A DNA stretch of 64,000 nucleotides, taken from NCBI GenBank assembly GCA_025060325.1, contig JANXBW010000001.1, positions 186,001-250,000 of the forward strand, written 5' to 3'. Below, piece after piece: positions 1 through 64,000 of this stretch; position 1 is the first letter of the stretch, and each line of letters starts with the position of its first letter. A program made the position numbers and the translations under genes. The notes below the pieces were generated by a model. That model had not been told where the DNA came from. It was given only the letters and a program-made list of their open reading frames with translations, and searched no databases. The stretch is from Thermoguttaceae bacterium (GTDB lineage: Bacteria > Planctomycetota > Planctomycetia > Pirellulales > Thermoguttaceae).

Positions 1-1371
1 GTACACTTTTACGGGGTTTACGCCGTCTGCGGCAACTCGGCGAATCACGTAGTCAACATTGCTCAAGGCCACAGTTTCCCAAATATGCATTCCCACGAGA
101 ACATCACCGGGCTGAATCCCCTGCTGGGCCGCTGGCCCCCCTACCCGGACCGCGGTCACCAGTAGCCCACCCCGATAACGGCTGCCGAAGCGTTGACGAA
201 ACTCCGCCTGAGACAGCGGCTCAAGCCTGAGCCCAAGGAGTTCCCAGTACCAATCGCTGGGTTTGCCCCGGCTCTCTTCGGCCGAGCGGAGTTTTAGCTC
301 AAACGAATGTCGTTCACCGTCTCGCAGGGCGGCGATCCGAACCAGCTCACCTGGGCTACGTTCCAAGATGGAGCGGTGGAAATCCATCGGCCGGCTAATT
401 GGCGAATCCCCCACCTCGACGATGAGATCCCCGGCCCGAAAGCCGGCTTCGGCCGCCGGGCTTCCCTCTGCAACTTTTTCCACTCGGGCGCCGTCGCTGC
501 GACCGGTCGGCTCAGGTTCCAAGACGAGCCCAGTCCATATGCGTTCCGAGTAGATCGACACCAAGAGCTGATTAACAACGGCGGCTACCTTGTCCGCCGG
601 GATGGCAAACCCGATCCCTTGCGCGCCGGCCCGAACGGCCACGTTTAGCCCAATCATTTCCCCCTGACGATTAAGCAGCGGGCCGCCGGAATTTCCCGGA
701 TTAATGCTGGCGTCCGTCTGGATGAGGTCATCGTAAAACTGGGCATCGGTCACCTGAACGGCTCGGTGCACAGCGCTAATAATGCCCCGCGTTGCGGTGT
801 GCTGGTAGCCGTAAGCGTTTCCTAAAGCCACGACAGGTTCGCCAGGCAATAGACCCGAAGACGTCCCCCAAGCGATGGGCTGCAAGGGTTCGTCCGGGTC
901 AATTTTGATAATGGCAATGTCCGTTTCGGCATCGCGGGCAACGCGGCGGGCGATATATTCTTTCCCGTTTGCCAAACTTACCTGGATCTCCTGGACGCCG
1001 TCCACAACATGATGATTGGTGACGATATAGCCGCGGGGATCGATAATGACACCGGTACCCATGCCGGCTATGCGGCGGGCTGACTCGCCCCGAGCCGCGA
1101 TCACAGCCCCCTCAAGCCGTTTCTCACCCCGGATACTGACCACCGCATGCCAGGCACGCTGGAGCGCCCGAACCGAGTCGATCTCCTCAGCCGTGGCCGC
1201 GCATACCAAGGAGAGTACGCCGTTGTTTGAGCCACACCAGGTGGCAAGGATCACCAGACAGGAAAAAAGGAAACCTGACCACTTACCGCGGCCAGCACAA
1301 AGGCGGCTAAAACAATCATTGGAAACCCAACGCGCCGGCGAAGGCAAATTCCTCGGGTGCAATTCTGGCAT
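1..1371 (-). CDS. HtrA/DegP-like trypsin-like serine protease with PDZ domain (3' end truncated by window edge)
   Basis: Reverse strand translates without stops from ATG at 1371 to the window edge. Motifs: GTGVIIDPRGYIVTNHHVVDG (His), DTDIAIIK (Asp), INPGNSGGPLLNRQGEMIGLN (Ser), then a PDZ-like GIQPGDVLVGMHIWETVALSNVDYVI. Confidence 0.9.
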   Translation of the reverse strand, partial: MPELHPRNLPSPARWVSNDCFSRLCAGRGKWSGFLFSCLVILATWCGSNNGVLSLVCAATAEEIDSVRALQRAWHAVVSIRGEKRLEGAVIAARGESARRIAGMGTGVIIDPRGYIVTNHHVVDGVQEIQVSLANGKEYIARRVARDAETDIAIIKIDPDEPLQPIAWGTSSGLLPGEPVVALGNAYGYQHTATRGIISAVHRAVQVTDAQFYDDLIQTDASINPGNSGGPLLNRQGEMIGLNVAVRAGAQGIGFAIPADKVAAVVNQLLVSIYSERIWTGLVLEPEPTGRSDGARVEKVAEGSPAAEAGFRAGDLIVEVGDSPISRPMDFHRSILERSPGELVRIAALRDGERHSFELKLRSAEESRGKPSDWYWELLGLRLEPLSQAEFRQRFGSRYRGGLLVTAVRVGGPAAQQGIQPGDVLVGMHIWETVALSNVDYVIRRVAADGVNPVKVY

Positions 1372-2086
1372 CATAGCGCGTGGAGGGCGTTTTCCAGGAT
1401 TCTGTGTGGACACGATCAAATTAGTGATCTTTTCCCCAGGGGCAGGAAATGCGAAAACAACAAATCCTGGGTGCCAGAATCTAATCGTCACCGAGCTAGG
1501 GGGAACTTAATCTCAAAGGAGAGTCCGGAGATTAGCGCCAACCCCCAGTGAAGGGCCTGGCTAGCCCGCGCCCATGTTTGGCAGTCCTGGGCTCTGCGTT
1601 CTGACCGCCGAAAGATCAACGTCGCCGAAAAAGTTGACCACGGCGGAGAACTTTGGGACCAAGACCGGCACCGGAAGAGGCAGGACCCAGAGGTTTCCCC
1701 CGCGGGTGTGCCGCGGAAGAAGATCGACGGGGGCTGAACTAGGCCTTAGTCCCTCGGCTCTCTACTCCTCCGGAGCCCACCTCCTAACTGGCTGTCCATG
1801 TTGCGGGACTGAATCCATGGTGCACGGTAGAGCTCTGCCGGGCAATTATCCCCCCTTTCCCCTCTCCTGGGTAATAACCTTCGCACGGGCACTCTTCCCG
1901 AGGGCTGTTTTCGCATCCCCTGTCGGGGGGGCTTCGGCCTCTTGCCCCCTCTTTTCACAGACAGCATTTAAGGCCACTTCACCGGCAAAAAATTGGAATC
2001 GGGTTGCGAGGGTAATTAGAATGCAAGCAAGATCGAGAAAAACGCATGAATAAACTTTAACGCTTCGAGAAACTCGGCCAAGAAGC

Positions 2087-3490
2087 ATGCTGCGGGTCTT
2101 CTTCGATAACCTGATCCTTAGTTTACGAAGACTTGAAATGCGGAGGAGGGTGCGCTTTCCGATACTGTTCATCTGTATCACTTGGGTGTACTCTCATTTT
2201 GTAAACTTAGCACACTGTCGTGGCGGCGAAGCCGTCACCGAACCGCCGATTGTTGCTATTCGGCCGAGTTACAAAGACCGTGCGGACCCGGTTTTCCGGA
2301 TCGATTCAGAGGAGATTCGTAATCTTCTGCGGCCACAAGTAGTTCCCGGTAGCTTTGAGGAAAAACTCTCGGTACCGGGTGGTTTCATCGTGTCTTGGGG
2401 CTCTGCGTGTACAGCGACATTCGCCGAGGTTTGCCGTGAACATTTAGTGGCCGTGTCCGGTGGGTGGTATCATGCTTTGGGCTTACGGGCCGACGGGTCT
2501 ATTGTCGCCTGGGGCGATAACTCTTACGGACAAACGAATGTACCCGAAGGCACCGGGTTTGCAGCCATTGCGGCAGGCGGATTCCACAGTTTGGCATTGA
2601 AGGCCGACGGAAGTATCGTCGCTTGGGGGGCCAACGACTTCGGCCAGGCCCTGCCCCCGCCGGACAAAGAGTTCGTCGCCATTGCGGCCGGCGGTTACCA
2701 CAGTTTGGGGCTTACCCGCGACGGTCGAGTGATTGGTTGGGGGGCAAATCACTACGGTCAGGCGGCAGCGCCTGCGGAAAGTAACTTTGTTGCCCTGGCG
2801 GCAGGAGCTTTTCACAGTGTGGCGCTTCGTCGGGATGGTTCTCTCGTCGCTTGGGGAGCAAATGAACACGGCCAAGCCACGCCGCCGGAGGGCAATGACT
2901 TTATTGCCGTGGCTGCCGGGGGATTCCACAGCTTGGCTCTCCGAAAAGACGGCAGCATCGTCGCTTGGGGAGCAAACGACTTCGGCCAGGCGACAGCGCT
3001 TGAGGGGGCCGGGTTCCGAGCTATCTCCGCCGGTCTATACCACAGCGTAGCCCTGCGAGACGACGGAACAGTGGTTCTGTGGGGATTTGACACGGGTGGC
3101 CCGGCTCAGGAGGTAGGGCAAGGATTTGTTTCCGTAGCTGCCGGCGGATACTGTAGTTACGCCCTTTCGCCCCAAGAAAGCTTTTGCGGTTGTGGAACCC
3201 CTGGCGAGGTGACACCCACGGGCTTTACCACGACGGCTGCCCAGCGGGATACGTTTGGATATTTGTCAGGTGGCGGGGCGGGCGCAGGCGCATTCAGTTT
3301 GGGCGGAATGGGCGGCTACTGGGGTGGCGGAGGAGGAACTCGCGGCGGAGGTGGTCCTTCGCCCGGACCGGAAGAACCGCCTTTCGTCATTCCCGAACCA
3401 GGGACATTCCTACTCGGTTTAGGAGTCTTGGGATCAAGCTTCGGGCTGTGGTTAGTCCGCAGGCAGAAATCCCGTCGACCAAGTAGCTGA
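2087..3490 (+). CDS. RCC1-like repeat protein with C-terminal PEP-CTERM sorting signal
   Basis: About six 38-aa repeats of the type FxAIAAGGxHSLALxxDGSIVAWGANxxGQ; Gly-rich linker; C-terminus VIPEPGTFLLGLGVLGSSFGLWLVRRQKSRR. Confidence 0.85.
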   Translation: MLRVFFDNLILSLRRLEMRRRVRFPILFICITWVYSHFVNLAHCRGGEAVTEPPIVAIRPSYKDRADPVFRIDSEEIRNLLRPQVVPGSFEEKLSVPGGFIVSWGSACTATFAEVCREHLVAVSGGWYHALGLRADGSIVAWGDNSYGQTNVPEGTGFAAIAAGGFHSLALKADGSIVAWGANDFGQALPPPDKEFVAIAAGGYHSLGLTRDGRVIGWGANHYGQAAAPAESNFVALAAGAFHSVALRRDGSLVAWGANEHGQATPPEGNDFIAVAAGGFHSLALRKDGSIVAWGANDFGQATALEGAGFRAISAGLYHSVALRDDGTVVLWGFDTGGPAQEVGQGFVSVAAGGYCSYALSPQESFCGCGTPGEVTPTGFTTTAAQRDTFGYLSGGGAGAGAFSLGGMGGYWGGGGGTRGGGGPSPGPEEPPFVIPEPGTFLLGLGVLGSSFGLWLVRRQKSRRPSS

Positions 3491-3611
3491 GGATTCTAAC
3501 TCTTTAGACTTGTCAACGGCGTCAGTTCCCACCAGCGTTAGTTAAAACTGCTGGTCTAAACACCCAAGCCAATTCTGGGCCGGGCAAATAAACACGGCGC
3601 GACATGCCGTT

Positions 3612-4505
3612 TTACTTGGAGCGGCGCACCCCAACTAAGGCAGGAATTGGCCTTGTTAGCAGGGAGTCCGACGGTCGGTTAATGATCCGGTACTCGCCAG
3701 TAGCATCTCTTACGATAGCGAACGCCGAACCCCCTCCGTCTAACTGAATTGCTTCCCACGCCCCCTTGTCCCGCAAAAGCTCTGCAAGTTCTCGGCAGTT
3801 GACGCCCTCGCTCCATCCCCGTCGTCTCCCATCCACCACCATTAAGATGCCCGTTCGTCGATCTCGGGTGACACCGACGGCGCAGCGAGGAGCCAGTTCG
3901 CCACCTTCGCCCGGAAGAATCTTGCCCTCAAGAACGAGAGGACCAAACCCAGAGATGGCAAGTTGGGCCGGAACTTCTTCCCGAAGATTGCCAATCCGAG
4001 GCTCGCCCGAGGGCGTAAACCAAAACGACCAATGTGCCGGATCAGGCTTACTAATCGTCTTTCCCTCCCGACAGACCCATCCACATATGTCAACAATTGG
4101 CGAGCGAAAAGCTTCCAATTTTTCCTCGCGTTTATCGCCCCCTTTGCGATCTTCCCGTGGCGAAACAGCCCAAGCATCCGCATGGATGGCCACGAGTAAA
4201 CCCGCTCGCCGGGCAAGAACCACCGGGTCAACCAGCGATGCTTCGCTGGGACCAGGACCGTCGTTGTCAGGCGCTATTGCCACATCCCACTTCAAATCTG
4301 GATGATCCGTGGGGACCAAAAACGAAAACACCCTGATCAGTCGTGGGTGGTAGCGAACTTCGACCTGAACCTTGATGGCAGGGTGCGCAGGAATTAGGCG
4401 GTCCTCCGCAAGCGCCGTGTAGGTGTTGATAAGCGCGGAGCTTGCGCTTAGAAAAACCGACAGGGACAGTAAGAACCTTAAATCAGGATTCGCAGGCATC
4501 ACCAA
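3612..4505 (-). CDS. Phosphodiester glycosidase family (NAGPA/DUF2233-like) secreted protein
   Basis: N-terminal signal-like segment; GVTRDRRTGILMVVDGRRRGWSEGVNCRELAELLRDKGAWEAIQLDGGGSAFAIV resembles the NAGPA family core. Confidence 0.7.
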   Translation of the reverse strand: MVMPANPDLRFLLSLSVFLSASSALINTYTALAEDRLIPAHPAIKVQVEVRYHPRLIRVFSFLVPTDHPDLKWDVAIAPDNDGPGPSEASLVDPVVLARRAGLLVAIHADAWAVSPREDRKGGDKREEKLEAFRSPIVDICGWVCREGKTISKPDPAHWSFWFTPSGEPRIGNLREEVPAQLAISGFGPLVLEGKILPGEGGELAPRCAVGVTRDRRTGILMVVDGRRRGWSEGVNCRELAELLRDKGAWEAIQLDGGGSAFAIVRDATGEYRIINRPSDSLLTRPIPALVGVRRSK

Positions 4506-4549
4506 GCTCGCAAATCAACCTCAGTCGGCCAATACTTATTCGACAACAA

Positions 4550-7500
4550 CTATTTGATTTGTGACATCGCTTGGAGCTGTAGACTGGCTCCCAACCACCA
4601 CTGCCGTAACGACTCGAGCTCGGCCTCCTGGCCGTCGCTAAAATGCCCCTGCCGCTGGGCGTAAGTATCCATCCATGTCAGAAGCCTATTCCAGCTGTCA
4701 GCATCAAGGGCAAGCTTCGTATGAAGCGGATCGGTCCGCAAGTACTCGACCAGCCGACTTCTCCGGGCGGGACAATCGCCGGGGAGGGACCGGTCGCGCT
4801 CGAAAGCCAGCTTCTCTAGGTCTCGGTCGGCAAAGGCTAAGAGGGAATCGTAACTTTGCCCCGGCCGAAGGTCTAATTGAGCAGCTCTGGGATTGTCGAC
4901 ACCCGGTTGATGACACTCTACGCAATATCGGTCAAGCACCGGCTGAACCAGCCGATCGTAGCGTAAAGGCCACGAACCACTCGGCCCAGGCACGGGCACC
5001 ACTGGACCGGAGCGAGCCGCCATGGGAAACCTGCGCACGCTGGGAGCTTCTTCCCGACCTTCATGGCAACCAATACATCCCAAGATTTGACCGGTCTGAA
5101 CATAGGTGAGGCTTCGCATTGTCCGAAGGGCAAAGCCCTGCTCATCTACAAGCTGGAAGAAAACAGGCACCCCGGCGGGGACCGCGAAATAAGCAGAGCC
5201 GTCTTCCGCCACTGGCACAGTTCCAATCACAAACTTACCAGGATCCTCTTTGGAGACGCCAATCGGCGGCACATTCATGTGCGGCTGGACTTTAGGCGGA
5301 ACACCAATAATGCGAAGGTACTTGACGGCACCTCGGGCAATCTCCTCCGAACCGCGATAGACATCGGTCACGTAATAGTAACCAGCCCCTGGGCCAGCCA
5401 TTCGGAAATGGTCCGGCAATTGGGGCGGCTTGGGCCGGGGACGAATCGGCAACGGGTAGAAACTTCCAATCTCCGGGTCACGGTGGAGAAGTTCCATGTT
5501 TCCAAAGCGATCCAAAAGGTATATCCCTGTCGGATTGGCGGGGTTTCGTTCATCTACTACAAAAGTATGCTGCGGCAGCGGCCGATCGCTCCATGCTACC
5601 AAGTAAAAGTCCTCGGAAAGAGGATACGGATTGACGAAGTAATGTTCCGGCCAGCCTTCCGTTTCGGGAAAACATACTTCAGGAGTGATGCGCTCAATCG
5701 GCCGGTCGAATTCCGTACCTAAAGCCCTCTCCAAAAGCGCCAAGCTTCCCCCGAGGATGCTATGGTGGGCCGAGGCAGTAAATAGCCATTTTGTTGACCC
5801 AGGGACCGGCCGAGCTTCGAAAACGCATTGCGGCCGATATGTAAAGTTGCCATAAACAAGCTGGGGATTAGTGCCATCCGGATTACACGACCAAAGACTC
5901 ATAAATGGCCCATTGAACCGGTCGATGTAATCCCACCGCGCGTAAAAGATGCGTCCGTCGGGCCCCACAGCGGGAGTCCACTCAAAATTCTCAAAGGCGG
6001 AAATGGGCCAGATTCGCTCACCGTTTTTATCCATCCGATGGAGTGTAAAGACCGGTACCGGCCGCCAATTGTCCCCCCCACACCGCACATAACTATCAGG
6101 GCGGGCATCACCCGCTGACACCGAAGGATCCGCCGGCCGACGCTGATCGTAGCTCCACGGGCCGACAGCCAGAGCAACCCCTTTCCGCGTCGACAAAAAC
6201 ACTATGTCGCCATTTGGCAAATAGCGAGGACTAAAGTGATCGTATTTTCCCCATGTCAAACGACGGACCTCCTTGCCGTCAACGGTCATTTCGTAAAGAT
6301 GGTAGAAACCGTCTTCTGGCAGATTGTTTTTGTCTACTTTGTTCGCGATCTCGAATGTGCCAGGATAATGTCGAGCAAATGAAAAGATGACTCGTTTCCC
6401 GTCGTAGGAAACGTCCGGGTCAAGAAAGCTACCCGGCGGAAATCCCTTAGTGAGCAACCGGACGGTAGCCTGAGGGGTCTTAAAGTTCTCAAGAAGATAC
6501 ACTCCCCCACCCGGCCGAAGCCACCATCCGTAATACTGGTCCGACATGTGCGGAAAAGCCGGCGGCACTCGCTTAATCAAGATCATCCGGTCAAAATCGA
6601 GAAGCGGGTTGCGAAAGGCAAGCTCGCGCACTATTGTCCGTGCCTCACGATAAATGCCAAGGAGTTTATTCCCCGGCTCATCCTCAGCACCCAGAGCGGT
6701 GGCTCCATTGTTCCGGTCTCGTCGCTGCCTAGTCGACGAATCCCGGGAGCAGAGACTTTCCAGCTCCTGTAAATCCGCGGCCAACTTGGCCAGTCTTTCC
6801 GCAGAAACCCGAGTGTCGAGGCCAAGCTCTGCCAATTTACTTGCAAGTTTTTGACCCCTCTGTAAGACCCAGCTCACAACCGCGGCATCTGGAAAGGCCT
6901 CTCCTCGAGCGACCTGATGGCGGACCGACCACTGGCTCACACTACTTTGGGTGGCCGGGCGGTTAAGTGCCAAGTTTGCGCCCGTCTCACCGTACACTTC
7001 CACTTCATCGAGATGAAAATAGTCCGTCCCCGGGAGCCCAAGTTTCACCCAGCGAGCCAGCTGGCCGTTAAGCGAAACGGTAAGTGGTGGCCCTGTGTTG
7101 CCCCCGTAAAACACCGTCCCGTCATGTTGATAAACTTGGCGCCACTCCCGGCCATTCTCCGACAGGAAGATCTGAATGAACCGATTCCTCTCACCGCAAG
7201 CATCGCAGCGGTTGTGGATGACAATTCGCTCCAGCCGGTACACCTCTCCAAGGTCCACCTGCCACCACGGGTTTGGTTCGTGGGCCGTGTGAAAACCCCA
7301 CTTCCCGGTGATCACCCCATCACAACCGCCCAGCGCGTCCTCCTCGGGCTTAACCTGGCCACCCGCCGGGGTAGCTCGGCTACGCAAATAATCGCTGCGA
7401 AGCCAGTCAGCTTCTAGCTGTTTTTGCGTCCACGCGGGCAGTCGAGGGCCATCCTCATCGTCGGCACGCACTGGTAGAGTGACAAAGCAGCCAGCGGCTG

Positions 7501-7561
7501 CGGCGCAAGCAGCATGCATCAAGAGCTGTTTCCATGATGAAAGCCAACTTGTCATGAGCAA
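4550..7561 (-). CDS. HzsA-related multidomain protein: signal peptide, F5/8 type C (discoidin) domain, beta-propeller-like region, two CXXCH haem motifs
   Basis: 1003 aa ORF. WWQVDLGEVYRLERIVIHNRCD... discoidin-like; PD40-like repeats (GDIVFLSTRKG, DGRIFYARWDYIDR); CIGCH (complement 5063-5077) and CVECH (complement 4910-4924). Confidence 0.75.
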   Translation of the reverse strand: MLMTSWLSSWKQLLMHAACAAAAGCFVTLPVRADDEDGPRLPAWTQKQLEADWLRSDYLRSRATPAGGQVKPEEDALGGCDGVITGKWGFHTAHEPNPWWQVDLGEVYRLERIVIHNRCDACGERNRFIQIFLSENGREWRQVYQHDGTVFYGGNTGPPLTVSLNGQLARWVKLGLPGTDYFHLDEVEVYGETGANLALNRPATQSSVSQWSVRHQVARGEAFPDAAVVSWVLQRGQKLASKLAELGLDTRVSAERLAKLAADLQELESLCSRDSSTRQRRDRNNGATALGAEDEPGNKLLGIYREARTIVRELAFRNPLLDFDRMILIKRVPPAFPHMSDQYYGWWLRPGGGVYLLENFKTPQATVRLLTKGFPPGSFLDPDVSYDGKRVIFSFARHYPGTFEIANKVDKNNLPEDGFYHLYEMTVDGKEVRRLTWGKYDHFSPRYLPNGDIVFLSTRKGVALAVGPWSYDQRRPADPSVSAGDARPDSYVRCGGDNWRPVPVFTLHRMDKNGERIWPISAFENFEWTPAVGPDGRIFYARWDYIDRFNGPFMSLWSCNPDGTNPQLVYGNFTYRPQCVFEARPVPGSTKWLFTASAHHSILGGSLALLERALGTEFDRPIERITPEVCFPETEGWPEHYFVNPYPLSEDFYLVAWSDRPLPQHTFVVDERNPANPTGIYLLDRFGNMELLHRDPEIGSFYPLPIRPRPKPPQLPDHFRMAGPGAGYYYVTDVYRGSEEIARGAVKYLRIIGVPPKVQPHMNVPPIGVSKEDPGKFVIGTVPVAEDGSAYFAVPAGVPVFFQLVDEQGFALRTMRSLTYVQTGQILGCIGCHEGREEAPSVRRFPMAARSGPVVPVPGPSGSWPLRYDRLVQPVLDRYCVECHQPGVDNPRAAQLDLRPGQSYDSLLAFADRDLEKLAFERDRSLPGDCPARRSRLVEYLRTDPLHTKLALDADSWNRLLTWMDTYAQRQGHFSDGQEAELESLRQWWLGASLQLQAMSQIK

Positions 7562-7850
7562 TTCCCTTCGAACACTTGACCTGCCTCCAGTTACACCACC
7601 ACGCCCTTGTTAATTCGCGGCATTGACTCGCAGAACGGCTCCAGCGATCTTGACCCTTGGACGTAGGCGCCAATGGCATCCGACCTAGCCAGCTTCTGTT
7701 CCGGAAAAGCAACATCCGGGGGACATCTCAATCTTCCACCTTGCCGGAGGCGTCATCGCCTGCGTTGACCAAATAGCGCCTTCCCCCATATTTGCGACTG
7801 CGAAACAGCCCCCTTAGCCTCAAAACCTTAAGTGTTCATGCCACTGCACG

Positions 7851-8708
7851 TTAACGGAGGGGAATTGTCGGGGATAATCGCCGTCCCACTCTGTCGGTTA
7901 AATAAGTTTGGAAGGGGCCATGCTCCGGCCGTAGATCCAACACAAAGCCTTGGAGTGTTCCCTGGCGATCAAGCCGCACCGGTTGACGCACCGGTGGCGC
8001 CCCGGCCGACTCGATCACCCAAAAGTAAGGGGCGTTGGGCTCCGGTTCACCCTGGACCCACCGATAATCGACACTAAACCCCATGGCCGTGCCGGTTGGC
8101 AGAAGCTGAGGCAAAGCCACTCCGGCGGACAGCTGAATCGCAAAAGCCGCTTCCGGCGACTGACCACTTGGTCCTCGAGAAACCGTCTGCCGGCTTAGCT
8201 CTGGTTGACTGGCTCGTTCAGGCGACGCCAAGGGGTAGGGCCGCGGCTGCTGGCCGGCATCCAAAGACGCTGCTGGCCGGCGATACGGAGAAGATCCTGC
8301 ACCTTCATCGGGCAGTCTTGCTTCAGTGCTTGTCTCTCCGGTAGCTCCCTCATGTTTGAGCAGCCCTCCCTCGGCAGGCGCCGCAGGGAGCTCGGCTGTT
8401 GCCAGCCGGTCTTCTTCCCCGACACTTTTAGCGGCTGGCATTTGAGACACCTCCCCACCGACCGGCGTCTTAGCCGGAGTCCCTGTCTCGGATCGGGCGC
8501 CTAACGGCGAACCAGGGGAGCTTGCAGGCCCCTGGGCGCCAGCTTGCAACTTAGTGGCAGTGTCGTAACCGGTTTCGCACGCCGAGATGGTCGCCAGAAC
8601 AAGAAGCCCGCATAGGAACCAGACGCACCGGAGACCTACTTTAGGACTAGAGGGGGAAATCACAAGATCGGGCGGCTCTCCCGGTTTCAGACCCAAACAC
8701 CCTTTCAT
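7851..8708 (-). CDS. Putative lipoprotein of unknown function
   Basis: Likely ATG at 8708 preceded by GGGAGGGAGG; hydrophobic WFLCGLLVLATISAC lipobox; Ala/Gly/Pro-rich middle. The ORF extends upstream to 8765. Confidence 0.6.
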   Translation of the reverse strand: MKGCLGLKPGEPPDLVISPSSPKVGLRCVWFLCGLLVLATISACETGYDTATKLQAGAQGPASSPGSPLGARSETGTPAKTPVGGEVSQMPAAKSVGEEDRLATAELPAAPAEGGLLKHEGATGETSTEARLPDEGAGSSPYRRPAASLDAGQQPRPYPLASPERASQPELSRQTVSRGPSGQSPEAAFAIQLSAGVALPQLLPTGTAMGFSVDYRWVQGEPEPNAPYFWVIESAGAPPVRQPVRLDRQGTLQGFVLDLRPEHGPFQTYLTDRVGRRLSPTIPLR

Positions 8709-9626
8709 ACTCCACACCTCCCTCCCTTCAAGTTTCCCGGGGCGGCACTCCGGAATGGATCGCACGCTGGCGGAAGCTGATTCTTTCGCTCTACTAGAGC
8801 GAGGAGGATCGCCGCAAGTCCAAGGGCGCTTGAGACTGGGGTCACTCTCAAGCCGGTTTTGTGCTTAGGTTAAATCACACTCTGCCCCTGCAGTCCCTTC
8901 TGCTCAAACCCAATATCCGTTCTCTACTCCCTTGCGGCCAACCCGCACCTTCCGGCAACCGCCGGCTGCGGCCGACCGCCCTATTATCCAGTTTAAAGTA
9001 GGGCAGGTGCTCCTAAAAAACATTGCGGCGGTTTGCTGCTTACGCGGCAACCCCTGCAGGACCCCACCTTCGTAGTGTCATCACGAATCGCACCAGCCGC
9101 CCTCCTTTGGTACGCACCCAGAGTAAACCGCCCGTCCACGATCACCGGCCCTTGGTCCAGAGCGCAGAAGCCCTCAAGTAAGAACTCCCTTATAAGCCAA
9201 AAGATTCTTTGGATCGGCACTCGGTCTGCGTTTATCCCAGCCGGAGAAGATCAAGAAACTCAAACGCTGCGACAGTTAGCCCGCCAGAGCCAAAGTTGTA
9301 CACTTCGATTGGCCTTTCCAAACGACAAATCAAGAGGCACTCGATCAAGTCAGACTTCTCTAAAAGTGTTTCGGACATTGAATCGGGGTTGGCAGCCTAG
9401 GGCAATCGTAACAAAAATCGTCTGCCCGACCTCGAAGATGTTGTTGCCTTCGCGGGAGCTTGCAGCCATAATTGTTGCATTTGTTAGTCTGCTCTTGATT
9501 AAGGCGAGGAGCGGCAAGCCAAAAGATTGCTGCTTTCTCATTTTGGAGGAGGGCTGGGCGATCGCCTCGACGGGAGATTTGCCGAGCTTTTGACCATTAT
9601 GTTGATTCTTTTCGGAGGAAGGGCTA

Positions 9627-11951
9627 ATGAGCGTTGGATCTCTCTCGCGCCGGACGGTTATCGTTAGGCTTTTGTTGCCATTCATTTCGCTGGCTCCCTT
9701 GCGGGCAAGCTTCGGTCAAACCGAGCTTCAATCGCTTCAGGTTGTCCCTGCGGACACGGGAGTCTACCAAGCGTGCAGCGGCCTCGGCGATCTCGTTGCC
9801 GATGTCTCCACAAGTCGGGCGATCACCCGCCTCAAAGAACTCAAAGTGGTAAACGTACTGACCCGTTTGCTCAAGGAGCAGTGGCAAAGGGCGGCAGGGC
9901 CTGATATCCCCGAAGAACTGAAGTCTCAGATGGAGAATCCATTTGTCCAGGAAGGATTGCGGCTATTGGCTGAAATGCATAGTCAGGAGTTCTTCCTCGC
10001 CGGAGACAACTCCTGGTCTCATGTCCAACGAGTGCTTAGGCAACCGGGAAACGCAGCCAGATTAGCCATGACGCTGCTTGCTGCCCGTTTGGCAGAAGCA
10101 GGACAGTCGGAACTTGATTCGGAAGCTTTAAGGGAGAAACTGACCGATCTGATCATCCACACATATCTTGTTCAGCAGGAAGAAAAGGTGCAGGTACCTC
10201 GTCTGCTAATGGGTTGGCGTGTGAAAAATGTGGAGCGAGCACAACTTTTTGTCAACATGGTCCGTGGCTTTATCAGCATGGCGGCTATGGGTGTTTCGGA
10301 ATTGGCTGGGCGAGTGCAATCGATCGAGCGTGCCGGGGGCGAATTCACCGTCTTACACATTTCCGGCAAGGACATCCCGTGGGAAGAAATGTTCCAGAGG
10401 ATCAGAGAAGCTCGCCAAGAAGAAATGCTAGAGTTTTTGCCGCAGGAATTAGAAGAACAAGAAGAGGCCTTACCCTCCCCGGAAACCGAGGACAGCCCAA
10501 AGTGGGTTACCTTTTTGGCGGAGAAACTCCGGAAGCTTGAGCTTTACGCCGCTTTAGGGATGCGAGACGAATGGATCCTTCTCGGGTTTGGGCCTGATCT
10601 AAAGTTCTTAGATATTCCGGCGGAAGATGCTCAACTAGCTGGGCGTGAGGAGGTGGCCGAGGCTCTCCGTCGGATCAACGGGAGGGTTTTGAGCTTTTCT
10701 TACTACAGCCAAGAGATTGTCAACAGCTCTCGCTTAAGCCTTGTGGAACCAGCAGAATTGGCGGCGCGTGCCCTTCGGGAATGGGAAGAGAAGGAGCCGG
10801 AGATCCCGGCCCAAGTTAGGGACCGAGTCATCGCCGATCTCCAAAAATTGGCCGACTTCGCCAAAAAGCTGGAAACTAAATCAGGTGCGATGGCTGATGT
10901 CCTGTACAGGACCAACCGAGGGCTAGAAGAGATCTTGTTGACTTGGGACACGCCCGCCAGTAGCAAAGCCTTGCCGCTTGAGCTTTTGGCCCGAATTGGT
11001 CCGACGCCTATTGCGGGGCTGGTCATCCGTAGTCCCTCGGAGGCCAACTTGATCTTGATGCAAGACATTCTAGGATGGGTCATCCAGGAATTCGCCGCCA
11101 GCGTGGCGGCCGGCTTGCTTCAACAGGAAGGAGGACCGGATGAACCATCCAACGCAAGACTTCGCAATTTTATGGATCGAATGTGGATGTGCACTCGGGA
11201 TGCAGACCGGGTCATTCGCGAGTATTTCGTGCCGGCGCTCGCCGACTCGGAAACTGCTTGGGTCTTGGATGCAAAGCTTCAAGCCCAAGAAGTTATCCCC
11301 GGTTTGCCTGAAGTTAAACAGCCACTTCCTCTCCCAGAATTTGCCTTGATAATTCGGTTAAATGATCCGGAAAGTTTCAAAGAAGGTCTTAAGCGCACCC
11401 GGGAGTTAGCCAAGGAGTTAACTCTCATCCTTCAGGACTACCCGGACCTGACGGAAACACTTCCGAGTGAGGAACTAGGCCCACTTGAATGTGAGTGCGA
11501 AATGTGGGATAGCGGCTATTTGTGCAAACTCATCCTTCCCGGAGAATTGGGGAAGTTGGTACCTCCACCAGTGGCGGTTTTAGCCCAAGACCTTTTTGTA
11601 CTTTCCAACTCCTCTGCTCAAGCAGAACGCCTGGCCCAAGGCCAAAAACTTGAAGCAGTGGGCCTCATTGAGGATGTCAGCGCACCTCGTTCGGCAGCGG
11701 GTTTTGTTCACTTCGGTCGCCTATGGATGGCCCTACGTCCCTGGGCTGAGGCGTTAGCTCAACCGGCCCTATACACCGAAGACCTGCCCCAGCCAGAGAC
11801 AGAGGAATTGCTCTCCGCTTTTCGCGAGGATCTGGATAGCTTGGTAGCCATTCTTCAGTGTATACGCTCTTTGACATGGGAAGTTGTGGAGGAGTCGCAG
11901 GGCCTGCGGGTAATGCGAGCAGCACTGGAAGTCGAGGACCTCAGCCCGTGA
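9627..11951 (+). CDS. Hypothetical secreted protein, 774 aa
   Basis: Long ORF with signal-like N-terminus (RRTVIVRLLLPFISLAPLRASFGQ); no recognised domain. Confidence 0.75.
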   Translation: MSVGSLSRRTVIVRLLLPFISLAPLRASFGQTELQSLQVVPADTGVYQACSGLGDLVADVSTSRAITRLKELKVVNVLTRLLKEQWQRAAGPDIPEELKSQMENPFVQEGLRLLAEMHSQEFFLAGDNSWSHVQRVLRQPGNAARLAMTLLAARLAEAGQSELDSEALREKLTDLIIHTYLVQQEEKVQVPRLLMGWRVKNVERAQLFVNMVRGFISMAAMGVSELAGRVQSIERAGGEFTVLHISGKDIPWEEMFQRIREARQEEMLEFLPQELEEQEEALPSPETEDSPKWVTFLAEKLRKLELYAALGMRDEWILLGFGPDLKFLDIPAEDAQLAGREEVAEALRRINGRVLSFSYYSQEIVNSSRLSLVEPAELAARALREWEEKEPEIPAQVRDRVIADLQKLADFAKKLETKSGAMADVLYRTNRGLEEILLTWDTPASSKALPLELLARIGPTPIAGLVIRSPSEANLILMQDILGWVIQEFAASVAAGLLQQEGGPDEPSNARLRNFMDRMWMCTRDADRVIREYFVPALADSETAWVLDAKLQAQEVIPGLPEVKQPLPLPEFALIIRLNDPESFKEGLKRTRELAKELTLILQDYPDLTETLPSEELGPLECECEMWDSGYLCKLILPGELGKLVPPPVAVLAQDLFVLSNSSAQAERLAQGQKLEAVGLIEDVSAPRSAAGFVHFGRLWMALRPWAEALAQPALYTEDLPQPETEELLSAFREDLDSLVAILQCIRSLTWEVVEESQGLRVMRAALEVEDLSP

Positions 11952-11991
11952 CAAAATCTCGTTAAGACCGCCACGATTCCCGGCTTGCACT

Positions 11992-13197
11992 TTGGGAGCG
12001 ATGGCTACGGCTTCGGAGTACCCGCGTCGTCCCCATCCTTTGGAGTGGGTTGAGGAAGAACTTTGTCGCTTAGAGTCTAGTGGGCTTCGCCGCTTCCGGC
12101 GACTGCGCTCAACACGGCAAGGAGCTATCATCACCCTGGACGGCCGGGCGGTCATCAATTTCGGCTCAAACGACTATCTAGGCCTGTCAACACATCCGGA
12201 GGTTATTGCTGCCGCGTTTGCCGCTGCGAAGGAGTTCGGCTGGGGAAGCGGTGCAAGTGCTCTTGTCTGTGGTTACACGTCCATCCATCAACAACTAGAA
12301 GCAGATCTTGCGCGATTCCATCAGACAGAAGCAGCCCTCGTTTTTGGCTCCGGATATGCAGCCAACGTGGGAACGGTCACCTCGCTGGTAGGGCCAGGTG
12401 ATGTCGTTTACATGGACAGCCGCAATCATGCATCCCTCTGGGATGGATGCCGGCTATCGCGGGCAGATATCCGGCTTTTTGACCATCATGACTTAACGAC
12501 TTTGCATAAAGAACTTCAAAAACGGGGGCGGTATCGGCGGGCACTAGTGGTAACCGACGCAGTTTTTAGCATCGAAGGAGATTTGGCACCGCTTGAGGGG
12601 CTTGTCCGCCTGTGCCGGGAATACGAGGCGATCCTACTTGTGGACGAAGCTCATGCGGTTGGCATCTTCGGCCCTCAAGGCGAAGGGCTTTCGGCCGAGC
12701 TTGCCCTCCATGGGGAAGTATCCTTACGGATCGGAACCTTAAGCAAGGCCTTAGGAAGCGTTGGCGGCTACCTTGTCGGTCCGCAAAAAGTGATTGACTT
12801 GGTGATCTCAAAGGCCCGGTCGCTCATCTTTTCCACAGCCTCCCCGCCAGCAGCGGCGGCCGCGGCTCGAAAGGCGCTGGAACTTCTTCGGGCCAATCCT
12901 TCCTCGGGACGGGAACTCCTCCGGCGCGCGGAGAAGCTCCGGCAACACTTGACCTCGGCCGGCTGGAAGCTTAGTCCCAGCTGTAGTCAAATCATCTCAA
13001 TCATATTGGGCGAACCAGACCGAGCCCTCACGCTTACTGAGATGCTCTTAACCGAAGGGATCTTTTGCCCGGCGATGCGACCACCAACTGTTCCCGAAGG
13101 TCATTCGTGCTTGCGGATAAGCCTCACGCTTGCACACACCGAGGCAATGTTGGAAAAGTTGACTTTAGCGCTCGGCCAGTGCGGGGCAAAAAATTAG
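11992..13197 (+). CDS. bioF: 8-amino-7-oxononanoate synthase / alpha-oxoamine synthase family PLP enzyme
   Basis: INFGSNDYLGLSTHPEV, VVTDAVFSIEGDLAPLEGLVRLCREYEAILLVDEAHAVGIFGPQGEG, GTLSKALGSVGGYLVG (PLP Lys). Confidence 0.85.
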   Translation: MGAMATASEYPRRPHPLEWVEEELCRLESSGLRRFRRLRSTRQGAIITLDGRAVINFGSNDYLGLSTHPEVIAAAFAAAKEFGWGSGASALVCGYTSIHQQLEADLARFHQTEAALVFGSGYAANVGTVTSLVGPGDVVYMDSRNHASLWDGCRLSRADIRLFDHHDLTTLHKELQKRGRYRRALVVTDAVFSIEGDLAPLEGLVRLCREYEAILLVDEAHAVGIFGPQGEGLSAELALHGEVSLRIGTLSKALGSVGGYLVGPQKVIDLVISKARSLIFSTASPPAAAAAARKALELLRANPSSGRELLRRAEKLRQHLTSAGWKLSPSCSQIISIILGEPDRALTLTEMLLTEGIFCPAMRPPTVPEGHSCLRISLTLAHTEAMLEKLTLALGQCGAKN

Positions 13198-13423
13198 CGC
13201 GCGCTGCCGGAACTAGACGGAAAAATGACACTACTTGCGGCACACCAACCCCTGCCGTCTGCACTTCCAGTTCCCAAAAACCCACCACAAGGAATGAGCC
13301 ATCAAGTAAATTCCGGGGCTTTTGGACGAGGAGAATGGTGGCTTGCCAAGTAGAGAATGTCGGATTGCCAACTACGTGTCCGGCTAAAAGGCCCCAGTTA
13401 CTTCTACCGGTCTGGGCCCACTT

Positions 13424-14845
13424 CTAGCTACCGCTTTCCCTTCGGGCCGTAATCTGCTGAAGCAAGTCCGAGACATCCCGGTACCCGAAATCAATCGCCG
13501 CAAGCGCCGTCAGGTGCTCTTCGGCCGTGTTGAGATCCCCCATTTCGAGGGCTAGTTTCCCCGCCAAATACCGGCCCAGTTTTTGGGATTCCACATCCCG
13601 ATCCCCGATTTCTTTTAACGCCTCCGCGTAATGCTGCATCGCTAACTTACTCTGTTTAATAGCCTGGAAGCACTGGCCCAGTTCTAATAAACACGCTGCC
13701 CGATGTCGCGGATCATTCCGGGCTTTTTGAAACTCCGTGATCGCCTCCGACCAGCGGCCCGCTTGTTTGTAACGCAGGGCCAGCTCAAAGTGAAAAGCGG
13801 CATGCCCGGGGAATCGCTCCACCCGTCGACGAAAGAGTTCGATTTCTTTGTCCACAAGCTGTTTCTCAAGCTGGGCGACTTCGCCGGCGGCAGCCTCCCC
13901 CTTGCCTTGGAGATCCTGAATCCGTCGGCGGAGCGACCGTAATTCCACATCGGTCAGCCGATCGGCAACGTCTGGATCGTTATTTGAAACTTGGAGCGCC
14001 CGCTGAAGAATGTCGCGAGCCTTGTCGAAGTTTCCCTCGCCGATATAGTGCTCGGAAAGTTGGATGTACTTGGCAATATTGGACGGGTCGCGCCGGATCT
14101 CGGCAAGCAAAGTGGCCTCAGGTGAGGCCGCCCGAGTGGCTTCCCCCGCGGAGGGGGCCGCCGGCGCGGTCACCGCCGGCGCCACGGGCACCTCCTTTCG
14201 ACCTGCTCGACTTGGATCGGTGTACCCGCCCCGATGGATGGTCCTCTCCACTGTCAGCTTGGCGATCGCCTTCTGAGCTTCCTCGTCGTTTGGTTTGGCT
14301 TTTAGGACAAGCTGCCAACACTGAATCGCTTGGTCGTATTCCCCCAAATCGGCGTAAGCCTCGGCCAAAAGCTTGTTGACAGCCGGATCGGTCGGGCGAG
14401 CTTCCTGAGCCATCTTTAAATAGATAAGCCGCACATCGTTGTGGCCCATTTGCCGGCAAGCGTTGGCCATTTCTTCCAGGGTCGAGATGTGCCAGGGATT
14501 GAGCTTCAACATTTCCAAACCGGCTCGAATTACCCCCGGCCAATCCTGCGACTTTGCCGCCTTTTTCATGCTAGCGATGTGCCGCATCCCCTGAACCGCG
14601 GCCAGAGCGCTACCCTTCTTGTTGTCGCGGTACTTCTTTTTCAAATTGGCCAAAAAGCTTTGCACATACGCGGTGTTCCCTGGATCGCCAGCCACACATG
14701 TGGTGAAAAGCTCGGCCGCGTAGTCGTAGTTCTCCTGGGCCATCCGGAGGCTGGCCTGCTGAAAACATTCCTGAAGTCGCCGCCGCGCTGCATCGGAAAG
14801 CGAATCGGACCGTCCACCCCCTGCCTGCGGAGTACCCGAACTCAT
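13424..14845 (-). CDS. Tetratricopeptide repeat protein
   Basis: TPR-like helices: AYADLGEYDQAIQCWQLVLKAKPNDEEAQKAIAKL, GEGNFDKARDILQRALQVSNNDPDVADRL, ALRYKQAGRWSEAITEFQKA. Confidence 0.8.
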   Translation of the reverse strand: MSSGTPQAGGGRSDSLSDAARRRLQECFQQASLRMAQENYDYAAELFTTCVAGDPGNTAYVQSFLANLKKKYRDNKKGSALAAVQGMRHIASMKKAAKSQDWPGVIRAGLEMLKLNPWHISTLEEMANACRQMGHNDVRLIYLKMAQEARPTDPAVNKLLAEAYADLGEYDQAIQCWQLVLKAKPNDEEAQKAIAKLTVERTIHRGGYTDPSRAGRKEVPVAPAVTAPAAPSAGEATRAASPEATLLAEIRRDPSNIAKYIQLSEHYIGEGNFDKARDILQRALQVSNNDPDVADRLTDVELRSLRRRIQDLQGKGEAAAGEVAQLEKQLVDKEIELFRRRVERFPGHAAFHFELALRYKQAGRWSEAITEFQKARNDPRHRAACLLELGQCFQAIKQSKLAMQHYAEALKEIGDRDVESQKLGRYLAGKLALEMGDLNTAEEHLTALAAIDFGYRDVSDLLQQITARRESGS

Positions 14846-16782
14846 GCTCTAAAACCCTTTCCCAAGAGCGACGCCTTCGTTCCGCCGGAACTAATGGCAA
14901 ACGTCAATGGCACCTTCGACAAGGGCTGCTTGAAAACGCCCCAAACCTAATCCCATTTCCTAACAACAAGCCCCGGTTTACTGCCCCAACGTTTTTGCAA
15001 ACAAATATCCTCTCTTTAAAGGCCACTTTATCCCCAGCCTACTTGCTGTCATTGTACCGCCGGGCATGGACCGCGCAAACTCCGGGTTGGCGCCGGAAGC
15101 CGATTGGTCGCAGCACCCTTGCGCCCTTTGATTGCCCAGAAACGCCTTCGTCACACGAAGGAAGACAACTCGTTGCTCGGGAAAAAGTAAGGGCGTACCC
15201 GATGCACCGCCACTTGGCAGCTATGCGGCCCAACGGAAAAACTCAGCGTTCCTCACCCTCATGAGTTTTCAGCGGCTGATAACGAGAAGAATCTCGCGAA
15301 AGCCAAACACGCAAACCCAATCAGGCTTAGTCACCAACAACTCCGCCCATCTGCGTAAAGTAGGATATCACCCCAGCCCAAAGGCGGTGTGCGGCCGGTT
15401 CGGGCGGGGCGATCAAAGTAGGAGCTTCCGACAAATCCCCTTCTTCGCCGGCGTTACTCCGCGGAGCGTTCAAACGTCCTCAATTTAGCTTGCCTCGCCC
15501 CCCTCCGAGTCGAATTTCCCGCTTAAAGGGCGTAGCTCCCGACGAAGCACGATCCCGGCTCGATTGGCTGCTCCGCCCGAGGCCGGCAGTGCGAAAGCCG
15601 GTCCTAGGGAAGGCGTCTCTCCGGAGCTTTCCCGCCGCGGGGGAAGCGGCTCAAGGTCCAGACGAAGCGCCACGGCCCGCCGGGAGCCGGCGTCGAAGAA
15701 GGATGGGTCACTGGAAGCCGGTAATCCTTCACCGCAATGAAGTGGGCGTGACGCTCCGACTCGGTTCTTCTCTCCCAACAAGGATTATCGGTCGACGCCG
15801 ATATTACCAATCACGGGAGCCTGGTCGTCACGCGAGCTTACTCCACATAGAGGCCGGAGTTTGGTATCCAGATTCGTCAACTAATCTAAAACCCTGGCAG
15901 AATCCCTGTGCCTTGCCACCAAGCCAAAGCGTCAACTTGTGATCAAGACCGTTATTTCCAGACGCCAAAGGCAAAGATAGATTGGCACTTGGCACACAGC
16001 CTTTGGGTGCCCAGAACCGACCCCTAGAGTGATCACAATAAAGACCTAAGCTAAACCATTGACGCACTAAAAGAACGTGCAGACAAGGTTTGGCCTCCGC
16101 TTGTGGTTGAAGAATTAAAAACGGTCGGAGTGGTTTGGAAACAGAACCGCGTGCATAAGTTGCGACTTTCTCGATCAAAATTTCTCATGTCATAGACGGG
16201 TCCGAGTTTTTCGGGCTTCGGAGGCGGGGCGGAATTTTCCCCCTAGGAGCCCGCCGATCCTTGCTACCGGCCGATTCTGGTAGTGAACATTTAGCCCCCA
16301 GGTGGTCTGGCCTCGGCACGGCCGGCTAAACACAGCCCTGGGAAAAATGGCTAGAGGAAAAGTACTAAGGCCGCACGAGCCGGATTCCTACAATTTTTCG
16401 CTCCCTGCCTCTTGGACCATCTGGGCTGCCGGGCCTGAGCGCCAAATCATTGACCTGAAGCGACTCAACCGGTAGCATGAAAGCGCCGACTGGGGCCGAG
16501 TGCCAACAAGGGGAGGTAGATTGATTGATTGCCGCATGCCCGGGCTCGGACCGGCCGGGTAAAAAAGCGGGTTCCGCCTCCCATTTATGTCTGTGTCGCG
16601 CCAAACGGATTTGCCACCTTGATACGCAGTGGCGGATGCCGCCGCGGCGGTCGCCCGGCATAGTTCAGAGTGGGCCGCAGAACGCCTTCTGGGGGTGAGA
16701 CGATCGGATTATTGCGATTTGCAAGGCAAGTATTTCCGCTAATAGATTCCGAATAAGCAATGATCCGGCTGGAGCTACCCCA

Positions 16783-17787
16783 ATGCGGCCGGCGAACTGT
16801 CAGCAATCTTTTCGGTCTTGGCGACCTGGTGTTCGGCGTTGCCTCGGCCTGCGCCCCCGAGAGCGGATTGCGCTTGCCTTCGTTCTCCTTGCCCTTTTGT
16901 GGAGTGGAAGCACCTGTTCGATCCCACTTGCCGAGGCGGCGTACGTCAGGGACCTCATCCGCCTGGACGGGTCGATCAACACCATTGCGGTTGAGCTACG
17001 GGCAGGGGTTTGGCGTGTGGGAGTAGGCGGAGCACTTGAGCCAGCCGGGGACACGGCTTTCTCCCGAAGAGTTACAAACGAAGTAGTCATCGGCATATTC
17101 CGGGCCACGGCGGTTAACGGTGTTAGCGACTTTCAGGGCGAGCTGACCGGATATTTCGGATTTTGGATTGACTCGGCCTCCTATTCTTTCACCGCGCAAG
17201 TAGGGCGCATCCTCGGCACGAAGATTGCCGCGGATTATCCCCTCGGCGCTTTAAGACGTTCGGACCCGTTTGGCATACTGGGTGGGCTAGCGGCGATTGC
17301 GGTCTTTTTCGATCCGATTCCGGACTTGACAGGGCCTGGTACGAGCATCCCGGTCGACGTTTCGGCTGCCACTGACGGGCAGATTTTTGCGTCTTTTGGC
17401 TTCCAGCCGGCAGCAGATCGGGACCTCGGCGGGGCGACAGGGCCGGCGGGGGCGGCCGCGTGGTGGCGCCTAGCGGCGGGCGACCGGCTAGAAACGTGGG
17501 GCGGACTTAACCTCACCGCTGCCGGCCCCGAATATGATAAGCTCGTCTTCCCTGGGGTATCGAACCCGCTTACGGGGCAACTAAATTCTCTCGGCTTTCG
17601 GTTTGGCTTTGTTCCTGCGACAGGGGGGCCTTGGCCGTGGGGGGGCGCGGGCACTTTAGAACTCCGGGTGGTGCCCGAGCCGCCTACGGGAGGTCTTCTG
17701 GCCTGTTTGATTCTGTCCGGGTTAGGCGTGGTCGCTTCGCGCAGGTCTCTTTTTCGAAATCCCCTAAAAGCGCGTACGCGAAAGTAG
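16783..17787 (+). CDS. PEP-CTERM-type secreted protein
   Basis: Signal-like N-terminus; C-terminus VVPEPPTGGLLACLILSGLGVVASRRSLFR (PEP motif, TM, basic tail). Confidence 0.65.
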   Translation: MRPANCQQSFRSWRPGVRRCLGLRPRERIALAFVLLALLWSGSTCSIPLAEAAYVRDLIRLDGSINTIAVELRAGVWRVGVGGALEPAGDTAFSRRVTNEVVIGIFRATAVNGVSDFQGELTGYFGFWIDSASYSFTAQVGRILGTKIAADYPLGALRRSDPFGILGGLAAIAVFFDPIPDLTGPGTSIPVDVSAATDGQIFASFGFQPAADRDLGGATGPAGAAAWWRLAAGDRLETWGGLNLTAAGPEYDKLVFPGVSNPLTGQLNSLGFRFGFVPATGGPWPWGGAGTLELRVVPEPPTGGLLACLILSGLGVVASRRSLFRNPLKARTRK

Positions 17788-18634
17788 TCCGCCGGCCGGG
17801 TGCTGCAGCTCCTCTTTAGCCCCGGCCGCGCCACTCAACTGGATTAGTTGCCGGTAACACCAGTCGCCCAGGTTGGCTCCGTAGGTCGAAGGCTGAAGCA
17901 ACTTTCCTTGCGCAAGCCCACGCTCTCGGCAAGCGAAATGTTTTCGTTATCCCAAGTCCGGCACGTCCGCCGGGGATTGTCGGGATGACGTTTTTCCGGG
18001 TCAAGCAACTCTTCTCCACTTGCCGAACTTAAGTGGACCCCGAGTAATCACCGCCGGTTGAAAATCCTCCGCAAAACGGACTCCGGCAGAAACCCTCTGT
18101 CCTGAATCGGGTCTCGCCAATTCGGAACAAGCCAGGCGCGCTCTCACGGCCCAAACTCATCAGGGGTTTTCGAATCCGAAAAAGCTATTTCACTAGGCTG
18201 CGTTTGGCCTTATCTTCTGCCGATCTTTTAATGGCGAAAATGCATCTTATCCCGGGCCAATCGAGACCGACTTTGGCGAATACGCAGTCTGGGCACTTTA
18301 GCAAATCGGGGGAATACAAGAAGACCGAAATCACGATCTAAGCGCCTTTACCGGTTCTCAGGACTCCGCGGGTAAAAGCCACTAGAAAAGTGGAGTTGCA
18401 CCGGCAGTTGCAACGCAAAGCTTATTATTTCTTGGGCTTAGAGTGAGGGGTATTCCCCTGCCCCAGGCCCATGGGGCTAGCGCGCTCTCATCACAGCGTG
18501 TTTGCGATCGCCCTTTCTGTCGGGAAGTATGCCCTCTTCTGAGTTCGGTCGATAGTCGCTTAACGAAGGTACAGGGAGCACGATAACGCTCGGTTGCTTA
18601 TCTACTCCCAGCATTTGGACAAGGTACTAATCCA

Positions 18635-19933
18635 ATGCGGAAAACGCTTACTGCCTTATTCAAATCCCCCGTTGTTTTAGGGGCGCTAATGGCAGCCGGA
18701 TGGTACACGCTCATACTGTGGGGACCGCTTAACCATCCCACCATCCGGGCATTGTTTACGGAACATCCCGTTGAACATGTCAGCGCGATCCTTTTTTTCG
18801 TGGGCATAGGGTCTTTGCTCCTCCGGACAGCCGGACTGTTACGCGATTGGCGGGTCATTCGTCAGTGGCCCGGCGGTTGGAACTTTTCTGCTGACGATCG
18901 GCAAATTGGCGTTGACGAATTCATTGACAAACTTTCCCGCTTCGCCGATAAGCTATCGGGTTCAAGGCTCGGTCATCGGATGCGTGAACTCGCCCGGATG
19001 TTGGAAACCAATCCGGAAGGACCCGACCTGGATAGCCACCTGCGCATACTTTCTGAGAAGGATGCGGCAGCAGCCCAGGCGCGGTCGACTCTTGTTCGCA
19101 TGTTCATTTGGGCTATTCCAATCCTTGGGTTTCTAGGCACAGTTATAGGCATCGCGATGGCCCTCGGTCGACTGGCTCCGCAACAACTGGAGGAAAGCTT
19201 GCCGGTGGTGATGGCGGCGTTGACTGTCGCCTTCAACACAACAATTCTTGCACTTGCCCTTTGCCTCATTCTGTATTTCGGGCTTTACGTGGTGGAACGG
19301 GCGGAGGCCGGAATACTTGGTCGCGTTGACCAAATCGCCGAGGAGGTGCTTGCTGCCTTTGCGCGAAGCCGCCCCTCCATAAGCAAACAGTCCTCAGGGG
19401 GAACCACCCCGTCCACTGGTGACCAATTCCTTGCGCTCCTCCAGGCGCCGCTGGCAACCTGGGAACTTGCGGTTCAAGAATTCGTCTCCTCCGTCCGACA
19501 GCTAACCACCGAGCTGTCAACTGCGCTTGGGCAAGCGCTGGCAAAGGCGTTGGAGGAGGTTCTCCACGGGCATGCGGCTCGCCTGCTGGCTGTGGAGGAA
19601 AAGGCGCTTGCCCAACATCAGGAGCACCTGGACGAGCTTTACCGCCATTATCACAAACGACTTGAGCGGGTGCTGGAACTGGAGCGATCCGTTGAGCAGC
19701 GGACCGAGATGCTCCTTAAGGCTCTGGAAGGTGCAGAAACGCTGCGAACACTCCAGGAAGCACTCCAGCGTAATTTGGCCATCCTGGCCACCTCGCGACA
19801 ATTTGAACAAATGCTAATGAGTCTAACAGCAGCCATCCACCTGCTGACCACACGCATCGAGGCCCCGGTGGGAACCCCTAGCGCGCCGCAAACGCTGCCG
19901 GTCCATGTGCACGGGCTTCGGCAAGCGGGTTAG
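18635..19933 (+). CDS. MotA/TolQ/ExbB-type proton channel subunit with long C-terminal coiled-coil tail
   Basis: IPILGFLGTVIGIAMALG and AALTVAFNTTILALALCLILYFGLYVVERAE match TolQ/ExbB TM2/TM3 signatures; about 170 aa predicted helical tail. Confidence 0.8.
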   Translation: MRKTLTALFKSPVVLGALMAAGWYTLILWGPLNHPTIRALFTEHPVEHVSAILFFVGIGSLLLRTAGLLRDWRVIRQWPGGWNFSADDRQIGVDEFIDKLSRFADKLSGSRLGHRMRELARMLETNPEGPDLDSHLRILSEKDAAAAQARSTLVRMFIWAIPILGFLGTVIGIAMALGRLAPQQLEESLPVVMAALTVAFNTTILALALCLILYFGLYVVERAEAGILGRVDQIAEEVLAAFARSRPSISKQSSGGTTPSTGDQFLALLQAPLATWELAVQEFVSSVRQLTTELSTALGQALAKALEEVLHGHAARLLAVEEKALAQHQEHLDELYRHYHKRLERVLELERSVEQRTEMLLKALEGAETLRTLQEALQRNLAILATSRQFEQMLMSLTAAIHLLTTRIEAPVGTPSAPQTLPVHVHGLRQAG

Positions 19934-19949
19934 ATTGTAAACGTAACCT

Positions 19950-21704
19950 ATGGCCCAATTAGCCCGCTCTAAAGGGAAGACCGGCTCGGCCTTGGGGTTT
20001 GCTCCCCCAAGTATCCCCTTTTTTCCGTTCGTCAGTGTGCTCATCTCCACCATGGGGATCCTTATTCTGCTCATAGTGGTGATTGGGCAGCGCGCTCGCA
20101 TAGCTGCCAGCCGACAAGCCGAGGCGGCACGCCAGAGGACAAAAGAGGAATTAACCTCCTCCCTTGAGCTTCTCGATTGGGAACTTGAGATGCTCCGCCA
20201 GACAACTGGCGCGGGGCAACAAAAGGTGCAGGACCTTCGGCTAGCATTAGGGCACCTGGAGGACCATGCCCGTCGACTGAGAACCCAGCGCGATCAGCTA
20301 ATCGCTTTTCTCCGCGAAGGCGACAACCGGCCGGAGGCGCAAACTTCCGTCGCGCAGCTGCAAAGTCAGATCTCAGCCGTCAACAAACAAATCGAGGCCG
20401 TTACCCACGAATTAGAAGCCCTCCGGCGAAAACAGGGTCGGCGTTTCTTTTCGATTGTCCCCTACGCCGGTCCGTACGGCTCGGCCCGCTGGCCGATCTA
20501 CATTGAGTGCCGACGGGACGCGATCGTCATTCAACCAGAAGGGATAGCACTCACCCCGGAGGATTTTCAGCCAGATCTCGGGCCGGCCAATCCGCTGGAG
20601 GTGGCCTTACGTGCGATTCGCGAGTATTGGAGTCGAAACAACCCCGGCCAAGGCGACCCTTATCCGCTTCTGCTCGTTCGGCCCAGCGGCATCGGAGCCT
20701 ACTATGTTGCCCGGGCGGCGCTTGACACCTGGACCGGAGAGTTCGGTTACGAGCTTATTGACGAAGATTGGGAAATCGTCTACCCGCCACCAAACGGGGA
20801 GTTAGCACGCCAGCTGGCCATGGCGGTCGAAGAGGCAAGAGCCAAGGCCCGCCTGCTGGCGGCCGTAAGCCCGCGGCGCGTGGCGGCGGCTCCCAAGCGT
20901 TTCATTCTGTCGCCGGACCGCGGGGGCCTTATTCCCGAAGCGGGTGCTCCCCTCGAGATTCCCGCGATCCAACCTTCGTATCGTAGACAAGCGGATTCTC
21001 AAGACTCCCTCTCAACACAGGCAAAAGCTCCGCACAGCGGCGCCGCCGGCACTGACGGACAACTTCCGGCCCCTGGGCGCCGGGCTTCCGGCGCAATTGG
21101 AAGATACCCCCCGGATGGGGACATACTGGCCGGCCAGTCGGGCAGTGGGGAAATGCAACCGCCGAGTAGCGCGTCATCTGACCTTCAGAACTGGCCACGC
21201 TTCGGCAGCCAAATTCCCGGGGAAACATCGGCGCAATCCGACCGAGAAGCGGTCAGCTCGGCCACTTCAACAGGCCCAGGGTCGGCCGCAAGCGAGGGAC
21301 TCAGGAGCACCGCGGCAGGACAAATGGGAACTTCCTTGCAAAGTTTAGCGCAGTTGCGGGGTCAAGATTGGGCCGTACCAGGGGCCGTCCGGCTTCTGGT
21401 GCCCCTTACCCGTCCGGTGCGGCTTAAGTGTAGGCCTGACTCGCTCCTCATCGTTCCCGAAGCCGGTCTCGGGGCTCCCATTGCCATTCCCTGGGAAGAT
21501 CCGCCGGAAAAGACCGTCGATAACCTGGTTCGACAGATTTGGGACTATGTGGCGACGTGGGGGCCGGCTGGACGAGGTATGGCTTGGCGCCCAATCCTGC
21601 GAGTCGAAGTTGCTCCGGGGGCCGAGGGACGATTTCGAGACCTGAAAACCCTTCTCGAAGGAAGTGGACTTGTTGTGGAACAAGCCGACGTGCCAGGGAA
21701 TTAA
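19950..21704 (+). CDS. Single-TM coiled-coil protein with two ExbD-like repeats (putative stator partner lacking the TM Asp)
   Basis: Starts 16 bp after the channel gene; TM FVSVLISTMGILILLIVVIGQRA; coiled coil; two copies of a CRxDxxxIxPE domain. Confidence 0.7.
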   Translation: MAQLARSKGKTGSALGFAPPSIPFFPFVSVLISTMGILILLIVVIGQRARIAASRQAEAARQRTKEELTSSLELLDWELEMLRQTTGAGQQKVQDLRLALGHLEDHARRLRTQRDQLIAFLREGDNRPEAQTSVAQLQSQISAVNKQIEAVTHELEALRRKQGRRFFSIVPYAGPYGSARWPIYIECRRDAIVIQPEGIALTPEDFQPDLGPANPLEVALRAIREYWSRNNPGQGDPYPLLLVRPSGIGAYYVARAALDTWTGEFGYELIDEDWEIVYPPPNGELARQLAMAVEEARAKARLLAAVSPRRVAAAPKRFILSPDRGGLIPEAGAPLEIPAIQPSYRRQADSQDSLSTQAKAPHSGAAGTDGQLPAPGRRASGAIGRYPPDGDILAGQSGSGEMQPPSSASSDLQNWPRFGSQIPGETSAQSDREAVSSATSTGPGSAASEGLRSTAAGQMGTSLQSLAQLRGQDWAVPGAVRLLVPLTRPVRLKCRPDSLLIVPEAGLGAPIAIPWEDPPEKTVDNLVRQIWDYVATWGPAGRGMAWRPILRVEVAPGAEGRFRDLKTLLEGSGLVVEQADVPGN

Positions 21705-22025
21705 CGCATTTTTCGCAGATTTCTCAGAATACCAGGAGTGAGGTTAGCATCTGAACTGAGAGTATGCCCGCAGCTGGTCGTCCGTTCCCGGCGGGCCTGC
21801 GGGCAAGATCGGGCAAGCCTGAGGGTGCATCACTGGAGGGGAAACTAAGTCCCTTTGTCGGACATCGGGAGAGGACGTGTGGGCAGCACTCGCTAACCGG
21901 GGGAACCGAAAAAGCCACTTGCCTGATCCTCTCACACTGCACCCACCCCCGGATTTTGCCGGTCCACTGGGGCGAGGAACGGCCAACCATGTAATCCACG
22001 GACTCATCTCGAGCGGAGCCAGCCT

Positions 22026-23045
22026 GTGAGTAGCGGTAGCTGGGAAATATCCGAAGGCCTTCCTGGACAGGATTCATTCCTCGATATCGTTGCGAATATC
22101 GTGGGAATCCTCATCATCTTAGGAATTGTGGTCGGGATTAGGGCGCAGCGAGCTCCGGTTGCGCCCTCCCAGCTGGACCCAGACCTTCCGCGCCTCCATC
22201 AAGTTGCCTCAGAGAAGGCCCGCGAGGCTGCCAAACTTCGCCAAGAAATCGCCCGTCTCGAGGCGACTTATCAAAGTTTGGAACAAGAAAAGGCATTCCA
22301 GCAAAAGATTCGCGACCGGCTAGCGCTAGAGGTGGCTGCCCTCCAAAAGATGATTGCGATTCAAAGCGATCGTGCGGCCACTCTATCCGATCAAGCTTGG
22401 CAGCTACAACTTGAGCTTCAAGAGCGGCTCGGGTACCTTCGGGAATTGGAGGCTCAAAAATCGCAATTACAACAGGTTGTGGACAACGTCACGCAGATCA
22501 CACACTATCCGGCCCCAGTAGCCAAGTTTGTTGATACCAAAGAGGTGCACTTTCAGCTGCAGAGCAATCGCGTGGCACACATCCCCCTTGACCGGCTTAT
22601 CGAGCAGCTGAAGGAGCGGGCCAAACTCGAAGCCTCGCGGCTCCTAAGCCAAAGTGAATGGACGGACGTCGTTGGACCGGAAGGAGGCTTCCAACTCCGC
22701 TTTATCCTCCGGCGTTACGACGTACCAATCAACATCCCCGGTCAAGGAAGGGGGACAGCCAGTTACGTACGGGTCGAACATTGGGTCTTGCTGCCCACCT
22801 CCCCGCAATTAGGGGAGCCTTTGGAAAAGGCCATTCAACCGGACTCTCAGTTCTGGCGGACGGTCAACCAGTATAATCCCAAGGAGTACACAATTACCCT
22901 GTGGGTTTACCCGGAAAGCTTCGAGGGATATCGCCAACTTCGGGACCGGCTTCACGCTGCCGGCTACACCTGCGCCGCCCGGCCACTTCCTGCAGGAGTG
23001 CCGATTTCTGGCTCGCCGCGGGGAAGTCGCTCTGCCGCCCAGTAG
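22026..23045 (+). CDS. Single-TM coiled-coil ExbD/MotB-like protein with TM Asp (putative stator partner)
   Basis: GTG start; TM FLDIVANIVGILIILGIVVGIRA with D20; coiled coil; ExbD-like C-terminal segment ITLWVYPESFEGYRQLRDRLHAAGYTC. Confidence 0.7.
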   Translation: MSSGSWEISEGLPGQDSFLDIVANIVGILIILGIVVGIRAQRAPVAPSQLDPDLPRLHQVASEKAREAAKLRQEIARLEATYQSLEQEKAFQQKIRDRLALEVAALQKMIAIQSDRAATLSDQAWQLQLELQERLGYLRELEAQKSQLQQVVDNVTQITHYPAPVAKFVDTKEVHFQLQSNRVAHIPLDRLIEQLKERAKLEASRLLSQSEWTDVVGPEGGFQLRFILRRYDVPINIPGQGRGTASYVRVEHWVLLPTSPQLGEPLEKAIQPDSQFWRTVNQYNPKEYTITLWVYPESFEGYRQLRDRLHAAGYTCAARPLPAGVPISGSPRGSRSAAQ

Positions 23046-23169
23046 AAGCTTCTTCGCAAAAGGCGACGCTTGCCGTTTTGTAAACTTGTAGTGTTTAACC
23101 ACTGGCCACGCAAAGGCACCCAGTAACTCTGCGATCACACCTTATGTCCCCGCAGGGCTGGTCATCACT

Positions 23170-23931
23170 ATGGTACGCCGCCGACCGCAGATCCTCGTAG
23201 GCACCTCGGGTTGGACGTACGACGATTGGAAGGGCATTTTCTACCCACCGGAGCTCCCCCCGACCGAACGTATCACGTTCTATGCCTCGCATTTCCCGGC
23301 GGTGGAGCTGAATGCGAGTTTTTACCGGCTCCCCACGCAGAACATGATCGAGGCGTGGAACAAGCGACTGCCTGACGACTTTCATATGGCGGTCAAGGGT
23401 TGGCGCACCGTCACTCACTTGGCAAAGCTGCAAGATTGTCAGGAAAATGTCAACGTTTTTCTCTCTCGCGTCAAGTCGCTTAAGACACTGCGGGTTATCC
23501 TCTGGCAGCTTCCGCCTTCCCTTCACTTTGATATCGAACGGCTCGATGCGTTCTTAGGCGCACTGCCTGAAGGTTTTCGTTATGCGGTGGAATTTCGCCA
23601 CGCAAGTTGGTGGAGAACCGAAACGGTTGAGCTTTTGACACGCCACAAGGCGGCCTTCGTCGCTGTGAGCCACCCCCGGCTGCCGGCCGATGTATACCCT
23701 ACCTGTGACTTTTTGTACATACGCTTCCATGGTTTGGGAAAACAGCTTTACCGGTACAATTACTCCCAGCAAGAGTTGGCCGAATGGGTCGATCGGGTAG
23801 GGCCACACCTCAACAATCAGACCATTTATGCTTTTTTCAACAACGATTGGGAGGGCCACGCCGTACGAAACGCCCGCCAGTTTTCTGAGATGCTTTTGGC
23901 CTGCTCGCATTCTTCGGCAAGAAAGAAATAG
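23170..23931 (+). CDS. DUF72 domain-containing protein
   Basis: VGTSGWTYDDWKGIFYPPELPPTERITFYASHFPAVELNASFYRLP and YIRFHGLGKQLYRYNYSQQEL are typical of DUF72. Confidence 0.9.
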   Translation: MVRRRPQILVGTSGWTYDDWKGIFYPPELPPTERITFYASHFPAVELNASFYRLPTQNMIEAWNKRLPDDFHMAVKGWRTVTHLAKLQDCQENVNVFLSRVKSLKTLRVILWQLPPSLHFDIERLDAFLGALPEGFRYAVEFRHASWWRTETVELLTRHKAAFVAVSHPRLPADVYPTCDFLYIRFHGLGKQLYRYNYSQQELAEWVDRVGPHLNNQTIYAFFNNDWEGHAVRNARQFSEMLLACSHSSARKK

Positions 23932-24005
23932 CTTTAGCTTAGCCAGGGCCAAGTGCGAAAGTCTTCAACATTCGGTGGCTACAGACAAAAACACACCGAC
24001 GCTCA

Positions 24006-24734
24006 ATGTGTGGACGATTTACTCTCCGTGCTTCTGCACAAACAGTGGCGGAGCAATTTGCACTCATAGACCTGCCCCCGCTTGTTCCGCGATATAACAT
24101 TGCGCCCCGACAACCCATAGGAATCGTCCGGCTGCGTCGAGATCCGTTTGCCGGGAGTAATGCGTTTCCACCTTCGGAGCACTCTGCTGGTTCCCAGAGG
24201 GGAGCAACCAATCGCGAATTTGCCGTGGTACGCTGGGGGCTTGTTCCCTCTTGGGCAAATGACCCGGCGATAGGAGATCGGTTAATCAACGCCCGGGCGG
24301 AAACAGTCGCTTCCAAACCGGCTTTCCGTAGTGCCTTCCGCTATAGGCGTTGCCTCATCCCCGCCGATGGCTTTTACGAATGGGCAAAAGTAAGTGGCCG
24401 GAAAAAACCGTTTTTCTTTCGCTTGCCAAACGATCAGCTTTTTGCTTTCGCTGGGCTTTGGGAGGCATGGGAAGGCCCTGATCAGTCTTACTTGGAAACA
24501 GCCACTATCATCACCACAGAAGCCAATGAACAAGTGCGGAAAATCCACGATCGCATGCCGGTCATTTTGAAGCCGGAAGATTATTCCGAGTGGCTTGACC
24601 CGGAAGTATCAAAATCCGACAAACTAATGTCGCTTTTGCGACCGCTAGACCTTCCTTTAGAAATCGTGCCGGTGGGCTACTGGGTGAACAATCCCACTTT
24701 TGACGACCCGCGGTGTGTGATGCCGCTCGGCTAA
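24006..24734 (+). CDS. SOS response-associated peptidase (SRAP, YedK/HMCES-like)
   Basis: MCGRFTL N-terminus (catalytic Cys2), INARAETVASKPAFRSAFRYRRCLIPADGFYEW, IHDRMPVIL. Confidence 0.92.
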   Translation: MCGRFTLRASAQTVAEQFALIDLPPLVPRYNIAPRQPIGIVRLRRDPFAGSNAFPPSEHSAGSQRGATNREFAVVRWGLVPSWANDPAIGDRLINARAETVASKPAFRSAFRYRRCLIPADGFYEWAKVSGRKKPFFFRLPNDQLFAFAGLWEAWEGPDQSYLETATIITTEANEQVRKIHDRMPVILKPEDYSEWLDPEVSKSDKLMSLLRPLDLPLEIVPVGYWVNNPTFDDPRCVMPLG

Positions 24735-25164
24735 CACGAGGCCGGTTTGAAGACCGCCTATTGACAAATCCGCAATCTCGCGGGAAGCTTATAGGTTCTT
24801 GCTTTTCTTTTCCGTCCCCAAATTCGTAGAAGGCCGGAGATTGTTTCGCCGGTCTACTTCTGATTACTCGGGCGGGCAGGGCCCCACCAAGACGGGTTCG
24901 GTGTTCTGGCGAAAACCCCTGAAATACGGGGCCAGAATGCAACGGCGGTTCGCAGCTGCCGGGTTAGGTCCGCCCTAAAAAACAGACGTAAAGGAGTTTG
25001 TTGGTTCGCTCCTGAAGGGAACCTCAAAGTCACGGTTTTGATTTGGGCGCGGTCCACAGGTTGTTTGCGCGGAAAGCTTTTTATCCATCGGGCTAAACCT
25101 AGACACTGTACCTTGTTTGTTGACCAGAAACAGATCATGGTGTGTAGCACTTAAGGAGGAGACT

Positions 25165-25950
25165 ATGGAAGTCTTAATCTTTCCATCGTATGACGAGATG
25201 AGCAAAGCGGCTGCGCGAGTGGTTGCTGACCTGATCAACGCCAAGCCGAACGCTGTTTTGGGACTCGCAACAGGGAGTACCCCTATCGGGCTTTATCGCG
25301 AGCTTGTGCGGATGCACAAGGAAGAAGGTCTTGATTTCTCCCAGGTTGTCACCTTCAACCTGGATGAATACGTGGGTTTGCCGAAGGACCACCCGCAGAG
25401 CTACCACTACTTCATGCATGAACATCTGTTTAAGCACATCAATATTCCTCCACAAAATATCCACATTCCTGCGGGCACGACGAGCAACTATGCTGCCTTT
25501 TGCCGTTGGTATGAGGAGCGTATCAAACAGTGCGGCGGAATTGACCTTCAAATCCTCGGAATTGGCGCTGACGGGCATATCGCCTTTAACGAGCCGGGAA
25601 GTTCCCTTGGGTCACGGACCCGAATCAAAACCCTAGCAAGACAAACAATCGAAGACAACGCCCGGTTTTTCGGTGGCCGAGTCGAAGATGTCCCCATTTA
25701 CGCCATCACAATGGGTGTCGGGACGATCCTGGAGGCGCGCAAGATCATTTTGCTTGCCAACGGGCGAAATAAGGCCAAGGCTGTAGCTGCCGCGATTGAA
25801 GGCCCGGTGACAAGCATGATCACGGCCAGCGCTTTGCAACTCCACCCAGACGTGACCTTCTTCCTGGATGAGGAGGCAGCAAGCGAGCTTAAGATGATTG
25901 ACTATTTCCGGTGGGTTCAAAGCAATAAGCCAAAGGCTCCTAAGACCTGA
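25165..25950 (+). CDS. nagB: Glucosamine-6-phosphate deaminase
   Basis: ATG at 25165 after AAGGAGGAG; LGLATGSTPIGLYRELV, VTFNLDEYVGLPKDHPQSYHYFM, LGIGADGHIAFNEPGSS. Confidence 0.93.
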   Translation: MEVLIFPSYDEMSKAAARVVADLINAKPNAVLGLATGSTPIGLYRELVRMHKEEGLDFSQVVTFNLDEYVGLPKDHPQSYHYFMHEHLFKHINIPPQNIHIPAGTTSNYAAFCRWYEERIKQCGGIDLQILGIGADGHIAFNEPGSSLGSRTRIKTLARQTIEDNARFFGGRVEDVPIYAITMGVGTILEARKIILLANGRNKAKAVAAAIEGPVTSMITASALQLHPDVTFFLDEEAASELKMIDYFRWVQSNKPKAPKT

Positions 25951-26381
25951 GCCGGTGGGTTGGCTTGTAAACTTTTTGATAAACCACTTGGAGCCCGGTC
26001 TTCTTGCACTCTGCGCCTATTCCCCCAGCTTGAACCTAAGCCAAGAGTCGCATCGGTGCCCGCTGGGGTCACCGTCTACTTGCGGCAGGCAGAGTGCTTA
26101 GGCGCTGCTTCGAAACAAGAGCGAGTTTACTACATGCGGTCTGGGAGCCTGCGGACAACGGCCGAGTGGGGCGTAACCAAATCGACGAAGCCACCGCGGC
26201 CGCAAAGACTCCGTTGACGCCCACCTTTGGTCCATACGGACATTGCGCGCTTCTTGTGGCGCCCAAGTTGACCGGGCACAGGGGGCACCTCCAGTCCTTG
26301 CAAAGCACACTAGATTCGGATATCACAGGCGACGGCAGGCATTTAGCAAAGTGATTGATTTGCTGGCCGAGGAGTCAACTT

Positions 26382-27689
26382 ATGCGACTCGTGCTACTTG
26401 ACCACCCCAATCCCAAGCGGTTTCACTTTGATCCGCTTGCGCTTAGTCGACCGATTTTCGCCCTGCGGTCGGGGATGAAAACGCTGGGAGAAAAGCTTGA
26501 GGCCCGTTTCGAACCACAGTCAGTGGCTTGGATCATTCCGGATTACATGGTGGAGGCTTGGCGGCCACAAACACCCTGGCCCATCAACGACCTGACGGTC
26601 CTCCGCGAGGGGAACGATGACCTTCTCATCGTGCATGGGCGGGTTAAGGCTCGCGGCTGGGAGTATGACCCACTCGGCTCAAGCGAGGTTATTTTGGACG
26701 AAGATGGCCAGGTGCTGGTGGCTCGGGTGGCTCGCTCGGACCTGGGCAAACTCTGTTACGACAGCATCGAAGCGTTTGTACGCTCCCTTGCCGAATCGTT
26801 GCCGCACCGGTCGCACCAGATTCCCACCTGGAACTACATTTGGGAACTGGTGCTGGAGAATCCGGACCAACTCCGTCAGGACTTCGCCGCGCTTGGGCGA
26901 TTTGGGATCGAAGGGAACGTGGAACAGCCCTTAGCACTGCGGGGCGATCGCGATGATTTGTACATCGCCCCTGGCGTCCAAATTCATCCGATGGTGGTCA
27001 TCGATGTCACTGGCGGTCCTGTGTACATCGATGCCGATGCGGAAATCCATCCCTTTACCCGGATTGAAGGTCCTTGCTACATTGGTAAACGCACTATCCT
27101 GCTAGGTGCCAAATGCCGCGAGGGTAATACCATCGGCCCAGTTTGCCGGGTTGGCGGCGAGATCGAAGAATCGATCATCCAAGGCTATTCCAACAAATAC
27201 CACGATGGCTTCCTCGGACATGCTTATGTGGGCGAATGGGTCAATCTAGGAGCGCTCACGACAAATAGCGACCTCAAAAATGACTATTCGTCGGTGGAGG
27301 TGATCCTGGACGGCAAGCGGCCCATTCCCACTGGGTCAACAAAGGTTGGTTCGCTCATCGGTGATCACACCAAGACCTCGATTGGGACGCTTTTGAATAC
27401 CGGGGCCTATGTGGGGGCGATGACGGTGATCATGGCCACCGGCAAGCCTCTGCCGAAATTCATTCCGTCTTTTGCGTGGTTTTTGGACGGCCACCTAAGC
27501 AAAGGCTACGGAAAACAGGCTCTCTACAAGACGGCAGCCGTGGCGATGAGCCGGCGTCGCTGCACCTGGACGCCTGCCATGGAAAAAATGTGGGACGCCA
27601 TTTATCAACTGACCGCCCCGGTGCGGGATGAACTCATTCGAAAGGCCCGCCGGACGGCGATCGGGACGGAAAGCGGCAAAAGGGCTTAG
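26382..27689 (+). CDS. GlmU-like putative sugar nucleotidyltransferase with left-handed beta-helix C-terminus
   Basis: MRLVLLDHPNPKRFHFDPLALSRPIFALRSG N-terminus; hexapeptide-like repeats (YIDADAEIHPFTRIEGPCYIGKRTILLGAKCREGNTIGPVCRVGGEIEESIIQG). Confidence 0.75.
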   Translation: MRLVLLDHPNPKRFHFDPLALSRPIFALRSGMKTLGEKLEARFEPQSVAWIIPDYMVEAWRPQTPWPINDLTVLREGNDDLLIVHGRVKARGWEYDPLGSSEVILDEDGQVLVARVARSDLGKLCYDSIEAFVRSLAESLPHRSHQIPTWNYIWELVLENPDQLRQDFAALGRFGIEGNVEQPLALRGDRDDLYIAPGVQIHPMVVIDVTGGPVYIDADAEIHPFTRIEGPCYIGKRTILLGAKCREGNTIGPVCRVGGEIEESIIQGYSNKYHDGFLGHAYVGEWVNLGALTTNSDLKNDYSSVEVILDGKRPIPTGSTKVGSLIGDHTKTSIGTLLNTGAYVGAMTVIMATGKPLPKFIPSFAWFLDGHLSKGYGKQALYKTAAVAMSRRRCTWTPAMEKMWDAIYQLTAPVRDELIRKARRTAIGTESGKRA

Positions 27690-27899
27690 TTGCCAACAAG
27701 TTGACCCTTCTCAGCAAATCCGGCCAGAGCAAACGTTACGTCCACTTGCAAAAAAGGGAGATAGTCTCGCCGCGACAATCCACCGACGGGAAGGATAAGC
27801 ACATCTGTTCGGGCATGGAGCTTACCTCCCGAAAGCCAACTCCTTAGAGCGCAACCTGCCGGCGAGAGAATTCTAAGCCGGCGTTAACCGGATTGGGTT

Positions 27900-29414
27900 T
27901 TATTGGCCACCAGAAATTTCACTGGCCACCACAGCCGGGCCCGAATTCATGTACGACTGATACTCCTTATCCAATTCGGAAAATGTCTTACCGGTCAGTC
28001 GACAGATCGTCAACAAATCGTCGCGGCCACTGTAAACAAGCTCAAGATAGCGAACCGCGGCATCGCGATAGCGACCATAATCGTAGTGCATTAAGAACTG
28101 CATCACCGCGGCACACTGGGAATAAAGCGCTCCAAGATCCTCGAACGCCTGAAAAGATTCCATTCCCAGTTTCACCAATTCCTCCAAAGGGATGTGCTTT
28201 CCCCGATTAAACAAATTGTAACGGGCTTCGCACACCCGTTGACTTTCCCAGCCGCCTAACACAAAGAAGCCATTCTCCTCCTTAAGCGTCTGCATGTACA
28301 AAGCTACACCCTCGATGACCCAAAAATTCTGCCGTGCGCCGGCAGTGGGAGAGGTCCATCGTGTCTCTGAAAAAAGCTGATGAGTTGCTTCATGGAAGAA
28401 GTTGGGCCAATCGGGCGGTTCCGACCAAAAGAAGTAGGCGATGCGCTTGGGTCCGTAGTACACTCCGGTGATATTTACCTTGTCAATGATCGGGAAGATC
28501 GGGCGCATCGCGTCGCGGAAATCCTCTTGGTTAGCAAAACAGACGATTCGCATTTGGGGAAGCGGCGGCAAAGTGCTGCGGGCCTGGCCGTCAAACAAAG
28601 CCAAGACTTGAGCCTCGGTTGCATAAAAACGCACAAAAAGTTGCCGCCATACTTGGTAAAACCGATCTAGCCCCTCCGCAAGACGAACCCCCACCTCAAG
28701 ACTGTGATTGGTGATGATGCGATAGCGCTCGGTTTCCACAAGCCATCCGTTATCGATCCGACTGCGGAGCTTGTTCGCCTCCTCGGCCGGAATCCAACGA
28801 CCGTCCACAAATCGGAGGCCGTTCTCGTACCGGGCCACATGTTGGCGCGGAATCCATCCGAACTTCGGATGCCAAACTTCCCCGGCCCGGAGCCGCCGAA
28901 GCTCATACCCCGTGCGCCAAGCCCCCTGGTAAGACTGGTAGCCCAGGATGCGGCGGATGTCCGCGTCATCCGGATTTTCCCGCAATGCAGCCAGCAAAAG
29001 CTCGAAAGCCCATGTCGCCCGCCCGGCACGGATCGCTCGGCGAGCCAGGTCAAAAAGCGCGCGGGACTGGGTGCGGCGGAGTTTTGAAAACTGTGCCTTC
29101 CACTCAGCTTCCGGACCCGATAAATCTCCTCCCAAGGCGAGTGCGCCGGTCTCTTTGGGAATGACAGGCAAATAGATCTTGTCCGGATCCGGAGTCCGAA
29201 GCCATGCCCTAGTGAAAGCGCCCCGATCCTTCAAACCGTTTTCGTCGCACCAGCCGGCCAGCTCTTCTAACTGCCGGTGGTACTTTTCCGCCAGCTGAAG
29301 GTAGTCCCTGGTCAGTTCGTCGGCCCTTGCCACCCCAGTCGTGAGGGGCAAACCCAAGATCGATGAAGCAAAAAGAATTGACGCTACACCAACGGCCCGC
29401 AGGATAACCTTCAC
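27900..29414 (-). CDS. DUF1570 domain-containing secreted protein (putative zinc peptidase-like)
   Basis: FFHEATHQLFSETRW HExxH-like motif (HEATH) and VIEGVALYMQTL; GTG at 29414 preceded by AAAGGA gives a clean signal peptide. The ORF extends to 29576. Confidence 0.75.
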   Translation of the reverse strand: MKVILRAVGVASILFASSILGLPLTTGVARADELTRDYLQLAEKYHRQLEELAGWCDENGLKDRGAFTRAWLRTPDPDKIYLPVIPKETGALALGGDLSGPEAEWKAQFSKLRRTQSRALFDLARRAIRAGRATWAFELLLAALRENPDDADIRRILGYQSYQGAWRTGYELRRLRAGEVWHPKFGWIPRQHVARYENGLRFVDGRWIPAEEANKLRSRIDNGWLVETERYRIITNHSLEVGVRLAEGLDRFYQVWRQLFVRFYATEAQVLALFDGQARSTLPPLPQMRIVCFANQEDFRDAMRPIFPIIDKVNITGVYYGPKRIAYFFWSEPPDWPNFFHEATHQLFSETRWTSPTAGARQNFWVIEGVALYMQTLKEENGFFVLGGWESQRVCEARYNLFNRGKHIPLEELVKLGMESFQAFEDLGALYSQCAAVMQFLMHYDYGRYRDAAVRYLELVYSGRDDLLTICRLTGKTFSELDKEYQSYMNSGPAVVASEISGGQ

Positions 29415-30209
29415 TTTGGGATCCTTTCGAAACCCTTCCTCCGGGGCATTCGTTCTGCGTCTTACGGCGCCATAAGTCGCCACCTTGCCCGTAGCTCCTT
29501 TCGGCAAACGGGAGGCCCCGCGCGAGCCCCGCCACGAGCTGATGTCAAACGGCACACCGATCGGCCCCAGAAGCAAGTTTACATGAAGTTCTGCCCGGTC
29601 ACCGAGGCACGATCGCCGAAGGAAACGTGCCGCCGACCGGGAGCCACAAATTTCGCTAGTAACTCCGGCCGCGTTGAGGCTACCGGCCTCCCGAGGCCAA
29701 GCTCTTCGTTTTCCGCGGAAAACTTCCTGCGGTACCTACCCGTTTGCTCCCTCCGAGGCATTTTCCACGCAAGGAATTCCGCAGTCTTTCCCGCAGTCCA
29801 ACCTCCTTACATGCAGGTCAAGACCGCTCGCTCCAACCCAGTGCCCGTTAAGGCGGCCGGTCTTCGGTCAAATGGATACCCGGCTCTGATTCCGACCTAA
29901 GTAAGATCAGCGGGCTGCGCTAATGCTCGAAACATACCTAATCACCTGCCATTAGTCACCTTTTGCCCTGAATCCCTGGCTCATTTAGCTAGCCGTAAGG
30001 TTTTCGCGATCAGCGAATGGAAGCCGGCGGCTCCAGTCTCACCCACCCCACCAAGGGGGCACCTAACTTTCCCAGCGCTCACCGGCCTACAAACGGCCGT
30101 CGCCACGCTGCCAGTCCTGTACCAACCTGCTCGGACCCGGTCCCTCACGTCCTCGGGGGGCTATCTTCAAGGCGCATGGCTTGCCCATGACGGGAGGAGG
30201 TATCCACGG

Positions 30210-31898
30210 TCACCCCGTGTCCAAAACGCTCGGCGCCACTGGCACTTCGATCAACGCGGGGCTGTCCCCCGCGAGACTCTTGCGGACCTCTTCGGCAAGT
30301 TCCTCCTCGGAGTCCACCCGGTGAGCTTCCACACCGAGTGCTCGGGCGAGCTCGACGAAATCGATACTTGGGGGTTCTAAATCCAGCCCGCAGAATTGAC
30401 CTGCAAGAGCATGTGGGAGGCCGAGAACCCGGGCGCAACTTTTCAGGATGCCGTATTGCCGATTGTTCGCCACCACAAATGTGACTGGTATTCGGTAGTG
30501 GGCGGCCGTCCACAGCCCCTGTATGCCGTAAAGCGCCGCGCCGTCGCCTAAAAGCGCAAGAACTGGCCGGTCCGGCCAGGCAAGTCTGACTCCGATGGCA
30601 CATCCAACGCCCCAGCCTAACGCCCACCCTTTTTGGGCGAAGAATCCCTCCGGATTGGCAAGGGCACCGACCCTTTCGAAATAGCTACCCGAAGTTGTGG
30701 GAGCCTCTTCCACCACCGCGACGTTCCGTGGCAATACCCGGGCCAACGTTTCGAGCACGGCCAGGGCTCTAAGCGGCCGAGAACCAAACTGCGAAGAAGC
30801 CTCCGCGCGCATCTTCGCCCGGGCCGCCGCTATTGATGTTTGCCATTCTTCCCGCCGCCGGCGCACACGATCCGGATCGGGCAGCTCTTCTTGGGCGACA
30901 AGCGCCGCCAATCGGCCCAATATTTTGCCAATATCGCCCACTAGGCCCACGGTGGCTGGGTAATTCTTGTTGACTTCGGCCGGATCGTCCTCGATGTGGA
31001 CAAGCTTGGCCGACTCTGGAATGGGTGAGACATCGCCGTGATAAAGATACTCCTCGAACAATTTGACCCCTGCGGCCAGGATCACATCGAAAGGCGCTAA
31101 GCGAGTACGGATATCAGGCGCCCAAAAGGGCAAAAGCCCAGCAGACAGTGGATGGATGGGCGGAAAATGGCATCGACCATGGCAGTAGTAAGGCTCATGA
31201 AACACAGGCGCCCCCAGGGTCTCCGCAAGTTGTTGAACTGCACTTACACCTTCGTCGCCAATTGCCTTACTCCCCAGCACGATACATGGGGAATGAGAGC
31301 GGAGAAGTACCAGAGCCGCCTCGCGAATCGCAGTTTCTTCCGGCAGCACAGCACGTCGCGGTGGCGCCGCACACCGGGCTGGTACATCCTCCGGGATTAA
31401 ATCCACTTGAACATCAAGTGGCAGGGATAAGAACACTGGCCCGGTGGGCGGGGTAAGCGCTATCTGAACCGCTCGCTGAAGAACCTGTGGCAATTGGCGG
31501 ACACTTCGGACCTCTCCTGACCATTTCGTCCACGGCCTTGTCACCGCCACCATATCTCCCCAAAGGATCGGATCCTTGTGGATAAAGCGCTGATCTTGTT
31601 GACCAGCCGTGACAAGCAAGGGAGTTCCCGCCCGGTAAGCGTTGTACAACATGCCCATCGCATTACCTAGTCCACAGGAGATGTGGACATTAACTACCCC
31701 AAGCTGACCGCTGGCCTGGGCAAATCCATCAGCCATGGCCATCACAGGTATTTCGTGAAGGCCCAAGATGTACTTGATCGGAGCATTTACAAGCGCTTCG
31801 TTTATTGGCAGCTCGGTCGTTCCCGGATTACCGAAAAGGTACCGTACCCCTGCAGAATGGAGAAATTCGAGCAAGAATGCTGCTCCGGTTCTTCCCAA
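30210..31898 (-). CDS. Thiamine diphosphate-dependent enzyme (benzoylformate decarboxylase / acetolactate synthase large subunit-like)
   Basis: GVRYLFGNPGTTELPINEAL, GLGNAMGMLYNAYRAGTPLLVTAGQQD, GDGAALYGIQGLWTAAHYRIPVTFVVANNRQYGIL (ThDP motif). Likely TTG at 31898 after AAAGGAGG; the ORF extends to 31967. Confidence 0.85.
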   Translation of the reverse strand: MGRTGAAFLLEFLHSAGVRYLFGNPGTTELPINEALVNAPIKYILGLHEIPVMAMADGFAQASGQLGVVNVHISCGLGNAMGMLYNAYRAGTPLLVTAGQQDQRFIHKDPILWGDMVAVTRPWTKWSGEVRSVRQLPQVLQRAVQIALTPPTGPVFLSLPLDVQVDLIPEDVPARCAAPPRRAVLPEETAIREAALVLLRSHSPCIVLGSKAIGDEGVSAVQQLAETLGAPVFHEPYYCHGRCHFPPIHPLSAGLLPFWAPDIRTRLAPFDVILAAGVKLFEEYLYHGDVSPIPESAKLVHIEDDPAEVNKNYPATVGLVGDIGKILGRLAALVAQEELPDPDRVRRRREEWQTSIAAARAKMRAEASSQFGSRPLRALAVLETLARVLPRNVAVVEEAPTTSGSYFERVGALANPEGFFAQKGWALGWGVGCAIGVRLAWPDRPVLALLGDGAALYGIQGLWTAAHYRIPVTFVVANNRQYGILKSCARVLGLPHALAGQFCGLDLEPPSIDFVELARALGVEAHRVDSEEELAEEVRKSLAGDSPALIEVPVAPSVLDTG

Positions 31899-32307
31899 GT
31901 TAGCACCTCCTTTCGCAGCCGCTCGCTTAACCCACCGGCAAGGCGGGAAAATTTGGCCACCCGCCAAGTCAGCGAACCCCTAATCCGCTGTGCCCGCATC
32001 CAACTGACGCCACACCGTAAGAGAATCCCCGAATTGGAGGGGGGCGACTCACGGTGTCTTGTACCCCAGAAGGATGGTCTTTGTTGTACTCGCCCCTTAT
32101 TGGTGGGACAATATTCTTAGATGTCAACCCAGGGACCGGTTGCCCCCAAATTCACTTCCTTTAGAAGACGGGCCCACATGGTGGGGGCATAATCCGCGGG
32201 ATGTGCTTCCGTTTAGCCGGCCAATGTTCGGTAGTTTAGCCATCAGTTCTGTACCGAGGGATAAGCCTAAAGTTTGCTCGCCACCTTCAGAAAAGGAGGC
32301 CAAGATC

Positions 32308-33069
32308 GTGCATCATTTCCGAGCTGTCTTTGTCGCGTTGACAATTTTGGCCGGGATTGGATTTTCAAGGGTAGCGGCACAAGAGGCGACTGCTCCGCCA
32401 GTGCGTGTTGTTATCACCACCGGCGGGCATGGATTCGACGCGGACGGATTTTTTGGCATGTTTCGGGCAATGCCTGGCGTAAGTTTCGAGGTAATCGAGC
32501 TGCCACGGCAAGCCGACTTGTTGGCACCGCCTCTTCGCCAAAAAGCCGATTGCTTGGTGTTTTACGATATGGTCGGCGACTTGCCTCGCGAAGCCCGGGA
32601 GCAATTGGTTGCCCTCCTCAACCAAGGGATTGGTGTCGTGGCGCTACACCACAACCTGGGCGCCAATCGCACATGGGGTGATTACCGATTTATCATCGGC
32701 GGAAAGTTTATTTTCGAGAAGTGTGAGCTTGATGGGCAATCTTATGATACTACCCCGTGGAAGCATGGTCAGCGACTAAAGATCAAAGTGGCCGATCCTA
32801 AGCACCCCGTCACCCGGGGCCTCACAGATTTTGACGTCGAGGACGAAACGTATGGGCGGTTCTACACCGCAGCGGACATTCATGTTCTGTTGCGCACGGA
32901 TCATCCGGACAATAACCCGATCGTAGCGTGGACGAAGAAATTCGGCCAAAGCAGGATCGTCTACATTCAGCTGGGGCACGATCGCGGAGCGTATGACAAT
33001 CCCAACTATCGAAAGTTAGTCCATCAAGCGATCTTATGGGCGGCCGGGAAACTGGATAGTCCACAGTAA
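32308..33069 (+). CDS. ThuA domain-containing secreted protein
   Basis: GTG at 32308 after AAGGAGG; signal peptide; VVALHHNLGANRTWGDYRFIIGGKF and YIQLGHDRGAYDNPNYRKLVHQAILWAAG are ThuA-like. Confidence 0.85.
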   Translation: MHHFRAVFVALTILAGIGFSRVAAQEATAPPVRVVITTGGHGFDADGFFGMFRAMPGVSFEVIELPRQADLLAPPLRQKADCLVFYDMVGDLPREAREQLVALLNQGIGVVALHHNLGANRTWGDYRFIIGGKFIFEKCELDGQSYDTTPWKHGQRLKIKVADPKHPVTRGLTDFDVEDETYGRFYTAADIHVLLRTDHPDNNPIVAWTKKFGQSRIVYIQLGHDRGAYDNPNYRKLVHQAILWAAGKLDSPQ

Positions 33070-33395
33070 TTGTCAAACTGCGTTTCGGAGTGCTTGCCTT
33101 TCCCAAGCTCCCGGGAGCGCGGGCGTCGTCAATAGCTTCTGGCGGGCACCGGGGGCGCTTTTTAAGGGACCCGAGAAACGAGAAGGCCTCAATCGAACGC
33201 GGCCTACAAAACGATTCGGTATGCCCGGGGGGAATGAGGCGCCGTGGTGTTCGGCCTTTGGACAATCACCACAGGCCGAGAGCATGCGCCACGGCCAAAG
33301 GCCGGAGTTAGGAAATAACTTGTGGGCCTACTTTTTCTTCCCAAAATTTCCGAGATCGCGACGGTGATCTGTCTCGAAATGTTGAGGACGGATAT

Positions 33396-33938
33396 GTGGA
33401 GATTCAACCGCGTCGTAGGCTAATGGAGCCAGCTACTTCACCGTTACACATTAGCCAAGTCTCCCACCAGATAAGCCGGCGAAGCCTTTATCAACTTATT
33501 GCCCGGCGCCTGGCCAAAGCTGGAACCTTGGCGGCCGTGGCCGCGGGGACGCTCTCCGGTCTTGCAACTATCCGATTTTTCTTCCCCAATTCGGCTCCCT
33601 GCCGACGGGGCCGATTCCTGGCCGGATCGATCGATCAATTCCCCCCGGGAACTGTCGACAGTCGCTGGAAGGATACCCACGGGCTGTGGATCGTTCGCCT
33701 TCCCGAACGGGAAGGGAGTCTCCTTTTGGCCGTAGATGCCACCTGTACGCACCTTGGCTGCCAAATAATGTGGGAAGAGACCGCGGGGCAATTCCGCTGT
33801 CCTTGCCACGGAAGTCAATTTGCCCGGGATGGCCGAGTGATTTCTGGGCCGGCTACTCGGCCGCTCACTCGCTATCGTGTCACGCTCTTAAACGAAAACA
33901 TGGTGGTTGTTGATCCAAACACGAGCCCTGACGCATAA
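33396..33938 (+). CDS. Rieske [2Fe-2S] iron-sulfur protein of a cytochrome bc complex
   Basis: CTHLGCQIMWEETAGQFRCPCHGSQF Rieske motifs; N-terminal TM segment. Confidence 0.9.
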   Translation: MEIQPRRRLMEPATSPLHISQVSHQISRRSLYQLIARRLAKAGTLAAVAAGTLSGLATIRFFFPNSAPCRRGRFLAGSIDQFPPGTVDSRWKDTHGLWIVRLPEREGSLLLAVDATCTHLGCQIMWEETAGQFRCPCHGSQFARDGRVISGPATRPLTRYRVTLLNENMVVVDPNTSPDA

Positions 33939-34135
33939 ACAAACCAGAATTCATGCTGGTAAAGCGCTTCAAGGAGCTTCAACAGCATCGCTTTTGTCGA
34001 ACCACAGGTCCTTAAGTTTGGTGCTGGTCATCCGCACCTGTCGGCCCTGTAAACCGAAGTGGCCGGGATGACACAAAGTTCTCGCTGTGGAAGGACTGTT
34101 TCGCCGGCAGAAGAACAACCGCCTAAACCCGCGAC

Positions 34136-34978
34136 ATGGAACACGACAAACTCACCCACACACCACAGGCCGACTGTCTAGCGGCCGAGGATACGCAAGC
34201 CGGAACCGGCCGTGAAAAGGACCGGTGGCGATTTCGCTTTTGGCGAAGTGTTTTCCGGGAGCCGGTCCCGCGAGACCGCAAAGGGCGGCTTCGTATCATC
34301 CGGGCCAATTTCTTCCTCCATCTTCATCCCACCCAAATTCGTAAACATGCCCTTTACTTTCGTCATACTTGGTGCATGGGCGGAATTGCTTTTTTGTTGT
34401 TCTTGGTGGAAGTGGTCACCGGGGTGGCACTAATGTTTTATTACCGCCCCACAGTGGAGCATGCCTACCTCGACATGGTAGCGCTTCGCGAGGTAGTGTC
34501 GCTTGGCTTCCTGCGGGAAGTGCATCGATGGGGGGGGCATGCGATGGTGGGGGCTGTGTGGCTCCATATGCTTCGCGTCTTTCTCACAGGCAGTTACAAA
34601 CCACCGCGGGAATTTAACTGGGTGGTGGGAGTTCTCCTCCTTTTGTTGACAATGGGAATGGCTTTCACGGGCTATCTCTTGCCGTGGGACCAGCTTTCGC
34701 TCTGGGCGGTAACGGTGGCAAGCAACATGGCAGCTGCTAGCCCACTCGTAGGACACGAGGGGCCGGGCAGCCAACTTCTCCAAACCCCGTGGGGTCAAAT
34801 GATCACTCAGCAATCGGACACTCGGTTTATCCTCTTAGGGGCACCCGAGGTAGCCGAAGAGACACTTAACCGTTTTTATATCCTTCACTGCGTTGCTCTG
34901 CCCATATTGGCAACCGTGTTGATGGGCGTACACTTCTGGCGGGTACGAAAAGACGGCGGTATAAGCGGCCCGCTCTGA
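34136..34978 (+). CDS. Cytochrome b N-terminal (haem-binding) subunit
   Basis: [61 protein letters not shown]; second His pair near [29 protein letters not shown]. Confidence 0.92.
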
Positions 34979-35112
34979 ACGAGGGAAGAAAATAAGCAAC
35001 GCAATTTGATTTTTGTTGACGTTAGGCAAGGCTCTGCTGATCCTTCGGTTTTGACCGAAGCCCCTAGGTATCCGACCACCATGCCACGACCCGTTTTTCA
35101 GCAAAGTTTACA

Positions 35113-36408
35113 ATGAAGCCTAGCTCAGCAAGCATGCTTGCCAACCTGATGGTGCTTTTGACCCTTGCCGCCGCCAACGCTGCCTGGGCCGTGGTCAGTT
35201 GGCGGTCTGGCAAGACCCGGCATACTGGCCAAGGGATGGCCTTGGCAAGCCTGGCCGTTGCCCTTGCGTGCGCGCTTGTAACTTCAATTGGCCATAAGCT
35301 CGAGACTTTGCTCCAATTAAGTTTCAAATACTTGTTGACACCTGTCGGGATTTGTCTTCTTGTGTGGACTGGCCTGATAAGCTTCCTTTGGCTGGCACCA
35401 CTCTTTACCAAACCGGAAGTGGCTTGGGCACTTGTCAACTTGCTTATCCTTATGCTTAGTGCCGGCGGTTACTGGCCGGAGATTCTCGACGGACTTGCCG
35501 ATAGCGAGACCTTCGCGGTCTCTGTCATGGCCGTGGTATCGCTTTTTTTTGTGTGGTACGGTATGAAGCAAGCGGTGGACAATGATCGGCGAAAACAAGC
35601 CGGGCTGGCTATCTGGGAGTCCACACTTGCCGACAAAGTGCCCACCTGGCCAAACTTAGTTTACATGGAGCTTGTTTGTATCCTGGTGGTGCTCACTGGC
35701 ATTTTTTTCTGGTCTCTTTGGTACCCAGCTCCCCTGGAAGCCCCCGCCAATGCCGCTTGGACACCCAATCCCGCTAAGGCTCCGTGGTACTTTGTGGGGA
35801 TCCAAGAACTTTTGGTGTACTTCGATGCCAGCGTGGCCGGCGTGGTCCTTCCCGGCTTGATGATCCTAGGCCTAATCCTTCTTCCTTATGTGGACAATAA
35901 CCCTCGCGGGAACGGGTACTACACGTTAACCGAACGCCCATTGGCAGTGCCCCTCTTCGTTTTCGGCTTTGTAGGAGTGTGGTGGTTCCTGATCGCAGTT
36001 GGGTTTTTCTTGCGAGGAGCAGACTGGGCTTTTGTCGGGGCAGGCGCAGGGTACCAGTTGACGCCCGTCACAAAGGCTGGTCGCGGCCTCTCAGAAGTTT
36101 TTTGGTCTGCGGTTGGGGTGAGGCTTCCTATCTGGAGCCAGCGGCCGGATGCCGCAATTGTCGAGCTGCCACCCCTCTTCCGGGAACTCCCAGGACTTAT
36201 CCTCCTTACCCTCTCTCTTGTGGGCTTACCGATCCTTTTGGGTCAGACAATCTTCAAAAAAGAACGCAGAGAAATCGGCTGGAAGCGATTTTACCTTTCG
36301 GCAGCTTTTTTCCTGTTGATGGCCAGCATTCCCTTAAAGATGCTCGTTTACAACCTGGCGGGGATTAACTTTATTGTGGCATTCCCCGAGTGGCGCGTAC
36401 ACTTTTAG
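35113..36408 (+). CDS. Cytochrome b C-terminal (subunit IV-like) protein with extra N-terminal TM region
   Basis: PNPAKAPWYFVGIQELLVYFDASVAGVVLPGLMILGLILLPYVDNNPRG is subunit IV-like, preceded by about 190 hydrophobic residues. Confidence 0.85.
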   Translation: MKPSSASMLANLMVLLTLAAANAAWAVVSWRSGKTRHTGQGMALASLAVALACALVTSIGHKLETLLQLSFKYLLTPVGICLLVWTGLISFLWLAPLFTKPEVAWALVNLLILMLSAGGYWPEILDGLADSETFAVSVMAVVSLFFVWYGMKQAVDNDRRKQAGLAIWESTLADKVPTWPNLVYMELVCILVVLTGIFFWSLWYPAPLEAPANAAWTPNPAKAPWYFVGIQELLVYFDASVAGVVLPGLMILGLILLPYVDNNPRGNGYYTLTERPLAVPLFVFGFVGVWWFLIAVGFFLRGADWAFVGAGAGYQLTPVTKAGRGLSEVFWSAVGVRLPIWSQRPDAAIVELPPLFRELPGLILLTLSLVGLPILLGQTIFKKERREIGWKRFYLSAAFFLLMASIPLKMLVYNLAGINFIVAFPEWRVHF

Positions 36409-36416
36409 CCAGTGGA

Positions 36417-38180
36417 TCAAGCTGCTCCTTCTGACTTGGGCTGCCGGTGACGCCTGATCCACGAGATAAGTTGCCTTGTCGACGAATTCTCCGAAGGGAT
36501 CGGTCCGTCAGCCTGCTCAATGGCAGGCAACAACCGCGAGGCGAGCTGCTTCCCAAGCTCCACTCCAAACTGGTCGAAGCTGTTAATGTCCCAGATCACC
36601 CCCTGGACGAACACCTTGTGCTCGTAAATGGCAATCAGCTTCCCCAAAGTGGGCGGATCAAGCCGTTCGGCAAGGAGCGTATTACTCGGGCGATTACCGG
36701 GGAAGAACCGATGCGGCACCAAATCCCGGCGGAAGGGCATTCCTGTGCGCTCGCATTCTTGCCGAAGCTCACGTTCTGCCTCTGCCTCGGTCTTTCCAAT
36801 GGCAAGCGCCTCCGTCTGGGCTACCAAATTAGCCAGAAGCTTGGCGTGATGGTCCTTTAAGGGATAAACACTCTCCGCAAATCCGATGAAATCGCATGGG
36901 ATTATTTCCGTCCCCTGATGAAGAAGTTGAAAGAAAGCGTGTTGACCATTGGTCCCTGGTTCGCCCCAGACGACGGGCCCCGTGCTCCACTGAACAAACT
37001 CTTCCCCTTGGATCGGCCGAAGTCGCGCTTGCTTGCCATTTGATTCCATATCCAGCTGCTGGAGATAGGCCGGGAACCGCACTAACAGTTGACAATAAGG
37101 CAGGACAGCATAGGAGTGAAACCCAAAGAAATTGATGTACCAAATGCCTAGAAGGGCAAGGATCACGGGAATATTTTGCCGAAAAGGCCGGCGGCGGAAG
37201 TGCTCGTCGATTTGCCAAGCCCCATCCAAGAATGCCAAAAAATTCTCTGGCCCCACCGCAATGGCCAGGGGTAGTCCAATGGCCGACCAGACACTATAGC
37301 GTCCCCCGACCCAATCCCAAAACAAAAACAAATTCTCGTCCGGGTCGATGCCGAACTCTGCCACCCTTTGAGGATTAGCCGACACGGCCACAAAATGCTT
37401 GGCTAAAGCTTCGCGCTCGGCCTGCGGGGACCTGTTTGGCAGCGAACTAAAAAGCCATTGCCGAGCCGCCACGGCGTTGGCTGTGGTCTCCAAAGTGGTG
37501 AAGGTCTTGCTTGCCACAATAAAGAGCGTTTCGGCCGGGTCTAAGCCCTGCAAGGCCTCCGCCAAGTGACTTCCGTCGATGTTGGAGACGAAGCGGAACG
37601 TCAATCGCCGGTCAGAGTAGGGGCGGAGGGCCTCCACCGCCATGGCCGGCCCCAAATCGGAACCCCCAATCCCGATGTTGACAATATTGCGGATAGGTTT
37701 TCCGCTCCACCCGCGGCGCTCCAACTGGCGAATTTGTTGAGCAAACCGGCAAACTTTTTCCAACACAGGGAGCACCCCCGGCCCGCCTTTTACAGATTGC
37801 ATGACATCCTCACCGTTGACGATCAGGGGCGTGGCCGAGCGGTTCCGCAAGGCGGTGTGAAGAACTGCCCGGCCCTCCGTCGCGTTGATCGGCTGGCCGG
37901 TCAGCATCGCCTCGATTGCTTCGCGAAGCCCGATTTCGCGGCTTTCTGCCAGGCGAAGAAGAAGCTCAAGCGTGCGATCTGTGATCCGATTCTTGGAGAA
38001 GTCCAGAAAAATGCCGCAGTCTTCGATGGAGAACCGTTCGGCCCGGCCAGGATCTTCGCGAAACAGATTTCGCAGATGAAGATCCTTCACTTCCCGAAAG
38101 TGCTCCACCAAGGCTTGCCACTCGGGTAGCGCCGTCAATTTCCTGCGACTCTCACTCACTGTCCACGATCCTTCTAGCAA
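36417..38180 (-). CDS. pgi: Glucose-6-phosphate isomerase
   Basis: IGIGGSDLGPAMAVEALRPY, VASKTFTTLETTANA, DWVGGRYSVWSAIGLPLAIAVG, GVIWDINSFDQFGVELGK. Confidence 0.95.
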   Translation of the reverse strand: MLEGSWTVSESRRKLTALPEWQALVEHFREVKDLHLRNLFREDPGRAERFSIEDCGIFLDFSKNRITDRTLELLLRLAESREIGLREAIEAMLTGQPINATEGRAVLHTALRNRSATPLIVNGEDVMQSVKGGPGVLPVLEKVCRFAQQIRQLERRGWSGKPIRNIVNIGIGGSDLGPAMAVEALRPYSDRRLTFRFVSNIDGSHLAEALQGLDPAETLFIVASKTFTTLETTANAVAARQWLFSSLPNRSPQAEREALAKHFVAVSANPQRVAEFGIDPDENLFLFWDWVGGRYSVWSAIGLPLAIAVGPENFLAFLDGAWQIDEHFRRRPFRQNIPVILALLGIWYINFFGFHSYAVLPYCQLLVRFPAYLQQLDMESNGKQARLRPIQGEEFVQWSTGPVVWGEPGTNGQHAFFQLLHQGTEIIPCDFIGFAESVYPLKDHHAKLLANLVAQTEALAIGKTEAEAERELRQECERTGMPFRRDLVPHRFFPGNRPSNTLLAERLDPPTLGKLIAIYEHKVFVQGVIWDINSFDQFGVELGKQLASRLLPAIEQADGPIPSENSSTRQLISWIRRHRQPKSEGAA

Positions 38181-39336
38181 GGTAATTGCTTACAAACCGA
38201 TCCACCAAACCATTGAGAACTCGCCGCGCCGGGCATGCCAGCCAAAAAGGCCGGGGAACTCATGCTCGCAGAAACCTGCCAATCTAGCCCACGCGAGCGA
38301 CGGCACCTCCCGCCGCCCACCAAGTTATCGATCCCACTCGGTGCGGCATCTTCTCCGCAAAGCTATGCGGCCCCGGAAGAAAAAACATCCCGGGAAAGAT
38401 AGGCCCGGAAGATTTTACCGCATGGCACCGCTAGTGGGCGTCCGGATCCCCTTTTCGGGGAGACCGACCGGAGCGTACGGCAAATTGTTTGGCAAGTGGT
38501 CCAGGCTTTTCCCGGGAAAACCAGTAGGCATGCGGTGCAGCATTCATGTCTGCGGCCGCTGGCCCAACCGTGCTGGGTTAACTGCAGGTCACCGACCCAC
38601 CCAGCCTACCCCCCGGTGGCAAGTAACAAGCTGGGGTCACGAGCTGGCAAAGTACTGCTTCGCCGCGAGGTCGTCCGCCAGCGGAGGCAGGCCTACGGCG
38701 ATCACTACCTTGGCCGCCCGGGTGCCCCAGCTAAGCAAGAAATATCCTCAAAAGCCAAGATTTTTCGCCTAAGGCCGCGGGCAAGTCCCACCCTTAACTA
38801 ATGAGAACGCAGGACAGGCTCATGATCCCCCAAGTGATTGCCATCGATGGGCTTCGATGGCCTTTACCGTTAAAAGAACTCTCGGGACAAACCGCTCTGG
38901 GCCCCAGCGACCCAGTTCGTCCAGAAAAAGCCCAGAATGCATTGCGAAATCTCCGCCTGGCCACTCCGGCCCCAAATGGTGGGGGAAGCTCTCGCCGACA
39001 TCTGCCCGTCGGTGAGATTCTGTGCTGGTAACACAGGTCACCTCAAGGGCGCGGTCAACCCCCCTGTAGTTTTGGTCAGCTATCCCTAAAGGTGGGACGG
39101 TCGCCAAAAACGGGCATCTTAACCCTGCCCAATTCAAGTCAGCAAGGATATACATTAAACTGATTGATTTAGTGCATAATTGTTTGCTATTGCGACATTA
39201 CGACAGAGCGGCTTTTCCCCGATAAAAAAGCTAAGTTTTTTCGGCTGATTGTGACCGCGGCGTTTCCGCTACCCAGTAAAATGACCGAACTCCACCCCGT
39301 AACGCCAAACGAAATCGGCTGATTTTTGCCGCACGC

Positions 39337-42189
39337 ATGGTTGCTACTATGAGGATTTACCGAATGGCCCAGTCATATCGCGCGGTACCCCAACTTTTGG
39401 CATGGACAGACCATCACCGCTTCGCCAAGGCGCCCTTCCTTCGGGGGACTGTTTCAGTTCAATTGGTGCTGCTTGTGGTGGCAAGTCCGTTGCTAACTGT
39501 CGCGTTCGGTGAGCGATCAACTCGGGGAGAGCAGATGAACCAAACCCGCAGGGACGATCCTCGCGGCCAAGCTGTGGCAGTGGCCATCGAACAAGTTGAG
39601 ACACAAAGTGCCAGTCAGGATTTGGCGGGTTACCAAAGCATCCGGCGGTTGCCCAAGGCCACGACCCTGGCAACGCTACACAACGGGTTAACGGTAATCG
39701 TACAAGAGAATCACGCGGCCCCGGTCGCCACTGTCCGCTGCTACGTTCGCAATACCGGCAGCGCTTTCGAAGGCAAACACTTGGGCGCCGGCATCAGTCA
39801 TGTCTTGGAGCACGTGGTCTCTGGCGGAACAACCACTCGGCGATCCGAAAAGGAAATTGAGCAAATTATCGACTCAATCGGCGGCGCCTCCAATGCATTC
39901 ACTTCCTTAGATGTAACCGGATATTACATCGACTGCCCAGCCAAGCATGTGTTTACGGCGCTTGAGCTTATCGCTGATGCCATGCAGCGATGCGCCTTTG
40001 CCCCGGAGGAATTCGAGCGGGAACTTAAGGTGGTTCGGCAAGAGCTCGCTGACGGAGAGGTGAACCGCCGCCGCGTGCAGTGGAATCTCCTAAGTCAAAT
40101 CCTGTACCTTGAGCATCCGGCTCGCCATCCCATCATTGGCTATGCCGACGTGTTGATGCGCACCACCAACGAGGAAATCATCGCCTTTTATCGCGAGCGG
40201 TATGTTCCCAACAACCAGGTGGTGGTTGTAGTGGGAGATGTCAACACGGAGGCGATTCTGGGTGCCGTGGCGCGCTTATGGGGCGAAGCCGCGCGCGGGT
40301 CGGAGGTTTTCCTCCCGATGCCGGATGAGCCGCTCCCCTTAACCCCTCGGGAAGCCTGGCGGGAAATGGACGGCAAGACCTTCGACCTGGTGGTAGCCTG
40401 GCCGACTATTCGCCTGGGGCATCCCGATTTATACCCCCTGGACCTTGCCGCGTTTATTCTCACGGAAGGGGAAAGCTCCCGGTTAGTCCGCAAATTGCGT
40501 TATGAGCGTCAGCTGGCCCTAAGTGTCCGCGCAAGTAGCTACACACCTCATTTCGTGCGGGGGTGGTTCGGGATTTTCGCCGTTGCTTCTCCCGAAACTT
40601 GGCAGGAAGCGGAAGCGGAGATCCTCAAAGAGGTTTACCGACTTCGTGAGGAATTGGTAACTGCAGAAGAGCTTACCCGGGCGAAAAAGCAGAAGTTGAC
40701 GGAACACCTTTTCGCCCAGCAGCGAGTCCAGGCCGCAGCAAGCAGCTTGGCAACCAGCTTCTTGGCTACAGGGGATCCGCTTTTCGACGATCGATACGTG
40801 GAAGAAATTCAAAAAGTCACGGCGGAGGAAATTCGCCAGGTCGCACAGCGTTACTTTCTACCGGAGCGGCTCTGCCGGGTGGTGATCGCTCCCAAGGGTT
40901 ATCACTCACCAAAACCCGAGACTGTCACTTCCCCCGTGGAAGGGGCTGTTCAAGTCCATCGGTTGTCTAATGGTCTTCGCGTCCTGGTTAAACGACAGGC
41001 GCACCTGCCCATTGTGAACGTGCAAGTGTATGTCTTGGGCGGCGCCCTTGTCGACGAGCCAACGGTGGCCGGGCGTGCCTCCCTTCTGGCGGCAATGCTT
41101 TCCAAGGGAACCGATCGCTATTCCGCCCAGCAGATTGCCGAATTCTTCGACAGCCTGGGGGCGGAATTCTCTATTCAGGCAGGGCGAAACACGATTAACG
41201 CAACCCTAACTGTTTTGCGCGACGACCTCCCCCGGGCGATGGAGGTGCTTAGCGAGTGCATGCTCCGCTCCACGTTGCCGCCCGAGGAATTCCAGAAGGT
41301 TAAGCAGCTTGCCCTTCAGGCAATTGCCCGCCGGAGCGATGACCCTCACCAGGAAATCGCGGAATTGCTTGCCGATAATCTTCCGGCAAACTCCCCCTAC
41401 CATGTGGTCCTAGGGGGCAAACGAGAAACAGTAGAGCGGCTGACCGTGGATGATCTTCGCCAATACATCCGGCAATTCTTTGTGCCGGAAAACATGCTCG
41501 TCACCGTCTTCGGGGACATCGAACCGGAGGCAGCACTGAAACTGGTCGAGAGCTGTTTTGGTGGCATGGCGCCAGCTGACAAGCCGCCCGAAATCTCGTT
41601 CGATTACCCAAATGCGATTCCTGAAAAAGTCCACAGGCACAAACAGACCGGGAAGGAAACCGGACTGGTGATGCTGGCCTTCCCGGGTGCCAGCTACCTC
41701 GAGGCCGATCGGTACGCCGCCTTAATGGTCCTTGATGCCGTGATGTCCGGGTATAACTACCCGGGTGGTTGGCTCCACAATGAGCTGCGCGGAGCCGGTC
41801 TTGTCTACATGGTGCACGCTTTCCAGATGACTGGGCCTGCGCCCGGATATTTAGTGTTTATTGCGCAAACGGATCCGGGGAGACTCAGCGAGGTCATCGA
41901 GCGTATCTGGCGAAATATCGAGCGAGCCAAATCAGGCGACATTACGGAAGAGGAGGTCGCCACGGCGAAACAAATGATCGTCAACCTGCGCGCTCAGGAA
42001 AAAACAACGCTTGCTTCCCAGGCAGCGCAGGCCGCTTTGGATGAACTCTTCGGTCTCGGGCATGAGTACGATAGAACGTTTGACGCTCGCATCGAAGCCG
42101 TCACTCGTGGGGACGTTGTCCAAGTGGCCCGGGAAGTCTTTAGCCGAAATTACGTGCTCGTGACCACTTCGCCCGCTGCAGCCCAGTAA
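39337..42189 (+). CDS. M16 family (insulinase-like) metallopeptidase, two fused M16 halves
   Basis: GAGISHVLEHVVSGGT (HXXEH) in the N-terminal half; second half (HRLSNGLRVLVKRQAHLPIVNVQVYVLGG) lacks HXXEH. Confidence 0.9.
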   Translation: MVATMRIYRMAQSYRAVPQLLAWTDHHRFAKAPFLRGTVSVQLVLLVVASPLLTVAFGERSTRGEQMNQTRRDDPRGQAVAVAIEQVETQSASQDLAGYQSIRRLPKATTLATLHNGLTVIVQENHAAPVATVRCYVRNTGSAFEGKHLGAGISHVLEHVVSGGTTTRRSEKEIEQIIDSIGGASNAFTSLDVTGYYIDCPAKHVFTALELIADAMQRCAFAPEEFERELKVVRQELADGEVNRRRVQWNLLSQILYLEHPARHPIIGYADVLMRTTNEEIIAFYRERYVPNNQVVVVVGDVNTEAILGAVARLWGEAARGSEVFLPMPDEPLPLTPREAWREMDGKTFDLVVAWPTIRLGHPDLYPLDLAAFILTEGESSRLVRKLRYERQLALSVRASSYTPHFVRGWFGIFAVASPETWQEAEAEILKEVYRLREELVTAEELTRAKKQKLTEHLFAQQRVQAAASSLATSFLATGDPLFDDRYVEEIQKVTAEEIRQVAQRYFLPERLCRVVIAPKGYHSPKPETVTSPVEGAVQVHRLSNGLRVLVKRQAHLPIVNVQVYVLGGALVDEPTVAGRASLLAAMLSKGTDRYSAQQIAEFFDSLGAEFSIQAGRNTINATLTVLRDDLPRAMEVLSECMLRSTLPPEEFQKVKQLALQAIARRSDDPHQEIAELLADNLPANSPYHVVLGGKRETVERLTVDDLRQYIRQFFVPENMLVTVFGDIEPEAALKLVESCFGGMAPADKPPEISFDYPNAIPEKVHRHKQTGKETGLVMLAFPGASYLEADRYAALMVLDAVMSGYNYPGGWLHNELRGAGLVYMVHAFQMTGPAPGYLVFIAQTDPGRLSEVIERIWRNIERAKSGDITEEEVATAKQMIVNLRAQEKTTLASQAAQAALDELFGLGHEYDRTFDARIEAVTRGDVVQVAREVFSRNYVLVTTSPAAAQ

Positions 42190-42317
42190 GAGAGAATCCA
42201 AAGAACTAAGAGATCCTCGCGGCCGTTTTGACCGCTCGGAACTGTTTTCGAAAACGAACCGTGTTCCCAAGGCTTGTTGGAGGTTAGGGGCGCACCGAGC
42301 GGCTTATGGACGATTCT

Positions 42318-42416
42318 GCCGTAAAAAAAAAAACGGCCCTTCTCCGCAGATCCGTGTTTTTGGCCACGCATCGCCTGCTTGCGGACCCAACCGGATAATC
42401 GGCCCGTGCGGAGAAA
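42318..42416 (-). terminator. Putative intrinsic terminator-like structure downstream of the porin-like gene
   Basis: On the minus strand, TTCTCCGCA (42407-42415) pairs with TGCGGAGAA (42340-42348), followed by GGGCCGTTTTTTTTTTTACGGC. The loop is long. Confidence 0.35.
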
Positions 42417-42587
42417 GCGCGGTAGCTCCGGAACTCCGGGAGCTAAGCGGCTCCAAAACTCGTGGATAAAGGCCGGCTAGGACCCGAGCTGAGGTTTGGA
42501 AAATAGCCGGAGCTTCCTGGTCCGATATCTGTTCGACCCTGCTCGGTAAGGCTCTTCCTCGGTATTCCGCTAGGCTAGGAAACCAGG

Positions 42588-44081
42588 TCAAAAGCTGTAC
42601 TTGGCGGCCACTTCAAAGTGATCGGAATCACCGGGTGCTCGACCCTGATAATGGGTGCGGAAGTGCTTATACTCAAAGCCCACAAGGAATTTTTGCGTTA
42701 GATCGTAGGTCAAATTGGCGTAAATGAAGTCGTTATACAACCGGCCCCCGATGTGGACGTCATTATTGATTGGGTCATCTATTCCGTAGCCCACGCGGGA
42801 ATGCAGTTGCTTGGTCCAGTCGTACCAAAGCTCCATCCATCCGCCAGAAGCACGGATAGCCCGGCCGGTTGTCGTGTTTATGCCTTGGACAATTCCGCCC
42901 ATGAACGGTGCCAAATTTGCTCCCGTAAAGAATTCGCCTTGGAAGCCGAATCGCTCGGTAATCGGCATATGGACATCCACGTTGAATGACCAAGTGCGTT
43001 CCTTGGTATCATCAACGTCAATTGCCGGGTTACGCTCGTAGAATTGCTCGCCAATGTGTCCAGAGCAACCAATGGTGATTGGCCGAGCCCCTTGACCCCG
43101 TTCCCCCAGAGTGACGGCAGTTCGCATCTGTATAACCGGCCAACCTTCGTGGTCGCCGTTTAGTCCCGGAGCCTCGTCCCACAAATTGGTTGCCACTGCT
43201 CCTTGGAGCGTCAATAGCATCCAGTCGGAAGCCGGAATGTACCGCTCATAGCGGAGCTGGGCACGACGATAGCCCAGGTTACCCACACCCCAACCGACCG
43301 AATACATCAACGTGTTTGGTAGCAAAGGAGACATGAGGTCCCAGGTCTGACCAGCCAAGATGCGGAAGTATTCGTTCTTGACCTCCAGGTAAGCATGCCG
43401 CAGCATAACGCTGGCCCGATTCTCCGACACTTGCACCGGCGAATAAAAGTCGATTTCCACTTTGCCCCCGCTTGGCGCGTCGCAGAAGAACGGGACCTTG
43501 GGACCGGTCACATCTAGGCCCAGTCGAGTAGCTCGAGCGCTTACGTGGAAAGCGTCGTAATCGCGGACGTCTGGCGAGTAAACATAGAGGACATAGTCTC
43601 CGTCTACAGTCCGCTGCGTTTCGTATGCCATGTTGAACCACAGGATGCCGTAAGGAACGATGCGATAATCACCTTTAGTCCAAGCCCATTTTTTGGCTTC
43701 CTCGCGAACCTGCTCTAACGTAACGGCCGGGGGTTGTGCTTTTTCCTCAGGGGCGGCGGTGAGCATCATCGGTGCCGAATAGGCTGCGTCGGGAACGGGC
43801 GTGGGCGAGGGAGAAGTCATCGGCGCTGCCGGCTGACCGGTGAAGGAGGGGTCAGGCAGTGGAGCGGACACCAGTTGGGGAGCTGTAGCCGGGGCAGCAC
43901 CCGGCGCACTTGGGAGCATCAGTCCCGCTTCTGGAGAAGGCATAGGCTGGCCAGGCTGACTCGGCCAACCCGCGTAAACTCCGTGCTCCGCTTGACCAAA
44001 GGCTGTTGATTCCTCACCGCATGTGAAAAACACACTTGCCGCGACCAAAAAAGGCATTGCGAATGCCAATCTGCGAGCCAT
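42588..44081 (-). CDS. Porin-like outer-membrane beta-barrel protein
   Basis: Signal peptide; Pro/Ala-rich linker; VEIDFYSPVQVSENRASVMLRHAYLEVKNEYFRILAGQTWDLMSPLLPNTLMY and C-terminal ...FEVAAKYSF ending in an aromatic residue. Confidence 0.75.
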   Translation of the reverse strand: MARRLAFAMPFLVAASVFFTCGEESTAFGQAEHGVYAGWPSQPGQPMPSPEAGLMLPSAPGAAPATAPQLVSAPLPDPSFTGQPAAPMTSPSPTPVPDAAYSAPMMLTAAPEEKAQPPAVTLEQVREEAKKWAWTKGDYRIVPYGILWFNMAYETQRTVDGDYVLYVYSPDVRDYDAFHVSARATRLGLDVTGPKVPFFCDAPSGGKVEIDFYSPVQVSENRASVMLRHAYLEVKNEYFRILAGQTWDLMSPLLPNTLMYSVGWGVGNLGYRRAQLRYERYIPASDWMLLTLQGAVATNLWDEAPGLNGDHEGWPVIQMRTAVTLGERGQGARPITIGCSGHIGEQFYERNPAIDVDDTKERTWSFNVDVHMPITERFGFQGEFFTGANLAPFMGGIVQGINTTTGRAIRASGGWMELWYDWTKQLHSRVGYGIDDPINNDVHIGGRLYNDFIYANLTYDLTQKFLVGFEYKHFRTHYQGRAPGDSDHFEVAAKYSF

Positions 44082-45104
44082 TGTTCGTCCTTCCTTGGAC
44101 CCGGGAGTCCGTCGTGGTAACCAACGGTTATGGAATCTGTTCCATCCTTGGGGATATCCTTATTGGACACTCAACGCCCATTGTGTTGCCCAACTATTCT
44201 TGGGACAGGGCAGAGAATCACTCCCATCGTCGCCCTGAATGTTGCTTTTCGGGCGCCCCTCAGCCCTTTTGAATAGCGGGCTTGTAAAAGGAATCTGACC
44301 CTTGATGCTGACGCCTTAACTCGAGTCCATGCTTGATAGCCCACTTATGCCGGTCGGCCGCCCTAAAGGGGGGGGATCCAAGCAGTGTCTGACACCACGG
44401 CCAAGATCCCGAGATATCGCGGCATGCGCACACCACCGCCAATTTCTTGTTCCAGCAAGATCTGGTTGGAACTTTTCCCCAGAGGGAAGCAAATTTTCTC
44501 CGGATAGCGCTATCCATTTTTTTCGCAACCTACCCAGATTATCGGAAACCGCAGACAGACGTGATAGTGTTGAATCTGTCCCACACTTAACTACTCCCCC
44601 CTGTAAAGTCGGCGAGGTCTTTTCCAATTCATAAGCGCGGTAATCATTTTTGGAATGACCGGAATTTTCGGCATTTTCTTAGCATGTACGAAGAGACCCC
44701 ACCTGGCACAATGTAGAAAGGTCACACGGGGATTTCCGGGCAACTAGCGACGGTGAGGTTTAGCCCCCATGGCCGCGGAATGCCCCGCAAGAAGGGCGAT
44801 TAAAACTTGGTTCTTCGCCCTCACCTCCGGGCGCCGGTTGGGTACCCAATAAACAAAGCCATCAGCGGTGGAGTCGCTCCAGGTCCTAAAGGTACGTTCG
44901 GCCAGGGTTATCGGTGGAATTGGAAAGATTTCGAACCTTTGGGAAAATGCTCCCTTATCCAAGCCATCTGTCCCGTACGCCGAGTGAGTGGTTCCCAAGG
45001 ATTAGGCGCTCAGCAAGCTAGATTAGTAGTTCTGGGATATCTGCAAAAGCAGGGCAATTTAACCTGACCAGGCAATCCTGTTAGATGGCCAGACAGAAAG
45101 TGCA

Positions 45105-46142
45105 ATGGCACGTCAGCCCGTCTATAACCGGCACGTAGACACGGACGAGGTCGATCGACTCCTGCGCCCTCAGCGGATGGCCGAGATGGTCGGGCAGCGA
45201 GCGGTTTATGAAAGGCTGATGATCGCAATCGACTCCGCCCGAAAACGGGGCGAGCCCCTGGGGCACATCCTTTTTGACGGTCCACCTGGCCTGGGTAAAA
45301 CCACCTTTGCCCTGTGCATCCCCCGCGAATTGGGTGTCCCCGTTCAAATTGCAAGTGGCGCCAACCTCAAAGCCCCCAAGGACCTGCTCCCCTACCTGAC
45401 CAATGCAGAGGCCCGTTCCGTTCTTTTCATCGACGAGATCCACCGGATGCAAAAAGCGGTCGAGGAATTTCTTTATCCGGCGATGGAGGACTTTCGGATT
45501 GATATCACCTTGGGCGAGGGTGTCAACGCGCGGACGATTAATATGCGACTTCGCCCGTTTACCCTCATCGGTGCTACAACGCGCAGTGGACTGTTGTCAG
45601 CACCGCTGCGCGACAGATTCCAAATGAGGGAGCACCTGGATTTTTATAGCACGGAGGAGCTTGCGGAAATTGTTCGGCGAAATGCGATCAAACTCGGCGT
45701 GGAGATCACGCCGGAGGCCTGCCAGGAAATTGCCGCCCGAAGTCGAGGCACGCCACGACTTGCCAACAACCGGTTGCGTTGGGTGCGTGACTTCGCGGTG
45801 AGCCGGGCGCGGGGCAAAGTCACTTTGAGCGTCGCTCAAGATGCCCTGGAAATGCTGGGAATTGACCGTTTAGGTCTTGATCCACAGGACCGACGCTATT
45901 TGGAGACAATTGCCCGAGTTTTCAACGGCGGCCCTGTTGGAGTAGAAGCAGTGGCCCATACAATGAACCTGATGCCAGACACGCTTGTGGACGAAGTCGA
46001 GCCTTATCTTTTGCGGGCGGAACTGATCGTACGCACACCGCGGGGAAGACGGCTGACCGCAGCTGGGTACAATCATTTGGGGCTTAAACCCCCATCACCT
46101 TCCGCCCCAACGGAACCCACCTTGTTTGACGTTGCCGAATAA
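45105..46142 (+). CDS. ruvB: Holliday junction branch migration DNA helicase RuvB
   Basis: LRPQRMAEMVGQ, ILFDGPPGLGKTTFA, VLFIDEIHRMQKAVEEFLYPAMEDFRIDI, FTLIGATTRSGLLSAPLRDRF, GGPVGVEAVA. Confidence 0.95.
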   Translation: MARQPVYNRHVDTDEVDRLLRPQRMAEMVGQRAVYERLMIAIDSARKRGEPLGHILFDGPPGLGKTTFALCIPRELGVPVQIASGANLKAPKDLLPYLTNAEARSVLFIDEIHRMQKAVEEFLYPAMEDFRIDITLGEGVNARTINMRLRPFTLIGATTRSGLLSAPLRDRFQMREHLDFYSTEELAEIVRRNAIKLGVEITPEACQEIAARSRGTPRLANNRLRWVRDFAVSRARGKVTLSVAQDALEMLGIDRLGLDPQDRRYLETIARVFNGGPVGVEAVAHTMNLMPDTLVDEVEPYLLRAELIVRTPRGRRLTAAGYNHLGLKPPSPSAPTEPTLFDVAE

Positions 46143-46245
46143 AGAAGAACCGCTCCCTTTGAGAACGGCGTTTGGCACCACAAGTTCCCTCAAGCTTATA
46201 CAAAGGTGTCGCGATGAGCGTCCCGACCAGCGTGGGAAAAGTGGC

Positions 46246-47109
46246 CTACAGGTCCCGCCAGTAAAAGATTGCATAAGCGCCGGCTGTTAACAAAATTGTC
46301 ACCAGCCCGTAGCTTAGGCCCACGCGTGCCGGCTGGATATCCTCGTATTGGTTGACGGTGCTAAAGAATCCCCTCTCTCGTCGCTGGGGCTGAGGCGGTC
46401 CCATTAGGTTGCGCATGAATTCGGAGAATTGCTCCTGTAAAGCCGCCAAATTAACCTGCTCTTTCCTTTCGCCCGGCAAAAACCAACTTTTGCGCAGGAC
46501 CACCGGTGCGGCTTGATTGAGGCTGATCGGCGAAAATTCTTCAACGCGAAATGTGGCCAAAAGGACATTGATGGGATACCACACAAAAAAGGCGAGGATA
46601 AGCGCAATCCACCCGTTGCGCAACAGGATGCCTAACAAAAACCCCAGACTTAGGAGGCCCAGGAGCACAATCACCACTAGCACCGAGGCCACGATCATCC
46701 CATCCACCGTGACTTGCTCCTCAACCACGGGGCGGTCTGCATAAATCCCGATTAGTGCCACAGGCAAAACAGCCAAAGCGAAGACGGCAAGCACAGTGAT
46801 TGCCCGTGCCAACCAGCTAGCCAAAATGAACTCCAGCCGAGTGATTGGCCGGCTTAGAAATCCGTCGGCAAGTGTTTCCAGCCGGGCACCTCCGACGGCA
46901 TTGGCACCCAGCGTGATGATGACCAAGAACCACGGAAAAACAAGGAAGGGAAAAAGGAGAGTGGCCACGAGCAAAGAATTGGGCAGAACCTGCCACCAGC
47001 TAAGGAGCGTCAGGAAATTCAGCAGCACGGCAGCCCCCGCCCACAGCCGAACTAGCCACCCACCCCAAAGCGTCCGCAACTCAAACCGGGTTAGCGCCAC
47101 TAGAGGCAT
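46246..47109 (-). CDS. ABC transporter permease subunit (ABC-2-like)
   Basis: Six or more hydrophobic segments; follows and overlaps the ATP-binding gene. The ORF extends to 47184; internal Met at 47109 gives a short overlap. Confidence 0.75.
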   Translation of the reverse strand: MPLVALTRFELRTLWGGWLVRLWAGAAVLLNFLTLLSWWQVLPNSLLVATLLFPFLVFPWFLVIITLGANAVGGARLETLADGFLSRPITRLEFILASWLARAITVLAVFALAVLPVALIGIYADRPVVEEQVTVDGMIVASVLVVIVLLGLLSLGFLLGILLRNGWIALILAFFVWYPINVLLATFRVEEFSPISLNQAAPVVLRKSWFLPGERKEQVNLAALQEQFSEFMRNLMGPPQPQRRERGFFSTVNQYEDIQPARVGLSYGLVTILLTAGAYAIFYWRDL

Positions 47110-48166
47110 CAGCTGATGCCGCAGGAGTTTGGAAGCGTTTGAAGCCATGGGCCCGATCTTCTTGAAGAAGCTGAAGGTAGGCATCTTCGGTAGCCCCCAC
47201 TCCGGATCGGATGCTGCTCAGTTCTAGCTGTGCTTGGTCAACAAGGCGCATTAGTTCGGCCAGGGCTTGCGCCCGACGCGTCCCAGGAGCGGTAGTGATC
47301 TGAACGGTATTGTCCGCAAGCCAACTGACCTTGAGATCGGTTCGACCATCAAGCAACCGGCGAAACCCGTGCAAATTTTCGTCAGCGCCGGCAAGGACCA
47401 GTTGGAAACAGTCGCAATCCAGGCGGCGCTTCATCTCATCCATCGGCCCACAAAAGATCATCTGCCCTTCGTGCATCACCCCCACATAGTTGCATACGCG
47501 ATCAATGTCGGCCAAGATGTGGGTGGCGATGACCACCGTGCGGTTTCGGCCTAACTCGACGATGAGGTCAAGGGCGAACCTCCGGGCCGCTGGATCTAAT
47601 CCCGCTGTTGGTTCGTCCCAGAGGAGAAGGGGTGGATCGCCGACCAGCGAAGCCGCAATTCCCAGCCGAGTAAGCTCACCTGTTGACAAAGAGCGGATTC
47701 GCCGGTCGGCCACGGGCAATAACCCCACGGCCCGCAGGAGCGAGGCAATCCGCGGTCGGCGGACATCAGCGGGAATTCGGCACAGCTCACCCACCAAATC
47801 CAAGTACTCGAAGGGCCGAAGATGCCCGGGAAATTGTGGATGAGTGGGCAGAAAACCGACCCGCTGCCGCACTGCTGTGGCATTCGGTCCACAGCGATGC
47901 CCGAACACGTAAGCCACTCCCGCCGTCGGCCGCTGAAGCCCTAGCAACAATCGAAGCGTGGTTGTCTTGCCTGCACCGTTGGGGCCTAAAAAGCCGAAGA
48001 TTACCCCCCGAGGAACTTCAAATGTTAAGTCGTTGACGGCAATCACTTGCCGGCCATATACCTTTGTCAGGTGCACCGTGCGGATTGCCACATCCTCTAA
48101 AACAGTATCCCGGCTAGTCGCCAACGTCATACCCAGCCACCCGACCCTGCTAACAGATCCCAGCAC
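47081..48166 (-). CDS. ABC transporter ATP-binding protein
   Basis: GFLGPNGAGKTTTLRLLLGLQRPTAG (Walker A), LSTGELTRLGIAASLVGDPPLLLWDEPTAGLDPAARR (signature and Walker B). Confidence 0.93.
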   Translation of the reverse strand: MLGSVSRVGWLGMTLATSRDTVLEDVAIRTVHLTKVYGRQVIAVNDLTFEVPRGVIFGFLGPNGAGKTTTLRLLLGLQRPTAGVAYVFGHRCGPNATAVRQRVGFLPTHPQFPGHLRPFEYLDLVGELCRIPADVRRPRIASLLRAVGLLPVADRRIRSLSTGELTRLGIAASLVGDPPLLLWDEPTAGLDPAARRFALDLIVELGRNRTVVIATHILADIDRVCNYVGVMHEGQMIFCGPMDEMKRRLDCDCFQLVLAGADENLHGFRRLLDGRTDLKVSWLADNTVQITTAPGTRRAQALAELMRLVDQAQLELSSIRSGVGATEDAYLQLLQEDRAHGFKRFQTPAASADASSGANPV

Positions 48167-48719
48167 TCATTTTTGCGGCAAATGACCTCTGCCCACCCCT
48201 CAAAAAACACCATACAAGTGCCCCAGGGACAAGCATCCCCGCGGAGGCCTACTAAACCTACACACTGCGGCCTAGCCCCTTCGCCCGCCCAAGCCGGATT
48301 TATTCCTCGGGCCAATCGCCGGTGAGCGAAGCGGGACGCCTCCTTTGCCCAATAGAGAATTGGCTTAACCGGCGCTCCATACGGCCGAGAGGGTTGCCGT
48401 CGCCCCATGGAATGTTATTCGCATCTTCTGCCCGATTATTACCGGGCCCCCGCCCGTAGCGGATTAGGCAACCCGCCATCCCCGCCCGGCGTAATTCGAA
48501 TCCACTGATCCCGTTAGGGGGATAAAAATACGCACCTCAAGAGGCCACCCCGGCCCAGCGGTTTGAAAAACAATCAGTTTCGCAAGTGCCAAACTTCGGC
48601 CCCATTGAGCCGCCCACTCGGATAACGGCCCTTCGTAAAGGCTACGCTCCCTCCGGGAGATTCTTGGCCTCTTTAGCCAACACCGCTGAGCTAACCAAGC
48701 TTGGCAGGTCTGAGAGCTC

Positions 48720-49379
48720 TCACACCACCCTACCCAGGATCACACTGGGCGGCCCTTCTGGGCCAAGGTCGACCACTGCGTAGTATCCCCGGGCACCATG
48801 TCCGGCGTTGACCACAATGGTTCGGCCTATCTGGTCAACTCCGCGTCCTTCGTGGATATGACCACAGAGAACTAAATGCGGCTGATGTTGGTCAACAAAC
48901 TGTCGGATAGCCATGCTCCCTCCATGTTGACCGAAGTACATCTTGTCCACTTTTGTCTCTCGCGGTGGCACATGACAAACAAGCACATGCCATCGGGGGT
49001 TACCCAACTGTCTGAACCCTGCCTGCAAGGCTTGAGCAATCTCTTCCTCGCTACGATGATACATTCGCGACTGCCAAGGCGGTGTGGCGGAAACGCCATG
49101 GAAGGCGGCGTCGGCAATCGTTTTGGCCGTCCCGTCCAGACCGATGCCCAGTCGGGCGAGCTCCGCGTCGACTTCGGCAGTATCGCAATTGCCCGCCACC
49201 GCCAAAATGGGAAGCCCCCTTTCCTGCGCCTGCCTAGCGATTGCCGCAAGCGCCTCCTTCGGCCCAAAATGCGTGATATCGCCGGGAAGAACAAGCACCT
49301 CGGCCGAGCCATTTTGCTTGATAATTTCCTGGAAAATTTCAATTTTGCCGTGGAGATCCGATACCACTAAGATCCGCAT
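48720..49379 (-). CDS. Metallophosphoesterase (calcineurin-like, YfcE-type)
   Basis: MRILVVSDLHGKIE, VLPGDITHFG, VAGNCDTAEVD, LVCHVPPRETKVD, VLCGHIHEGRGVD. Confidence 0.9.
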   Translation of the reverse strand: MRILVVSDLHGKIEIFQEIIKQNGSAEVLVLPGDITHFGPKEALAAIARQAQERGLPILAVAGNCDTAEVDAELARLGIGLDGTAKTIADAAFHGVSATPPWQSRMYHRSEEEIAQALQAGFRQLGNPRWHVLVCHVPPRETKVDKMYFGQHGGSMAIRQFVDQHQPHLVLCGHIHEGRGVDQIGRTIVVNAGHGARGYYAVVDLGPEGPPSVILGRVV

Positions 49380-49775
49380 AGCTTGCCCCCATCAGTCCGG
49401 CAAGATATCAGTGCCGATAGGGAGTCTTGAGCATCCAGATGCGATCACTAAACAGTTTGGCCGAATTGTAATTTTGCTAACTACCGAGTCAACCTTGCGG
49501 AAAAGGCCGATTGTCCACCCGCTTGCGTGGCTGTCTTATTAACCGGAAGGACCATCTTAACCGGAGGGACGATCGCTAAGTGTGTCGCTTCTGGCTTGCC
49601 CCTCCGGTAAACTATCGATCGCCCCGCCTTTGGGATCCTCTCCGCCCTAGGGGAGCGATGCCGCGGATCTGCCCTCCCTGTAGTAACCTGAAAGAATTCC
49701 AACCTTAGCTAGCATCGCGGAAACCGCGATTCCCCCACCCGCGCCCACTTATGAAAAGTTCAGAGGAATCAAGCC

Positions 49776-52511
49776 GTGTGCCGGCATCAACAAGAGCTTC
49801 TGCTTGTGGGATTGTGGACACTGGTTTTGTCGCTCTTTAATCAAGACACACTCGCCCGCCAATCAGAGGGCGACCGAAAAAATTCCCTCCTGCTCAATGG
49901 ACGATGGGAATTTGTCATAGGTGATGGCTCCGAAGAGGCCTATAAACCCGAGGGTCAAAGTGGGCTAAGTTGGAAACTGGTGACTTTACCAGGCCCCTTA
50001 ATGCCCTGGAGTCACCAGGCGGCTACCCAGACCAAGATTGTCTGGGCGCGTCGGACATTCCACCTTAGCGCTGAGCAAGCCCACCTTCTCGCTGTGCTTC
50101 GGTGGAATCGCATTGCCAACGGCGCGGAGGCTTTTATTAACGGTCAAAAGGTCGGGGAAAACGAGCCCACAGGCCCTTACCAGGTAATCATCCCCGCAGG
50201 GGTACTTCGTCCCGGCGAAAATCAGATCGTGCTTAAGATTCGGGGAGCCGCCGCCGTACGCCGGAGTCGAAGCGGCAATGCCCTCATCCCGGCCGGTTTT
50301 GGGGTGGGAATGCCAGAGGTTTCCGACGACATTTGGATTGATTTCGCCAACAAGGCATACATGAAATGGGTCCTAGCGATTCCCGACTTAGCAGGCAAGA
50401 AGGTCCGCATCCGGGTGACGCCCGTGGCCCGAGAACGAATCGAATCGCTAACAATTCTCGCTGAGGTTCGACCATGGCCCCCGGGGGAACCTCTCGGTCG
50501 GGCAAAGGGTTCCGCCCGTGCCGTGGCGACCTCCGATCCGTTAGATGGGGAACACTTCTTTGTTGATGTTCCCATGCCGAACTTTCGCCCGTGGACACCG
50601 GAGGACTGTGCCCTTTATCAGGCAACGGTGCAGCTTCTGAAAGGTGAGGAGCTACTCGATGAGGTCACTTTCCGGTTTGGCATGCGCGAGTTTACGCTCA
50701 AAGACGGGCACTTCTATTTAAACGGCAAACGGATCTGGCTTCGCGGCTCGAATTTGGTCTTCGAATGGAATTGGGGCGATGTCGTCCGTGGGCGGGAAAA
50801 GGAATATCTCGTCCTGGAGGCGCGGGAAATGAGCATGAATTCATTTCGCACGCACACTCAGCCGCCTCCGCGACTATGGTGTGACATCGCCGATGAATTC
50901 GGCACGATGATTCTTGCCGAATTTCCCGTATTGTACAACTACCAAGACTACCGGTTTACGCCGGAAGAGTATGAGATTTGGCACCGCAATGTGCTTACCG
51001 ACGTGGCAGGGTGGATGGCCAGGTTGTGGAATCATCCCTCGGTGATCATCTGGGTGCTGTCGAACGAATCTAATGTCGACAACGCTTGGGAGGAAGGACC
51101 ATACCGCGACTTTGTCAAATCGCTTGATGCTACCCGACCAACCCTTCGCACGGGTAATAAAACGAAGGAAATCTATGACGTTCACGCCTGCGGAAATATT
51201 ACGGAAACAGACGAGGGTCATCTCCTGCTGCAGATCCCCGGATGGTTCGAGGCGGCCGGCGAGCGAGTGCTTACCGTAACGGAGTACATGAATGATTTTG
51301 GCCATCCGCGAACCCAGTGGACCGGTGTCGACAGCCGACTGGCAAACGATCTAGCCGTGGCCCAAATCGGGGGCGAACACACCGAGGCTATGCGCCGGGC
51401 GCGCATCGCGGGGATTTGGCCATACATGTACGCCGGATGGACCCGGGTCCGGCAGGAAGCCCGTGTTCGCGAAACCGGGCAAGGGAGCGCAGTCTGGAAA
51501 GCTGGTTACGCTTCGCCCCTGTCCGCTTGCTGGCATAGTACACTTTCCCCGGTGTTGGCAAGTCTGGAACTCTTTGATCCCAATTACCGCACGGGCGAAG
51601 AAGTCACCACGCGACTGCACCTAATTAACGATTCCTGGCATGAAGCCAACGTGACAGTTGACATCCTGTTGACACGCGAGCCTCCGGAGTGGATCCCAGA
51701 AGCGGATTGCTTCAACAGACCAGTCGCCGCATGGCACTATGAATTTCAGATCCCCGCGGACACGGTCAAAGTGGTTCCGATTCGCTGGAAACTTCCGGAG
51801 ACAGAAGGCAGCTATTGGGTGACGGCTCGGCTTACGGGTATCGAAGGCCGGCCTGTTCTCAGTCAGCGATTCATTCGGGCGGCGTCACCCCCACGAGTCT
51901 CTGCGGAATTGAGGCGCCGGCGTTTCCTCGTCCTCGGGCAAAGCGAAGCCGCTGAGCGTTTTTTCGATCGTCACGATCTAACCGTGGTAAACGACGGGGA
52001 GGAACTTCGACCAAACCAGGATTTAGTGGTGATCTGGGATGCGGAAGAAGCTGCCCGGCAAAAAGCACTCTCCACAAGAACGCTGCGAACATTCCTCGAA
52101 CAAGGAGGCACAATCCTTGTGTTAGCGACGCGGTCCTGGCCGTGGCCGGAGTTGTGTGACGTTACTATAACGCCGGACCCGCGATTCTCCAGGGTCTTCC
52201 CTCATCCTGCAAAAAGCGCGAGGTGGTTCCCCAAGATTGACCCGCAGTGGCTCATCCGGTGGAACGGGCTGCCGGGGACAGTGGCCTTCGGCAAGCTTGC
52301 AGGACCGGGTATGGAAAAAGCCGAGAAGATCCTCTGGGCAAAGGAGCCGGCTCACTGCGTAATGGCTGCTGTGCGGCCGAAATCCGGGGTGGGTCGGCTC
52401 GTTTTCTGTCAACTTGATCTGCAGCGTCGGGTCGACCTGGGCCGGCAAAATTATGACCCAGTGGCAGAAAAGGTTCTCCTCGCTCTTTTGTCGCTTCCTG
52501 TGCAGGAGTAA
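49776..52511 (+). CDS. Glycoside hydrolase family 2-like protein (beta-galactosidase/glucuronidase-like), secreted
   Basis: GTG start; signal-like N-terminus; LLNGRWEFVIGDG..., GHFYLNGKRIWLRGSN, SFRTHTQPPPRLWCDIADEFGTMILAEFP, VIIWVLSNESNVDN (GH2 acid/base NE region). Confidence 0.85.
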   Translation: MCRHQQELLLVGLWTLVLSLFNQDTLARQSEGDRKNSLLLNGRWEFVIGDGSEEAYKPEGQSGLSWKLVTLPGPLMPWSHQAATQTKIVWARRTFHLSAEQAHLLAVLRWNRIANGAEAFINGQKVGENEPTGPYQVIIPAGVLRPGENQIVLKIRGAAAVRRSRSGNALIPAGFGVGMPEVSDDIWIDFANKAYMKWVLAIPDLAGKKVRIRVTPVARERIESLTILAEVRPWPPGEPLGRAKGSARAVATSDPLDGEHFFVDVPMPNFRPWTPEDCALYQATVQLLKGEELLDEVTFRFGMREFTLKDGHFYLNGKRIWLRGSNLVFEWNWGDVVRGREKEYLVLEAREMSMNSFRTHTQPPPRLWCDIADEFGTMILAEFPVLYNYQDYRFTPEEYEIWHRNVLTDVAGWMARLWNHPSVIIWVLSNESNVDNAWEEGPYRDFVKSLDATRPTLRTGNKTKEIYDVHACGNITETDEGHLLLQIPGWFEAAGERVLTVTEYMNDFGHPRTQWTGVDSRLANDLAVAQIGGEHTEAMRRARIAGIWPYMYAGWTRVRQEARVRETGQGSAVWKAGYASPLSACWHSTLSPVLASLELFDPNYRTGEEVTTRLHLINDSWHEANVTVDILLTREPPEWIPEADCFNRPVAAWHYEFQIPADTVKVVPIRWKLPETEGSYWVTARLTGIEGRPVLSQRFIRAASPPRVSAELRRRRFLVLGQSEAAERFFDRHDLTVVNDGEELRPNQDLVVIWDAEEAARQKALSTRTLRTFLEQGGTILVLATRSWPWPELCDVTITPDPRFSRVFPHPAKSARWFPKIDPQWLIRWNGLPGTVAFGKLAGPGMEKAEKILWAKEPAHCVMAAVRPKSGVGRLVFCQLDLQRRVDLGRQNYDPVAEKVLLALLSLPVQE

Positions 52512-52594
52512 TTTTGTTTACTTAATGTTAAAAGGTCCACCAGCAGCAAACAATAAGCCCAAACACTTTTAAGTTCCAGTCAAGGAGACCTGAT

Positions 52595-55159
52595 ATGCCC
52601 CGATGGCCAATCTTGACCACAGCAACCACAATTGTCATCGCCGTGTGGGGGATTATTTGGGCTCCGGCGGCAAGTGAAAAGCTTGGGCAGCCCCTCGTTC
52701 GCCCCGATCTAGTCACCGCTCCATCCGTTACCAAGGAGCCGGCCGGCACCTCTCTGGCCGTTTACGAGTCATCGCCGTCGGCGCCTACTGTGAGCACACC
52801 AGCGGAGCAACAAACCTCCGTGGCCGCTGCAGGCCTAAGAGTTATCCGCCGGGTGATTCGCGACATCCCCACAGGCAAGAACCTCATTATGATTGATGCC
52901 GCTCGTCCCTACGGTAAAGGGTTCAAACGCGACGGCGATCAATTTATCTGCGAAAGCCCTACCGCCGGTGCGCAATTTGGCGTCATGTTTTCAGTGGAAC
53001 TTAATCAACAGCGACCGCTACCCATCATCGCCGTAGCGGAGAGCCGTGCCGAAGGTGTTGGCGGTACGCCGGATTCGGGTTACTCACTTTACCTCGACCT
53101 AATGTATGTTGACGGGACCCCGCTGTGGGGTCAAAACGCGCCCTTCGCCACCGGAACACATGACTGGCAGAAACGGCAAGTGATAGTCTTTCCGGAAAAG
53201 CCGGTCCGCCGCCTCTCTTACTACCTTCTTTTCCGCAATCATGCCGGCAAGGTAGCATTCCGCAATCCCCGACTTTATACGATCGATGTAGGCGGCGGTG
53301 AGTGTATGTTCGACACTGTTCCCTGTGTGCTGGAGGCGAAAGACTTTACCGGCTTTAGCGTTCGCGATGTCCGGGCTGGAACGGACTTCGTAGCTATTGA
53401 GAAGGAGGCTTTGGGCCTGCGGCTGAGCACAAAAGTGAGCGAGTCCGCAGGTGCGAGATTCATAGATCTGACAATCTCGAGCAACACGACCGAAGATCGG
53501 GCAATCACTCTCGTTTACTCCCGGCCCGTGCCCAGCGATGGCCTACGGTGGTTCCGCGACCCCCGGACAGAAGAACTGGTCCGAGCCTCTCAGGAGTACA
53601 TGTGGACAACAAATTGGCGTGTGGGGAACCGCCGCCTGAGCCGATATCCTTTTGCTGCCGTCGGCAATCAAACTCAGGGCTGGGCCGTGGGCATTGACAT
53701 GCTCAGGCCGGCTTTCTTTCGCTGCGGGTATAATGCAGGCACGAAGGAGCTTTTTGTCGCCTACGACTTAGCTCTGACGCCGGAAAAACCGCAGGCAAAG
53801 CTACGACTTGTCGAATTCACTTTCGACCCCAAGGCAGGATTCCGTGGTGCCTTGGCACGGTACTACGCTCTTTTTCCGGACCATTTCCAGGTCCGCATCA
53901 AACGGCAGGGGCTGTGGATGCCATTTGCTCGAATTAGCGCTGTCAAGGGTTGGGAAGATTTCGGCTTCAGGTTCAAGGAGGGGAATAACGAGACTGCCTG
54001 GGATGACGCTCATGATATCCTCACCTTCCGCTACACGGAGCCGATGACCTGGTGGATGCCGATGGCCCCGGAAATTCCGCGGACGTACGAGGCGGCACTT
54101 CGCCTGGCGGAAGAGCAAGCGGCAGCTGGTAAACCCCAGGCTTTGGCCTGGCGAACGAGCAGCTTCCGAGATGCTGAGGGCAAGATCCCAGTCCTTCTGC
54201 TCAACACCCCCTGGTGCAACGGGGCCGTGTGGAGCATGAACAGTATGCCGGAAATTCCGGGCGAGGTAACCGACTTTTCGCTCAAGTGGAACCAAAAAAT
54301 CCGTGAGCAACTTTACGGACCGAAGGCCCCTGGCCAATTAGATGGGGAGTATATCGACTCAAGCGAAGGCTACGTGACGGCCGAGCTTGATTTTCGCCGG
54401 GAGCATTTTGTGGGAGATGTGCCTCTTACTTGGGATCCCGAAACATACGCCCCAGCCGTCTTCCGCGGATTAATCGTTTTCGAATATGTCCGCGCGATAG
54501 CTGCCGATGTCCACGGCATGGGGAAGTATATGATGGCAAATGGGACACCGGGGCGGATCTGTTGGCTTGTACCCCTCCTTGATGTCATGGGTACGGAGAC
54601 GGACTGGAATCCCGGGGGACGCTGGCAACCCATGACCGACCAGGAGCTTCTTTACCGGCGGGCACTTTGTGCCGGAAAGCCCTATTGCTTCCTGATGAAC
54701 ACCGACTTCGACCGTTTTGGACCGGATCTTGTCCGAAAGTACATGGAACGATCGCTGGCCTACGGGATGTTTCCCGGTTTCTTTAGCCCCAATGCGTCCA
54801 CAGGTCATTACTTTACAAGACCGGAACTTTATGAACGGGACAGGCCCCTGTTCCGCAAGTACGTTCCGCTCTGTCGCCTCGTGGCCGAAGCAGGCTGGCA
54901 ACCGATCACCGCTGCCCGCTGCTCCGTGCAAGAGGTGTACGTCGAACAATTCGGGAGCCGATATTTCACGGTCTTTAACGATGGCCCAAAACGGCAGGAG
55001 GTTACAATTATCTGGAATGAGTCGGTCGGACCGGTAAGCCAAGTCCGCGAGCTTCTAAGCGGCCAGCTAATGACGGTCGACAAAGGCCCGCCGGCCAGGC
55101 TGACCATGGCGTTGGACCCCGAAAGCGTAGCCGTTCTGGATATCTCCACCGAGAATTAG
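52595..55159 (+). CDS. Large secreted protein of unknown function, possible TIM-barrel glycoside hydrolase
   Basis: 854 aa; RBS AAGGAGA upstream; signal-like N-terminus; GQLDGEYIDSSEGY, WWMPMAPEIPRTYEAALRLAEEQ; beta-sandwich-like C-terminus. Confidence 0.75.
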   Translation: MPRWPILTTATTIVIAVWGIIWAPAASEKLGQPLVRPDLVTAPSVTKEPAGTSLAVYESSPSAPTVSTPAEQQTSVAAAGLRVIRRVIRDIPTGKNLIMIDAARPYGKGFKRDGDQFICESPTAGAQFGVMFSVELNQQRPLPIIAVAESRAEGVGGTPDSGYSLYLDLMYVDGTPLWGQNAPFATGTHDWQKRQVIVFPEKPVRRLSYYLLFRNHAGKVAFRNPRLYTIDVGGGECMFDTVPCVLEAKDFTGFSVRDVRAGTDFVAIEKEALGLRLSTKVSESAGARFIDLTISSNTTEDRAITLVYSRPVPSDGLRWFRDPRTEELVRASQEYMWTTNWRVGNRRLSRYPFAAVGNQTQGWAVGIDMLRPAFFRCGYNAGTKELFVAYDLALTPEKPQAKLRLVEFTFDPKAGFRGALARYYALFPDHFQVRIKRQGLWMPFARISAVKGWEDFGFRFKEGNNETAWDDAHDILTFRYTEPMTWWMPMAPEIPRTYEAALRLAEEQAAAGKPQALAWRTSSFRDAEGKIPVLLLNTPWCNGAVWSMNSMPEIPGEVTDFSLKWNQKIREQLYGPKAPGQLDGEYIDSSEGYVTAELDFRREHFVGDVPLTWDPETYAPAVFRGLIVFEYVRAIAADVHGMGKYMMANGTPGRICWLVPLLDVMGTETDWNPGGRWQPMTDQELLYRRALCAGKPYCFLMNTDFDRFGPDLVRKYMERSLAYGMFPGFFSPNASTGHYFTRPELYERDRPLFRKYVPLCRLVAEAGWQPITAARCSVQEVYVEQFGSRYFTVFNDGPKRQEVTIIWNESVGPVSQVRELLSGQLMTVDKGPPARLTMALDPESVAVLDISTEN

Positions 55160-55485
55160 TTAGCATCGGTCACCGGGCACCGGGGCATGCTACTTAGGCG
55201 AGCGCCCCAGTGCCTGTGCGTGACGGGGAAGCTGTGGCCAACAAATAAGCGGCAAGTTCGGGCGGAGGCTTTCGCCCTGACAAGCGCGAAAGGTTTCCCT
55301 ACGACAGCGGCAGGCTTTGTCGACTAAGAAGCTGGCAAGTGGTCTAGTTTCAATGCCGGCTTTCTTGTTGACCATTATGCTCGCCCGGACCATCTTAAGA
55401 ACTCAGGGCATTACCTCCTATGGTTGAGAGCGAAAAAAATGGTGCTCATAAACCTGCAAACGCCAAGTTGTGCCGGCGGGGGCAG

Positions 55486-56004
55486 ATGGGCCGGGTGGCA
55501 GGGATCGATTTTGGTCTAGCCCGGATTGGTCTTGCCCTTAGCGATCCCGCGCGGACGATCGCTACTCCGTTTGGTATTTTCCCGCGTCGCTCGCCTGCTG
55601 AAGAGGCCAAATTCTTTCGCCAATTTGTCGAACAAAACGGGGTGGCCCTCTTCGTCGTCGGACTTCCTCTGCACCTTTCCGGTCAAGAAAGCCCTCTTAG
55701 TCAACAGGCGCGAGAATTCGGACAGTGGTTAGAAAAGGCTACTGGTGTTCCGGTTATCTTTTTTGATGAACGTTTTTCCACCTGGGAGGCTGACCAGGCC
55801 CTAGCCTCGGCAGGACTAAAGGCAAGCTTTCGCCGACGCAAGCGCGATGCGGTTGCCGCCCAGAAAATCTTGGCTGCCTTCCTGGAAAGTCAACTATCGC
55901 GGCCAGACCTCACTTTGCTGCAAAGGCCGGAGGCCTCGGCCCACTCCCGAACCGGCCCACGGTCTGCAGATCTCGATGATAAGGCTGTCAATAGCGAAGC
56001 TTAG
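55486..56004 (+). CDS. ruvX: Holliday junction resolvase RuvX/YqgF family
   Basis: VAGIDFGLARIGLALSDPARTIATPFG, FVVGLPLHLSGQES, FFDERFSTWEADQAL. The ORF extends upstream to 55420. Confidence 0.9.
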   Translation: MGRVAGIDFGLARIGLALSDPARTIATPFGIFPRRSPAEEAKFFRQFVEQNGVALFVVGLPLHLSGQESPLSQQAREFGQWLEKATGVPVIFFDERFSTWEADQALASAGLKASFRRRKRDAVAAQKILAAFLESQLSRPDLTLLQRPEASAHSRTGPRSADLDDKAVNSEA

Positions 56005-56038
56005 AAGGCGGCTCCGTTTTCCGCTGCAGCCTGCCCGA

Positions 56039-58144
56039 CTATTTGGTAGCGGCGGCGGAGGTTTCTTTCTCACTCTGTGTTTCCACGGACCCCGCTGCGC
56101 TTACGCGGACCGTAAACGTGCGGAACCGCTGCGCCAATCGACCTGGAGCAAGCCGGCAATTTTCTAAAATCGTCAACGAAGCTTCCACCGGAATTTGCGG
56201 AAAGCGGAAAAGCAAAAAGTTGCCCAAAACAATGTCCGCATCGCCATCATCGTCTAAATCCGCTACCTCAGCGGCTGCATGGAAAGGCAACCCCCTCTCA
56301 AGACTCCACCGGCGAAAGCTACCTGGTGCCACTTGCTCAAGCCAAACTGCACTTTCCATTTGATCCGCGTCAGGCCAACCCGGATTAAACGCGGGCATAA
56401 AGGTACTGGAGATGACATCCACATCTCCATCGCCGTCGAGATCTGCCGGGACAGAGGTGTGCGCCGCCGGCAGAAATGCTAACCGGTGGGCTCGAAACGG
56501 AATACCCCCGGGGTTCTCTAGCCAAGTCAGTCCATGGAACGGCCTGGCTATCGGGGGAAATTGGAAGGAATCTCCGTGGTTAAAAAGCAGATCCACATCC
56601 CCGTCGCTATCTAAGTCCACAGGCACAATACCGGTCGAACCCCAGCGGGGATGCGGCGCTCGGTAAAGTTCTTTCTCGCTGAAACTTCCCCATCCCCGAT
56701 TCCAGTACAGAAGTACCCGTTCGTGCTCCTGCGATTGAAGGGCAAAAAAGTCAACACTCCCGTCCCCGTCCCAATCCAGGACTGGGACGTCACTCCAGCC
56801 AGGCCTATCGTCGAGGACAGAGCCTTCAAAAATGGGCTCCGACCAATTCTCCGTTTGGTTCTCCAGGTAGATGAGTCCACCAGTTTGCAGATTGCCAAAG
56901 CAAGCAACAATTAGGTCCAAATCGCCATCTGCGTCAAAGTCCGCCGCTTTGACTTCGTTAACTCGTCCTAAGCCACTAACAATTTCCACGGGTACAAAGC
57001 GGCCGTCCTTTTCTTGTTTAAGCCACACCACTCGGCCCTTATCGGTGTCAACAGGCCAAAAATCACCCAGGTCCGCCACCAAGAGGTCATAAAGCCTATC
57101 GCCGTCTAGATCCACAACTTCGATTCGCGAAGGATGCCGCAACGTGGCCAAGACCCGCGGCGACTTTACAGTAGGCTTCAATTCCCACAGGATAACAAGC
57201 CCATGGAGCATGTCCGACAAAAGGAGTGCCTCCCGATCGGGTGATTCCCAGCCGACCCATTTGATGCAGGCAATGGCCGGCGGAATGCCCAGCTCAGGGA
57301 TATTTATCCACAAGGGGGAAAAAGGCAGTGGGGAGGGGGGCCAAGCAAGGGCCTCGGCCGGCAGGAGCAGCCGTTCGGGCGCCCGCGATGTCCAATAAGC
57401 AGTGGCGGCCTCGATAGGGGGAATGGCCTCGGGAGGCTGAGGGCGGGGACCTGTGGCGTAACGGTACATCTGCCGAATCTTGGCCGGCCACAAGGCTCGT
57501 GGTTCCACATCCGGCGACGGCAGAAGATGGCAACGGGCACAAAACTGGCTGAAGGTGGCCTCCGGATCTTCGGGCCAAGGGCCCGCCGGCTTGATCGCGG
57601 ATTGTGCGAAGTCAGCTCCTTGCGAAGACGGAGATTGCTGACCGGTCTTGCCTCCTCCAGACGCCCACGGCGCCAGGTCCGGGCGAAGCACCTCGGGCAT
57701 TGGCACGAGGATATGGCGCAGGAAATCGAACGGCCCCTCCGCCTGGCCCCTTCTTTGCTCTCCCGATAGGTTGTCTGTCCCCGAAAAAAGGGAGCCACTT
57801 TTGCCAAGAGAAGGGGTCTTTATCTCAGGGCTTGCTTGGTCAGGACTGCCGGCCGGTCGCACGACCCAGGAACCAAGTAGCCCTAATACGGCGGCAAAAG
57901 AACCTAAAGCCAGGGCAGTTACCAAGGCCACTCTTAGTCCCTGGGGCCTTCCGCCGGATCCGGCTGGTCCACCCGCAAGCTGAGTATCTGACCCCCAGGA
58001 AAGGGAACCTTTCCAGTCGGGAGCTTGAAAATCGCTCGTTGGCCCCAGGTTATCGGGCACTTCGCCACCCGAGCGAGAGTCTTCATTTACCGCACCTGAC
58101 ATTTTCCCACTCGCCGAAAGGGAGATCCACTCCGCAGACCGCAC
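56039..58144 (-). CDS. FG-GAP/VCBS repeat protein with N-terminal TM and a CXXCH haem motif
   Basis: FCARCHLLPSPDVEPRALWPAKIRQMYRY; repeats VDLDGDRLYDLLVADLGD, ADFDADGDLDLIVACFG, VDLDSDGDVDLLFNHGD, ADLDGDGDVDVISSTF, ADLDDDGDADIVLGNF. Confidence 0.85.
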   Translation of the reverse strand: MRSAEWISLSASGKMSGAVNEDSRSGGEVPDNLGPTSDFQAPDWKGSLSWGSDTQLAGGPAGSGGRPQGLRVALVTALALGSFAAVLGLLGSWVVRPAGSPDQASPEIKTPSLGKSGSLFSGTDNLSGEQRRGQAEGPFDFLRHILVPMPEVLRPDLAPWASGGGKTGQQSPSSQGADFAQSAIKPAGPWPEDPEATFSQFCARCHLLPSPDVEPRALWPAKIRQMYRYATGPRPQPPEAIPPIEAATAYWTSRAPERLLLPAEALAWPPSPLPFSPLWINIPELGIPPAIACIKWVGWESPDREALLLSDMLHGLVILWELKPTVKSPRVLATLRHPSRIEVVDLDGDRLYDLLVADLGDFWPVDTDKGRVVWLKQEKDGRFVPVEIVSGLGRVNEVKAADFDADGDLDLIVACFGNLQTGGLIYLENQTENWSEPIFEGSVLDDRPGWSDVPVLDWDGDGSVDFFALQSQEHERVLLYWNRGWGSFSEKELYRAPHPRWGSTGIVPVDLDSDGDVDLLFNHGDSFQFPPIARPFHGLTWLENPGGIPFRAHRLAFLPAAHTSVPADLDGDGDVDVISSTFMPAFNPGWPDADQMESAVWLEQVAPGSFRRWSLERGLPFHAAAEVADLDDDGDADIVLGNFLLFRFPQIPVEASLTILENCRLAPGRLAQRFRTFTVRVSAAGSVETQSEKETSAAATK

Positions 58145-58442
58145 ACCCTTCTTCTCCGCCCCTCGGAAAACCCTCTTTTGCCGCCAGGGGGCGTGGGTTA
58201 GTGAACCGAGAAGAAATACGCTAAAGCCCCCACCGACCTTGCAATGGCTTAAAGCGCTCCCCTAATGGAGCTGCTTTCCCGCGTAGCCCTGGCCAAAGGG
58301 CTTGCGACCCCTCTCGCGCCGGTCGATGGGTTCCCTCGCCAATCGCCGCGTCATTTATCGGCTTCACTAAACCCAGAGGAGCTTCGCACCTGCACAGCCG
58401 GCGGCCGCTTTCACGACTCACCCCGCTACCCCAAAATTGCGT

Positions 58443-58573
58443 CTAAATAGCTCCACACGGCAGGGATAGCGCAAGCACCTGAACTTGATGTGCCATATTA
58501 GAAGCCTCTGCCCTCTGTCTGAGTTGCACCAGCAAGCTGCCTAGCGCTACACCTTCGTTGTGGAGCTATTTAG
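58443..58573. repeat. 131-bp element bounded by 15-bp perfect inverted repeats
   Basis: CTAAATAGCTCCACA (58443-58457) and its exact reverse complement TGTGGAGCTATTTAG (58559-58573). Confidence 0.7.
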
Positions 58574-58599
58574 CAGGAACACCCGCCACGACTTCCAGT

Positions 58600-60117
58600 C
58601 TAGCCGGCGGAAGGCTTCGCCTCCGGGTGCCGGGCCAAGATCTGCCGAAGTTCCCGTACCACTTCGGGGAGCTTGCTTGCTAGGTTCTCCCGCTCCTCGG
58701 GATCGATAGCATAATCGTAAAGTTCGTACACAGCTTGCGAGGGAGGGTCACCGATCTTCTTCCACTCTACCAAACGGTATCGCTCCGTACGGATGGCCCG
58801 GCCCATCAGGGCCCCGCGGGGATAGCAATGGTAGGCATGATCGTCAACGCGAGCGTCGGGACAAGCCAGTACCGGTACAAGACTTACCCCATCGAGTGGC
58901 TGAGGGACCGAAGGAGGAGGCAGCCCGGCCAGCTCCAGCAAGGTAGGGAATAGATCAACATTTTCCACCACCTGCCGCGTCACGGACCCCGGCTTCGTCA
59001 CACCGGGGGCTACGATTATCAAGGGAATGCGTACTGCCTGCTCATAATTGGTGTGCTTAGTCCATATGCCGTGGTCCCCCAGGTGGAAGCCATTATCACC
59101 CCAGAGCACGATAATTGTGGACTGTTCCAGTCGCAGTTCCTCCAAAGCATTAAGGACCTTTCCAATCTGGGCATCCACATAGCTAACTGCTGCATAATAT
59201 CCGTGGATCAACATCCGCTGGATCTCCGCAGTGGCAAGGTTCGTTTCTGTGAGCGGTTCATAATTGAGGATTTCTCCGCCACGCTTGCCGGCAAAAGGAG
59301 GTGCCCCACGGGGTGCCTCCTGGACGGGCGAAGGAGTAAACACCTCCGCATCGTACAAGTCCCAATATCGCTTGGGTGCTGTAAAGGGCAGATGGGGCTT
59401 AACAAATCCGAGGGCCAAGAAAAACGGAATGTTCTCCCGCTCTAAGCGGCGTTTGGCCATGCGAAGCCGCCGGATTCCCTCTTCGGCGATCCGGCCGTCG
59501 GCATATGCCGTGTCGGGCACATCGAGGTTTTCCCAAGCCATCCCACGCGGCAAGGTCGCAATCCGATCGAGGAGCTGGTTCGAAAAATAGGCCTCCTCCC
59601 GAGTCAGCCGATCTTTCTGGGCCGGGTCCAGATACTCAACCACTTTTTCCACAAATGGCGGAGCACTCCAGGAAGCCGGGTCCTCGTGATTGCCATGCCC
59701 CGTATGAAACACTTTGCCCACCGCCTCCGTCCACCACCCGTGCTGCTTGAAGTATTGGGGAAGCGTCACCGCCCCCGGCCAGAGCTTGCGGAAGTTCTCG
59801 GACAACGAATAGATGCCAAGAGACGTCGATCGCGAGCCTAAAAGTAACGCATTGCGCGAGGGTGCACACACGGCTTGGTTACAGAAGGCAAGCTCAAACC
59901 GAATTCCACGGGCCGCCAAACGGTCGATATTCGGTGTCTTGGCAAGGCGATCGCCATAACATCCGAGCGCCGGCTTAAGATCGTCCACGCAGATAAGCAG
60001 AATGTTAGGCCGGTTCGGCCCGCCATCGCGACCCGTGCCGGACAATTCGCTACCAGGAAAGCTAGCCCCGAAAAATAAGGTAAGCCCAACAACTATCCCC
60101 GGCGCTCCCCACGGCAT
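58600..60117 (-). CDS. Sulfatase (iduronate-2-sulfatase-like)
   Basis: NILLICVDDLKPALGCYGD, CNQAVCAPSRNALLLGSR (C-X-P-S-R formylglycine motif), LWGDNGFHLGDHGIWTKHTNYEQAVRIPLI. Confidence 0.93.
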   Translation of the reverse strand: MPWGAPGIVVGLTLFFGASFPGSELSGTGRDGGPNRPNILLICVDDLKPALGCYGDRLAKTPNIDRLAARGIRFELAFCNQAVCAPSRNALLLGSRSTSLGIYSLSENFRKLWPGAVTLPQYFKQHGWWTEAVGKVFHTGHGNHEDPASWSAPPFVEKVVEYLDPAQKDRLTREEAYFSNQLLDRIATLPRGMAWENLDVPDTAYADGRIAEEGIRRLRMAKRRLERENIPFFLALGFVKPHLPFTAPKRYWDLYDAEVFTPSPVQEAPRGAPPFAGKRGGEILNYEPLTETNLATAEIQRMLIHGYYAAVSYVDAQIGKVLNALEELRLEQSTIIVLWGDNGFHLGDHGIWTKHTNYEQAVRIPLIIVAPGVTKPGSVTRQVVENVDLFPTLLELAGLPPPSVPQPLDGVSLVPVLACPDARVDDHAYHCYPRGALMGRAIRTERYRLVEWKKIGDPPSQAVYELYDYAIDPEERENLASKLPEVVRELRQILARHPEAKPSAG

Positions 60118-60852
60118 GGCTAAACCGCCTCTTTACCCAACCGTTAGTTAATCCCGCAGACCAGTAACCACCCCACGCACCGAATTTGTCCAACCTACAG
60201 TTGATCAAGTCTCCACTTTTGAAATGGGCAGATGTTTTTTACTCTCGGCTTGTATTTCGGCGTGCTAGCAACAAGAAGATTTTTTTGCGGAGGATTTAAA
60301 CTTTCCTTTGAAACTGCTCTTCTCCCTATCTCCCTCTCATTGTGCCGGCCACTTGATAAGCGAACAAGGATTACACGGTGCGGTGACAAGGAGGATCAGA
60401 TTGCCATTCCCCAAACGCCAATAAGCGCAACTTGAGTCAATGATTGGTCATAAGAATCTTCTGGGGCCAAAACATTTTTAGAAGCCAAAGCCTAGGACAA
60501 GAGGCCTTGCATACTGCGGGAGAAAAGTCCCCTGGCAAGAGAGTCGCGAAACAATCAGCCCGTAGAAACCAGGCAACTTGGACGAGTCATCTGCCGGCTC
60601 GGCTGGCTTGGTGTTGGCTTCCAGCGAGCCACACGCGGGCTACAATTTTGGCGACACGATTGAGTAGCAATGATCCATGGGATTTCCCGAGCAGTTTGTT
60701 CTCGAGGAGCTATCCGGCCGAAAAAGAACTTTCTCGCTCGCCTTTGCGAAAGGAATTGCGGTTTTTACGAAGATTTCCCGCCATGTCCCGAGCTCGGCGG
60801 TGTTAGGCAATTTGCCAATCAAGCGTCCCCCTGCTGGAAAGGTGAGCTTAGC

Positions 60853-61530
60853 GTGACGGCGACCGCGGAAATCCTTCAGGAGGCCTTCGAACGCCTTTAC
60901 GCGGCTTACGGACCGCAAAACTGGTGGCCAGCCGAAAATTCCTTCGAGGTTCTCGTCGGTGCAGTGCTTGTTCAAAACACAAATTGGAAGAACGTCGAAC
61001 GGGCAATCGCAAGATTGAAAAAAGCCGGGTATTTGCAGCCGGAAAAGCTGTACCATCTCCCCGAGGATGAACTAGCAGAACTTATTCGCCCGGCCGGATA
61101 CTTCCGAGTTAAAGCCAAACGTCTCAAGAACCTGATCGCCTTCTTGGTCGAGCGATACGGGGGCTCGTTGGCCCGGATGTTCCGGCAAAAACCGGAAAAA
61201 CTCCGTGAACAGCTCCTCGGAGTAAAAGGCATCGGTCAGGAGACTGCCGATTCTATCCTCCTGTACGCCGGACACATTCCCACATTCGTCGTTGATACGT
61301 ACACCTATCGCGTGGTTACGCGCCACGGATGGGCACCTTTTGAGAGCGACTACCAAACTTTGAAGGAGCTTTTCGAAGATCACCTCCCCCGAGATGCCAA
61401 GCTGTACAATGAATATCATGCACTACTTGTACAGGTGGGCAAAAGACATTGCCGGACCCAGCCCCGTTGCTCCGGATGTCCGCTAGCACCAATGCTACCG
61501 GCCTCGGGCCCTTTATCGCCGGAGTGGTAG
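60853..61530 (+). CDS. Endonuclease III-superfamily (HhH-GPD) DNA glycosylase, MagIII-like
   Basis: GTG at 60853; VGAVLVQNTNWKNVERAIARL, LLGVKGIGQETADSILLYAGHIPTFVVDTYTYRVVTRHG (HhH and catalytic Asp). The ORF extends to 60670. Confidence 0.82.
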   Translation: MTATAEILQEAFERLYAAYGPQNWWPAENSFEVLVGAVLVQNTNWKNVERAIARLKKAGYLQPEKLYHLPEDELAELIRPAGYFRVKAKRLKNLIAFLVERYGGSLARMFRQKPEKLREQLLGVKGIGQETADSILLYAGHIPTFVVDTYTYRVVTRHGWAPFESDYQTLKELFEDHLPRDAKLYNEYHALLVQVGKRHCRTQPRCSGCPLAPMLPASGPLSPEW

Positions 61531-61728
61531 TGGGGAAAGTCGCCCGAGAGAAATGCAGCGGATATTGTCGTAATTTCCACCGCGAGCGAAGCTTTCGGCG
61601 GTTTTCGAACCGGAGTGCCGATGCGGGGCAAAGATCCGATAACTGTTGACAGTTGAATCCTATAGACCCGGCTTCTTTTAACCCCAACTTGGTTTCCACA
61701 AACCGGTCTCTCCCCGGATTCCGAAGCG

Positions 61729-63063
61729 ATGTCCCTCTTCCATGAACAAGAACGGATCTTCGCCGAGCAGGCCATGCCCCTGGCAGCACGGATGCGACCG
61801 CGCACGCTGGAAGAATTTGTCGGGCAGGAGCACTTCCTCGGGCCTGGGAAGTTACTGCGGCGACTCCTCGAGGCTGACCGTTTAGGGTCGATCATCTTTT
61901 ACGGGCCACCTGGAACCGGCAAGACCACTCTGGCACGATTACTCGCTGGGGCAACTAAGGCTCATTTTGTCCAGCTAAGTGCGGTGGGAAGTAACGTTGC
62001 CGAACTTCGGGAAGTCCTCGCAGATGCCCGGCGGCGATTGCAAACCACAGGGCGGCGGACCCTCCTGTTTATCGATGAAATCCACCGCTTTAACCGTGCA
62101 CAGCAAGACGTACTCCTGCCAGATGTGGAAGATGGGGTGATCATCCTGGTTGGGGCGACGACGGAAAATCCGTTCTTTTCATTAACAGCACCCCTGCTTA
62201 GCCGCAGCCGAATTTTCGAATTCGAGCCCCTTTCCTGCGAACACATAAAGACCCTCCTTCGCCGGGCGCTGGAAGACAAAGAGCGCGGCCTAGGCAATCG
62301 CCGGGTGATTGTTGACGAAGAAGCGCTTCAATACCTAGCGGAGACAAGCGATGGAGACGCGCGCCGGGCACTGTCGGCCCTGGAAATAGCGGTGCTCTCT
62401 ACCCACGAGGAGCCCGTTCACCTCACTGTGGATCTTGCCCGCGAAGCCGTCCAAAAACGCGTTGTCGTTTATGATCGCACCGGCGATCACCACTACGACG
62501 CGATCAGTGCGCTTATCAAGAGTATCCGCGGCAGTGATCCGGATGCCGCAATTTATTGGCTGGCCGTGATGCTCGAAGGCGGGGAAGACGTACGATTTCT
62601 TGCCCGGCGGCTGGTTATCCTGGCCAGCGAAGACATAGGCAATGCCGACCCTCAAGCCCTCCCGTTGGCGGTGGCCACCGCCCAAGCCTGCGAAATAGTC
62701 GGACTACCCGAATGTGGCCTCAACCTTGCTCACGCGGTCACCTACCTGGCCTGTGCCCCCAAGTCAAACGCCGCCTATGTGGCTCTCAACTTGGCCCGGG
62801 AAGACATCCGGGAAAAGCGGGTCCTCCCTGTGCCCCGACATCTCCGCGATGCCAGCTACGCTGGGGCCAAACGCCTGGGGCATGGCCAAGGTTACCAATA
62901 TGCCCACGAGGCACCGGATGCTATTGCCGCCCAGGACTATTTAGGCGTAGACCGCATCTATTATCAGCCCACGGATAGGGGCTTCGAGAAAATACTTCAG
63001 GAAAGGCTGGCCGCCATCCGGGCACGATTAAGGTCGGCCAAGCCGCCCAGCAAAGGTTCATGA
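61729..63063 (+). CDS. rarA: Replication-associated recombination protein A (RarA/MgsA AAA+ ATPase)
   Basis: LAARMRPRTLEEFVGQEHFLGPGKLLRRLLEADRLGSIIFYGPPGTGKTTLARLLA, LFIDEIHRFNRAQQDVLLPDVEDGVIILVGATTENPFFSL. Confidence 0.95.
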   Translation: MSLFHEQERIFAEQAMPLAARMRPRTLEEFVGQEHFLGPGKLLRRLLEADRLGSIIFYGPPGTGKTTLARLLAGATKAHFVQLSAVGSNVAELREVLADARRRLQTTGRRTLLFIDEIHRFNRAQQDVLLPDVEDGVIILVGATTENPFFSLTAPLLSRSRIFEFEPLSCEHIKTLLRRALEDKERGLGNRRVIVDEEALQYLAETSDGDARRALSALEIAVLSTHEEPVHLTVDLAREAVQKRVVVYDRTGDHHYDAISALIKSIRGSDPDAAIYWLAVMLEGGEDVRFLARRLVILASEDIGNADPQALPLAVATAQACEIVGLPECGLNLAHAVTYLACAPKSNAAYVALNLAREDIREKRVLPVPRHLRDASYAGAKRLGHGQGYQYAHEAPDAIAAQDYLGVDRIYYQPTDRGFEKILQERLAAIRARLRSAKPPSKGS

Positions 63064-63257
63064 ATCACACAAAAAGAGCGGAAAAGTTATGGGACATACG
63101 CCACAAGGATTTTTACGAGCGCGAGTTCTCAAAAAACTGGAAATTGGCTCCGGGGGCAGCGGGCGCGGATGACGGCGACATCAAAGCGAAAACGCTTGGT
63201 GAGTGGGAAAAAATTACGCTTAGTTTACCGCAGCTCATCGCCTTGGTAGGCTATTAA
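63060..63257 (+). CDS. Small hypothetical protein (65 aa), start overlaps rarA stop
   Basis: ATGA overlap with the rarA stop codon; reasonable residue composition; no recognised domain. Confidence 0.35.
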   Translation: MNHTKRAEKLWDIRHKDFYEREFSKNWKLAPGAAGADDGDIKAKTLGEWEKITLSLPQLIALVGY

Positions 63258-63379
63258 TGGCGACATCCGGAGGTGAAGAGGGTTGTGGATGCGTCTGAGT
63301 TCGCGCTTGTGTTCGGGGAAGCGTCAGCTCGGTGACACGCGTGTTCAATGTTAACCTCGCATTTGGGGAGGACAGGGCT

Positions 63380-64000
63380 ATGCGAAACACGTTAGCAGCT
63401 GTTTGCGTAGTGTTGATGGCCAGTATATTGGTTGCAGGGTGCGCTCCTAAGCAGCCAGAGCCGAAACCGGCGCCCACGCCGTCGGTTCAGCCTCCGGCGC
63501 CGAAGCCCACCGGGGAAGCAAAGCCAACAGAACCGGCACCGCCTACCGAGCCGGCCCAGCCTCAACAGCCTCAGCCACAAGCCGAGCAAAAACCGGAAGC
63601 TCAACCACAGCCTGAGCAGCCGATGCCGCAGTTGACTCCGCCAACTGAGCCGGCTGCTCCACCACCGGCTCCGGCGCAGCCTGCTCAGCCGCAGGAGGCT
63701 GCCCAACCGCAACCGCCGGCCCCAACCCAGCCGCAAGAGCCGGCGCCAGCACAGCCCCAAGAACAGCCGACGGCACCGCCGCCCGCCCAGCCCCAGCAGC
63801 CCGCGCCGCAGGAAGGCGCTCAACCGCCCCCGGGCGGCGCGATGCCAGCTGAGCAGCCGTCAGCTCAGCCGGCACCCCAGCCCGCTCAGCCGGCCGAGCA
63901 ACCTGCCCCGGCTCCGCCGGCAGAAGGCCAGCCTCAACAACCTTCCCAACCGGAACAACCCTCTCAGCCACAACCCGCACCTGCCGAAGGAGCGAAACCT
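63380..64000 (+). CDS. Pro/Gln/Ala/Glu-rich putative lipoprotein (truncated by window edge)
   Basis: ATG at 63380; MRNTLAAVCVVLMASILVAGC lipobox; stop-free low-complexity frame to the window end. Confidence 0.7.
   Translation, partial: MRNTLAAVCVVLMASILVAGCAPKQPEPKPAPTPSVQPPAPKPTGEAKPTEPAPPTEPAQPQQPQPQAEQKPEAQPQPEQPMPQLTPPTEPAAPPPAPAQPAQPQEAAQPQPPAPTQPQEPAPAQPQEQPTAPPPAQPQQPAPQEGAQPPPGGAMPAEQPSAQPAPQPAQPAEQPAPAPPAEGQPQQPSQPEQPSQPQPAPAEGAKP

Follow-up and report, generated by a model that had tools for sequence, protein, structure and literature searches.

A planctomycete channel gene with two unlike single-TM partner genes, only one of which keeps the proton-carrying aspartate

Loci in which one channel gene is accompanied by two partner genes have been described before. 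In the gliding motor AglRQS of Myxococcus xanthus, a TolQ/MotA-like gene precedes two TolR/MotB-like genes that differ from each other; PF02472 is matched by AglQ as well as by AglS (PMC3169522), and each of these partners bears the proton-carrying Asp (PMC9389320). ExbB-ExbD1-ExbD2 loci are known in Xanthomonas (PMC3551730) and Riemerella (PMC4446302). We analysed a window of 64,000 nucleotides from a Thermoguttaceae bacterium, in which three genes, A, B and C, were predicted to follow one another on the same strand; the reading frames are indeed present on the + strand, their coordinates being exact (Table 1). The trio resembles AglRQS in that one channel gene adjoins two unlike partner genes (in 86 of 91 loci), and the ExbB-ExbD1-ExbD2 loci in that one channel is combined with two single-TM partners. 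Unlike the AglRQS partners, however, B and C are without a family match, and the Asp is found in C only.

Two partners for one channel had been considered unusual in the original prediction. This view was not upheld, and we rejected the two partners as a novelty, because three loci of the window's own genome consist of one ExbB followed by two ExbDs, and because AglRQS is already published. This genome encodes seven PF01618 proteins and eight ExbDs, all eight with the Asp. The ExbDs of the three loci are of normal small size and bear the Asp in both copies, whereas B and C have about 2-4 times the length of the ExbDs of the genome and contain coiled coils. Across the phylum, ExbDs often occur in tandem.

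Table 1. Positions of the three genes and of their parts in the window (aa, amino acids; AF2, AlphaFold2 model; b, strand; a, helix).
Feature	Position	Strand	Basis
Gene A, MotA/TolQ/ExbB-type channel, 432 aa	18635..19933	+	PF01618, E=1.2e-9
A pore-helix motif GFLGTVIGI, residues 165-173	19127..19153	+	alignment of 25 relatives
A Thr202-Thr203, last TM helix	19238..19243	+	invariant columns, 25 relatives
A conserved C-terminal tail element	19742..19864	+	consensus LNRNLxALAGAxxFExTVxSLAAAIxLLNARL, near-invariant columns
Gene B, single-TM partner without proton-carrying Asp, 584 aa	19950..21704	+	
B TM helix IPFFPFVSVLISTMGILILLIVVIGQR, residues 22-48	20013..20093	+	hydropathy; family consensus SLFPFLAVLICTMGALI
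B Ser29, aligned with C Asp20, Ala in most relatives	20034..20036	+	hhalign of B-TM vs C-TM
B coiled coil, residues 49-161	20094..20432	+	AF2 helices 26-124, 128-161; length co-evolves with C coil
B periplasmic domain 1, residues 165-285, order bb(b)abab	20442..20804	+	AF2, pLDDT mostly >90
B disordered linker, residues 332-459, Gly/Pro/Ser-rich	20943..21326	+	pLDDT <50
B periplasmic domain 2, residues 465-584, repeat of domain 1	21342..21701	+	hhalign; AF2 order
Gene C, single-TM partner with proton-carrying Asp, 339 aa, GTG start	22026..23045	+	
C TM helix QDSFLDIVANIVGILIILGIVVGIRAQ, residues 15-41	22068..22148	+	hydropathy; AF2 helix 15-41
C Asp20, invariant	22083..22085	+	D in 101/101; invariant in 64 relatives
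C coiled coil, residues 54-150	22185..22475	+	AF2; length co-evolves with B coil
C periplasmic domain, bba-(3-strand insert)-bab	22518..23030	+	AF2, pLDDT mostly >90

The three-gene order, whose conservation the original prediction had left to a gene-neighbourhood survey, proved to be conserved: A lies upstream and C downstream of B on the same strand in 86 of the 91 loci where B is flanked by more than 600 bp at both ends. The reading frames are kept in order over tens of genera, which is far beyond chance, and successive frames overlap by 4 bp in many relatives; the gap between B and C in the window is 321 bp. A scan for promoters and terminators yielded nothing of use. C is present in 39 of 40 relatives, in all 30 near-complete genomes of the window's order and in at least 100 of the 120 near-complete genomes of the class, where some absences may be false. 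In a few genomes, G022 and G021 among them, C lies on a separate contig from A and B, which stay together. A scan of genome contigs recovered planctomycetes almost throughout, mostly Pirellulales, among the best 80 of 519 matches, which include one record labelled Nealsonbacteria and one labelled only 'bacterium'; in searches that reached other phyla in part, the trio has so far been seen only in Planctomycetota, in agreement with the suggestion that it is possibly planctomycete-specific. The window's genome has one full trio of the given type. Some of the genomes with the trio also contain a second one that is shorter but identical in gene order; in L058-L060 the channel of this shorter trio bears an N-terminal zinc-ribbon-like segment. 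No neighbouring gene recurs besides the trio itself, any one family being present in at most 4 of 34 loci in the neighbour survey, which thus gave no pointer to the output of the trio. The planctomycete distribution and the pairing of unlike partners recall the PVC vWA force-transducer system; unlike that system, however, the trio has no vWA or TPR gene recurring beside it (at most 4 of 34 loci), and the section of its description that we consulted mentions no Asp-less partner (PMC12204202).

The assignment of A to the ExbB/TolQ/MotA-type channels is confirmed by its match to PF01618 (38.4 bits against a curated cut-off of 22.9; E=1.2e-9), a family that was likewise matched by 25 of 25 A relatives. 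Hydropathy placed hydrophobic segments at residues 45-70, 152-181 and 188-223, plus a weaker first segment, and the cytoplasmic tail of about 200 residues is mostly helical. In the pore-helix motif, G165, F166, L167, G168, T169, G172 and I173 are invariant in 25 relatives, and Thr202-Thr203 are presumably the equivalent of the Thr/Ser ring in ExbB/MotA/ZorA. The trio has a channel of the same family as the MotAB flagellar stator and, like it, a single-TM partner that bears the Asp; the window's genome, however, has a separate MotA/MotB-like pair (C11:288491 and an OmpA-type MotB-like protein, C11:289475). With Zorya ZorAB the trio shares a channel with a cytoplasmic tail and a weak match to ZorA profiles, and one might read the trio as a phage-defence motor in which A is a ZorA relative and B and C take the place of ZorB. 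The tail of A is long and PADLOC ZorA2 models match it weakly (2e-10), but A scores just 20 bits with the NCBIfam ZorA2 equivalog (cut-off 700), an OmpA-type domain is absent, the two partners are unlike, no nuclease or helicase neighbour is conserved and no effector-type neighbour recurs, and defence genes occur patchily, whereas the trio is near-universal in the class. We regard a Zorya-like defence motor as scarcely credible, and identity with Zorya was rejected on the ZorA2 score, the neighbour survey and the near-universal presence. This presence, together with the single full trio of the window's genome, leads us to favour envelope housekeeping over defence.

As predicted, B and C each have a single strong hydrophobic segment followed by a long predicted helix. 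Both proteins stay below the cut-off of every Pfam and NCBIfam family, and the Pfam matches of their relatives are scattered and to coiled coils only, which bears out the expectation that the trio is not a named family. PF02472 (ExbD/TolR) was matched neither by B and C nor by their relatives, and an ExbD search of the window's genome returned its eight ExbDs without B and C among them. The OmpA-like peptidoglycan-binding domain (PF00691) was found elsewhere in the genome and not in B or C, so that the predicted lack of an OmpA-like motif stands. The two partners had also been called paralogous. This holds for their TM regions, which are homologous (hhalign probability 92%, E 8e-7), but not for their periplasmic domains, which have no detectable mutual resemblance. 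Within B, domains 1 and 2 are repeats of each other (hhalign probability 93%, E 2.6e-7), with an identical order of strands and helices in the AlphaFold2 model, whose mean pLDDT is 76 and in which the TM segment and coil form the helix 26-161; the model of C has a mean pLDDT of 86.

The original prediction placed both partners with the ExbD/TolR/MotB-type proteins, and this similarity was not significant by profile or by fold search (Foldseek). Profile comparison of B and C with eight and then with 21 planctomycete ExbDs was negative, and a sequence search of solved structures returned coiled-coil noise only. Foldseek comparison of the whole B and C models with the PDB gave nothing below E 0.02; the top matches were ribosomal uS11, UvrC/RuvC and other RNase-H-like folds, and TolR (5by4) appeared at rank 44 with E 0.24. 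The order bbabab, which we take to be that of ExbD/TolR domains, is approached in the AlphaFold2 models by B domain 1, by B domain 2 and, with an insert, by C. ExbD-type homology of the periplasmic domains is a lead suggested by these models.

What distinguishes the trio, judged from the sequences, is an asymmetry, the proton-carrying Asp being kept by C only. Over the collected loci, with rows not de-duplicated and paralogues included, all 101 C sequences have Asp at this position, and the aligned residue of B (n=109) is Ala in 94, Ser in 8, Thr in 3 and Asp in 4, i.e., Ala, Ser or Thr in 105 of 109. The same asymmetry is found in the short paralogous trio. In the literature that we searched, which contains few subscription papers or preprints, we came across no account of an ExbD/TolR partner lacking the Asp. 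Exceptions occur in G025, a member of the window's order, and in G430 (reached through L137), where B contains LFSFLD and thus an Asp at the aligned position; in both, A is unlinked from B and C, with GFLGTV[IV]HF in place of GFLGTVxGI as its pore motif, and the HF variant was absent from about 103 other A proteins with an aligned pore motif. The changes in G025 and G430 may be a single evolutionary event. Among distant trios from other planctomycete classes, some also have a B with Asp (L169, L171 and L172). The loss of the Asp from B could point to a static envelope scaffold in which A is no longer an energised channel; however, the invariant Asp of C (101/101) and the invariant TM motifs of A are hard to explain without ion use, and we hold such a scaffold to be very improbable.

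The coiled coils of B and C vary in length together. Coil length, counted in residues from the TM glycine to a fixed anchor point of the periplasmic domain, was 143-239 in B and 143-223 in C, with a Pearson correlation of 0.95 and a Spearman correlation of 0.75 over 116 loci. Independent contrasts on a tree of 97 loci gave r=0.89, a value reached in 0 of 5000 permutations, and 56 of the 73 non-zero contrasts had the same sign in B and C; the control pairs gave -0.02 (B linker and C coil), 0.08 (A tail and C coil) and 0.11 (A tail and B coil). Because the two lengths co-evolve, a parallel B:C coiled coil is supported, although the matched lengths would also be compatible with B and C homodimers standing side by side under a common height constraint.

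The reading that we favour, and think somewhat probable, is that A, B and C together form a single motor of the inner membrane, driven by protons and belonging to the 5:2 class, with a heterodimeric B:C axle and one proton carrier. The conserved trio and the PF01618 channel are consistent with the two-partner proton-motor architecture of the original prediction, and the trio would then be an unnamed variant within the known 5:2 kind. The PF01618 membership and the conserved pore motifs suggest that A builds a pentameric ring, which would be threaded by one B and one C, the two being joined outside the membrane through a parallel coiled coil of matched length. C would be the only contributor of the proton-carrying Asp, B filling the second axle position with Ala or Ser and supplying two periplasmic domains that repeat each other, of which the outer is carried on a flexible linker of about 130 residues. 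Two other arrangements have to be weighed. A homodimer of C might be the axle (A5C2), with B docking beside the ring and reaching outward by its flexible linker and end domain as a TonB/TolA-like force transducer. Such a role would suit the layout of B (TM, long disordered linker, end domain), its lack of the Asp and the fact that no TonB_C protein was found in the window's genome; however, the TM segment of B is homologous to that of C, B proteins with Asp at the aligned position exist, the coil lengths of B and C co-evolve, and the TM segment of B is devoid of His, whereas TolA/TonB and the vWA transducers bear an SHLS motif (PMC12204202), so that we consider this arrangement unlikely. Alternatively, A might be common to two interchangeable motors, of which A5C2 would be active and A5B2 inactive or regulatory, B then serving as a brake or as a dominant-negative subunit. 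Despite the loss of its Asp, B is kept with A nearly everywhere, and A and B remain together in G022 and G021 with C elsewhere, but the matched coil lengths and the A-B-C order favour one complex, and we find the interchangeable motors quite improbable.

In the favoured heterodimeric motor, protons would pass through the Thr-lined pore of A and the Asp of C, so that the axle turns or rocks against the ring, and the periplasmic domains would transmit this motion to the cell wall or to the outer envelope. In the usual 5:2 models ten protons pass per turn; extrapolating from them, one carrier instead of two would need about five. To our knowledge, the solved 5:2 motors have two identical axle chains, those driven by the axle Asp having two Asp residues. 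More tentatively, and with our own judgement close to undecided, we propose that the motor is obligately asymmetric, with a pentameric channel, a B:C heterodimeric axle and a single proton carrier, and that this state is fixed across most of the class, at least one lineage having both a second Asp in B and a His within the pore motif of the channel. If this is true, the asymmetric motor would allow the 10-step and the 5-step model for 5:2 motors to be tested in a natural system, and its retention by most of the class would imply either that one carrier suffices or that the second chain serves a different purpose. The near-universal presence of the trio suggests a housekeeping role in cells of the Planctomycetia. 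Little is known about how the planctomycete envelope works, and the trio is a candidate for one of its core machines.

The gene for the protein with the PEP-CTERM-like signal lies just upstream of the trio, a position that is not kept in relatives. The two diverged channels A are unlinked from the partners B and C, and both belong to the two genomes in which B carries an Asp.

Features in and around the motor loci
Feature	Locus	Position	Note
Secreted-type protein	window	16783-17787	PEP-CTERM-like sorting signal at its end
Cytoplasmic tail element of A	window	19742-19864	residues ~370-410; strongly conserved
Diverged A	L195	8034-9566	pore motif GFLGTV[IV]HF
Diverged A	L257	frame start 1462	pore motif GFLGTV[IV]HF

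A second, shorter motor trio, likewise a channel with two partners, was found at five loci (L058, L059, L060, L167 and L168), with one partner of ~270 aa without the Asp and another of ~370 aa with it (the L060 sequence does not cover C); its channel has a zinc-ribbon-like segment at the N-terminus, seen in L058-L060. The B profile also caught a tandem pair of TM proteins at L173, which combine SLSFLDA helices with vWA-like domains and resemble the published TPH-vWA family.

No TonB C-terminal domain was found in the whole genome of the window's organism, although six further ExbB/MotA-type channels are present. On its other contigs (L209-L216), three loci are arranged as ExbB-ExbD-ExbD and two as ExbB-ExbD, several of them adjoined by TPR-like sequences, and these loci resemble the published PVC force-transducer loci (PMC12204202).

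Follow-up and report, generated by a model that had tools for sequence, protein, structure and literature searches.

The window, i.e. the whole stretch of 64,000 nucleotides of Thermoguttaceae DNA that was analysed, contains three consecutive open reading frames on the plus strand that form an operon, and that we call A, S and D (Table 1). A matches the Pfam family MotA_ExbB (PF01618) with E = 1.2e-9 and a score of 38.4 bits against a cut-off of 22.9, and is thus a member of that family. Its pore threonines T169 and T203 are also conserved, so the channel partner in the motor reading of a first-pass annotation of this DNA is real. A additionally matches models of ZorA weakly (best E 2e-10). 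In 128/169 orthologues A carries a further Asp in the fourth transmembrane (TM) helix (position 201, in the sequence FDTT). This second transmembrane carboxylate may take part in the motor of most orthologues, so that the single protonation site of the first-pass annotation is perhaps too strong a description for them. In the window itself position 201 is Asn, as it is in eight other G-type loci. S and D are separated by a spacer of 321 bases (21705-22025); in many relatives the two genes lie closer together or overlap.

Table 1. Genes and features of the A-S-D operon, with positions in the window
Feature	Position	Strand	Description	Basis
Gene A	18635..19933	+	MotA/TolQ/ExbB-family channel subunit, 432 aa, long cytoplasmic helical tail	Pfam MotA_ExbB
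T169 of A	19139..19141	+	pore threonine, GTVxG motif, TM3	47/47 gap-free sequences
T203 of A	19241..19243	+	pore threonine, TM4 (N201-T202-T203)	47/47; 164/165 in larger set
Gene S	19950..21704	+	584 aa; ExbD-like TM without TM Asp, coiled-coil stalk, two periplasmic domains joined by a disordered linker	ORF, AF2
TM helix of S	20025..20093	+	aligns ungapped to TM of D	sequence; AF2 helix from residue 26
S29 codon	20034..20036	+	AGT, in FPFVSVLIS; equivalent of proton-binding Asp	orthologue alignment
Coiled-coil stalk of S	20097..20432	+		AF2 helix to residue 161
S periplasmic domain 1	20445..20780	+	residues 166-277, beta-beta-beta-alpha-beta-alpha-beta	AF2
S disordered linker	20946..21326	+	residues 333-459; variable, Gly-rich in relatives	pLDDT <50; alignment
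S periplasmic domain 2	21399..21683	+	residues 484-578, weakly ExbD/TolR-like	hhalign, Foldseek
Gene D	22026..23045	+	339 aa; ExbD-like TM that has the Asp, then a coiled-coil stalk and an alpha/beta domain in the periplasm	ORF, AF2
TM helix of D	22071..22148	+	residues 16-41	AF2
D20 codon	22083..22085	+	GAT, in FLDIVANIV; conserved pore Asp	orthologue alignment
Coiled-coil stalk of D	22185..22475	+	residues 54-150	AF2
D periplasmic domain	22533..23015	+		AF2, mostly pLDDT >94

Homology and predicted structure of S and D

Neither S nor D matches a curated family (Pfam, NCBIfam) above cut-off. There is in particular no match of D to Pfam ExbD (PF02472), and comparison of D with ExbD by hhalign gave E = 0.27. 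Searches with both proteins against Pfam, NCBIfam, PADLOC and the sequences of the PDB returned only coiled-coil noise. Judged by their profiles, the two proteins are related to each other: comparison of the S and D profiles gave E = 2.6e-11, through the TM helix and the stalk and with no gap in the TM segment, and a profile of D orthologues matches S with E = 1.1e-9 (G000:C11:206028-206441). On this evidence the two single-TM proteins are homologues, with a similarity that is beyond chance. The first-pass annotation had aligned the two TM segments without gaps, setting D20 against S29; both reading frames, both codons and the alignment are as it claimed. Asp16 of the D profile (profile A1, equivalent to D20 of the protein) lies opposite the Ala/Ser column of S, in the register TPMID of canonical ExbD, DSFLD of D and FPFLA of S. 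D thus carries, at the beginning of its single TM helix, the Asp that characterizes the axle proteins of the ExbD/TolR/MotB family, while S in the window has Ser.

The AlphaFold2 (AF2) model of S (pLDDT 76) has one long helix, in two segments, that runs to residue 161; that of D has a pLDDT of 86. Domain 2 of S is weakly similar to canonical ExbD (hhalign E = 0.0038, probability 9%), and a Foldseek search with S placed TolR (5by4) at rank 14 with a weak E of 0.21. A Foldseek search with D gave no convincing match in the PDB (best E = 0.019, none below 0.01). By our reading of the models, both domains of S, and D more loosely, appear to follow the order beta-beta-alpha-beta-alpha-beta. Because the PDB matches are weak, ExbD-like periplasmic folds in S and D are at most suggested.

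Distribution of the operon and of the pore-site residues

Among 60 relatives, all 44 good genomes contain S and all 44 contain D. Thermogutta and metagenome-assembled genomes of Thermoguttaceae are the close named relatives, which points to a planctomycete of the order Pirellulales as the source of the DNA. A D orthologue was found in 149 of the 187 good genomes from the class Planctomycetia; outside the class only weak and distant matches were obtained. S and D are adjacent genes, normally with one copy of each. The order A-S-D is kept in most intact loci, and in 62/62 named loci that have all three genes; the other 18/80 lacked A and/or S in the fetched locus. A survey of the surrounding genes across the loci found no conserved neighbours beyond A, S and D. 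Two apparent neighbour clusters, each of 43 loci, consist of long open frames and were taken for shadow ORFs that overlie the operon. One record titled Candidatus Nealsonbacteria (L131) contains a typical Pirellulales A-S-D operon, and its title or bin is probably wrong.

At the position equivalent to the pore Asp, 141 of the 191 pooled S orthologues have Ala, 20 have Asp, nine Ser, six Thr and one Glu; in these counts for S and D two collections overlap and some genomes are counted twice. Ala is the usual residue, and the Ser of the window is a minority state. In D the Asp is present in 193/200 pooled loci. The exceptions are six loci of an Isosphaera-like family that have no motor gene, together with a doubtful relative (L119), so that D20 is invariant wherever the motor gene is present across Planctomycetia, in support of the first-pass reading. 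Tandem pairs of canonical ExbD in kindred genomes have Asp in both members, and loss from one partner is therefore not a general habit of the gene pairs of these bacteria.

S has no acid in any of the 145 loci with a Gly-type A in which its residue could be read. A minority of S orthologues do have an acid, which the first-pass annotation would have counted against its reading, but they have it lawfully, alongside a divergent form of A that we call A′, and this strengthens the pore reading. A′ has GTVxHFG in TM3 in place of the ordinary GTVxGI, and FNTT in TM4 in place of FDTT. It was found in 19 of 247 Pirellulales genomes, where the S residue is Asp in 17, Glu in one and Ser in one; the exception (G391) combines the His of A′ with Ser in S. 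An acidic S thus accompanies 18/19 A′ and 0/145 Gly-type A (Fisher p = 4e-23, ancestry ignored). Most loci with Asp in S have no adjoining A gene, and in several genomes A′ is relocated elsewhere; wherever an A-type gene was found in a genome with an acidic S, it was A′. Dismissal of the loci with Asp in S as noise was dropped once A′ had been found.

On the tree of A, A′ forms a single clade (SH-aLRT 100) that branches from within the ordinary A sequences. The tree of S was calculated with the TM segment left out, and on it the acid requires five changes, at least three of them on well supported branches, and on the tree of D it requires six. These repeated changes indicate that the S residue and the type of A changed together more than once. 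A test of independent pairs gave three supported pairs, with change nearly always in the expected direction, and these are too few for p<0.05. This correspondence between the residue of S and the form of A is what one would predict were S to line the pore together with D. His172 of A′ is roughly one turn of the helix away from T169 and so could face the S position, and the natural switch between A and A′ points to the pair of positions S29 and A172.

We note some shorter paralogous systems. Three A-S-D operons (L116-L118) have Ser in S and Asp in D at the pore site, and their A begins with a Cys-rich segment resembling a zinc ribbon; a further shorter system from outside the class (L258) is also Ser/Asp. 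In two distant systems from outside the class (L256 and L257) A is of the Gly type and S and D both carry Asp, so the association of an acid in S with His in A is limited to the orthologous family.

A possible motor with an unlike axle

We think it fairly probable that A, S and D constitute a motor of the MotA/ExbB superfamily driven by the proton motive force (PMF), with an axle of unlike subunits bearing one carboxylate. The ring would comprise five A subunits and the axle one S and one D, i.e. a 5:1:1 stoichiometry with an S-D heterodimer. D alone would provide the proton-binding carboxylate, S placing Ala (Ser in the window) at the equivalent site. Protonation of D20 and its release against the threonine ring of A (T169 and T203) would allow protons to pass, and this passage would move ring and axle relative to each other, presumably by rotation. 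The paired coiled-coil stalk of S and D would transmit the force across the periplasm to the globular domains, of which S has two and D one, with domain 2 of S sitting on a flexible tether. The output is most likely coupling to the envelope or to peptidoglycan. A stricter version, in which the asymmetric motor of one D and one S is kept class-wide and nature has several times switched between one-acid and two-acid forms, falls slightly short of an even chance in our estimation.

The layout of S, with a TM helix lacking Asp, a helical region, a long variable linker and a C-terminal domain, resembles that of TonB and TolA. The axle inside the A pentamer could then be a D homodimer with two Asp residues, while S, bound to the outer face of the ring, acts as a force transducer that extends outward through its linker and C-terminal domain; in ExbBD-TonB and TolQRA the transducer is indeed held at the side (PMC12204202). 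The TM segment of S, however, is an ungapped homologue of that of D and keeps the Pro of ExbD (FPFLA compared with TPMID). Transducers that bind at the side use an SHLS/His motif (PMC12204202), and alignment found no conserved His or SHLS motif in the TM segment of S. Moreover, an acid appears at the pore site of S when A changes to A′. A transducer role for S is therefore unlikely.

The stalks of S and D bear on whether the unlike subunits pair. Stalk length was taken from the key TM residue to the conserved Pro at the start of the domain, and for the window this gives 142 residues for S and 142 for D. Over 121 S/D pairs the median difference is 4 residues (Spearman 0.72). In 60 contrasts between close pairs r = 0.58, or 0.72 without the A′ systems (permutation p 5e-5; sign tests p 0.006 and 0.002). 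Such matching of sequence lengths fits a parallel S-D coiled coil, and also two rods that span the same gap. Five A′ systems of one genus (G453, G458, G461, G464 and G512; family f7, genus g304) have an S stalk 24-58 residues longer than that of D, a larger mismatch than in other groups, of which G453 may be an alignment error.

If A instead paired separately with homodimers of D and of S, the S rings being inactive or regulatory, one A gene would serve both, as is observed, and the AlphaFold models of the single chains do each give a long single-helix stalk. Against this, S and D are adjacent and normally present once each, with stalk lengths that co-vary, and an S ring with no axle carboxylate in most species would be an odd thing to conserve throughout the class. 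We regard separate homodimers as improbable.

In the Isosphaera-like family (code f96, an informal name guessed from where it falls within the class) the locus retains S and D but has no A. No A orthologue was found in 19/19 of these genomes, where the best matches scored 75-143 bits compared with 395-513 bits in five genomes of other families. Inspection of the TM segment showed that the Asp of the SFLD sequence of D is lost in 30/30 loci read. The family is one clade, so the loss of A and of the Asp was probably a single event. The periplasmic parts of S and D persist there without the motor gene (L265-L270, L392-L415), so they may have a role that is independent of the motor. Apart from this, some Isosphaera-like genomes encode an ExbB-like protein whose TM3 contains Glu (GTVEGI; L313:6581-7873 and 8197-9093, also L314-L317 and L320). 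Its adjoining partner is a single-TM protein, GEDSFVAVVVTKLTG, with Val where ExbD has Asp, and from the sequences this pair seems to carry its acid on the ring protein, like GldL.

The TM4 Asp of A might similarly be the main proton site of most motors, with D20 secondary; this has a precedent in E49 of GldL (PMC8986121), and the presence of Asn at 201 in those A′ that accompany an acidic S looks as if acids trade places, but D20 is more strictly conserved than position 201, which is Asn in the window and elsewhere, and it vanishes when A vanishes, so that we give the idea little credence. The three natural patterns, i.e. acidic S with A′, joint loss of A and the Asp in the Isosphaera-like family, and matched stalks, together support a role in the pore, as in the motor with an S-D axle.

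Comparison with known motors

A-S-D appears to be a core three-gene system of Planctomycetia that was previously unannotated. Like ZorAB of Zorya it has a ring protein with a long tail. Membership of Zorya type I/II was nevertheless rejected: the score for ZorA2 is 19.9 bits against a cut-off of 700, and the loci have no Zorya effectors or other conserved neighbour. Unlike ZorAB, A-S-D is present class-wide as a core operon.

Other systems combine one ring protein with unlike partners. AglRQS of Myxococcus gliding has one ring gene and two TolR/MotB-like genes, but AglQ and AglS are both reported to have a conserved Asp, and whether they heterodimerize is unknown (PMC9389320). In PVC and other bacteria there are TolQ-like genes with heterologous TolR-like pairs, and also TPH-vWA pairs. 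Unlike axle partners have been proposed there from gene pairs and AF3 models, and the TPH-vWA partners are reported with one Asp per monomer (PMC12204202), in contrast to A-S-D. A literature search of partial coverage turned up no account of an Asp/Ala axle pair. GldLM has a long periplasmic extension on its axle protein and also departs from the two-Asp scheme; its key acid is E49 of the ring protein GldL (PMC8986121), whereas A-S-D has its conserved acid on one of the axle proteins.

The 5:2 PMF motors ExbBD, TolQR and MotAB share with A-S-D a MotA_ExbB ring with pore threonines, a single-TM axle protein that carries Asp at the beginning of its helix, and periplasmic domains. The A-S-D axle differs in being an unlike pair of which one member has no Asp, with long coiled-coil stalks and three globular domains that belong to no assigned family. 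Published models of 5:2 motors, that for MotAB among them, have two axle Asp residues that are protonated in alternation (PMC10659934). With Ala or Ser in S that published cycle cannot run as written. If the conserved one-acid axle is real, then either alternation is not required, or the mechanism is different, for instance a ratchet, or a turn that uses half as many protons. A two-partner motor with its acid in one shaft protein in nearly all species would thus be a natural test of the motor mechanism.
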